DNA of 39,190 nucleotides from Planctomycetota bacterium (lineage in GTDB: Bacteria; Planctomycetota; Phycisphaerae; Phycisphaerales; SM1A02), in NCBI GenBank assembly GCA_016872915.1, contig VGYQ01000018.1, positions 1 to 39,190 on the forward strand. The letters run 5' to 3'. Shown here piece after piece: positions 1 through 39,190 of this stretch. Position 1 is the first letter of the stretch, and each line of letters starts with the position of its first letter. The position numbers and the translations under genes were made by a program. A model generated the notes under the pieces. The model had not been told where the DNA came from. It did not search any database and saw only the letters and a list, made by a program, of their open reading frames with translations.

Positions 1-97
1 AGGGGACAAGAGGCAGTCAATCGCCAAGCGCGAGTCGCAGCGCGACATAGACCGCGCCATGCACCGGCGCCGATGAGAGCGCCTGTAGAGCCCGCGT
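1..97. other. Left-edge stretch without a recognised gene
   Basis: This short stretch lies downstream of the short-chain dehydrogenase stop codon. On the minus strand the reading frame after that stop stays open for about 26 codons to a TGA at 17-19, but I recognise nothing in it. No terminator hairpin with a T-run is visible. The window edge prevents any further call. Confidence 0.4.
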
Positions 98-805
98 CTA
101 GGGCTGTGTGAGGTGAATGCACTGTCCGTTCTGCGCGTCGTGATCACCGCGGATACAAGCAACGATGGTCTGCGCCACAACCGCTGGTGCCATCGTCTTC
201 GCCGCCGGCACGACGCGTTCACTGAAGTTTGATCGAAGCAGCGCTGTCTCGGTTGCTCCTGGTACGACCGTAAATGCCTTCACGCCAATTCGCGCACCCT
301 CCTTGGCTGCGCTGCGCGTGAGGGACTCCACCGCACACTTTGCCGCGGCATAGGCCATGAACCCGGGCAGGGGATCGAGCGCTTTTGCCTTCGACACAAG
401 CACGACGCGTCCGGTCTGTTGCGTCTTGAAATGCGGCCAGACGCGAGACAGGAGGTTGGCGGCACCGAACACATTGGACTCGAAGGTTTCTCGGAGCACA
501 TCCCCCGTGGTGCGTTCGATCGGCAGAAGTGGTGCTGTCGCTGCGCAGTGCACCAAGTGATCGATGCGTCCCCAGCGGCCGATCACTGCGTCGATCAGCG
601 CCGTCGAGGACGCTTCATCGCTGATGACCGCCGGATGCAGCAGAAGTCCCGGTGACTCGGCGCAGCCGAGGGCCGCATCTTCCAGTTTTGCTGCTGTGCG
701 TCCGGAGAGCGCCAGGCAATGCCCAAGCGCTGCGAGTTGCGCCGCAACTTCACGGCCGATGCCGCCGCCGGCGCCGACAACGAGCGAAACAGATACTGCA
801 GTCAT
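98..805 (-). CDS. SDR-family oxidoreductase
   Basis: This is a 235-residue classical short-chain dehydrogenase/reductase, expected to be a cytosolic NAD(P)-dependent oxidoreductase with unknown substrate. The Rossmann glycine motif GAGGGIG is at residues 11-17. The catalytic YAAAK (Tyr-x3-Lys) sits in the middle, with a Ser in VVLVSKAKA 14 residues before the Tyr. The usual NNAG motif is replaced by HCAA, which marks a divergent member. I chose the Met at 805 because the fold begins directly there. A longer form from 847 would add 14 residues and overlap the rseP stop. It is the last gene of the probable rne-dxr-rseP operon, 34 bases after rseP. FabG-like activity cannot be assigned from sequence alone. 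Confidence 0.85.
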   Translation of the reverse strand: MTAVSVSLVVGAGGGIGREVAAQLAALGHCLALSGRTAAKLEDAALGCAESPGLLLHPAVISDEASSTALIDAVIGRWGRIDHLVHCAATAPLLPIERTTGDVLRETFESNVFGAANLLSRVWPHFKTQQTGRVVLVSKAKALDPLPGFMAYAAAKCAVESLTRSAAKEGARIGVKAFTVVPGATETALLRSNFSERVVPAAKTMAPAVVAQTIVACIRGDHDAQNGQCIHLTQP

Positions 806-839
806 GGGAAAACAGTAGGCATTCGGGTCACTGTGGGCG

Positions 840-2993
840 TCAACCAATCAGCCGCATCACGTCATAATAAAAGGTGACCGCAAACAGCATGCCGACGATG
901 ATGAGTCCGGCCACCATCGCGCCATTCTGGAACGCGGGGCTTGGCGGCTTTCCGCGCAGGCGCTCGTACAGCAGAAACACCATCAATCCACCATCTGCGA
1001 CTGGAATGGGCAGGAAGTTGATGACGGCAAGATTGACACTGATCATCGCCATGAAAAAGACGAGATAGGTGACACCGCGGTCTGCGATGCGCGTGCCGAT
1101 GTGAACGATGCCGACTGGCCCGCGCAACTGCGACACGGCGACGCTGCCTCGGAAGAGGCGATCGAGCGTGAGGTAGGTCATCAGCACCAGTTTGTGCGTC
1201 TCATGAAAGCCAAGCGCGATGGCGCGCGCGGGACTTCCGCCAGCGTTCAGCGTGACTTCGGCAGGTCGGAACCATTCGGGGCCGAGTGCGGGTCGCCACG
1301 AAAGTGCGGCCAAGGCGTCGCGGTCCGATGCAGTGAGGTCGACCGAGCAGGGCTCTGGTCGCGCATCCGGCGTCGGTGGCGTGCAGATCAGCGCGAGGCT
1401 TGCGACATTGGGCTGCGCTGCGAGCGCAGACTTTGCGGCGCGGAAAAGATCATTCCAATTGGCAAGCGGGGTGCCCTCGAGCGATTGGAGACGGCTCAGC
1501 GGCATCAGCTGGCATGAACGCACGGGCGTCGGCTGACCGGGCGGTGCTCCAACGGTGTCGAATGGGCGTGCAATCAGCGGCACTTCCCACGCGCTGCCGA
1601 TCTCGACGCCAAGGCGTCCTTCGCGGGAGACGGGCGCAGAGATGTCGACAGGCGTGCTGCCGCGCATGATGCGGAGCCCAACGGTGCCGCCTGCGTGCTG
1701 TGCGATGCTGCTTCGGAAGTCGATCTGGCGAGGTCCATCGATGTCCGCAATACGCAGGACAACATCGCCTTCGCGCAAGATCCCCGAGCATCCAGATTCT
1801 TCCGGCACACGCCCGATACGAACGAGTGGTGCCATCCCAAGCAGCCCAAGTTCATAGTCCAGCGGCGCATTCGCAGGTTTTTCTGTGTACTGGAGAGCCT
1901 GCCAGGTTGGGGTTGTGCGGAGGGCGACATCAACATCGCCAACGCCGTTGACCATCCAACGCGTTGGCAGCGGATCACCACCGCTCGCCTGTGCGGCAGC
2001 GGCAAGCGATTCGAAGGTCGTCACTGGCTTTCCCTCGACTGCAAGCAGCTGTGCACCTTGGAAAGCACTGGCGAACTTTGCCGCGTCGGGGGGTGAACCA
2101 TCGGTCGCCGCCAGTACACCCGCTGGAATTCCCCAAGACGAGCTTCCCTCACGCGCCGCGTGATCCCAGAATCCTGCTCGCTGCATCGCGCTCTCAAGAA
2201 ATGGGCGTGCCTCTGCTTCATCCGTCAACTGCGTGCTCGATGCTGGTGCGACACCGATCGCCAGCATGCCCGCAGCTGCGTTCTGCTTCGGGGTGACGGC
2301 GAGCGTTTGCGACTTGCTCTCGGCGCCGGAACCGCGCTCCACCACGATGGACAATGCGGTGCCCGGTCGTGCCATTGCGGCTGCGATTTGCACGTCGGAG
2401 AAGGTCGTGGCGGGTTGCCCATCAATGGTGAGGATGCGATCTCCGGGCTGCAATCCTGCCTCGGCGGCCGGGCTCCCCGGCCCGACCGATCCAATGACAG
2501 GCGCATCGAATCGAACACCCACGAGGAACGCGATCATGAACATCGCGATCGCCAGAAGGATGTTGCAGATGACACCTGCGGACACAATCACCATCCGCTT
2601 CCAGATCGGCGCCTTGGTGTAGGAACGCTCATCACTGCTGGTGGCGGATGCATTCAGATCATCTTGCCCGAGCATGCGAACGAAGCCGCCCAGTGGCAGG
2701 AGCCGAAGCGAGTACTCCGTCTCATCAACGCCTGCCTCTTGCAGACGCTTCGGATCGACCGCGATCGCTTCGCTTCCAAACCGGCGGCGCATCTCGCCCT
2801 CCGTCGATCCGAAGCGGATACCGATCCCGCGCCGAAAAGCGATCACGACGGGTCCCATGCCGACAGCGAAACTATCGACGCGAACGCCCGCCCACTTCGC
2901 AGCGATGAAGTGCCCAAACTCATGCACGGCGATGAGCACGCCGAAGCCAATCACAACCATCACAAAATTCGTGCTCGTGCCAAGCCACTCCAT
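840..2993 (-). CDS. rseP: RseP-type site-2 (RIP) zinc metalloprotease, enlarged
   Basis: This membrane-embedded site-2 protease should cleave transmembrane anti-sigma factors or signal-peptide remnants within the inner membrane. It is 717 residues long, against about 450 for E. coli RseP. The zinc site HEFGH is at 24-28 in the first membrane helix. The second active-site motif NFLPIPVADGG is at 659-669 and supplies the third metal-ligand Asp. Further helices lie near 134-160, 641-665 and 690-712. PDZ-like segments are visible near 165-222 and 385-455. The extra length is a periplasmic insert between 225 and 600. An ATG start is preceded by GGGTG. It lies 87 bases after dxr, a common pairing in bacteria, and it could act on the anti-sigma factor encoded at 22696, which is speculation. 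Confidence 0.93.
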   Translation of the reverse strand: MEWLGTSTNFVMVVIGFGVLIAVHEFGHFIAAKWAGVRVDSFAVGMGPVVIAFRRGIGIRFGSTEGEMRRRFGSEAIAVDPKRLQEAGVDETEYSLRLLPLGGFVRMLGQDDLNASATSSDERSYTKAPIWKRMVIVSAGVICNILLAIAMFMIAFLVGVRFDAPVIGSVGPGSPAAEAGLQPGDRILTIDGQPATTFSDVQIAAAMARPGTALSIVVERGSGAESKSQTLAVTPKQNAAAGMLAIGVAPASSTQLTDEAEARPFLESAMQRAGFWDHAAREGSSSWGIPAGVLAATDGSPPDAAKFASAFQGAQLLAVEGKPVTTFESLAAAAQASGGDPLPTRWMVNGVGDVDVALRTTPTWQALQYTEKPANAPLDYELGLLGMAPLVRIGRVPEESGCSGILREGDVVLRIADIDGPRQIDFRSSIAQHAGGTVGLRIMRGSTPVDISAPVSREGRLGVEIGSAWEVPLIARPFDTVGAPPGQPTPVRSCQLMPLSRLQSLEGTPLANWNDLFRAAKSALAAQPNVASLALICTPPTPDARPEPCSVDLTASDRDALAALSWRPALGPEWFRPAEVTLNAGGSPARAIALGFHETHKLVLMTYLTLDRLFRGSVAVSQLRGPVGIVHIGTRIADRGVTYLVFFMAMISVNLAVINFLPIPVADGGLMVFLLYERLRGKPPSPAFQNGAMVAGLIIVGMLFAVTFYYDVMRLIG

Positions 2994-3080
2994 GTATCAC
3001 CCAAGGGTAGACGCATTGCGGGTGCGGTGTGACGGCGCGGCAGGCCGCAGATGACTTGCTTGGATCGTGTCCAGCCGTCC

Positions 3081-4262
3081 TCAGCGTGCAACGGGCGTCG
3101 CGCCGATGCGAGACAGCACCCATGCGCGTGCCGCGCGGTCTGCGGCGAGCACCTGATCGAGCGTTGTCACCGTGGTGGTGGGCAGCGCTTCCAGTGCGCC
3201 GCGAACGAGCCGCGCGATGTCCCCAAAGCGGATCAGCCCCTCGATGAATGCCTCGACGGCAGCCTCATTGGCGGCATTCAGCGTTGCGCCAGACGAGCCG
3301 CCTGCGCGGATGGCATGCCATGCGAGCGAGATCGCAGGGAACCGTTCATGATCGACGGGCTCAAAGTCGAGCGTGCGCAGGGTTCGCCAGTCCATCGCCG
3401 TTGCGCAGCGCGCGGCGCGGTCGGGCCAAGTGAACGCCAATTCGATCGGAAGACGCATGTCGGGAGGCGACAGCTGCGCCAGCACGCTTCCGTCGCGGTA
3501 CTCCACAAATGAGTGGACGATGGATTGTGGATGAACGATGGCATCGATTCGGTCAGCAGGCAGCTGGAAGAGCCAATGCGCCTCAATCACTTCCAAGGCC
3601 TTGTTCATCATCGTGGCGCTGTCGATCGTGACCTTGCGCCCCATCGACCATGTCGGATGTCGCAGTGCATCCTCGAGCGTGGCGGATTCGATCTGCTCGC
3701 GCGTGGAGCGGCGGAATGGACCGCCGCTCGCGGTGAGGACAATGCGTTCCACTTCTTGCGGACTGCCCCCGCGCATGCACTGCAGAATCGCGCTGTGCTC
3801 GCTGTCCACTGGAATGATCTCGACGCCCGCCCGACGTGCCAGCGTCGTCACCAGTTCGCCGGCGGCCACAAGCGTTTCCTTGTTCGCCAGCGCGATATCG
3901 CAGCCTGCCTCGATGGCCGCCAGCAGCGGAGGAATGCCCTCGGCTCCGACCATTGCGCCAAGCACGAGATCGCCTCGGCGCGCACACGAGCGGACAAGCT
4001 CAAGTGCACTGCCAGAACCCGTGAAAACCTTGGTGCCCGACGGAACATCGCGAAGAGCAGACTCAGAATCTGCGGCGAGTGCGATGGCAGCTGGGCGCAA
4101 CTTCCGCGCTTGCTCGGCAAGCACGGAAGCACTTCGTCCGGCGGCGAGTCCGACCACTTCCAGCGGTCGTCCATTGGAGGCGAGATGCTCCACCACGGAA
4201 ACGGCGTTGACACCGATCGATCCGGTCGAGCCAAGAATCAGGATTCGCCGTGGTGAGGTCAT
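3081..4262 (-). CDS. dxr: 1-deoxy-D-xylulose-5-phosphate reductoisomerase
   Basis: This enzyme converts 1-deoxy-D-xylulose 5-phosphate to 2-C-methyl-D-erythritol 4-phosphate with NADPH, the committed step of the MEP isoprenoid pathway. The protein has 393 residues, the usual length. The N-terminal NADPH motif GSTGSIG is at 11-17. The segment NKETLVAAGEL, the metal-binding VDSEHSAI stretch, the flexible-loop TASGGPF and the HPTWSMGRKVTIDSATMMNK signature are all intact. It starts 16 bases after the rne stop and is followed closely by rseP, so all three are likely co-transcribed. Nothing is unusual in the sequence. Confidence 0.97.
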   Translation of the reverse strand: MTSPRRILILGSTGSIGVNAVSVVEHLASNGRPLEVVGLAAGRSASVLAEQARKLRPAAIALAADSESALRDVPSGTKVFTGSGSALELVRSCARRGDLVLGAMVGAEGIPPLLAAIEAGCDIALANKETLVAAGELVTTLARRAGVEIIPVDSEHSAILQCMRGGSPQEVERIVLTASGGPFRRSTREQIESATLEDALRHPTWSMGRKVTIDSATMMNKALEVIEAHWLFQLPADRIDAIVHPQSIVHSFVEYRDGSVLAQLSPPDMRLPIELAFTWPDRAARCATAMDWRTLRTLDFEPVDHERFPAISLAWHAIRAGGSSGATLNAANEAAVEAFIEGLIRFGDIARLVRGALEALPTTTVTTLDQVLAADRAARAWVLSRIGATPVAR

Positions 4263-4278
4263 CTGTCTCTCATGGGAC

Positions 4279-7200
4279 TTATTCGGATCGACCCTTTGCC
4301 TTCGACCGTTCGATCGACGAGAGCAGTCGAACCGCCGCGCCGTACAGCGACCGACGCTTCGGCTTCGCGGGCGGCTGTTCCGCCGCGGGTGTCGCTGAGG
4401 ATGGTGGAGGTGGAGGCTCCGGATTTGGCACAGATCTGGCTACCGACACCGGGGCTGGTGCAGCGCCTTGCGACGCATCTGCTGCCGCATGTTCGCTCGG
4501 CATCGCCGCATCGCTTCGGGGCGTACCGCCATCACCGCCGCGCCCTCCGCGCCCACGTCCGCGTCCGCGTCGACGGCGGCGCGAGCGATCTCCACCTGAC
4601 GTTACGCCTTCCCCTGACGCGGAGGCATCGCCTGCAGCATCACCTGAGGCGTCGGCGCTTGTTGCACCCGAGTCGTCGCTTTCATTCCCCTCGGATTGCT
4701 GCGCTTCGAACAATCCTGCAGCCACGCCGATGATCTCTGGTGGAAGCATCGTGGTGGTCGGCAGCAGCAGCGCTGCCGTCTCGGGGTCCACGGCGCTGCG
4801 AAGCCGTGCAAGTAGATCATCGACCGAAACACCCGCAATATCCGCGACGCGTGCCGTCTCGAACGCCGCCTGTTCCTGTGCCATGTCGGCAAGGGAGCGG
4901 ACCGAACGACCGCCGCGCCCGCGTCGGCGCCGACCACCATCGCGGCGCGACCCGTGTTGGACTTGTTCTTGCTTTGGCACAGCCTGCTGCGCCTTGGGCG
5001 CACCACCTCGGTCGGAACCATCACGACTGTCGCCACGACCGCGGCGATTTCGTCGGCCGCCACGGCGGCGACCGCCGCCATCAGCAGACTCCCCGTCCTC
5101 ATCTGCATGCGCATCGCTCGTGGTGTCTCCGCGGCTGATGGACGAACGCAGCGAACCTTCGTTGGCAACAACGGGGGGAAGATCGTCGAAGCCGCCGGCC
5201 ATCGCGATGGCCGTGGCGTCTGCGGGTGCAGGTCGCCGCTTGCGTCGTCGCTTGCGAGACAGAGACTCGGCGGGCGTCAGATCCTCTTCATCAGCCTCCG
5301 GCAGATCACCGTGCAGTGTCGACGCGTTGGGACGAGCGGGCCGAGGCAGGTGTTCGATCTCGATGTCCGCACCATCCGCTTCGTATGCGTACATGTCGAG
5401 CCGATCGGCAGCAAAGACTTCGCTGATGCGCACATCGATGCGCTTGGAATAGCGATCCTCAAGCTCGTGCATCGCGCGCCGGCGGTTGGAAAGGAGTTCA
5501 GCCGCCACGCGCACGGAGCAGACGATCTCCACTCGCCGGACCTTTTCATAGCTGAAGAGCAGCGCGATACGACGCATGGCGTCCGCAGCCACGGCCCCGG
5601 GCACTCGGATCTCGCCGCTGCCGCCGCAGTTGGGGCAGTCGGCATAGTTCATCTTGCGCAGGCTGGGACGCATTCGCTGACGCGTCATCTCAATCATGCC
5701 GAACTCGCTGATCGGTGCGAAGGATGTCTTCGCGCGGTCCAGTTTCAGGAGTGCGGCCAAGCGATCCTCGATCTCGCGCCGATGGCGCATCTGTCGCATA
5801 TCGATCGAGTCGATCACGATGAGTCCACCCAGATCGCGCAGGCGAAGTTGGCGGCACACTTCCTCGACGGCCTCACAGTTGGTGAGGAACGCATTGGTCT
5901 CTGAGTCTCGTGCTGCGCGACTTCGTCCACTGTTCACGTCGATCGCCACCAGCGCCTCGGTCTGGTCGAAGACCAGTGCGCCGCCCGAGGGGAGCGGCAC
6001 GACGCGCGAATGAATCTCATCGACTTGTCGCTCGATACCGAATGCCTCGAAGACCGGTACTGGGCCGTTGTAGTAGCGCACCTTGTCTGCGGATTGAGGC
6101 GCGATCACGTCGAGGAAAGTTTTTGCGCGCTCGAAGGAGCCCGCACTGTCCACCACGATGGACTCGACCGTCGCATCGACCTGATCGCGCAAGGTGCGCA
6201 CGAGTACATCACTTTCTGTGTAAAGCTCGCAGGGTGCGCCCGTTTTTCCGCTGCGCGTTTCCATCGCCTCCCAAAGGCGCTTGAGATACGCCGCGTCGCG
6301 CTGCAGCTCCGTGCGGGACGCATCGAAGCCTGCGGTGCGCAGAATGAATCCAAAGCCATCGGGCAAATCGAGTGAGTCCAGAATGCGTCGCATATCGCGA
6401 CGTTGCTCCTCGTCGTCCACGCGCCGCGAAAGACCGACGCGGTCCATGTCTGGCATCATCACCAGCAGGCGCCCTGGAATGCTGAGGTAACTCGTGACAG
6501 TCGGTCCTTTGCTGCCGAGGCCTTCCTTGATGACCTGCACCAGGATTTCCTGACCCTTGCGCAGCGCCTGTTGGATCAGGGGTCGTTCACTTCGGCCAAT
6601 CTTCTTGCCCACGCGTTCGGTTTGTCCGCCGCCTGGGAAGTACTTCGGATGCAGATCGCTGATGTGCAGGAACCCATTCTGTCCGCTGCCAAAGTCGACG
6701 AACGCCGCCTGAATCGCGGCCTCGACGTTCATGACGCGGCCCTTGTAAATGGATCCCACATTCGTCGCGGTCGCCTCGCGTTCCACAAAGTAGGAATCGA
6801 GTCGTCCATCGCTGAGCACCGCGATGCGCGTCTCTTCCCCGGGCTCATCATTCACGACGAGCGTCACGCGGCGGTTGGCGAGTGCAGCCTCATGCTTCTT
6901 CACCCCTCGCGCCGCAGCGCGCGCGGCTCCGGAGCCAACTGCAGACTCCTCGTCTTCGGCCGCATCTTCTTCGGATCCATCGGCGCGCATCGGCAGGTCG
7001 GGATCGGACTCTCCGTCGGAACCGGGAAGCCCTTCGGAGGGTGCTGACCACTCATCAGCCCTCGCGTCGCCGTCGATCGCTTCGGTTGTGTCGTCGGAGG
7101 CATCCCCTGACTCGCCACGGCTGTCCTTGGCGTGTGCCGAAGCGCCTTCCACGTCCGATGGCGAATCTCCATTGAGCTGCGCGTCAGGCTCCGACTCCTC

Positions 7201-7434
7201 TCCCTCGAATCGCGCTTCTTCGAGAGCGGATCGTTCGAGGGCCTCTTCGAGATAGTCCGAGGGATTCGCAGGCGGCGGTGGGGGTGCAGGGCGCGAATCG
7301 CCCTCAGGCACGAATGCCGACCGCGCGGTTCCCTCCGACTGGGCCGATGTGTGCGAGGTGTGATTCAGTTCGCCGCGTTCGTCCGCGGGCTGTCCGTCTG
7401 TTCCGTCAAGTTGCACTGGAAGATCCTGCCGCAC
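4279..7434 (-). CDS. rne: Ribonuclease E/G with acidic N-terminus and basic RG-rich tail
   Basis: This is a 1051-residue RNase E/G family endoribonuclease for mRNA decay and RNA processing. Residues 1-175 form an acidic, low-complexity extension. The S1 RNA-binding domain follows at about 226-325 (GSIYKGRV, AAFVDFG, NGFLHISD). Catalytic Asp499 (AIDVNSG) and Asp542 (VIDSID) are 43 residues apart, and the zinc-link Cys600/Cys603 (CPNCGG) lie 101 residues after Asp499, exactly the spacings of E. coli RNase E (303/346/404/407). After residue 700 comes a disordered tail with at least three Arg/Gly patches, probably for RNA binding or partner docking. The start codon is GTG at 7434. A second in-frame GTG at 7416 has AGGA upstream and may be the true start. 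Confidence 0.93.
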   Translation of the reverse strand: MRQDLPVQLDGTDGQPADERGELNHTSHTSAQSEGTARSAFVPEGDSRPAPPPPPANPSDYLEEALERSALEEARFEGEESEPDAQLNGDSPSDVEGASAHAKDSRGESGDASDDTTEAIDGDARADEWSAPSEGLPGSDGESDPDLPMRADGSEEDAAEDEESAVGSGAARAAARGVKKHEAALANRRVTLVVNDEPGEETRIAVLSDGRLDSYFVEREATATNVGSIYKGRVMNVEAAIQAAFVDFGSGQNGFLHISDLHPKYFPGGGQTERVGKKIGRSERPLIQQALRKGQEILVQVIKEGLGSKGPTVTSYLSIPGRLLVMMPDMDRVGLSRRVDDEEQRRDMRRILDSLDLPDGFGFILRTAGFDASRTELQRDAAYLKRLWEAMETRSGKTGAPCELYTESDVLVRTLRDQVDATVESIVVDSAGSFERAKTFLDVIAPQSADKVRYYNGPVPVFEAFGIERQVDEIHSRVVPLPSGGALVFDQTEALVAIDVNSGRSRAARDSETNAFLTNCEAVEEVCRQLRLRDLGGLIVIDSIDMRQMRHRREIEDRLAALLKLDRAKTSFAPISEFGMIEMTRQRMRPSLRKMNYADCPNCGGSGEIRVPGAVAADAMRRIALLFSYEKVRRVEIVCSVRVAAELLSNRRRAMHELEDRYSKRIDVRISEVFAADRLDMYAYEADGADIEIEHLPRPARPNASTLHGDLPEADEEDLTPAESLSRKRRRKRRPAPADATAIAMAGGFDDLPPVVANEGSLRSSISRGDTTSDAHADEDGESADGGGRRRGGRRNRRGRGDSRDGSDRGGAPKAQQAVPKQEQVQHGSRRDGGRRRRGRGGRSVRSLADMAQEQAAFETARVADIAGVSVDDLLARLRSAVDPETAALLLPTTTMLPPEIIGVAAGLFEAQQSEGNESDDSGATSADASGDAAGDASASGEGVTSGGDRSRRRRRGRGRGRGGRGGDGGTPRSDAAMPSEHAAADASQGAAPAPVSVARSVPNPEPPPPPSSATPAAEQPPAKPKRRSLYGAAVRLLSSIERSKAKGRSE

Positions 7435-7690
7435 TGTCGCGGCGGTTCATGACGGATCGACAGGAGATGGGACACCGCCGACAGTCGCGGACTTTGCCCG
7501 ACTGATCTGGTGTGCACGACCGACAAGGTCGCTGGTGTCCAAGGTTGTTCAAACCGCATTCGCTGTAATCCGTCCGCACATCTTGTCCCAAGGTCCTCGC
7601 GGCCGAGCGGGCGCCGAATGGGCCAATCGCTCGCGGGTCCTGCGGAGGACAAGAGTGCCTGTTGTTTGTGATCGTTCGAGGTGATGAGGG
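7435..7690 (-). other. Intergenic rne leader region with hairpins
   Basis: These 256 bases between ptsI and rne hold no convincing gene. On the minus strand, reading toward rne, there are several short inverted repeats. One is CGACC/GGTCG with a five-base loop at 7517-7531, and another is GTCCT/AGGAC with a four-base loop near 7648. RNase E of enterobacteria autoregulates through a long structured 5' leader, so a similar leader is possible here, but that is inference. No T-run marks a terminator for ptsI. Confidence 0.35.
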
Positions 7691-9448
7691 CTAGCCGTGC
7701 TCTGCGCCGGCAAGCGCCTCTGGGTCGATTCTCCGAAGTTCGTCGCGCAGGCACGACAGCACCTGCCGATCCGACTCGAACGAGCCCACGCGCCTGGCGA
7801 GAGACTCGCAATGTTCGATGTCGAGCCCCCGAACCACCCGCTTGACCGCGGGAATCTGGCTCGGAGACATGGAAAGTGTACGAAGTCCCATCCCGATGAG
7901 CAATGGCACAAACAGGGGTTGCCCGGCAATCTCGCCGCAGACGCTGACCTCAATGCCCACGTGCCTTGCAGTCCGAACCACGCTTTTTATCAGCATCAGC
8001 ACGGCAGGGTTTGCCGCGTTGTAGAGATTCGCCACGCGCTCGTTGCCGCGGTCGACTGCGAGCGTGTACTGCACCAGGTCATTCGTGCCGAGCGACAGGA
8101 ACGCCGCCTCGTGCGCGAAGGCGCGCGCCATGAGCGCTGCCGCTGGCGTCTCCACCATGATTCCGAGCGGGATGTTCCGGTCGAATGCGATCCCTTCCTC
8201 CTCCAGTTCCTCGCTCAGATCGTTCAGCATCATCTTGGTCTGGCGCAGTTCCATCACGTGGGTGACGAGCGGCAACATGATGCGGATCGGTCCGTGCGCA
8301 CTCGCTCGCAGCAGGGCGCGCAACTGTGTCTTGAACATCTCAGGGTGGGCAAGGCAGTAGCGGATGCTGCGCAGGCCAAGAAATGGGTTTCGTTCTGATT
8401 CGGTGAGATGTTCTTGCGTCCACTTGTCTGCGCCGAGATCGAGCGTGCGGATCGTCAGTGGACGGCCGCGCGACAATTCGATTGCCTTGCGGTACGCCTC
8501 GAACTGATCCTCTTCGGTTGGCGCGGTCTCACTCGTGAGGAACATGAACTCCGTTCGATAGAGCCCGACGCCGGTGCCCCCGTTGTCTTCGATTGAGCTG
8601 ATTTCATCGGGAAATTCGATGTTTCCCAGAAGCGTGATGGCGGTGCTGTCGCGTGTCAGCGAAGGTTGCCCCGCATCGCTGCGCAGCGCAGTGCGGCGCT
8701 GTTCTGCCTCACGCGCGAGCCCTTGGTATCGGGCGAGTAGGGCATCGTCGGGACGAACGATCACCAGTCCGCCATCACCGTCGATGATGACGGTGTCGCC
8801 ATCGGAGATGTCTTGCGTTGCTGAAGTGCAGCCAACGACCGCCGGCATGGCAAGCGCTCGCGCCACGATGGATGTGTGTCCAGTCTGTCCACCGCCATCC
8901 GTGGCGAAGGCGACGATGCGCGCGCGGTGCAACTCCACCGCGCGACTGGGCGTCAACTCATGAGCGATCACAACGATCGATCCCTTTCGATCGCCGAGAG
9001 CATCTGGTCCGGAACCACCAAGATGCGTGAGTACACGGCGCTCAAGATCGAGAACATCGATTGCCTTCTGCACGAACATCTCGCTATCCATCTCGCGCAG
9101 TCGGTCCGCCAGTTTGCCGAAGTTCTCCGAAACGGCGTACTCGGCCACCACGCACTCCCGCTCAATGTCGCCGCGAATCGGGCCCATCAAACTGGAGTCC
9201 GAGAGGAGTTCCAGATGAAAGTCAAAGATCGCTGCTGCGGCCGAATCACCGCGCCTTTGAACTCTATTTCGCATTCGCGAAATATCCGATTTTGACTTTG
9301 CGATCGCATCATCAATGCGCTGGATCTCGCCTGGCACATGCCGCGACTCCACCGTGCGAAAGGCCACGCGACGGTCATGTTCCTCTTGGACCCATGCACG
9401 TCCAATGGCTATCCCCGGGCTCACACCGATCCCTTTGATGGCTTCCAA
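7691..9448 (-). CDS. ptsI: PTS enzyme I (phosphoenolpyruvate-protein phosphotransferase)
   Basis: Enzyme I takes phosphate from phosphoenolpyruvate onto a histidine and passes it to HPr, feeding sugar import or regulatory PTS chains. The protein has 585 residues, close to the family norm of 575. The phospho-acceptor His191 lies in GGQTGHTSIVARALAMPAVVG-like context, with TGH instead of the common TSH. The C-terminal PEP-binding domain carries RTEFMF, the GLRSIRYCL region, SLGTNDL and the catalytic CGE. The start is TTG with GGAGAG upstream; no in-frame ATG or GTG lies nearby. No HPr or EII gene is in the window, so sugar transport versus a regulatory (nitrogen-type) PTS cannot be decided. The GAF domain of PtsP-type enzymes is absent. 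Confidence 0.93.
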   Translation of the reverse strand: MEAIKGIGVSPGIAIGRAWVQEEHDRRVAFRTVESRHVPGEIQRIDDAIAKSKSDISRMRNRVQRRGDSAAAAIFDFHLELLSDSSLMGPIRGDIERECVVAEYAVSENFGKLADRLREMDSEMFVQKAIDVLDLERRVLTHLGGSGPDALGDRKGSIVVIAHELTPSRAVELHRARIVAFATDGGGQTGHTSIVARALAMPAVVGCTSATQDISDGDTVIIDGDGGLVIVRPDDALLARYQGLAREAEQRRTALRSDAGQPSLTRDSTAITLLGNIEFPDEISSIEDNGGTGVGLYRTEFMFLTSETAPTEEDQFEAYRKAIELSRGRPLTIRTLDLGADKWTQEHLTESERNPFLGLRSIRYCLAHPEMFKTQLRALLRASAHGPIRIMLPLVTHVMELRQTKMMLNDLSEELEEEGIAFDRNIPLGIMVETPAAALMARAFAHEAAFLSLGTNDLVQYTLAVDRGNERVANLYNAANPAVLMLIKSVVRTARHVGIEVSVCGEIAGQPLFVPLLIGMGLRTLSMSPSQIPAVKRVVRGLDIEHCESLARRVGSFESDRQVLSCLRDELRRIDPEALAGAEHG

Positions 9449-9612
9449 GGCGTTGGCTCTCCGTGGCTTGAGTCAGCCGCTGCGGTTCTAGACCATCTAG
9501 AACCTGGAGCGGCGGTCAATGCGGAAAGGGAAACAGAACCCCTGCGGGAGGAACCCTATCAGATTCACGGAAAAAGGGCAACTAAACAAGTAAAAAAAAT
9601 GGCACTCACAAC
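9449..9612. other. Intergenic region between divergent ptsI and exported-protein gene
   Basis: This divergent intergenic stretch must hold the ptsI promoter and is AT-rich at its right end, including an A8 run near 9591. It contains the perfect palindrome described separately at 9484-9504. I see no gene in it and no clear -10/-35 pair for ptsI. Confidence 0.5.
9484..9504. promoter_or_regulatory. Perfect 9-bp inverted repeat upstream of ptsI
   Basis: The arms GGTTCTAGA (9484-9492) and TCTAGAACC (9496-9504) are exact reverse complements separated by CCA. The site lies 36 bases upstream of the TTG start of ptsI. It could be a dimeric repressor operator or, on the ptsI mRNA, a 9-bp hairpin just upstream of the ribosome-binding site. 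No T-run follows on either strand, which argues against a simple terminator. Confidence 0.6.
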
Positions 9613-9640
9613 TTGAATTTCCATGTACCTGGGCTATTTT
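9613..9640 (+). promoter_or_regulatory. Predicted promoter of first sorting-tail gene
   Basis: A -35-like TTGAAT (9613-9618) and a -10-like TATTTT (9635-9640) are separated by 16 bases. The same layout is seen in front of the paralogous gene at 11342 (TTGATT, 16 bases, TAGAAT), and both -10 boxes end 27 bases before a matching hairpin. The conservation of spacing supports the call, which remains a prediction. Confidence 0.5.
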
Positions 9641-9666
9641 TTGATCGCAGGGGGGCAGGATACGGG

Positions 9667-9686
9667 CGGTCAGGGCGACCTGACTG
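9667..9686 (+). promoter_or_regulatory. 5' leader hairpin of first sorting-tail gene
   Basis: The arms CGGTCAGG and CCTGACTG pair as an 8-bp stem (one G-U) around the loop GCGA, which fits the GNRA tetraloop pattern. It sits in the predicted 5' leader, 34 bases before the ATG and just downstream of a run of six G. A structurally equivalent hairpin precedes the paralogue at 11342. Confidence 0.55.
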
Positions 9687-9720
9687 AAACGAGTGCACAC
9701 TTGTTTGGAGCCCGCCAAAA

Positions 9721-10446
9721 ATGTCCCCAAAATCTCCTTTCGCCGTTGCAGCTGCCGCTGCCGCATTCCTGTCGATGTCATCGACAGCTGCAGTGATTGC
9801 TCAGTGGTCGGTCGTAGCGCCAATCCCCTCAGGCTCAGTGGGGAGCAACTTTGCCGTGGGCGCTGCTGATGCGGGCGAGCAGACTGCGGGCACCGGACTC
9901 CGAGGGTATCACGCCCTCGCCACCACGGTCTGGTCCACGCCCGCTGGCAACGGCTCGACCTACGCCTTCAGCAGCAACGGCTGGTCAGTCGGTGATTACT
10001 ACGAGGTCAGCGTGCCGACGAGCGGTTTTAATGGCGGCAACGGCGGCAGCGCCGGGTGGTTAGGTACGGACATCAGCCTGTCGTGGGATCAGACGCGTTC
10101 GAGCACGGGGCCCTCGAACTTCCGCGTTGACATGAGCACGGACGGAACGAACTTCACCACGTTGCTCGCGTCGTACACGGTGATTCAGGCGGGCGCATCT
10201 GGGTCCAACACGTTGAGTTGGTCAACGACGGCCGGGGTTCAGTCGGCCTTCACCAGGACCATCTCGAGCATCGCTGGCGCAGACAACCAGAGCACTCTGG
10301 TGTTCCGCTTCGTCAACCTCTCCACGGTTGCGGCAGCTGGCACGAACCGTATCGACAACATCGTGGTCAGCGGCACGCTCGTTCCTGCGCCCGGCGCCGT
10401 GGCCCTGCTGGCCGTGGCAGGCCTTGTTTCGCGTCGTCGTCGCTGA
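9721..10446 (+). CDS. Exported protein with PEP-CTERM-like VPAPGA...RRRR sorting tail (paralogue A)
   Basis: This 241-residue protein has a signal peptide (basic MSPK start, Ala-rich core, likely cleavage near residue 23-27), a mature part rich in Ser, Gly, Thr and aromatic residues that is probably a beta-sandwich, and a C-terminal tail of VPAPGA, a hydrophobic helix and RRRR. The tail matches the layout of PEP-CTERM sorting signals handled by exosortase, although PAPGA replaces the classic PEP. It is a clear paralogue of the protein at 11342: both share MSPKS, TAAVIA.WS, GAADAG.QT, GDYYE and SWDQ.RSSTGPS. A GGAG ribosome-binding site precedes the ATG by 10 bases. Its function is unknown; it is probably cell-surface or matrix-associated. 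Confidence 0.88.
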   Translation: MSPKSPFAVAAAAAAFLSMSSTAAVIAQWSVVAPIPSGSVGSNFAVGAADAGEQTAGTGLRGYHALATTVWSTPAGNGSTYAFSSNGWSVGDYYEVSVPTSGFNGGNGGSAGWLGTDISLSWDQTRSSTGPSNFRVDMSTDGTNFTTLLASYTVIQAGASGSNTLSWSTTAGVQSAFTRTISSIAGADNQSTLVFRFVNLSTVAAAGTNRIDNIVVSGTLVPAPGAVALLAVAGLVSRRRR

Positions 10447-10504
10447 CAATGACTGCAGTAATTGTTCTCCCAAGCATTCTCATAGTTCTCTTCAACCCCT
10501 CAGG
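10444..10504 (+). repeat. Box-spacer-box repeat, copy 1
   Basis: Beginning at the stop codon of the gene at 9721, a 30-base block and a 14-base block match copy 2 at 11140-11200 without gaps (29/30 and 13/14 identities). The 17 bases between them are mostly unrelated. The first block holds an imperfect 18-base palindrome centred on ACTGCAGT (10447-10464). The second block (TTCAACCCC.CAGG) provides the ribosome-binding site of the next gene. Confidence 0.75.
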
Positions 10505-10512
10505 AGTTTCAA

Positions 10513-11142
10513 ATGACTAGAGTGATTTCGGCCGTTGCCCTCTCCATTGCTGTGACAAGCTTTGCCGCTGCGGACGTTGGCATCGTGGAGTCCACCGGCG
10601 GCTTCCAGGTGCCCAATGGAGCCTTCCCCTTCGTCTCTGCCATTGGTGCCTCGCAAAACCCGCGATTGAACGGCTTTGACTTCGGATCGATCGACGTGCC
10701 GAACGCCCAGTCGGTGCTGCTTGCGAACTGGTACTTCGAGAATTACGCCTACAACGGTGGGAACACCCCTTCGGGAGCGGGCAGCAATGACAACTGGCTC
10801 GACGGCAGCAGCACCGCATCGCTGACTGTGACGCTGAGGGCGGGATCTGCAGTGATCTCAAGCAACACCTACGCGCTCGTCCAAACTGGCGTCAGCGGCA
10901 ACAATCGCTTCTGGCAACTGACGGAGTCGGCGCGGAACACCAATCTGGCAGGCGGGCTCGGCATCGGCAGTTACTCCGTCGAGTTCAGCAATACCTTCAG
11001 CTTCAATGTGTGGACAGGCTTCGTGTCGCAGGGAAGTTCCACGACAGCAGTCAGCACCGCAACGTTCAATGTCGTTCCCGCCCCTGGCGCGATCGCGCTG
11101 TTTGGCGTGGCTGGTCTCGTCGGTATGCGTCGTCGTCGCTGA
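10513..11142 (+). CDS. Exported protein with VPAPGA...RRRR sorting tail
   Basis: This 209-residue protein has a clear signal peptide (MTRVISAVALSIAVTSFAAA) and a C-terminal VPAPGAIALFGVAGL helix followed by RRRR, so it should be exported and sorted like its neighbours. The mature part (GGFQVPNGAFPF, LLANWYFENYAYNGG, GSNDNWLDGSS) is rich in Gly, Ser, Asn and aromatics and shows no known enzyme motif. It is not a paralogue of its two flanking genes beyond the tail. AGGAG lies 7 bases before the ATG. It probably shares a transcript with the gene at 9721, 66 bases upstream. Confidence 0.85.
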   Translation: MTRVISAVALSIAVTSFAAADVGIVESTGGFQVPNGAFPFVSAIGASQNPRLNGFDFGSIDVPNAQSVLLANWYFENYAYNGGNTPSGAGSNDNWLDGSSTASLTVTLRAGSAVISSNTYALVQTGVSGNNRFWQLTESARNTNLAGGLGIGSYSVEFSNTFSFNVWTGFVSQGSSTTAVSTATFNVVPAPGAIALFGVAGLVGMRRRR

Positions 11143-11200
11143 CAATGACTGCAGTGATTGTTCTCCCAATTACTGATTCTGTTGTTTTCAACCCCGCAGG
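11140..11200 (+). repeat. Box-spacer-box repeat, copy 2
   Basis: This is the ungapped partner of copy 1 at 10444-10504. It starts at the stop codon of the gene at 10513 and ends in TTCAACCCCGCAGG, but no start codon follows, unlike copy 1. The palindrome CAATGACTGCAGTGATTG is at 11143-11160 and has one G-G mismatch pair. Copy 2 looks like a duplicated gene-end plus spacer whose start-site function has decayed. Confidence 0.75.
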
Positions 11201-11234
11201 CTGAAAGGTCAGCCACAAAAAGAGCGTCTGCGTT

Positions 11235-11262
11235 TTGATTTTGTGTCTATTGGAGTTAGAAT
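11235..11262 (+). promoter_or_regulatory. Predicted promoter of third sorting-tail gene
   Basis: The -35-like TTGATT (11235-11240) and -10-like TAGAAT (11257-11262, five of six matches to TATAAT) are separated by 16 bases. The spacing and the 27-base gap to the leader hairpin are identical to those upstream of the paralogue at 9721. Confidence 0.6.
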
Positions 11263-11288
11263 CGGTAATCGGCGGGGGGGAACTAGGG

Positions 11289-11308
11289 CAGTCAGGACGG
11301 TCTGACTG
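11289..11308 (+). promoter_or_regulatory. 5' leader hairpin of third sorting-tail gene
   Basis: The arms CAGTCAGG and TCTGACTG form an 8-bp stem (one G-U) around the loop ACGG, 33 bases before the ATG and just after a run of seven G (11274-11280). Compared with the hairpin at 9667, two stem pairs differ (G-U to A-U, G-C to G-U) but pairing is kept, while the loop differs. Confidence 0.55.
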
Positions 11309-11341
11309 GATTGACTTCTCAGTCCACAGGAGCCCTAGAAA

Positions 11342-12034
11342 ATGAGCCCCAAATCACACATCGCATTCTCGACCGCAGCAGCAATTTTCCTCTCTCTGCC
11401 CTCGACAGCCGCGGTGATCGCGAGCTGGTCGATCACGACTGCTTTCCCAACAGGGACGGGCAATGTTCCAACGGGACAGAACTACTCGGTGGGAGCTGCT
11501 GACGCGGGCGATCAGACTGGAAACAGCGAACTTCGATCCTTCCACCTTCTCGCCGCCGCGACCTACACCTCGCCCGCGGGGAACGGCTCGGCCTACGGCT
11601 TCAGCAGCAACAACTGGTCCATCGGCGACTACTACGAAGCCCGCGTCTCCACTTCGAACTACGCGAACATCACCGTGTCTTGGGATCAGGCTCGCAGTTC
11701 AACGGGTCCATCTTCATTTGAGCTGGTCTACAGCACCGACGGTGGCGCGACCTTTGCATCGGTCGCGAATTACACGGTGCTCCAGTCCGGCGGCGGCGGG
11801 TCGCCTGGCACCTGGTCCGCGACGACCTACAACGCGCTGTACTCCAACAGCCAAGCAGTCGCCGGTGCCGGAGGGGCGAGCCAACTCTTGATTCGTTTCC
11901 GCTCGCTTGTCACTGCCGCCGCCACCGGTTCAAACCGCATCGACAACGTCATCATTAGCGGCGATTTGGTTCCAGCGCCTGGCGCAATCGCGCTGCTCGG
12001 ATTGGCTGGACTTGCCTCGCGTCGGCGCCGCTGA
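11342..12034 (+). CDS. Exported protein with PEP-CTERM-like VPAPGA...RRRR sorting tail (paralogue B)
   Basis: This 230-residue protein is closely related to the one at 9721, with the same MSPKS start, signal peptide, GAADAGDQT, SPAGNGSAYGFSSN, GDYYEARVS and SWDQARSSTGPS segments, and the tail VPAPGAIALLGLAGLASRRRR split as motif, helix and basic end. It is predicted to be exported, then processed at the C-terminal tail and attached to the envelope or matrix. AGGAG lies about 10 bases before the ATG. Its promoter and leader hairpin resemble those of paralogue A, which suggests joint control. A strong terminator follows. The molecular role is unknown. Confidence 0.88.
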   Translation: MSPKSHIAFSTAAAIFLSLPSTAAVIASWSITTAFPTGTGNVPTGQNYSVGAADAGDQTGNSELRSFHLLAAATYTSPAGNGSAYGFSSNNWSIGDYYEARVSTSNYANITVSWDQARSSTGPSSFELVYSTDGGATFASVANYTVLQSGGGGSPGTWSATTYNALYSNSQAVAGAGGASQLLIRFRSLVTAAATGSNRIDNVIISGDLVPAPGAIALLGLAGLASRRRR

Positions 12035-12092
12035 GCCGAAACGAGCGACATTCGCGACTCGCCCTCGGGATTGGGGCAGTTGCAGAGAACAT

Positions 12093-12130
12093 CGCCGCGC
12101 GTGCCTCTGGGTGCGCGCGGCGCTGTTTTT
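12093..12130 (+). terminator. Rho-independent terminator of the sorting-tail cluster
   Basis: CGCCGCGCG (12093-12101) and CGCGCGGCG (12114-12122) pair perfectly. The stem extends inward through G-U pairs to about 13 bp with a TCTG loop. It is followed by CTG and five T. It lies 59 bases after the last plus-strand stop and separates the cluster from the converging gene at 12178. Confidence 0.88.
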
Positions 12131-12177
12131 GGTGGAGATGGCAGACAGTGTGAGGAACAGATCAGTGGGCAGATCCA

Positions 12178-13293
12178 TTACCCACAGTGAACGCCCCAAG
12201 CCCCAAGAAGCACTGCGAGATCGGACCCGTTCGTCGTTCCGTCGGCGTTCACATCGCCACCGATGGATCCCCACGCGCCGAGAAGTACCGTGAGATCGCT
12301 TCCGCCAGTATTGCCATCACCGTCGAGATCCGTTGGGCATGCAGGTGCGATCGTGATGGGCGTCACAAAGCGGAAACTTGCCACGCTTGCCGTGGGCGAT
12401 ACCTGATTCACGATGACGATGTTCGTCTCGGCAACGGGATCCCAGATCGTGACACGCGTTCCGCCCGTATAAAAGTAACGACCATCGGCCATTCGATGAA
12501 CGCCGCGCGGAGACAAGAGCAGATTCGAGACGCGTGCGATCTCAAGTCCAAGCTGCCGGTCGTAGGTGAAGAGTCCGTATGGATCAGAGAATCCAGCGGC
12601 AAGGACTGTGCCGTCGCCAAGCAGCGTGATTTGCTGCGGAAAATCGATGCCACTGATGCCGTCACTGTCATGCCATGGTGCCGACGAGATCGAGCAGTTG
12701 GGGCCTATGCGTTCGATGTCCTCGCCGCCGGGGTGCGCCCCTGAATCGCCCACAAGGAATTCGCCGTTGCCAAGGTGCACGATGTCGCGCGGTGAAACGA
12801 CCTGCGGCAGTACACACCAGTCTTCTAGACCCGTGCCGTCGAGGCGCACGCGCTTCAGCACACCCGTTGTCACACTGCCCTGCGTAATGGACATCGAAAA
12901 GTAGATCCACTCACCGACGACCTCCAAGCCATAGGGTCTGTCGATGCCTTGGGAGGGCCCGACGACTGTGCGGAGGTAGCTGCCGCCCACCGAGTATTCG
13001 AAGATTGCATCGGCGGTCTCGTCGGTGATGAGCAGGGTGCCTGCCGGACTGACGACGATCTTGATCGGCTGCGACAGGAATGCGTCCGGCGCGATGAAGT
13101 TTGGATTGATGACGGAGCCGTCCACTGCGCTGAACGCCCATACCTTTGCGCTTGAGGAGTTCGGCAGCGAGTCGGGAACAAGCAGAAGGCTCTGCGCAGA
13201 GACCGGGCAGATCGCACATGTCAACGCCGCGAGGCAACCCACAGCGCTCCCGGCTCGCGGTTGGCGAGTGATCTTCAGGCTCGTGCGTGCCAT
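12178..13293 (-). CDS. Secreted NHL/SMP-30-like propeller protein with dockerin-like C-terminal repeats
   Basis: This 371-residue protein has a signal peptide (basic N-terminus, hydrophobic stretch ending near VSAQS, residue about 34). Residues 35-315 contain repeated short motifs (VSPAGTLLITDE, RPYGLEVVG, SPRDIVHLGNGEFLVGD, LLSPRGVHRMADGRYFYTGG), the pattern of a beta-propeller such as NHL or SMP-30. Two calcium-loop repeats end the protein: DLDGDGNTGGSDLTVLLGAWG-like at 322-342 and DVNADGTTNGSDLAVLLGAWG-like at 347-367. Similar repeats are common on secreted planctomycete proteins and resemble type I dockerins. There is no sorting tail, unlike the neighbours. It converges on the sorting-tail cluster. 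Substrate and partner are unknown. Confidence 0.82.
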   Translation of the reverse strand: MARTSLKITRQPRAGSAVGCLAALTCAICPVSAQSLLLVPDSLPNSSSAKVWAFSAVDGSVINPNFIAPDAFLSQPIKIVVSPAGTLLITDETADAIFEYSVGGSYLRTVVGPSQGIDRPYGLEVVGEWIYFSMSITQGSVTTGVLKRVRLDGTGLEDWCVLPQVVSPRDIVHLGNGEFLVGDSGAHPGGEDIERIGPNCSISSAPWHDSDGISGIDFPQQITLLGDGTVLAAGFSDPYGLFTYDRQLGLEIARVSNLLLSPRGVHRMADGRYFYTGGTRVTIWDPVAETNIVIVNQVSPTASVASFRFVTPITIAPACPTDLDGDGNTGGSDLTVLLGAWGSIGGDVNADGTTNGSDLAVLLGAWGVHCG

Positions 13294-13344
13294 GGCCCAA
13301 AGGTAGCCGCACGGCGTACAGAGTCCACTTTCGGTTGCCGAAAA

Positions 13345-15126
13345 TCAGTCTTTTGTGTGGGCCCGACTGCCCAAAATCGACCGCCGACGGCGCACATAAT
13401 CCCAGACCACGAAGCGGTCGAGATCCCCGCCTGCCACAAAAAAGACACGTCCCGCGGTGGATTCGGCGAGGCGATGCGCGAAGCGAATGTCGTTCTCGTC
13501 TTGATTCCAACTCGGCAGCAGAAGAATGTTGATCGTGATGCCCTGTTCGCGGCAGCGGAGTCCCTCGCGCAGCGTCTCGCGTTCGGTTCGAGGGTCAGGT
13601 GGGTAAAGCATGTAGAGGTCGCTGCCCTCAAAGTGCGCGGTCGGCAGTCCATCCGTGATGAGCGTGATCTGGCGATTCGGTGTTGGGCGCCCTGCAAGCC
13701 ACTGACGCGCGAGTGCGAGGGAGCGTTGAATGTTGGTGAAGTGTGGTGGCAGATCAAGTTCCGAGATGTCCGGGTCCGACATGTCCGCGCGAAGACGCAC
13801 GACGGGATCGTGGATCATGACTGGCTTCGGCAGCAGCGTCATCACCTCGCCCGGGGCGCACAGTCTCGCGAGGGTGAACATCTCCACGAACTGGAGGTAG
13901 TCACCTGGATACTCGCTTCGGATGAGCCCATCGAGGGCGAGCGCCATGCGTTTCACCTGCACGTATTGACCGCTTGAGCGCATCGATCCTGACATGTCCA
14001 TGATCACTGCCGTGGCACACTTCGGTTGTTGCCGCGTGTTGTGAACAACCATGTCTTCGCTGCGCATGCGAACAGGATCGCCCGCCTTCCGAAACGCCGC
14101 CTCGCGCAGCATGGCGTTCACCATGCTCTGCGGCAGGTCGAGGGCTGCTGGGCTGTCGCCGAACTCCCATGCGCGGGTCGACGGCAGCTCGACTGCACCG
14201 TCCGAGGAGAGGACCCCCTCGTGTCGCCCGCTCCGAGCAGCCTGCAGATCACCGAAGATCGTCGCAAGCAGTCCCGACTGGTAGAGGCGCATTGTCTTCG
14301 GCGAAACGGAGTAGCCACCTTCCGCGTCGCGTTGCAGTCCTGCCTCCTGCGCCAGCCGCTCCAGCAGATCGCGGACGCGCTGCTGTGCGTCGCGCAGTGA
14401 GTCGATCTGCTCCTGTTGTGCGAACTGTGCAAGGGCTTCGAGGTCAATGATCGCGAGCCTCGCGTTCTTGCGCGCTTCGCGGAGCTGCGCGAGGAGCCGC
14501 TCTATCTCATCAAGCTCCTGTTTCACTTCCAGCGCGCGAGGCACATCGAGTCGCTCGCGTCCTCGCCATTCCCAGCCGGACTGCAGTTGGTCCATCTCGT
14601 ACTTCTCGCGAAGTCGCTCTAGGGATTGGGTGAGCGCGCGCTGGCTTGGCGAGTTTTCTGGCAGTCGATACCAGAGCCTCTCCAGATCACGCAGTTGTTC
14701 GCCCGCGATGGCGCGGTGCAGCGCACGGGCAACCGACGAATCGTCGCGTCGATCGCCCACCGACTGTGCCGCTTCGCGGAATGCACGGCGCGCATCATCC
14801 ACAGCGCGCGATGGGTCGTATCGCTCGAGAATCATGCGGCGGCGCTCCTCGAGCATGGCGATCAGCGCATCAATGCTCGGACCGAGCCCCGCGATCTGCG
14901 ATGGGTCGATCTCCACTGCATTGGCGAGATCCTCTTCGCTGAACCGTTGCATCGATCCGCTGTGCAGCATGTGTTCGAGCGCCCCGCGGGCGGCACCACT
15001 GGCATCCGGAGGCTGCGCACTGCCAAAGCGCACTGGGTCGTAGCCCAAATAGGACTGCACAATGCCGCCAAGCGGCTGCGACGCTGCAGGCTCGGGACGA
15101 TCCCCGTCGGATGGATTCACTTCCAT
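13345..15126 (-). CDS. VWA-domain protein partnered with a MoxR-like ATPase
   Basis: This 593-residue protein has a helical, Arg/Glu-rich N-terminal half (about 100-265, with coiled-coil character) and a C-terminal von Willebrand factor A domain. The MIDAS metal site is intact: Asp377, Ser379 and Ser381 (DMSGS), Thr464 (FTNI) and Asp492 (TDG). I chose the ATG at 15126, which overlaps the stop of the AAA+ gene by 10 bases and so suggests translational coupling. A start at 15261 would overlap by 145 bases and encode a low-complexity leader. VWA proteins beside MoxR or ChlI-type ATPases usually act with them as a chaperone or metal-insertion pair. The substrate here is unknown. No signal peptide is visible, so it is probably cytosolic. 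Confidence 0.85.
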
Positions 15127-16586
15127 TCGTATGCCGTTCGCCCGTGGCGCGTCGTTCGGCTGAGGCGGTCTGTTGCCCAGAGCCCTGCGAGTACGAACTC
15201 CGCGCAGGACGCTCGCACTGCCGGCTGCGAATCGTTGTTGACCTCGAAGGCCTTCTGCCACGCCTCGGGGATGCTTCGCAGCCGCGCGAGGTACTCGCCG
15301 CTTGGAACAAGGTCGCCCACCTCCACGCGCACGCCCTTGGAGAACGCCTCTGCGATTGCCGGCAGTCCGTGCTCCTCGACATATTCGTTGAAGACGGTGG
15401 CGACGGCCTCGGCGAGAATCGCGTCGACAACTTGCCGTTCGGTCATCTGGTGACTGCCCATGAGATCGAGTTCGAGTTTGCCGATCGCTGACGCGTGCAG
15501 GTGTGCGAGGTCGCTGATGCGCGGGACGGCAGGGCGTTCGCCGAGTTGAATGCCTCGCCGCCGTGCGCTTGCCACCATCGTCCGCCAGTTGGAAACGCTG
15601 AATCGCGCACTCACCCCGGATGCCTGATCCACGAACTTGCTTCGACGCGCGGCGATCGAGATCTCCTCGATCACACGGTCCATGAATGGGGGCACGATGA
15701 TGGGGGCATCGCCGCCGAGATCCAGGCCCGCTTCTTGCCGTGTGATGGCGATCCCGGCATCACGTTCCTTTGGATAGTGCGTGACGATTGTGCTGCCAAT
15801 ACGGTCCTTCAATTGAGGGATGACCTTGCCAGAGCGGTTGTAGGTGGATGGATTGGCGCTGAACGCCAGCAGCACATCGAGATCGAAACTGACCGGATAG
15901 CCGCGGATCTGCACATCCCGCTCCTCCAGAATGTTGAAGAGTCCGACTTGCACCAGTTCGTCGAGATCAGGCAACTCGTTCATCGCGAAGATGCCACGGT
16001 GCATGCGAAGCACGAGTCCGAAGTGCAGCGCTTCTTCCGCACCCATGCTGGTGCCGAGTGCAAGTTTCGCAGGATCGATTTCACCGATGAGATCGGCGAA
16101 CTTGGTGCCTGGTGCGAGGCGCTCGGCGTATCGCTTCGACCGATGCCACCACAGGATGGGAACACGCTCGGGAGGTGTCGATGCCACGAGCGCCTTCCCC
16201 GCGGCGGTGATGGGACGGGTGGGATCTTCATGAACGGGGCAGCCGGGAAGGTCGAGAAAGGGAATCCACGAATCAAGAAAGCGGGGGAGTGTGCGCATCA
16301 AGCGGCTCTTGCCCTGTCCCTTCTCGCCAAGAAAAAGCAGGTCATGCCCCGCGATGATCGCTGTCGCGAGTTCAGGCAGCACGGTGTCGTCGTAGCCGAC
16401 GATGCCCGGAAAGAGCGAAGAGCCTGCAGGCTCGCCTGCGCTGCTTGCCGCCGCGAGTTGTCGCTGAAAGTTCGCCCGCAGCTCCTCTTTCACGGTGCGG
16501 CTCTGCCATCCAGACTCGAGCAATTGATCGAGCGTGCGGATCGTCGGGGGCGAGTCAGATTTCATTGGCTTTGTCGCTGTTTGCAT
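15117..16586 (-). CDS. MoxR/ChlI-like AAA+ ATPase
   Basis: This 489-residue AAA+ protein is of the Mg-chelatase-I/MoxR type. Walker A is GEKGQGKS (87-94). The Walker B-like segment is [13 protein letters not shown] (198-210), where the usual Asp-Glu is Asn-Glu. Sensor-1-like FSANPSTYN follows, with the loop [14 protein letters not shown] at 16592-16597 fixes the ATG at 16586 as start; an ATG five codons upstream would place that site inside the gene. It overlaps the following VWA gene by 10 bases, and the two should form an ATPase plus VWA-adaptor complex. The dnaK terminator separates it from dnaK, so any functional link with DnaK rests on proximity alone. Confidence 0.88.
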
Positions 16587-16591
16587 CGGAA

Positions 16592-16597
16592 CTCCTT
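16592..16597 (-). promoter_or_regulatory. Ribosome-binding site deciding the AAA+ start
   Basis: AAGGAG on the minus strand lies 5 bases before the ATG at 16586. It is a near-ideal Shine-Dalgarno site and rules out the slightly longer reading frame starting at 16601. Confidence 0.75.
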
Positions 16598-16659
16598 GCA
16601 AGGATGCTAGGTCTGCCAGGATCCGCAGCGTTGTCTTTCCGTGAGGCGCTCGCCGAATG

Positions 16660-16687
16660 AAAAGGGCCTCGGCAGATGCCGAGGCCC
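16660..16687 (-). terminator. Rho-independent terminator of dnaK
   Basis: The arms GGGCCTCGGC and GCCGAGGCCC form a perfect 10-bp stem with a 4-base loop. On the minus strand it is followed by TTTT (16663-16660). It starts 28 bases downstream of the dnaK stop and should end the dnaK transcript before the AAA+ gene. On the plus strand only GTGTTT follows, so the direction is clear. Confidence 0.9.
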
Positions 16688-16715
16688 GTGTTTATCGCGG
16701 TTGTCGCGTGTGAAT

Positions 16716-18641
16716 TCAGTTGCCGTCCTTGACCTCGTACTCCGCGTCGATCACATCACCCTTTCCGCCGCCGCTCTTGCTCGAGTCGTTGGATGTCGAT
16801 CCGGCCGCTGACTCGGTTCCGCCAGCAGACTTGGACGCTTCGTACGCAGCCTTTCCGAGTTCCGCAGCAGCTTCGTTGAGCGCCTTCATGGCGGCCTCGA
16901 TAGCCGGACGGTCGTCCGTCTTCACCTTCGACTCCAAGTTCGAAACGGCACTTTCAATGCTCGCTCGTCCTTCGGCGGTGATGCGCGATCCATGCTCTTC
17001 GAGACCCTTGCGCGTCGCGTAGATCAGCTGCTCCGCGCCATTTCGAATGTCGACGAGTTCGCGCCGTTGACGATCGCCAGCTGCGTTCTCCTCCGCCTCG
17101 CGGCGCATTCGGTCGACCTCCTCCTTGCTCAGACCGCTCGAGCCCGTGATGCGGATCTCCTGCTTCTTGCCGGTGGCCTTGTCGGTCGCGACGACATTCA
17201 TGATGCCGTTGGCATCGATGGAGAACTCCACCTCGATCTGCGGAACGCCTCGCGGCGCCGACGGAAGCCCTGTCAGGTCGAATCGCCCAAGACTGCGGTT
17301 GTCCGCTGCAAACTCGCGGTCGCCCTGCAGAACATGAATCGTCACGGACGACTGATTGTCCGCGGCAGTCGAGAACGTCTCCTTCTTGCTCGTCGGGATG
17401 GTGGTGTTGCGCTCGATCAGCTTGGTCATCACGCCACCGAGCGTCTCGACGCCCAGCGAAAGTGGGGTGACATCGAGCAGCAGTACGTCTTTCACCTCGC
17501 CCTGGAGCACGCCGCCTTGGATCGCGGCGCCGATGGCGACCACCTCGTCAGGGTTGATGCTGCGGTCGAGTTCCGTGGTCTTGAAGATGTCCTTTGCGAT
17601 CTCCTGAACCTTCGGAATGCGGATGGAACCGCCGACCATGACGACATCTTGAATGTCCTGAGCGGAAAGCTTGGCATCCTTGAGGCACGCTTCGCATGGC
17701 CCGCGAAGCCGCGTGAACAAATCCACACAGAGTTCCTCGAACTTTGCGCGGGTCACGGAGACCTGCAGGTGCTTTGGTCCATTCTGGTCTGCGGTGATGA
17801 AGGGCAGGTTCACTGTGGTTTCGAGTTGCGTGGAGAGTTCGATCTTCGCCTTCTCCGCTGCTTCCTTCAGCCGCTGCAATGCCATCGGATCCTTGCGGAC
17901 ATCGATGCCTTCTTTCTTGCGGAACTCCTCGCCGATGAAGTCGATCAGACGCTGATCGAAGTCGTCGCCACCGAGGTGACCGTCGCCGTTGCTGGCAAGC
18001 ACCTCGAAGACGCCATCGCCAACATCGAGGATCGAGATGTCGAACGTGCCGCCGCCGAGATCGAACACGGCAATGCGAGAATTCTTCTTCTTTTCGAGGC
18101 CGTAGGCAAGCGCGGCGGCCGTCGGTTCATTGATGATGCGTTCCACTTTCAGCCCGGCGATCTCACCGGCGTCCTTCGTGGCTTGACGCTGCGCGTCGTT
18201 GAAATAGGCGGGTACGGTGATGACGGCGCGCTCGACTTTTTCACCGAGGTACTCCTCGGCGACTTTCTTCAGATCGCGCAGAATCATGGCGGAGATCTCT
18301 GGTGGAGTGAATGCCTTGCCGCGGATGTCGACTTTCACGAGTTCGTCCTGCCCACCCGTGACCGTGTAGGGAACGCGCTTCTGTTCCGACTGCACTTCCG
18401 CGCCTCGGCGTCCCATGAAGCGCTTGATCGAGAACACGGTGTTGCGCGGGTTCGTGACTTGCTGATGCCGCGCTGGCTGACCGACGAGTTGCTCGCCCTT
18501 TTCGGTGAAGCCGATGACGGATGGTGTCGTGCGATTGCCTTGTTGATTGATCAGGACCTTTGGCTGTCCGCCCTCCATGATCGAGACAACGGAGTTGGTC
18601 GTGCCGAGGTCAATGCCGATGATCTTTGAGTTGGTTGTCAT
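16716..18641 (-). CDS. dnaK: Chaperone DnaK (Hsp70)
   Basis: This ATP-driven cytosolic chaperone binds unfolded segments of proteins together with DnaJ and GrpE, neither of which is encoded here. The 641-residue length is typical. Motifs are [12 protein letters not shown] (phosphate 1), [44 protein letters not shown] (phosphate 2), [14 protein letters not shown] (adenosine), the linker [13 protein letters not shown] and the C-terminal [10 protein letters not shown]. The start at 18641 is the Met right before the family N-terminus and has GAAGGA about 10 bases upstream. An apparent 70-residue upstream extension is leader sequence. A full-consensus sigma-54 promoter lies about 40 bases before the start, and no CIRCE element was found. 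Confidence 0.98.
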
Positions 18642-18688
18642 GTTGTTGGTTCCTTCTTTCCTGTCCGCTTTGGCTGCGGACCCTGTCG

Positions 18689-18712
18689 AGTAGCAAAGCC
18701 CGTGCCAATCCT
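18689..18712 (-). promoter_or_regulatory. Sigma-54 (-24/-12) promoter of dnaK
   Basis: On the minus strand the sequence contains TTGGCACG, four bases (GGCT) and TTGCT. This gives GG at -24 and GC at -12 with exactly 10 bases between them. It fits every defined position of the published consensus mrNrYTGGCACGNNNNTTGCWNNw, including the flanking A-G-x-A and the final T. The predicted start of transcription is near 18681, giving a leader of about 40 bases to the dnaK ATG. The site lies between genes, points toward dnaK, and no other such site was seen in the window. Confidence 0.8.
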
Positions 18713-18754
18713 GTTTCGGATCGGTCGGGGCGTATCCAAGCCTATTCTCGGGCG

Positions 18755-19810
18755 ATGCCCCAGACACTCGCGAGCGATGAGCGCGTGCAGATTGCCTCCG
18801 AGGCGATCTTGGCTGGGCTGCGTGCGCTGCAGGTGATTTTGCGCCATCCATCGGCTCGAGTGCCCATCAACAAGCCCGATGGATCGCCCGTCACGGCGGG
18901 GGATTTGGCGGTTCAAATGGCCGTCGCTTCTGTCCTTCGTCGCCGTGCTCCGCAGTGGATGCTCGTTGGCGAAGAGGGTGAGGGCAGCGTGCCGGGCGCA
19001 GAGGGTGCAGCACTCTTGGCGCGCGCTGTTGCGGCGGTTCGCGAATCGCTTGGAAGCGAGTCGCCCGCGGACCCAGCCGCCTTTCTTCAGGACCAAACGT
19101 GCTCTCCTGGCGAAACGTGGTGGACCGTTGACCCCATCGATGGAACCAAGGGTTTTCGCAGTGGGCGCCACTACGCGCTTTGTTTGGCGCTCGTGGAGCG
19201 CGGGGAAGCGACTGTTGGCGTTCTCAGTTGTCCAACGCTTGTGATCGGACGCGACCCGCTTGAGATTGGTGCAGACGATCAGATGGGAACGATCTATGTT
19301 GCTGCGAAGGGGCAGGGCGCATGGAAGTTCGCGCCACGCCCCCACGATTGCAGTTTGCCGAAAGCGCTGTTGCCCGTGGCTCGGAACACGCTGCGATCGG
19401 TCGGCGCGCCATGGCGCGTGTGTGATTCGATCGAGGGTGGTTCACGCGCGGAACGCATGCGTGGCATCATGAACCGAACATCGCTGCGATGGGAGTCCGT
19501 GTCGCTTGACAGTCAGTGCAAGTACGCGCTCGTCGCCGAAGGCGTGGCAGATTGCTTCATGCGCGTGCCAGGTTCTCGAGGCGCGGAAAAGGTCTGGGAT
19601 CATGCTCCTGGCGCGGTGGTTGCAAGCGAGGCGGGCGCGTGGGTTGGCGATCTTGTTGGTGCGCCACTGCGCATGGCCGGTGAGGCTCTCGATCAGAATG
19701 TGGGAACGCTCGCTTGTGACCGGTCGATCGTGACGCAGGTTCACGAGGCGGCGCGCGCAGCTCTCTCCGCCTCAGTGCCTGTACAGGCCAAGCACGGCAG
19801 TTCGTCGTGA
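18755..19810 (+). CDS. Hal2/CysQ-type 3'(2'),5'-bisphosphate nucleotidase (inositol monophosphatase superfamily)
   Basis: This 351-residue protein belongs to the Mg-dependent, lithium-sensitive phosphatase superfamily. The metal-site motifs are GEEGE (72-76), DPIDGTKGF (126-134) and [14 protein letters not shown] near 284. The exact DPIDGTKGF and the [11 protein letters not shown] segment (40-50) are closer to Hal2-type bisphosphate nucleotidases than to inositol monophosphatases, which suggests removal of the 3'-phosphate from PAP, a by-product of sulfate assimilation. I chose the ATG at 18755, since an upstream extension would cover the dnaK promoter. It is divergent from dnaK, and its last bases overlap the next gene (GTGA), suggesting translational coupling. 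Histidinol-phosphatase or inositol phosphatase activity remains possible. Confidence 0.85.
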
Positions 19811-20829
19811 TCCGCACGCTGTCACTTGCTCTTCGCTCAATCGTCTGGGCGCTCTCGTGGGTGTTTGCTCTCGCCGCGATGTTGACCGCCATCTTCTGGG
19901 GCACGGGGCGCGTGCTGACAGACACCGTCCCTTCACTTCAACAACTCCATTGGATCCCAACTGTTGCTGCGCTCACTGTGACAGTGCTTGCCATTGGGTT
20001 CCTGCTGATTGCTGCACCTGGCGCTGCGCTGCGGCGCTGGCGGAACGCGTTGTGCATCGTTGCCGGTTTGCAGGGGGTGATGCTGTTGCAGGATTGGAAA
20101 CCGCTTGCGCAAGCGGTTGCTGCTCCCGCGGTCGCCGATGCGGCGGCACCCATTCGCATCGCCCATGTGAACGCCAACTGGCCAGGCGCGGAGTCGATCG
20201 AGCGTGCGCGTGCCTATGCGCGTTGCACACGGGACGCTTGGGGCGAGTCGGGCGCCGATGTGCTGTTCATTTCGGAAACGGGATCGATGCTCTCGATGGA
20301 GGCGCAGGGCGCTCTCCTGACCGCTGATTGCAGTGTCTTCTTCGTTGGGCGATTCGGCGTCGTCAGCCGTATTCCTGTGGTGCGTGCAACGCCCCTGATG
20401 GATGACGGGAAGATCGCGGCGAGTTGGGTGGAGTTCGGTTCCTGGCGAGGGAATGAGACGTTTGCAGTACTTCTCGTCGATCTTCCGTCGAATCCGTCAC
20501 TGTCGCGTCGCGACGTGCTTGCGCGAATGTCTGCTTCACTGCGCGGCAGAGTGACGACAGAGCCTGATCTGGTCGTAGGCGATCTGAATGTGGCGCGCGG
20601 GAGCGGTTCTGTTGCCTCTGTATGGCCGCGGCACCGCGAGGCGTTCGCCGAGCAGGGCCGTGGCTGGGGCGCGACCTATCCACGGCACCTTCCCCTCTGG
20701 CACATTGATCTGATGTTGATTGGTCAGCGTGTGCGACTGCTCGACTACAGCGTGCGTGATTCGGGCGCTGGCAAGCACAGCATGCAGTGCGCAGAGCTGA
20801 ATGTCGGGGATGCCGGCGTTCGTCCGTGA
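19807..20829 (+). CDS. Membrane-anchored endonuclease/exonuclease/phosphatase-family protein
   Basis: This 340-residue protein has three predicted membrane helices in the first 100 residues (near 14-36, 48-70 and 83-100), then a soluble domain of the EEP (DNase I-like) fold. Recognisable pieces are RIAHVNANWPG, ISETGS, VVGDLNVARGSG (the Asp-x-Asn site) and WHIDLMLIG (the His-x-Asp region), with GKHS in place of the usual SDH near the end. The start is GTG, overlapping the previous stop in GTGA. Relatives include YafD/UPF0294-like and YdhR-type membrane EEP proteins; the substrate (phosphodiester in lipid, nucleic acid or nucleotide) is unknown. Convergent with the pseudopilin gene, with only 18 bases between the stops. 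Confidence 0.78.
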   Translation: MIRTLSLALRSIVWALSWVFALAAMLTAIFWGTGRVLTDTVPSLQQLHWIPTVAALTVTVLAIGFLLIAAPGAALRRWRNALCIVAGLQGVMLLQDWKPLAQAVAAPAVADAAAPIRIAHVNANWPGAESIERARAYARCTRDAWGESGADVLFISETGSMLSMEAQGALLTADCSVFFVGRFGVVSRIPVVRATPLMDDGKIAASWVEFGSWRGNETFAVLLVDLPSNPSLSRRDVLARMSASLRGRVTTEPDLVVGDLNVARGSGSVASVWPRHREAFAEQGRGWGATYPRHLPLWHIDLMLIGQRVRLLDYSVRDSGAGKHSMQCAELNVGDAGVRP

Positions 20830-20847
20830 TCCGACGGATGAACGGAG

Positions 20848-21645
20848 TTACTGAGCCTTCGCGAAGAGTCTCCACAATTCGCGGTAGGTCTGTTCAGGCG
20901 CGGGGGCATCACCCTCCGCCATGTTGATGGAGTTCCGAAGCCTGAATTGTTGATCGTGCCAGAATCGGACGGAGAGATCGGCACGGAGGGTGTTGGTGCC
21001 GTATCGGTGGTTGAGGTCACCCTGATCTCGCATGCCATCGACCACAATTGCCACTTCGGGAGCTAGCGAGAAGAGGCGCCGTTGTGACTGCAGCTCTCGA
21101 TCGTTGTCGCCTATGAAGTGATAGTTGCAGTAGATACGGTCCATTGCCGAGGGATCCCACTTTCCTTCGTAGCGCGAGGCGGGATGCGCACCTCGATGGC
21201 ATGGGCAGTACAACATGTGAGGACTGTCGAGCAACTGCACCTCAGGTGAAACGAGCCATCCCAGTCCATCCGCCTTCGGATCGAATTGAGGCGTTGGCAT
21301 TTGCCCCGTGTTGATTGCCATCATTTCCTGAGGCGCCGAGGTGTTGTCGTCGTCGAAGACCGTGGACGGAAGGTGGTCCGCGTAGAGAGCCGAATACCCG
21401 TACAACGCCAGACCAATCTGCCGGAGGTTTGATGAGCAGACCATGCGGTTGGCGCTCTCCCGCGCTGCCCGAAGGCCTGGCATCATGATGCTCGTGAGGA
21501 GCGCGATGATCGTGAGCGTGACAAGAAGTTCAACAATGGTGAAGCCGCGACGAGACTTGCGCGAAGAGGACAGCGCACAGGTTGGTCGCGTTTGGGCGAG
21601 TCGCACATCTCGGCTCCGAATTGGGTCGGAAAACTTCGAGAGCAC
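20848..21645 (-). CDS. Type II/IV pseudopilin-like protein with prepilin leader
   Basis: This 265-residue protein carries a long basic leader ending SRRG, then FTIVELLVTLTIIALLTSIMMPG: a prepilin peptidase site (cleavage after Gly, Glu at +5) and the hydrophobic N-terminal helix. The following ARESANRMVCSSNLRQIGLALYGYS is the common motif of planctomycete prepilin-type proteins. The globular part contains paired Cys residues and HFIGDNDRELQ. The start is GTG at 21645, with GAGGAG 6 bases upstream, which makes it convincing. It should be inserted in the inner membrane and assembled into a pilus-like or secretion pseudopilus. No pilus machinery is nearby. Confidence 0.88.
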   Translation of the reverse strand: MLSKFSDPIRSRDVRLAQTRPTCALSSSRKSRRGFTIVELLVTLTIIALLTSIMMPGLRAARESANRMVCSSNLRQIGLALYGYSALYADHLPSTVFDDDNTSAPQEMMAINTGQMPTPQFDPKADGLGWLVSPEVQLLDSPHMLYCPCHRGAHPASRYEGKWDPSAMDRIYCNYHFIGDNDRELQSQRRLFSLAPEVAIVVDGMRDQGDLNHRYGTNTLRADLSVRFWHDQQFRLRNSINMAEGDAPAPEQTYRELWRLFAKAQ

Positions 21646-21917
21646 CGATCACTCCTCTATCTCGGTGGGGCAAAGGCTGCCCCTCCTAGAGGGGAATTGT
21701 GCCACGGATCGGGGCGGACGCGAGTGAAGGGTTCCAAAAATCTCCATAGAAATTCAAATTTTTGCCATCTGAGGCCGGGGAGGGTCATGTCTGGGTTGCG
21801 CCGATAGGGATTTTGATGCATTCTTGCCCGGTGTCGGCAGGAGTGTGCCCTCCCACCCGCGTACAGATGTCTAACGTGTGGGCTGGCAAGCGTGTGGATC
21901 GGTCGCGTGGAGGACTC
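21646..21917. other. Divergent intergenic region, pseudopilin / ECF sigma gene
   Basis: These 272 bases separate divergent starts. Two hairpins that share the same C4 block (21667-21683 and 21680-21694) lie upstream of the pseudopilin gene. An AT-rich island with AAAAAT and ATTTTT arms (21736-21763) probably marks a promoter zone. No confident -10/-35 pair or gene is seen. Confidence 0.45.
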
Positions 21918-22484
21918 ATGAATCAGCCGAATGAAGACAAGACACTGATGAACGGCGTTGCGGCCGGTCATGAGGCGTCGCTCCGGCTGCTCTATGAGCG
22001 GTTTGGTGCACTGGTCTTTCGGAACGCGTGCCAAGTCCTTGGCTCGACAAGTGAGGCAGAGGATGCGGTCCAAGATGTGTTTGTCCAGATCTGGCGCACG
22101 GCGGATCGTTATGACCCAACCCGTTCGAAGTTGATCACTTGGGTGATGCTGATTTCTCGGCGGATGCTCATCGACCGGCTGCGACGGCGGATGATTCGGC
22201 CGCCTATAGGTGCGCTTGATGAAACACTTGGGGTTCCTGCGCCGCAGACGACTTATGCGTCCGCATCAGATCCGGAACTTATGGAGCATTTCACGAAGGT
22301 TCGGCGCCGCATGGTGGAGTTGCCGGAACTGCAGCGGGACGTGATCGATCTCGTTTACATCAAAGGATTTTCTCTGCAAGAGGTGGCTGAGCAGCGCAAC
22401 ATGCCAGTCGGTACTGTCAAGAGTGCTCTCAGCCGCGGACTTCAGCGTTTGCGGGAGAAGTTTGGAATTGAGGCTGCAGGATGA
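21918..22484 (+). CDS. ECF (sigma-70 family) RNA polymerase sigma factor
   Basis: This 188-residue extracytoplasmic-function sigma factor has region 2 at about 20-95 (LYERFGALVFRNACQVLG, EAEDAVQDVFVQIW, TWVMLISRRMLIDRLRRR) and region 4 at about 130-182 (LPELQRDVIDLVYIKGFSLQEVAEQ, VGTVKSALSRGLQRLREKFG). The ATG at 21918 has GGAGG immediately upstream; longer in-frame forms lack such a site. The sequence resembles the SigK-like group, which is usually held by a membrane anti-sigma factor of the RskA type. A plausible partner is encoded at 22696. Release by the site-2 protease at 840 is possible but inferred. Confidence 0.93.
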   Translation: MNQPNEDKTLMNGVAAGHEASLRLLYERFGALVFRNACQVLGSTSEAEDAVQDVFVQIWRTADRYDPTRSKLITWVMLISRRMLIDRLRRRMIRPPIGALDETLGVPAPQTTYASASDPELMEHFTKVRRRMVELPELQRDVIDLVYIKGFSLQEVAEQRNMPVGTVKSALSRGLQRLREKFGIEAAG

Positions 22485-22699
22485 GTGGCCGAACGTCCCC
22501 TTTTCATTTGCACAGGGTCCTGCGCTGGACCATGCAGGATATTTGCAGATCCTGGTGCGACTTCCGCGCTCATCTCTGCGTAGGTTGTTGGAGTAGACGG
22601 GCGGTATTGTGCGCCGCTCCTTCAAGGTTTTCGAGGGTTTTTTCTGTGGCGTTCCGAAGCAAGAGAGTTCTCGGGTCGAAAGGTCAGTGGAGTTCATGA
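22481..22699 (+). CDS. Possible small Cys-rich ORF bridging sigma and anti-sigma genes
   Basis: This 72-codon frame starts with an ATG overlapping the sigma stop (ATGA) and ends in a TGA overlapping the ATG of the anti-sigma gene (ATGA again). GAGG lies 7 bases before the start. It contains five Cys and an HLCVGC stretch in a basic peptide. Against it, GC at third codon positions is only about 58 percent, rare AGG/AGA codons are frequent, and no family is recognised. It could be a real coupled gene, or the 211 bases may be a noncoding spacer. Confidence 0.28.
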   Translation: MSGRTSPFHLHRVLRWTMQDICRSWCDFRAHLCVGCWSRRAVLCAAPSRFSRVFSVAFRSKRVLGSKGQWSS

Positions 22700-23604
22700 C
22701 AGATCACTCGAAAGATGGCACGCCTTCCGGGGCGGGAGATACGGCGGATCACGCCGACCTCTTTGAATTGGCTCATTTGGAAGTCACGGGGGTTCTGGAG
22801 ACGCACGACGCGGCGCGGCTCGAGCGCTTGTTCCGAGAGTCACCAGAGAGGGTGCAGCAAAAAGTCATCGAACTGCAGGCGGCTTTGGCTGCGCAGGAGG
22901 TCTTGCTGCCTGATGTGCAGCCCGACAGAGCACTCATTCACGAAGTCATTGCCTCTGTGAGGCGCGATATCCGTCAAAGCGATGCGGACATGGCACCGAT
23001 TGCCTCGATTGGTGTTCGGCGCGGTGGATCGTCGGCAAAGATCGCGACACGCGAGGATGTACAGGATGATCCGACCCTCGCGGTGCGCCGAGTGGAGGAT
23101 CTCCGTTGGAAGCGTGCGGCAAAGGTGTGGCGCGCGTGTTGTCTCGCGGCGATCGGTGGAATCGTTGTGACGGTGGCGTTCCACATCTCGACGTACCGCC
23201 AAGCTGTTCGGATTGGTGAACTCGCACTACAGAATGCTGTCAGTGCACAGTTGACGAGCATGATCGGCGCCGGGCTGCCTGAGTTCCTCGATCAGCGGTG
23301 CGTGGTGCGCGGCCTCGTGGGCGCAAGTCCGCGTGAGAGTGGCTCGGTTGCGGTCATGCTTTCCCCGAAGTTCGATTCCGTGCTCGTGGCTTGGATCGAT
23401 CTTGCAAAGGACCGTGTCCTTCGGCTTGAAGCGGTCGACTCCGAAACAGAGAGCGTGACCACGGTGGGTGATTTCACGGTTGTCAATCCCGTCGGCGGGA
23501 CGCGGCTGGCTGTGCCCGCTGGTACCGCGAACCTCGGGACAGTGTGGCGCGTGGTCGATCGCGGCGGAGCGGTGGCCTTCACGAGCAAGCCTTCAACTCG
23601 CTGA
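22696..23604 (+). CDS. Probable membrane anti-sigma factor (RskA-like)
   Basis: This 302-residue protein follows the ECF sigma gene. The N-terminal part (about 1-135) is soluble and acidic with helices (DLFELAHLEVTGVLETHDAARLERLF) and would bind the sigma factor. One membrane helix lies near 155-172 (ACCLAAIGGIVVTVAFHI). The outer part ends with a small beta-rich domain (VAWIDLAKDRVLRLEAVD, GTANLGTVWRVVDRGGAVAFTS) like the C-terminal domain of RskA-type anti-sigma-K factors. The zinc-binding HxxxCxxC motif of many anti-sigma factors is absent. The ATG at 22696 has GGAG 4 bases upstream. Function rests on synteny and architecture, not on a strong motif. Confidence 0.72.
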   Translation: MTDHSKDGTPSGAGDTADHADLFELAHLEVTGVLETHDAARLERLFRESPERVQQKVIELQAALAAQEVLLPDVQPDRALIHEVIASVRRDIRQSDADMAPIASIGVRRGGSSAKIATREDVQDDPTLAVRRVEDLRWKRAAKVWRACCLAAIGGIVVTVAFHISTYRQAVRIGELALQNAVSAQLTSMIGAGLPEFLDQRCVVRGLVGASPRESGSVAVMLSPKFDSVLVAWIDLAKDRVLRLEAVDSETESVTTVGDFTVVNPVGGTRLAVPAGTANLGTVWRVVDRGGAVAFTSKPSTR

Positions 23605-23646
23605 GGCTCTCTCGCGCCTCGCGCGGTGCGCATCCAAACTCGATCG

Positions 23647-25662
<2,016 letters not shown>

Positions 25663-25695
25663 TTTTTGATCGTACCGAGTTAGTCTTTCCCGTCG

Positions 25696-26208
25696 ATGCA
25701 AAGCGCAGTTGCCGATAGGCGTTGGTCGAGCGGTCGTCGCTGGCTGCGTGTACTCGTGATGCCGATGGCGATCCTCGGTGCGGGGCTGTGGATCATGCAA
25801 CAGCAGAAGACCGCATCACAGGGCGATTTGGTGCGCGTAAGGGTCCAGGTGCAAGACATGATCGAGAGGACACTGCGCACGGATGCATGCGGGCCCATGA
25901 TTGATGCGACCGATCCGCTCATACGCGAGAGTGTCGAAGCGCGGGTGCGCGGAGCTGTGCGTGGCGCGGCAGAATCGTCGCGAGTCGTGGTCGTCGTGGA
26001 AAGCGGTGATCAGAGCGGGCAGGGGACATCCGCGACACACACGGCGTTCGCGGGCGTATGCGGCGGCGAGCCCGTCGGCATCGCCGTGATCGCGCCGCGG
26101 GCGTCAGGTATCCCATCGGTCGTCAGCGTGTTTGATCTTGGGGCACAAGCGCGAACACGCTGGCAAGCGGAGTGCGACGTGGCCGCGAGTACATTGCCTG
26201 CCCCATGA
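25696..26208 (+). CDS. Hypothetical single-pass membrane protein
   Basis: This 170-residue protein has a basic N-terminus and one membrane helix (WLRVLVMPMAILGAGLWIM, about 16-34), then a mostly extracytoplasmic domain with RVRVQVQDMIERTLR, a Cys in ACGPM, VRGAVRGAAESSRVVVVVE and GVCGGEPVGIAVIAPR. I do not recognise the family. It is divergent from the ABC-F gene, 33 bases away, and overlaps the aminotransferase by 4 bases (ATGA), so the two are probably co-translated. The codon composition fits the neighbours, supporting a real gene. Confidence 0.7.
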   Translation: MQSAVADRRWSSGRRWLRVLVMPMAILGAGLWIMQQQKTASQGDLVRVRVQVQDMIERTLRTDACGPMIDATDPLIRESVEARVRGAVRGAAESSRVVVVVESGDQSGQGTSATHTAFAGVCGGEPVGIAVIAPRASGIPSVVSVFDLGAQARTRWQAECDVAASTLPAP

Positions 26209-27119
26209 CGGCGCTGCAGGTGTGGCTGAACGGCCGAATGATGCCCGCTGCGGAGGCGCACGTATCGCTTTTCGACAGCGGCTTCCAACATTCCGTTGGC
26301 GTCTTCACCTCGATGACGGCGCGCCATGGCGCCGTCTTTCGGCTCCAGGAGCACTTGGAGCGCTTGCAGTCATCCGCCGTGATGCTTGGCGCAGTTGAGG
26401 CGCTGCACATCGGCCCGCTTGCCCAGGCCGTAGGGTCTGTGTTGGCATACAACGAACTGTCGTCCGCACGGATTCGCGTGAGTGTGACGGCCGGCGACCT
26501 CAAGATGCTGCGTGCGCCCGGCGCATCGCGCCCTGCGCAGCGAGGTGATCCCACGGTGGCGATCGTGGCACAGCCACCCACGGAGTATCCAGAGGAGTTT
26601 TTCACCAAGGGTGTGCGGGTACGCGTGTGTGATTGGCGGGTGCCTGCGCAAGATGTATTCGCGGGTCACAAGACGCTCTGGTACTGGCCGCGCTTGGCGG
26701 AGTTGCAGGTTGCTGCAAGCGTTGGCTGTTCAGAGGGACTGGTGTTCACAACGGCGGGTCGATTGAGCTGCGGCTGCGTCAGCAATGTGTTCCTCGTCAA
26801 GGACGGAGAACTGCGAACCCCCGCCTGCCGCACGGATGAGGGCCATGATCGTGCGCCAGTCCTGCCCGGTATCACGCGACAGGCGATCATCGAGTGTGCA
26901 CAGGACCGAGGCCTGACGGTGCGGCGTACGGAGTTGACCGTGGATGATGTGTTCGCAGCGGACGAAGTCTTTCTGACAAACTCCAGTTGGGGAGTTCTGC
27001 CGGTGACTGCGGTCGAGCAGAATGCGATCGGATCAGGCTCTCCAGGGTCGATCACACGGGATTTGCGGGACGAATACATCGAGACGCTTCATTTCGAAAC
27101 ACGTCATCAGTCCGCGTGA
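26205..27119 (+). CDS. Class IV aminotransferase (BCAT / aminodeoxychorismate lyase superfamily)
   Basis: This 304-residue PLP enzyme is of fold type IV. It has the N-terminal WLNGRMMPAAEAHVSLFDSGFQHSVGVF-type start (VSLFDSG, substrate pocket), a central HKTLWYWPR with the PLP Lys, and the C-terminal CVSNVFLVKDGEL and LPGITRQAIIECA (phosphate-binding) segments. These fit both branched-chain aminotransferase and 4-amino-4-deoxychorismate lyase (PabC); no pab or ilv gene is adjacent, so the choice is open. I chose the ATG at 26205, which overlaps the upstream stop in ATGA. An alternative at 26172 would overlap the previous gene by 37 bases. Confidence 0.85.
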   Translation: MTALQVWLNGRMMPAAEAHVSLFDSGFQHSVGVFTSMTARHGAVFRLQEHLERLQSSAVMLGAVEALHIGPLAQAVGSVLAYNELSSARIRVSVTAGDLKMLRAPGASRPAQRGDPTVAIVAQPPTEYPEEFFTKGVRVRVCDWRVPAQDVFAGHKTLWYWPRLAELQVAASVGCSEGLVFTTAGRLSCGCVSNVFLVKDGELRTPACRTDEGHDRAPVLPGITRQAIIECAQDRGLTVRRTELTVDDVFAADEVFLTNSSWGVLPVTAVEQNAIGSGSPGSITRDLRDEYIETLHFETRHQSA

Positions 27120-27163
27120 AAACAGCGATGGGTGGATCGCGGCGCACGCGTTTCATCCTGACT

Positions 27164-27445
27164 TCAGTCCCGGCGAATGACGCGCACATTCTCTCGCCCT
27201 TCACCATCGTGCATCGGGCTCGGCGGACGTGTCGCACCCCCACGCAGTGCGCGGCGAACGAGTCCGATCACCAAAAGGACCGCAGCAAGGCCAACAAAGA
27301 CAGCGATGAGGGCGAAGCCAGCAATGGCAAGCACAGTCACAAGAGGAAGTGCTATCAGCAGGAGCAGCACGCGCGCAAGCCCAGGGCTGACGCGTGGACC
27401 GCCGACGCCGTCTGATTGCGGGGGGAGTTGTTGCACGGCGTTCAC
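27164..27445 (-). CDS. Small two-helix membrane protein
   Basis: This 93-residue protein is divergent from dnaE, with 54 bases between starts. The start is a GTG at 27445 with AAGGAA (27451-27456) 5 bases upstream. After a short N-terminal part, about 40 hydrophobic residues (LARVLLLLIALPLVTVLAIAG then FALIAVFVGLAAVLLVIGL) fit two membrane helices with a tight turn, followed by a basic Arg-rich cytoplasmic tail (VRRALRGGATRPPSP, ENVRVIRRD). The family is not recognised. Frames extending further upstream run antisense into dnaE and are rejected. Confidence 0.6.
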   Translation of the reverse strand: MNAVQQLPPQSDGVGGPRVSPGLARVLLLLIALPLVTVLAIAGFALIAVFVGLAAVLLVIGLVRRALRGGATRPPSPMHDGEGRENVRVIRRD

Positions 27446-27499
27446 GATAGTTCCTTGGGCTTCCGTGTGGTCGATGTGCTTCCGTACCATCGCCGAGCC

Positions 27500-30400
27500 A
27501 TGGCGGGCGAGTTCGTTCACCTTCACTTGCACTCCGAGTATTCGCTGCTCGATGGCGGCAATCGCATCGAAGCGCTCGTCAAGCAGGTGAAGGCGCTTGG
27601 GATGAATGCCGTGGCCGTCACGGACCATGGCAACCTGTTTGGCGCCGCTGAGTTTTACGACGCTGCACGCAGGGCAGGGGTGAAACCGATTCTCGGCATC
27701 GAGGCATATGTTGCGCCCGATCACGATGGGCGCGAAGGTGATCGCCGCAGCCGAGTTCCGACACGGATTCAGGATGGTGGGTTCCATCTGGTGCTGCTCG
27801 CGATGAACCTGACTGGCTGGCGCAATCTGATGAGACTGTCGAGCGACGCGTTCTTGCATGGCTTCTATCACCGCCCCCGCATGGACAAGTCAACGCTGAC
27901 GCAGTGGAACGATGGACTGATCGCGATCAATGGTCATCTCGGGTCAAGCATCGCATGGCACTTGACGAACTTCGTGCAGACCGGACAGGCGAGTCATTGG
28001 GCGCTCGCGCTTGAAGAGGCACGGTGGCATGCGCGCGTGTTCGGTCCGGATTCGCACGGTGAGCCGCGCTTTTACATCGAGTTGCAGCGGCATGTGGTGG
28101 AGCAGGAGCGAATCAACCCGCTGCTGAAGAAGCTGGCGGCGGAACTGCGACTGCCGCTTGTGGCGGACAACGATGCACACTTCCTGCGTGCGCAGGACCA
28201 TGACGTACACGACACGCTCTGCTGCATCTCAATGGCGAAGAACAAGGAGGATCCGGATCGCCTCCGATACCCGGCCGAACTCTGGGTCAAGAGTCCCGAA
28301 GAGATGCATGCGCTCTTTGCGGAGAAGGATGAACAGGAAGCGCTCGCGAACACAGTGCGGATCGCCGGCCGCTGTTCCGTGGAATTGCCGCTTGGGAGCA
28401 GTCATGCGCCTCTCGTGCGGGTGAAGGTCCCCTCCTCGCTGCCGACCTACTCGGGGGGAGATTTGACGGCTTGGTTTCAGGACGTGTGCGCGCGATTCGA
28501 GTTGAGTCCTGTTGGTTCGGACGATGCGGCGGAGCAGAAGCGTGCCCGTGCCGAGTGCGATCGTGCGCTCGCGAAGCTGTGCGAAGCGGGCTTGGTGTGG
28601 CGGTACGGACCGGGTGGTGTCACGCCCGCGATCCGCTCGCGGCTTGACCGTGAGTTGAAGATTTTGGCGGACAAATCGATCAGTGCGTACTTCCTGATCG
28701 TCTGGGACTTCGTGAGTTGGGCGCTCCGGCAGGGGATTCCCGCAACGGCGCGTGGTTCAGGCGTCGGGACGATGGTGGGCTATGTGCTGGGGCTGTCCAA
28801 CGCCTGTCCGGAGCGGTACGGGCTGCTGTTCGAACGGTTCACAGATCCCGATCGGAGCGAGTACCCCGATATCGACATCGATATTTGTCAGGACGGTCGT
28901 GCTCGTGTGCTGGAGTATGTGCGCGGGAAGTATGGGCACGTTGCGCAGATCATCACCTTCGGGCGGTTGAAGGCGCGTGCCGCGATCAAGGATGTGGCGA
29001 GAACGATGGGCGTTCCAGTAGCCGAGGCACAGCGACTCTCTGATCTCATTCCACCCGAGTTGCATATCACGCTTGAACGCGCACTCGAAGTGGAGCCGGC
29101 GCTGCGTGCTGCGCGCGATGACAACCCCCTCATTGCGAAAGTTCTTGAGCACGCGCAGGGGCTGGAGGATCATGCACGCAACAGCAGTGTGCACGCGGCG
29201 GGCGTCGTGATCTGTACGCAACCCCTGGAAAACATTGTTCCCCTCTGCCGCGCGACGAGCGGCAGTGAGGAAGTCATTACGCAGTGGGATGGTCCGACCT
29301 GCGAGCGGGCGGGACTGTTGAAGATGGACTTTCTCGGTCTTCGAACGCTGTCGACCATGGAGTGTGCCAAGCGGCTCATCCGAACATCGCTTTCGGAAGA
29401 GGCGATCTGGTGCGCCGTCGGTCGTGGTGCAGAGTGGTCGAAGGGCGCCTCGGCCCGAGGCGCAGATCCGCTTGATCTCGACCGTATCGACTTTGCGGAC
29501 CAGCGGGTCTTGGGGCTCTTTCGGCGTGCGGAGACAGGCGGCATTTTTCAGTTCGAGTCGGGTGGCATGCGCAAGACGCTGATCGAAATGCAGCCCGACC
29601 GACTGGAGGATCTCATTGCGGCGAACGCCCTCTTCCGGCCGGGGCCGATGGAACTGATTCCAGACTATTGCCGCCGCAAGTTGGGGCGAGCCGCGATCCC
29701 GCGTGTGCATGAGGTGGTGGATCGACTGACCGCGGAAACCTATGGAGTCATGGTGTATCAGGAGCAGGTGATGCAGGTACTGCATCAACTTGGTGGCATT
29801 CCGCTGCGCGCTGCGTACTCGATCATCAAGGCAATTTCAAAGAAGAAGCAAGAGACGATTCAAAGTGCACGGGCGGATTTCGTGCGTGGCTCCGGGGCGC
29901 AAGGTCTGTCGGAGGTGAAGGCGCAGGAGCTGTTCGATCTGATCCTGAAGTTCGCTGGCTATGGCTTCAACAAGAGCCACTCCACGGGATACGCGATCAT
30001 CGCGTACCAGACGGCTTATCTCAAGACATACTTCCCCGCCCAGTACATGGCAGCGGTGCTGACCTTTGAGAGTCAGGCGCAGAAGGTGGAGGACTGGGCG
30101 GTGTATCTCGAGGAATGCAAGCGCATCCCATGGCCTGACTCCACAAATCAGCACCGGCATACGGGCGTCGAGGTGAAGCCACCCGACATCAATCTGTCGG
30201 TGACGGACTTCTCGATTGTGTTCGACCCCGACGAGCCGCAGGACAATCTGCATGGACATGTGCGATTCGGTCTGCGTGCCATGAAAGGCGTTGGTGATGC
30301 GGCGATCGCGTCCGTGATCGAAGAGCGAACGCGCGGTGGAGCGTTCAAGGATCTCTTCGACCTTTGCAATCGTGTCAACTTGCGTTCCGTCACAAAGTCG

Positions 30401-31390
30401 ACCATTGAGAGTTTCATCAAGGCAGGTGTGCTTGATTCGCTGCACGGAACGGTGCAGCGGGCATCGATGCTCGCTTCGCTCGAGGAGGCGCTGCGTGCTG
30501 GACAAGCCGCTGCGCAAGACCGCGCCGCCGGTCAGATGTCGATGTTCGGGGGGCTCGCTGCAGACGAAGGTTCAGGGTCGACTGGCGCAGGCGCTGCCGT
30601 CGACAGTGCCGCGCCGCTTCGGAAGGTGGAGCCGTGGAGTCGGCTGACGGCACTCCAGCATGAGCGGGAGGCGCTCGGCTTTCATGTCTCGGGACATCCG
30701 CTCGATGAGTGGGCTGGTGAGATTCGATCCTTCTGCACGGCGGAGAGTTCGACCCTTGGGCAGCAGGGAGGTTCGGTGATCATCGCAGGTCTTGTGACCC
30801 GCATTCGTCAAATCATCACGCAGCGCGGATCCAGCGCGAATCAGCGAATGGCGATTGCGACGCTCGCGGACAAGGGCGGGACATTCAATGCGGTGCTTTT
30901 TGCAGAGACGTATGCGGAGTTTGGCGAGTTGCTGCAGGAGGGCTCGGTTGTGGTGGTCGTTGGTTCACCCGACAAGTCGCGCGCGGAGCCCGGCGTCATC
31001 GTTGATCGACTTATTGCGATGGACTCTGCTGCTGCATACTTGGCGAACTCCATCGAGATTCGTCTCGATGCCGAGCGCGCCGCAACGAATGATGAAGACT
31101 CTCGCCGAGCACTTCTTGGAACGGTGCGGATGCTCGCCGGCGCTCTTCGGCAGGCGTCGGGCAGCGTGGCAAGTCTGAAGGGGAGACCTGTCGAGGTTCG
31201 TGTGCAGGTTGGTGTGGATGGAGGCTCAGTCGCGCTGCTGCCGCAGGGCGTACGGGTGGTCGCCGACCGGGATGTGCTTCGGCGGCTGAGTGATATTGTC
31301 GGTCCTGGTCGCGTGGTTGTGCGCGGTGGCTATGTTCCACCGCGCCGCGAGCGGGGTGGTCGGGGACGGTTCAGGGATACAGACGACTGA
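27500..31390 (+). CDS. dnaE: DNA polymerase III alpha subunit
   Basis: This is the 1296-residue replicative C-family polymerase. The N-terminal PHP domain (about 1-290) has H9, H11, D18, H43, E68, H96, D225 and H227 in the positions of the metal ligands of active PHP exonucleases; H146 stands where Cys is usual. Catalytic Asp457/Asp459 (PDIDIDICQDGR) and Asp610 (KMDFLGLRT) are present, with the finger motif YGVMVYQEQVMQ, the FAGYGFNKSHS signature and a C-terminal OB fold (IIAGLVTRIRQI). I start at the ATG at 27500 directly before the PHP motif; the frame also runs 28 codons further upstream. The gene end overlaps the converging pdxH by 20 bases. Confidence 0.96.
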   Translation: MAGEFVHLHLHSEYSLLDGGNRIEALVKQVKALGMNAVAVTDHGNLFGAAEFYDAARRAGVKPILGIEAYVAPDHDGREGDRRSRVPTRIQDGGFHLVLLAMNLTGWRNLMRLSSDAFLHGFYHRPRMDKSTLTQWNDGLIAINGHLGSSIAWHLTNFVQTGQASHWALALEEARWHARVFGPDSHGEPRFYIELQRHVVEQERINPLLKKLAAELRLPLVADNDAHFLRAQDHDVHDTLCCISMAKNKEDPDRLRYPAELWVKSPEEMHALFAEKDEQEALANTVRIAGRCSVELPLGSSHAPLVRVKVPSSLPTYSGGDLTAWFQDVCARFELSPVGSDDAAEQKRARAECDRALAKLCEAGLVWRYGPGGVTPAIRSRLDRELKILADKSISAYFLIVWDFVSWALRQGIPATARGSGVGTMVGYVLGLSNACPERYGLLFERFTDPDRSEYPDIDIDICQDGRARVLEYVRGKYGHVAQIITFGRLKARAAIKDVARTMGVPVAEAQRLSDLIPPELHITLERALEVEPALRAARDDNPLIAKVLEHAQGLEDHARNSSVHAAGVVICTQPLENIVPLCRATSGSEEVITQWDGPTCERAGLLKMDFLGLRTLSTMECAKRLIRTSLSEEAIWCAVGRGAEWSKGASARGADPLDLDRIDFADQRVLGLFRRAETGGIFQFESGGMRKTLIEMQPDRLEDLIAANALFRPGPMELIPDYCRRKLGRAAIPRVHEVVDRLTAETYGVMVYQEQVMQVLHQLGGIPLRAAYSIIKAISKKKQETIQSARADFVRGSGAQGLSEVKAQELFDLILKFAGYGFNKSHSTGYAIIAYQTAYLKTYFPAQYMAAVLTFESQAQKVEDWAVYLEECKRIPWPDSTNQHRHTGVEVKPPDINLSVTDFSIVFDPDEPQDNLHGHVRFGLRAMKGVGDAAIASVIEERTRGGAFKDLFDLCNRVNLRSVTKSTIESFIKAGVLDSLHGTVQRASMLASLEEALRAGQAAAQDRAAGQMSMFGGLAADEGSGSTGAGAAVDSAAPLRKVEPWSRLTALQHEREALGFHVSGHPLDEWAGEIRSFCTAESSTLGQQGGSVIIAGLVTRIRQIITQRGSSANQRMAIATLADKGGTFNAVLFAETYAEFGELLQEGSVVVVVGSPDKSRAEPGVIVDRLIAMDSAAAYLANSIEIRLDAERAATNDEDSRRALLGTVRMLAGALRQASGSVASLKGRPVEVRVQVGVDGGSVALLPQGVRVVADRDVLRRLSDIVGPGRVVVRGGYVPPRRERGGRGRFRDTDD

Positions 31391-32045
31391 CCGTCCAGTG
31401 ATCCCCGCTGCGCGTGTAGACAATTCGGTCATGCAAACGATCGGGGTGACCTTGCCAGAACTCGATTGTGGAGGGGCGAATCCGAAAGCCGGCCCAGTGC
31501 GGCGGACGAGGTACATCACCACCTGCGAATCGCTCTTCAAATGATTTGCAGCGCGCATCGAAGGTGGCGCGGTCAGCGAGTGGCTGGCTTTGCTCGCTCG
31601 CCCATGCGCCGATTTGTTTTGAGCGGCTGCGTTCGCGAAAGTACTGGTCGCTCAGCGCATCACTTGTGCTCTCGACGGAGCCCTCGAGCCGCAACTGACG
31701 ATCGAGATGATCCCAGTGCATGAGCAGCGCCGCACATCCCTGCCCCGCAAGTTCCCGTCCCTTGCGGCTCTTGTGGTTGGTGAAGAAGACAGCGCCGTCC
31801 GCATCGAATGCCCGAAGCAGAACGGCGCGCAGTGAAGGTCGCCCATCGGCATCCACGGATGCAACGTAGAGCGCGTTGGGGTTTGGGGTCGGCAGCTGCA
31901 GCGACTCCTCAATCCATGCGCGTGCTGCCGCGATCGGATCAGTCGGCGGAGCATCAAAGTTCAGCTGCGATGGTGTGAACGACAGTGGCGTTGGCTGCCG
32001 CTTCGGTGGGTGGATGAAAGGAGTGCTTCCGTTCGCGGCGTTCAT
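31371..32045 (-). CDS. pdxH: Pyridoxamine/pyridoxine 5'-phosphate oxidase
   Basis: This FMN enzyme oxidises pyridoxamine or pyridoxine 5'-phosphate to pyridoxal 5'-phosphate, the last step of B6 synthesis and salvage. It has 224 residues, the usual length. The FMN-binding stretch with RAVLLRAFDADGAVFFTNHKSRKGREL is intact in pieces, as are HWDHLDRQLRLEGSVE, YFRERSRSKQIGAWASEQS and the C-terminal PSTIEFWQGHPDRLHDR with WTVSRLYP at the end. It follows the NYN gene by 27 bases on the same strand. Its last 20 bases overlap the end of dnaE. Confidence 0.95.
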   Translation of the reverse strand: MNAANGSTPFIHPPKRQPTPLSFTPSQLNFDAPPTDPIAAARAWIEESLQLPTPNPNALYVASVDADGRPSLRAVLLRAFDADGAVFFTNHKSRKGRELAGQGCAALLMHWDHLDRQLRLEGSVESTSDALSDQYFRERSRSKQIGAWASEQSQPLADRATFDARCKSFEERFAGGDVPRPPHWAGFRIRPSTIEFWQGHPDRLHDRIVYTRSGDHWTVSRLYP

Positions 32046-32072
32046 GTGGGAAGGGTAGGTGCGATGACGGAA

Positions 32073-32639
32073 TCAGAGGGCGCGAGGAGTGCGGCGATCA
32101 TGCGGTCGTTTATGTGCAGGTCCCTCGCGTGCGGCGCGAGCGAGACGTTCAAGCGCCTGTGGATCATCGAGACCAAAGAAAGAGCGCCATGCATCGATGC
32201 TCTGGGAATCCAGTGTGGGGGTTGGGGGACGACTGCGAGGTGCCGTTCCCAACTTGCCGCGCGCCGCATGATCACGCGTCAGCGTTTCGAGGAACTCGCT
32301 CGCAGTCAGCACGGGGCATCGGCGCTTTCGAGCATCTCGCAGTATGGCACGATCACCTGAGACAACGGTGAGTCGGCGCGGTGCAGTGCACTGTGCGACG
32401 AGATGGGCGATGACTTCATCGGCGGTCTTGCCCGCACCCGAGTAGCGCAGCGAGATGCCTGCGATCGGCCCGGTCGGTCGGTTGCGCCGTGGCCCATCAC
32501 AAACGAGGCAGACTGCATCGCCCCGATAACGACTGTCCGCGATCAGTTGGGCAAGACCTTCCTCATCTACCCCCGCAATATCAGGGGGCAGAACACCTGT
32601 CACGTGCAAGATGTTGTTGGCATCGACAAGGACGGGCAT
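32073..32639 (-). CDS. NYN (PIN-like) domain protein, YacP-related
   Basis: This 188-residue protein resembles YacP/Rae1-type NYN-domain ribonucleases. The first strand is VLVDANNILHV (acidic site), followed by LVCDGPRRNRP, the SGAGKTADEVIAHLV segment (acidic residues on a helix) and LTVVSGDRAILRDARKRRC near residue 110, a typical PIN/NYN order. The C-terminal part is basic and Pro-rich. YacP/Rae1 of Bacillus is a ribosome-associated mRNA endonuclease; that role is inferred. The Met at 32639 begins the fold; a Met at 32663 gives an 8-residue longer form. It heads a two-gene unit with pdxH and is divergent from rpsU. Confidence 0.75.
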   Translation of the reverse strand: MPVLVDANNILHVTGVLPPDIAGVDEEGLAQLIADSRYRGDAVCLVCDGPRRNRPTGPIAGISLRYSGAGKTADEVIAHLVAQCTAPRRLTVVSGDRAILRDARKRRCPVLTASEFLETLTRDHAARGKLGTAPRSRPPTPTLDSQSIDAWRSFFGLDDPQALERLARAAREGPAHKRPHDRRTPRAL

Positions 32640-32736
32640 GGGCTGCGCTGTGCAGTGTCCCATGAATGCGCCATACGGGGACCTGCTTGCAATTCAAGGG
32701 GAAATATGGTTCAATGAGCGGCTCGACACCCCCCCC

Positions 32737-32741
32737 AAGGA
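32737..32741 (+). promoter_or_regulatory. Ribosome-binding site of rpsU
   Basis: AAGGA lies 10 bases before the ATG at 32752, directly after a run of eight C. It is the only purine-rich site in front of the gene. The 112-base intergenic region shared with the divergent NYN gene shows no clear promoter pair. Confidence 0.5.
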
Positions 32742-32751
32742 CCCATAGAGC

Positions 32752-33078
32752 ATGCCCATCCGAGTCAAGACCCGAGGCAATGAGACCGCCGAGCAGATGC
32801 TGCGCCGCTTCAAGAAGTTGTGCGAGCGTGAAGGCATCACCAAGGATGTGAAGAAGCGTCAGTACTACGAAAAGCCCTCGGAGATCCGTCGTCGTGAATC
32901 CATGCGCCTGCCGCAGAAGCTCTTCGCCATGCGGATGGAGGCCGCAGCCGCTGCAGTCCGTGGCGGTGGCGGAGGCGCTCGCGGCAAGTCCGCAGCGGGC
33001 AGTCGCGCAGGGGGTCCGCGGGGCAGCCGTTCGGGTGGAAGGTCGTCAGGTCCACGCTCGGGCGGTTCGCGCGCGTGA
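32752..33078 (+). CDS. rpsU: Ribosomal protein bS21 with long Gly/Arg/Ser tail
   Basis: This small-subunit protein is needed for initiation at Shine-Dalgarno sites. Residues 1-62 give the family signature: VKTRGNETAEQMLRRFKKLCEREGI, KKRQYYEKPSEIRRRE, with the Met-Arg-Leu-Pro end. The remaining 46 residues are a disordered tail of AAAAAV followed by Gly, Arg, Ser and Ala. Typical bS21 has about 60-70 residues, so the tail is an extension on the basic end that lies near 16S rRNA. It precedes rsfS by about 100 bases. Confidence 0.93.
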   Translation: MPIRVKTRGNETAEQMLRRFKKLCEREGITKDVKKRQYYEKPSEIRRRESMRLPQKLFAMRMEAAAAAVRGGGGGARGKSAAGSRAGGPRGSRSGGRSSGPRSGGSRA

Positions 33079-33180
33079 GAGCAGTGCGTCCCATGCAGCT
33101 TGAGCGTGCACGCGTGGGGCGTGAGCTAATCGCGGGTGCCAAGATCTGGTACTAAAAATTAGTTTGAGACCCTGCGGCCG

Positions 33181-33576
33181 ATGGTTCGCCCTTCGACGAA
33201 GAACATTCCTGAGACGGCGCGCTCGTTCGCTGTCAAGGCAGCGCAGCTGCTTGCCGATCTGAAGTGCACCGAGGTCATAGTGATCGATCTGGTGGGGCGT
33301 TCACAGGTGTGTGACTTCATGGTTCTCGCCTCAGGCACGAGTGCGCGGCAGATGAAGTCGGTCGGCGAGTCCGTGGACAAGCTCGGTTCACAAGTGGGAT
33401 CGCCCGCTTGGCGGATGGACAGCGATGCCGGTAGTAGCTGGATCGTCGTGGACTTTGTCGATGTGGTGGTCCACCTGTTCGAGGCGCGCCAGCGTGTGTT
33501 TTATGACCTCGAGGGACTGTGGCGTGAGGCACCGCGCGTGACCTGGCGATCTGCGGATCGGACCGCCGCAACCTGA
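33181..33576 (+). CDS. rsfS: Ribosomal silencing factor RsfS
   Basis: This 131-residue protein belongs to the RsfS/YbeB/Iojap family, which binds uL14 on the 50S subunit and blocks subunit joining when nutrients are low. Typical segments are KAAQLLADLKCTEVIVIDL, QVCDFMVLASGTSARQMKSVGESV, the Trp-containing WIVVDFVDVVVHLFEARQRVFYDLEGLW. The length is normal. It sits between rpsU and an unrelated exported hydrolase. No strong ribosome-binding site is visible before the ATG. Confidence 0.95.
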   Translation: MVRPSTKNIPETARSFAVKAAQLLADLKCTEVIVIDLVGRSQVCDFMVLASGTSARQMKSVGESVDKLGSQVGSPAWRMDSDAGSSWIVVDFVDVVVHLFEARQRVFYDLEGLWREAPRVTWRSADRTAAT

Positions 33577-33607
33577 CCTTGACCTTGCGTGTCGGTACGC
33601 TTCGCGG

Positions 33608-34771
33608 GTGATCATTGCCTGTCTCCTTGCACTGGCCGTTTCTCACGCTGTCGTGATGCAGTCGTCGCAGACGCCGCCTGCTCCAAAATCCGATGTGCCT
33701 GAATCGATCGTCCGCGAGGGAACAGAGGTGGTGATCGACGGTCCTGGTGGAAAGCTGGGCGGAACACTTCTCTTGCCAAAGCAGACACAGGGGAAAGCTG
33801 CGCAAGGCATTGGGAAGCCCCCCGTGGTGGTGTTCATCACGGGCAGTGGACCTCAGGATCGTGATGAAACGGTTTTTGGGCATCGCATCTTCGAGCCGAT
33901 CGCACTCGCGCTTGCTGAGGAGGGGATCGCGTCGCTGCGCTGCGATGATCGTGGGATTGGAGCATCGACAGGGGACTTCGCGACCGCGACGACGCATGAC
34001 TTGACGGCGGATACGCGCGCACAGATTGAGTGGCTCCGAACGCAGGGGCAGGTGGATCCTGCGCGCATCGGAGTCATTGGGCACAGCGAGGGTGGACTGA
34101 TCGCCACGCTGCTTGCCGGGGCTGAGCCACCCGCGTGTGCGTTCGCCGTCCTGCTCGCTCCACCCGCGGTCTCAGGGCGGCAAATCTTGAGTGAGCAGTC
34201 AAAGGACATTCTGATTTCGATGCAGGCGGACGCTGCATGCGTCGCCTTCGCGACCGAGATGCATGGATTGATGATGGATAAGGCGATCGAGGGAAAACCG
34301 GAAGCGGAGATGCGCGAGGCAGTCGCAGCGTGTGTCAGCGCTCAGTTGGCGTGCAACAAGAAGTTTCCCGCGACGGAAGCGATGATCGAAGTGGCGACCG
34401 ATCAAGCAGTGAAGCAGATGCGATCGCCTTGGATGCGTGTGTTTCTGACGCTTGATCCGCAGCCTTCCATCGCGCGCCTTGGCGTTCCAGTGCTCGTGCT
34501 GTTTGGAGAGCGCGATCTGCAGGTGAGTTTGCGGCAGAATCTCGGGCCTTTCGAGATCGCCGCCGCGCGCGCCCCCGTGCGACCCGTGATTGAAGTAGTT
34601 CCTGGAGTCAATCACCTGTTTCAGCGATGCACCCTCTGCACGCTCGATGAATACGCGCGACTCAAGTCGGGTGTGGATCCGGATGTCGTGAAAAGGATTT
34701 CCACGTGGGTGGCGAAGACTGCAGGCGTGGCGTCGGCTGCACCTCCCTCCGCACCAACGTCATCGCGTTGA
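33608..34771 (+). CDS. Exported alpha/beta hydrolase
   Basis: This 387-residue protein starts with a short hydrophobic signal-like segment (MIIACLLALAVSHAVVM) and a Pro-rich linker, so it is probably periplasmic. It is an alpha/beta hydrolase with the nucleophile Ser160 in GHSEGG, an oxyanion-region ITGSGPQDRDE, DRGIGAS, and likely Asp303 (GERD) and His336 (GVNHLF) completing the triad. The cap region (190-280) carries several Cys. It resembles the dienelactone hydrolase/YqiA-like peptidase or esterase family with GSG.QDRDE, but the substrate is not clear. The start is a GTG. Its last 110 bases overlap trmB on the other strand. Confidence 0.85.
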   Translation: MIIACLLALAVSHAVVMQSSQTPPAPKSDVPESIVREGTEVVIDGPGGKLGGTLLLPKQTQGKAAQGIGKPPVVVFITGSGPQDRDETVFGHRIFEPIALALAEEGIASLRCDDRGIGASTGDFATATTHDLTADTRAQIEWLRTQGQVDPARIGVIGHSEGGLIATLLAGAEPPACAFAVLLAPPAVSGRQILSEQSKDILISMQADAACVAFATEMHGLMMDKAIEGKPEAEMREAVAACVSAQLACNKKFPATEAMIEVATDQAVKQMRSPWMRVFLTLDPQPSIARLGVPVLVLFGERDLQVSLRQNLGPFEIAAARAPVRPVIEVVPGVNHLFQRCTLCTLDEYARLKSGVDPDVVKRISTWVAKTAGVASAAPPSAPTSSR

Positions 34772-35390
34772 AGGTTCTCCCCTCGCGAATGAACTTTCGC
34801 TCGTAGTTTGTCCCGACCACTTCGCCTGGTCGTGCCGATGTCGGTGAGAGAAAAGGACGGCGTTCAAAAAGGCTGGCATGCATTTCGGCGTGGCGTTCGT
34901 ACCACTGCCAGAGTGCTGGGTGATCAGTGACCAGGCGCAGTTCTCCGCCCGGTGAGAGCACACGGTGGAAATGCAAGAGCGTGTCGGTTTGGACGACACG
35001 CCGCTTGTGGTGTCGCCCCTTTGGCCATGGGTCGCTGAAGTAGATGTGCACCACCCGCGCGATGCAGTCCGCGAGGCGGTGGCGGAAGAGATCGCCCGCA
35101 TCGGTCAGCAAGATGCGAACATGCTCAAGTTGATTTCGCCGAAGACGATCAGCTGTGGAACGCCAGAAATCAGCGGTCCACTCGATGCCGAGGAAATTGC
35201 TTTCAGGTTGAACTGCCGCTTGTTGGCAGAGGAATGTCCCCTTGCCTGAGCCGATTTCGATCTCGAGTGGATTCGACGGGCACGCGAAGAGTGCACGCGG
35301 ATCCCATGCCCCTGCCTCATGCGGGGGCATGTCGGCATCCCGCAAACCGAAGTGACCGATGTCGAGGCGCTTTCCGCGTGCAGGATCCAT
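34662..35390 (-). CDS. trmB: tRNA (guanine-N7-)-methyltransferase
   Basis: TrmB methylates guanine 46 of tRNA using S-adenosylmethionine. The protein has 242 residues. The SAM-binding motif EIEIGSGKGTFL, the conserved FLGIEW, DPWPKGRHHKRRVV signature (catalytic and tRNA-binding) and the C-terminal TNYERKFIREGRTFNAM are present. The start at 35390 is 4 bases after the stop of the zinc-ribbon gene; a Met at 35414 would overlap that gene. The final 26 residues after the conserved end extend into the antisense of the hydrolase gene by 110 bases. Confidence 0.92.
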   Translation of the reverse strand: MDPARGKRLDIGHFGLRDADMPPHEAGAWDPRALFACPSNPLEIEIGSGKGTFLCQQAAVQPESNFLGIEWTADFWRSTADRLRRNQLEHVRILLTDAGDLFRHRLADCIARVVHIYFSDPWPKGRHHKRRVVQTDTLLHFHRVLSPGGELRLVTDHPALWQWYERHAEMHASLFERRPFLSPTSARPGEVVGTNYERKFIREGRTFNAMTLVRREVQPTPRLQSSPPTWKSFSRHPDPHPT

Positions 35391-35394
35391 CGCA

Positions 35395-35757
35395 TCACTC
35401 GGCAGTGGACGCATCTTCCTCATCGCGTGCAACTGCGCGGGAAGCGAGCCGCACGCAGCGCAGACAGATGAATGCCTCGGAGAACGCAGGGCTCTGGAAG
35501 ATTCGGTCGGTGCGCTCTTCGAGGCACATCGTGCACTTGGTAGGCGCCCCGTCCGGGCGGTCGCTCGCTTGGGCAGTGACCGTGAGTGCCCACGCGGCGC
35601 GCAGACAGTTGCCGCAGATGCAAGAGCCGTGGTGCCCCTCGACCATCGGACGGTCGAGCGTCCACGGTGTATGGCAGAAGTCGCAGAGGACATCCTCCAT
35701 TCGGACATTGTTCGGATCGGTGCCGTGACGGCGCACGCGCCGAGCATAGTTGCGCAT
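35395..35757 (-). CDS. Double ClpX-type zinc-ribbon protein
   Basis: This 120-residue protein holds two matching four-Cys modules. The first uses C25/C28 and C48/C51 (LCDFCHTPW ... ICGNCLRAAW); the second uses C75/C78 and C98/C101 (KCTMCLEER ... ICLRCVRLA). Both have 19 residues between pairs, and the modules are 50 residues apart. The pattern resembles the zinc domain of ClpX (C15/C18/C37/C40), but the AAA+ part is missing. I chose the Met at 35757; a start at 35700 is also possible. It lies upstream of trmB with a 4-base gap, and its start is 23 bases from the divergent kinase. A role as a protein- or RNA-binding adaptor is guesswork. Confidence 0.7.
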   Translation of the reverse strand: MRNYARRVRRHGTDPNNVRMEDVLCDFCHTPWTLDRPMVEGHHGSCICGNCLRAAWALTVTAQASDRPDGAPTKCTMCLEERTDRIFQSPAFSEAFICLRCVRLASRAVARDEEDASTAE

Positions 35758-35780
35758 CGGCTGCGCTAGTCTGTGCGGCG

Positions 35781-37385
35781 ATGTCACGAGGACCATCCCT
35801 CGCGCAGAAATGCCAGTTCGTCTTCGCGGCGGCTGCCATGCTGATTCTCGCTGGTGCGCTCGTTGTGCCGTGGCTTCGTCTGGAGTGGGTCGTGGATGAA
35901 AGCCAGCGCGAGACATCCCGTCAGTTGGCGGAAACCTGGATTCAGAATGGTTTTGCTCTGACGCGTACGGCGGGCATCCCGATCCCGATCCGAGTCGTGC
36001 AGGTGGATGAGATCGAGAGCAAGGGAGTCAGCGATCCCTTTGTCGAAACTGCGGAGCGGGCATTCTTTGCCAATCCGACACAGACGGAGGTCTTCGAGGC
36101 GGTGCAGTCCTCGCAGGGCGTGGTCTATCGGTACGCGCTCGCGCTGCGCGAGACGCAGTGGCGAGCGATCCAAGACCGACAGTTTGTGGACTTCGCTGCA
36201 CGCGCCTCCGATGTGGCGCTCGGAGATCCGCTTCGTGCTGTGCTGGTAATCGAACGCACCAGCCAGTTCGCCGCCGGACAGATCGCATCGAACCGTTGGT
36301 ACTTGGTTGTAAGCGGAGCCGTGGCTGTCGTGCTCGCGGTCCTCGTGTTCTGGTGGATTCTGACGCAACTGATCTTCTCACCTGTCCGTCGCTTGCGCGA
36401 CAGTATGGAGCGGGTGCGTCGCGGCGATCTGACGGTTCGCAGCAATCTGCGGACCGGCGACGAGTTGGAGGAGCTTTCGCGAGCATTCGATCAGATGCTC
36501 GACGAATTCGATCGCGTCCAGAACTCACTTCGTGCGATGAATGAGTCGCTCGATCTGAAGGTTGTCCAACTCTCCGAGGCGAATGTCGGTCTCTTCGAGT
36601 CCAACCGACTGAAGAGTGACTTCGTCGCGAGCGTGTCGCATGAACTTCGGACACCCCTCAATTCAATCATCGGGTTTGCGGAGCTGTTGGAGGAAATGGC
36701 GAGGAAGGACGCGGATGCTGATCCAAAGCGACAGCGATATGCAGCAAACATTCTGACGAGCGCTCGAATGCTCCTCGAGATGATCAATGAACTTCTGGAC
36801 ATGGCGAAGATTCAAGCGGGGCGCATGTCAGCAAGTGTGGTGACGTCGAGTGTCGCCGATCTGCTTGAGGGGCTTCAGGCGATCATGAAACCGCAGGCAA
36901 TGGCGAAGCTCATCGAACTGGAGTCGGAGGTGGCGTCCGACATCCCGTCGGTGGAAACGGATCCTGGAAAGTTGCAGCAGATTCTCTACAACTTCCTCTC
37001 CAATGCGATCAAGTTTTCGCCGCCAGGCAGCACCATTCGAATCGAGGCAGCGCAGACCACGGTTGAGTCGCGACCTGCCGTCCGTATCTCGGTTGTGGAT
37101 CAGGGCCCCGGTATCCCCTTCGATCTGCAGGAGACGGTATTCGAGAAGTTCCGCCAGATCGACGCGAGCCATACTCGCTCGCACGGAGGCACTGGGCTTG
37201 GTCTGGCGATCTGCCGTGAGCTTGCACAAATCCTTGGCTGCACAGTGGGACTGATTTCAGAGCCTGGCCGAGGCGCGACGTTTTTCGTGACGGTTCCCGT
37301 GCTCTACCGCGTGCGTGAGCGCAAGCCATTGCTGCCCACCGCGGCAGAGGAAGACGGGCGATCGCGTTCAGCGCCTACAGCCTGA
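35781..37385 (+). CDS. Sensor histidine kinase (HAMP-containing)
   Basis: This 534-residue membrane kinase has a first helix at about 11-34, an extracytoplasmic sensor of about 140 residues without known motif, a second helix at 173-199, and a HAMP domain at 200-255. The dimerisation and phospho-acceptor domain has His287 (SVSHELRTPLNSIIGFAELL). The ATP-binding domain has the N box (NFLSNAIKF, about 404-412), the G1 box (VVDQGPGIP) and the G2 box (HGGTGLGLAICREL). No response regulator is adjacent, so its partner is elsewhere. It is followed after 75 bases by a MacB-like permease, a context often seen for envelope-stress or antibiotic-sensing systems, although the kinase-permease link is inferred. 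Confidence 0.93.
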   Translation: MSRGPSLAQKCQFVFAAAAMLILAGALVVPWLRLEWVVDESQRETSRQLAETWIQNGFALTRTAGIPIPIRVVQVDEIESKGVSDPFVETAERAFFANPTQTEVFEAVQSSQGVVYRYALALRETQWRAIQDRQFVDFAARASDVALGDPLRAVLVIERTSQFAAGQIASNRWYLVVSGAVAVVLAVLVFWWILTQLIFSPVRRLRDSMERVRRGDLTVRSNLRTGDELEELSRAFDQMLDEFDRVQNSLRAMNESLDLKVVQLSEANVGLFESNRLKSDFVASVSHELRTPLNSIIGFAELLEEMARKDADADPKRQRYAANILTSARMLLEMINELLDMAKIQAGRMSASVVTSSVADLLEGLQAIMKPQAMAKLIELESEVASDIPSVETDPGKLQQILYNFLSNAIKFSPPGSTIRIEAAQTTVESRPAVRISVVDQGPGIPFDLQETVFEKFRQIDASHTRSHGGTGLGLAICRELAQILGCTVGLISEPGRGATFFVTVPVLYRVRERKPLLPTAAEEDGRSRSAPTA

Positions 37386-37460
37386 TTCGTTCGATTCTCG
37401 CATGGGGTCGGCGGCGGCAGTTGGCAGAAGGGGGGCCGCCGACCCGCAGTTGCAGGCCGC

Positions 37461-38801
37461 ATGCCGTACCTTCCCCACGTGCAGTTTCTCACGGAAACCA
37501 TTCGGCTTGGTCTGTCGAACTTGCGTCGGCATGCACTCCGTTCGATCTTGACCTGTCTCGGCATCATTCTCGGCGTAGCCGCCGTCATCGTGGTGGTGGC
37601 CATTGGAGAGGGCAACAAACAAGCTGCACTCCGCGACATCGCCGCACTCGGAGCACGCAACATCATTGTGCGGAGTTCCAAGCCGCCTGATGTGGCCTCC
37701 ACCACCCAAGCCCGCACATTCCTTTCGCGTTACGGGCTGCTGTATGAAGATGCGCGGCGTTTGGAGGCAGGGCTCGATGGTCTCGTGATCGTTCCGCTGA
37801 AGGCTGTCGGCAGCGAGATCAGTCGAGGCGCATTTCGCACCACGGCTCAGTGCTTTGGCACGGTGTCAGAACTGGCGATGGTCGCCAACTTGCAGGCGCA
37901 GCCAGGGGGGCGCTACTTGAGTGATCAGGACATTGCCACGCATGCACCTGTGGCGGTACTCGGCGATGAGATTGCGCGGCAAATGTTTCCCGCCAGGGAT
38001 GCACTTGGACAGGACTTCCGCATCGATCAGCAAGTATTTCGGGTGGTGGGGGTCTTGCAGCCACAAGGGTTGTCGGGTGGAGCCGGCAGCGCGCTCGTAG
38101 GGCGCGATCTCAACCGAGACATTCATGTGCCCATGACGACGGCTGAGCGGCAGTTCGGTGACATTGTCCAGCGACGCTCTTCGGGATCGTTCAGTGCGGA
38201 AGAGGTGCAGTTGAGCGAGGTCTACATCACCGCTCCCAGCACGGAGTCGGTCGGTGAGGTGGCCGCACGTGTCGAGCGAGTCATCGAGAGCGCACACCCG
38301 GGTATGACGGACGTGCAGATCGTCGTGCCCTGGGAACTCCTCGAAAACGCGCGTCGTGCGATGGTGGTTTGGAACATCATGCTTGTGTCGATCGCGGCGA
38401 TCAGCTTGCTTGTCGGAGGCATCGGCATCATGAACATCATGCTGGCAAGTGTCACAGAGCGCACACGCGAGATTGGCATACGGCGTGCACTGGGAGCGAC
38501 CCGTCGGCACATCGTGCTGCAGTTCCTTGTCGAGACGGGATCACTCTCGGCGGTCGGCGGAGTCATCGGCATCCTGCTTGGCATTGGGGTCGCTTTTGGG
38601 CTGGGACAATTGGTCGAGCTCTTGCGTTCATTCGCATTTTTCCGCGGGGCCTTCGGACGTGTCTCTCTGGAGCCCGTGATCACAATTTGGTCCATCGTCG
38701 TGAGCTTTGGGGTTGCCGCCGCGGTTGGGCTGGTGTTTGGTACCTATCCAGCGGTGATCGCAAGTCGCAAGGATCCCGTCGTGGCGCTGCGGCATACATA
38801 A
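37461..38801 (+). CDS. MacB-like ABC transporter permease
   Basis: This 446-residue membrane protein has the MacB/FtsX layout: a first helix after a basic LRRHALRSILTCLGIILGVAAVIVVVAIGEG-type start, a large periplasmic core (about 50-300, with DEIARQMFP, QVFRVVGVL and SLSGGAGS-like MacB_PCD segments), then three helices near 305-335 (VVWNIMLVSIAAISLLVGGIGIMNIML), 360-385 and 410-435. The motif TERTREIGIRRALGATRRHI is the permease coupling loop. No ATPase domain or adjacent ATPase gene is seen, so the partner MacB-type ATPase must be encoded elsewhere. These act as mechanotransmitters or exporters of peptides and lipoproteins. Confidence 0.88.
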   Translation: MPYLPHVQFLTETIRLGLSNLRRHALRSILTCLGIILGVAAVIVVVAIGEGNKQAALRDIAALGARNIIVRSSKPPDVASTTQARTFLSRYGLLYEDARRLEAGLDGLVIVPLKAVGSEISRGAFRTTAQCFGTVSELAMVANLQAQPGGRYLSDQDIATHAPVAVLGDEIARQMFPARDALGQDFRIDQQVFRVVGVLQPQGLSGGAGSALVGRDLNRDIHVPMTTAERQFGDIVQRRSSGSFSAEEVQLSEVYITAPSTESVGEVAARVERVIESAHPGMTDVQIVVPWELLENARRAMVVWNIMLVSIAAISLLVGGIGIMNIMLASVTERTREIGIRRALGATRRHIVLQFLVETGSLSAVGGVIGILLGIGVAFGLGQLVELLRSFAFFRGAFGRVSLEPVITIWSIVVSFGVAAAVGLVFGTYPAVIASRKDPVVALRHT

Positions 38802-39083
38802 GGGCAGCGCTGTTGGTGCGTATCACGAAATCGATCCCGTTACGGCCGCTGGGTATCCGAACGGGTGGGATCAGTCTGGTCCACTGCGTGTTCCAAAGGA
38901 GCGCCGAACTGCTCACCCATGGTGCAGATGTGTGCGAACGATTTCGGTGGAGTTTCGGACGCTCCGTGCTTGGGCTGCGAAGCATGCCCCTGCAATGATC
39001 AACTTCATTTGGGCGGGTATGCAGGGAGCCGAAGGTGATCTTGATGATGTGCTGCTTCGAAACACGGCGCCCTGCGAAAGCCC
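38802..39083. other. Intergenic region without a recognised gene
   Basis: These 282 bases lie between converging genes. Short open frames exist on both strands: a Cys-rich plus-strand one ending near 39039, and a minus-strand one of about 31 codons beginning MKLIIAGACFAA. Neither has a convincing ribosome-binding site or family. No terminator with a T-run was seen. Confidence 0.4.
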
Positions 39084-39190
39084 TCACTTGCGTCGGTAGA
39101 CGATCACATCGCCATTGTCCCAGTCAACCCAGCCCTGCAGCCGACGGTGCTCTGCCCAGTGAAGGTCCAGTGAGCGGGATGCGTTCTTGT
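39084..39190 (-). CDS. 3' end of an unidentified gene, cut by window edge
   Basis: The minus strand is open from the right edge to a TGA at 39084. The visible C-terminus reads KNASRSLDLHWAEHRRLQ then GWVDWDNGDVIVYRRK. Aromatic and charged residues with GC-rich third positions suggest a real protein end, but the fragment of 34 residues is too short to name. It converges on the MacB-like permease. Confidence 0.55.
   Translation of the reverse strand, partial: KNASRSLDLHWAEHRRLQGWVDWDNGDVIVYRRK

What the first reader, a model, noticed from the sequence alone, without database searches (positions are those of the whole stretch)
18689..18712. Full-consensus sigma-54 promoter driving dnaK
The intergenic region upstream of dnaK holds TTGGCACG-N4-TTGCT with exact GG-N10-GC spacing, and the flanking bases also match the extended consensus. 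It points to dnaK and gives a leader of about 40 bases. In most bacteria dnaK is controlled by sigma-32, HrcA/CIRCE or sigma-A. A sigma-54 promoter would put the main Hsp70 under an enhancer-binding protein and an ATP-dependent signal. The match is seen directly; use in vivo is inferred.
Basis: partly seen in the sequence, partly recalled or inferred. Interest (0 to 1): 0.78.

Follow-up and report, generated by a model that had tools for sequence, protein, structure and literature searches.

The report
Sigma-54 heat-shock switch at dnaK
In this group of planctomycete bacteria the main protein-repair gene, dnaK, appears to be switched on by an ATP-driven transcription system (sigma-54 with an activator protein and a DNA enhancer) that also sits in front of other heat-shock genes, where better-known bacteria use different controls.

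Summary
TTGGCACG-GGCT-TTGCT lies on the minus strand (18708-18692), 51-67 nt before the dnaK start. Alone it proves little: the genome has 10 TGGCAC-N5-TTGC sites against 16 for the reversed pattern. Conservation settles it: 143 of 150 class genomes read have YGGYRY-N5-TTGC within 200 nt upstream of dnaK, in 24 of 24 families. RpoN is present; HrcA was found in 0 of 101 genomes. One sigma-54 activator (EBP) was found in 18 of 19 genomes of the genus, none in the other. A palindrome, CTGCCA-N3-TGGCAG, lies upstream with at most 2 mismatches in 115 of 142 dnaK regions, at helically phased distances. Palindrome plus promoter, searched class-wide, marks proteostasis genes in 96 of 103 hits examined (115 found). 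Best reading: a dedicated sigma-54/EBP heat-shock regulon. A 2025 survey already predicted sigma-54 promoters at planctomycete chaperones; I saw no activator, enhancer or regulon described. Expression is untested, and the window's own enhancer is weak.

The parts
18692..18708 (-). sigma-54 (-24/-12) promoter TTGGCACG-GGCT-TTGCT of dnaK
   Evidence: read directly; conserved upstream of dnaK in 143 of 150 genomes
18642..18681 (-). predicted dnaK leader (start about 12 nt after the GC) with AAGGA at 18655-18651
   Evidence: inferred from promoter geometry; not mapped
16716..18641 (-). dnaK (Hsp70), 641 aa plus stop
   Evidence: translation and PF00012
18792..18806 (.). weak candidate enhancer, TTGCC-TCCGA-GGCGA, 99 nt upstream of the -24 element, inside the divergent gene; 4 mismatches is the best match of this upstream region to CTGCCA-N3-TGGCAG
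   Evidence: similar sites (at most 2 mismatches to TTGCC-N5-GGCAA) in 13 of 16 genus genomes; above synonymous-codon expectation, P 0.0005 or 0.004, not corrected for relatedness
18755..19810 (+). divergent gene of the inositol monophosphatase family (PF00459); bounds the intergenic region

Best explanation
The element is a genuine sigma-54 promoter of dnaK and part of a dedicated proteostasis (heat-shock) regulon. sigma-54 RNA polymerase waits at the -24/-12 element as a closed complex. An NtrC-type response regulator (REC, AAA+ with GAFTGA, Fis-type HTH; P0003, G000:C19:22327-23718), the only EBP found in the window's genome, binds a CTGCCA-N3-TGGCAG enhancer, mostly 65-140 bp upstream and on a preferred face of the helix, contacts the polymerase by looping and opens the promoter with ATP. 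In the window's genus the same device serves groEL; across the class it serves hsp20, clpC, htpX and dnaJ-like genes too. Shown: the DNA elements, their conservation and phasing, the EBP count and orthologs, no HrcA found, and the gene set behind the combined pattern. Inferred: that this EBP binds this palindrome, that heat or misfolding is the signal, and that an unlinked kinase phosphorylates the EBP.
For: Promoter at dnaK in 143 of 150 genomes with controls near zero. RpoN in 97 of 101 genomes, 81 of 81 of good quality. One EBP at E <= 1e-20 in 18 of 19 genus genomes; a match to it at E <= 1e-90 in 98 of 101 genomes, 81 of 81 of good quality, mostly 56-97% identical, other paralogs 38-44%. 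Receiver and HTH residues conserved in 38 aligned rows, a few of them duplicates. Enhancer with at most 2 mismatches in 115 of 142 dnaK upstreams; among 83 without a strict TGCC-N5-GGCA, 58 against 0.7 in shuffles; other spacers 0-4 of 126 against 57. Distances phased at about 10.7 bp. Blind search for enhancer plus promoter: 40 hits in 101 genomes, 39 before dnaK, groEL, hsp20, clpC or dnaJ-like genes, reversed pattern 2; class-wide 115 hits in 298 genomes, 96 of 103 examined before proteostasis genes, reversed pattern 3. Leaving out dnaK and groEL, from which the pattern was learnt, 38 of 45 examined class hits are still proteostasis genes. groEL of the genus: promoter in 16 of 16 readable upstreams, TGCC-N5-GGCA in 14 of 16. 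HrcA in 0 of 101; CIRCE-like sites at 1 of 150 dnaK.
Against: No expression, binding or start-site data. In the window's own genome neither dnaK nor groEL has a good enhancer, and the combined pattern gave 0 hits there and in 66 of 101 genomes and 199 of 298, since it demands exact cores and a limited spacing. The motif is not enriched genome-wide. groEL lacks a nearby promoter in 7 of 12 non-genus relatives looked at. No kinase gene adjoins the EBP in four neighbourhoods. In other families with several EBPs the choice of this EBP rests on orthology. In Rhodopirellula baltica, a more distant planctomycete, rpoN mRNA was reported not to change on heat shock (PMC2754498, passages), though EBP systems need not change sigma-54 level. 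Relatedness inflates the phasing and codon tests; with one distance per family and spacer the phasing p is 0.005.
Confidence: 0.8

Rival explanations
1. The promoter is real and EBP-driven, but the signal is not heat or misfolding; it is for example nutrient status or growth phase, and chaperones follow the state of growth.
For: Many EBPs answer nutrient signals (established knowledge). The kinase and signal are unknown here.
Against: The gene set behind the pattern is chaperones and proteases: dnaK, groEL, hsp20, clpC, htpX, dnaJ-like, the usual heat-shock set.
Confidence: 0.15
2. dnaK is mainly transcribed from a housekeeping promoter, and the sigma-54 promoter is an accessory one, as in the tandem promoters of Chlamydia hrcA-grpE-dnaK.
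For: dnaK is needed at all times; tandem sigma-66 and sigma-54 promoters are reported at hrcA-grpE in Chlamydia (passages of PMC7482065, and PMC8762339).
Against: No sigma-70-like site in 18600-18900, but the scan is strict (0.0 expected) and planctomycete housekeeping promoters may differ, so this is weak.
Confidence: 0.25
3. The palindrome is the site of another regulator, not of this EBP.
For: Binding was not tested; families with several EBPs offer other candidates.
Against: In the genus only one EBP was found, its HTH is strongly conserved, and the palindrome sits at helically phased distances from sigma-54 promoters.
Confidence: 0.15
4. The match is a chance occurrence.
For: No genome-wide enrichment over the reversed pattern; most other hits in the genome lie inside long open frames.
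Against: Conserved with exact spacing in 24 of 24 families while flanks differ; only 3 of 60 named loci outside the planctomycetes have a site at dnaK.
Confidence: 0.01

Closest known systems
Predicted sigma-54 promoters at chaperone COGs (GroEL, IbpA, GroES, GrpE, DnaJ, DnaK) in Planctomycetota and Bacteroidota, PLoS One 2025, PMC12316311 (passages seen)
   Different: Enrichment by COG and class; the passages seen name no activator, enhancer or co-regulated gene set for these genes, and put the weight on Planctomycetia
[quoted passage not shown]
   Same: Hsp70 operon with a sigma-54 promoter and an NtrC-type activator in a related phylum
   Different: HrcA and CIRCE are present there; here HrcA was found in 0 of 101 genomes and the promoter lies directly at dnaK
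Myxococcus xanthus HsfA/HsfB phosphorelay acting on lonD (PMC9109919, passage)
   Same: NtrC-like response regulator that activates a heat-shock gene
   Different: Kinase and regulator form one operon there; no kinase gene adjoins the EBP in the four neighbourhoods viewed here; the target set differs
Bradyrhizobium groESL3 under NifA/sigma-54 (recalled, from no call)
   Same: A chaperonin operon under sigma-54
   Different: One of several groESL copies, tied to nitrogen fixation, not a general heat-shock regulon

Membership tests
sigma-54-dependent promoter | GG and GC exactly 10 bases apart in TGGCAC-N5-TTGC | tested here: met
   conserved
sigma-54-dependent promoter | sigma-54 gene in the genome | tested here: met
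   (AID, CBD and DBD domains)
sigma-54-dependent promoter | enhancer-binding protein in the genome | tested here: met
sigma-54-dependent promoter | upstream enhancer | tested here: inconclusive
   met in most relatives; only a degenerate candidate in the window
sigma-54-dependent promoter | transcription lost without rpoN | not testable with these tools
   needs an experiment
NtrC-type EBP (P0003) | receiver with acidic pair, Asp, Thr, Lys; AAA+ domain with GAFTGA; Fis-type HTH | tested here: met
   (the F of GAFTGA varies among orthologs)
HrcA/CIRCE heat-shock control | hrcA gene | tested here: not met
   0 of 101 genomes; 7 of 14 control genomes ring
HrcA/CIRCE heat-shock control | CIRCE upstream of dnaK or groEL | tested here: not met
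   1 of 150 dnaK, 0 of 30 groEL at up to 4 mismatches
sigma-32 heat-shock control | sigma-32-type promoter at dnaK | tested here: not met
   mismatch spread like shuffles: at most 3 mismatches in 30 of 150 against 23
sigma-32 heat-shock control | rpoH gene | not tested
HsfA/HsfB-type phosphorelay | kinase gene in operon with the EBP | tested here: not met
   none in four neighbourhoods viewed; other genomes not viewed

The most novel reading that the evidence does not exclude
In Phycisphaerae, and perhaps further back since Kuenenia has both elements at dnaK, the main heat-shock regulon is run not by sigma-32 or HrcA but by sigma-54 and one dedicated NtrC-type activator acting from a CTGCCA-N3-TGGCAG enhancer. 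In the window's genus this may be the main or only job left to sigma-54: a one-sigma, one-activator heat-shock switch.
Probability: 0.6. Interest if true: 0.87.

Novelty: new variant of a known kind. Interest (0 to 1): 0.77.

Why it matters
Bacterial heat-shock control is usually described as sigma-32, HrcA/CIRCE, HspR or sigma-A based (established knowledge). A class-wide regulon in which chaperones and proteases are opened by an ATP-driven activator would be another solution, with a tight off state and dependence on cellular energy. The work gives a regulator gene, a binding site and a target list, so the question becomes directly testable, and a genus with a single detected activator is a natural minimal case for linking one EBP to a whole sigma-54 regulon.

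Tried and rejected
Motif counting alone was rejected as evidence (10 sites against 16 reversed). Exact 7-base inverted repeats near the genus promoters gave nothing consistent; the short palindrome appeared only on enumeration. HrcA, CIRCE, HAIR and sigma-32-type sites were tested and not found beyond chance. The sigma-70-like scan found none but has little power. A kinase beside the EBP was looked for in four neighbourhoods and not found. EBP orthology outside the class is unclear: best 46-48% in several Planctomycetia and Kuenenia, 37-45% elsewhere; 48 of the 80 named genomes were given to that call; the genome of L144, a Phycisphaerae record, gave only E 4e-80, and that of L147 a partial 47%. 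groEL: 30 of the 61 genomes were looked at; of 12 outside the genus 2 have TGGCAY-N5-TTGC, 3 a weaker form with C first, 7 none, so groEL membership varies or its promoter lies further upstream. The codon test used a consensus partly drawn from the same sequences; the core-only repeat (P 0.004) is less circular.

Rows dropped: of 101 genomes, dnaK was not found in G056 and G084, and G010, G017, G029 and G042 are cut by contig ends; 95 were read. Of 89 genomes outside the order with a dnaK hit, 54 were read. Of the 150 upstreams, 8 have no promoter match or too little sequence for the enhancer count (142 used). Of 115 hits, 12 were not examined (G150, G278, G308, G296, G258, G317, G363, G307, G120, G275, G353, G147). 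Three of the four htpX assignments and the uvrA rest on reading the open frames; Pfam was run on one htpX. Shuffle maxima were printed for 6 of 20 sets.

Slips: one search read minus-strand loci in the wrong orientation, corrected; one search translated one base out of frame, the right frame was used. Structure prediction was available and not used.

Full report
The site. Minus strand 18708-18692 reads TTGGCACG-GGCT-TTGCT, GG and GC are exactly 10 bases apart, and dnaK begins at 18641. The expected start is near 18681, with a leader of about 40 nt. The divergent gene on the plus strand starts at 18755 and belongs to PF00459.

Is it more than chance? By itself, barely. In the own genome TGGCAC-N5-TTGC occurs 10 times against 16 for the reversed pattern. 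Of 26 TGGCAY-N5-TTGC sites (control 17), the clearly promoter-positioned ones are dnaK and groEL, with L302 uncertain; the others lie in long open frames. The case rests on conservation.

Conservation. dnaK was matched in 99 of 101 relatives and 108 of 120 class genomes, and the upstream DNA of 150 genomes was read: 96 of the order and 54 others of the class. TGGYRY-N5-TTGC within 200 nt is in 91 of 96 and 40 of 54; with any first base, 94 of 96 and 49 of 54. For TGGYRY the reverse strand and other spacers give 0, the stretch 200-400 nt upstream gives 1 in each set, and shuffles average 0.13 and 0.14. By family, 24 of 24 have the form with T or C first and 23 of 24 the form with T; in the window's genus it is 17 of 17 with readable upstream. 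The flanks differ widely. Among 79 named loci with readable upstream (350 nt), the site is in 9 of 9 Phycisphaerae-like loci, 7 of 9 other planctomycete loci, Kuenenia, and 3 of the other 60, namely two Gemmatimonadetes and one Lentisphaeria (grouping is my reading of record titles).

The machinery. RpoN is in the own genome and in 97 of 101 genomes, 81 of 81 of good quality, with its three domains. At E <= 1e-20 the EBP family PF00158 has one member in 18 of 19 genomes of the genus; none was found in G006, 80% complete. Genomes of other families have 4-10. The genus EBP (P0003) has REC, AAA+ with GAFTGA and a Fis-type HTH. A match at E <= 1e-90 is in 98 of 101 genomes, mostly 56-97% identical over most of the length, while other paralogs are 38-44%. 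Receiver and HTH residues are conserved in 38 aligned rows, some duplicated. HrcA was found in 0 of 101. CIRCE, HAIR and sigma-32-type sites are absent or near chance at dnaK.

The enhancer. Enumerating gapped 4-mer palindromes upstream of the promoter in 126 non-genus genomes gave one dominant answer, GCCA-N3-TGGC (59) and TGCC-N5-GGCA (57), against 8 at most in the six shuffle sets printed. TGCC and GGCA at other spacers occur in 0-4. With the consensus CTGCCA-N3-TGGCAG, 115 of 142 dnaK upstreams have at most 2 mismatches; of 83 without a strict TGCC-N5-GGCA, 58 do, against 0.7 in shuffles. Distances to the -24 element are phased with a period near 10.7 bp (R 0.38, p about 7e-8 for 115 sites; 104 distinct, p about 2e-7). 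The period was chosen after looking and relatedness is not removed; with one distance per family and spacer sequence p is 0.005. Phasing is what a looping activator at short range should show (recalled).

The regulon. In the genus, groEL copy A has the promoter in 16 of 16 readable upstreams, with TGCC-N5-GGCA 72-116 nt further up in 14 of 16. A search blind to gene identity, for TGCC-N5-GGCA, 58-88 nt and TGGCAY-N5-TTGC, gave 40 hits in 35 of 101 genomes against 2 for the reversed pattern: dnaK 16, groEL 15, hsp20 4, clpC 2, dnaJ-like 2, other 1 (four of them by the gene positions). In 298 class genomes it gave 115 hits in 99 genomes against 3 reversed. I identified the downstream gene for 103: dnaK 52, hsp20 22, clpC 11, groEL 6, htpX 4, dnaJ-like 1, other 7 (77, 17 or by position, 9 by the dnaK positions). 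The two searches share 18 hits. As the pattern was learnt from dnaK and groEL, the independent part is the rest: 38 of 45 examined class hits are hsp20, clpC, htpX or dnaJ-like. Pfam confirms one representative each of M48 protease, ClpC, Hsp20, DnaJ and GroEL. The seven others include a uvrA and several that look like chance.

Limits in the window. The window's dnaK has a full promoter but only a degenerate enhancer candidate (TTGCC-TCCGA-GGCGA, 18792-18806), inside the divergent coding region. Comparable sites lie at -88 to -118 in 13 of 16 genus genomes and exceed a synonymous-codon simulation (P 0.0005, partly circular; 0.004 with the core only; relatedness uncorrected). The own groEL has no clear enhancer, and the combined pattern has no hit in the own genome. 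The genus may use a drifted site, or need less specificity with a single EBP (inference).

Mechanism. Most likely sigma-54 polymerase is poised at dnaK and an NtrC-type EBP bound upstream opens it with ATP. The intact receiver predicts phosphorylation, but no kinase gene adjoins the EBP in the four neighbourhoods viewed, so the signal is unknown; the gene set argues for protein-folding stress. Sense of proportion: in Rhodopirellula baltica heat induces dnaK, groEL, clpB and hsp20 mRNA without change of rpoN mRNA (PMC2754498, passages), which neither supports nor excludes an EBP switch.

What was known. A 2025 PSSM survey (PMC12316311; passages, no supplements; [quoted passage not shown] Studholme and Dixon 2004 on Pirellula is cited there; I have not seen it. 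Chlamydia has a tandem sigma-54 promoter at hrcA-grpE (PMC7482065, PMC8762339; passages). Myxococcus HsfA is an NtrC-like activator of lonD (PMC9109919; passage). My ten library searches listed no other title or abstract describing such a circuit; I saw listings only for most papers, and the library lacks most subscription journals.

Verdict. The finding is confirmed and its reading supported. It is a new variant of a known kind: an ordinary sigma-54/EBP device used as a class-wide heat-shock regulon. Use in vivo remains to be shown.

Noticed in passing
window 18743-18757 (+): TATTCT ends 6 nt before the ATG of the divergent PF00459 gene; in the genus it is TATTCT in 15 of 16 and TATCCT in one, 6-7 nt before the first ATG in 15 of 16, which suggests a -10 box and a leaderless or nearly leaderless mRNA.
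   Followed up: partly
L208 (Kuenenia) and L184 (a Gemmatimonadetes MAG), upstream of dnaK: Both carry a sigma-54-like site and a TGCC-N5-GGCAG palindrome upstream of it, so the arrangement may be older than the class or have moved; the Gemmatimonadetes genome has no close match to the EBP (best 41%).
   Followed up: partly
L152, L153, L154, L160, L163, L174, L202 (Planctomycetia or Pirellulaceae), upstream of dnaK: sigma-54-like sites at dnaK without the CTGCC-N5-GGCA palindrome; another activator or enhancer may act there.
   Followed up: no
window 35586-37382 (+): HAMP-HisKA-HATPase histidine kinase, about 17 kb from dnaK and on a different contig from the EBP; whether it has a partner regulator was not checked.
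   Followed up: no
G000:C12:36674-38062, G000:C12:34555-35934, G000:C56:6684-8063: Three groEL-type genes in the own genome; only the first was looked at for a sigma-54 promoter.
   Followed up: no
L139 (CAMBWI010000013.1): A public MAG titled Singulisphaera sp. GP187 has a contig of the same length and dnaK position as G002, a member of the window's genus, so the name looks wrong for this lineage.
   Followed up: no
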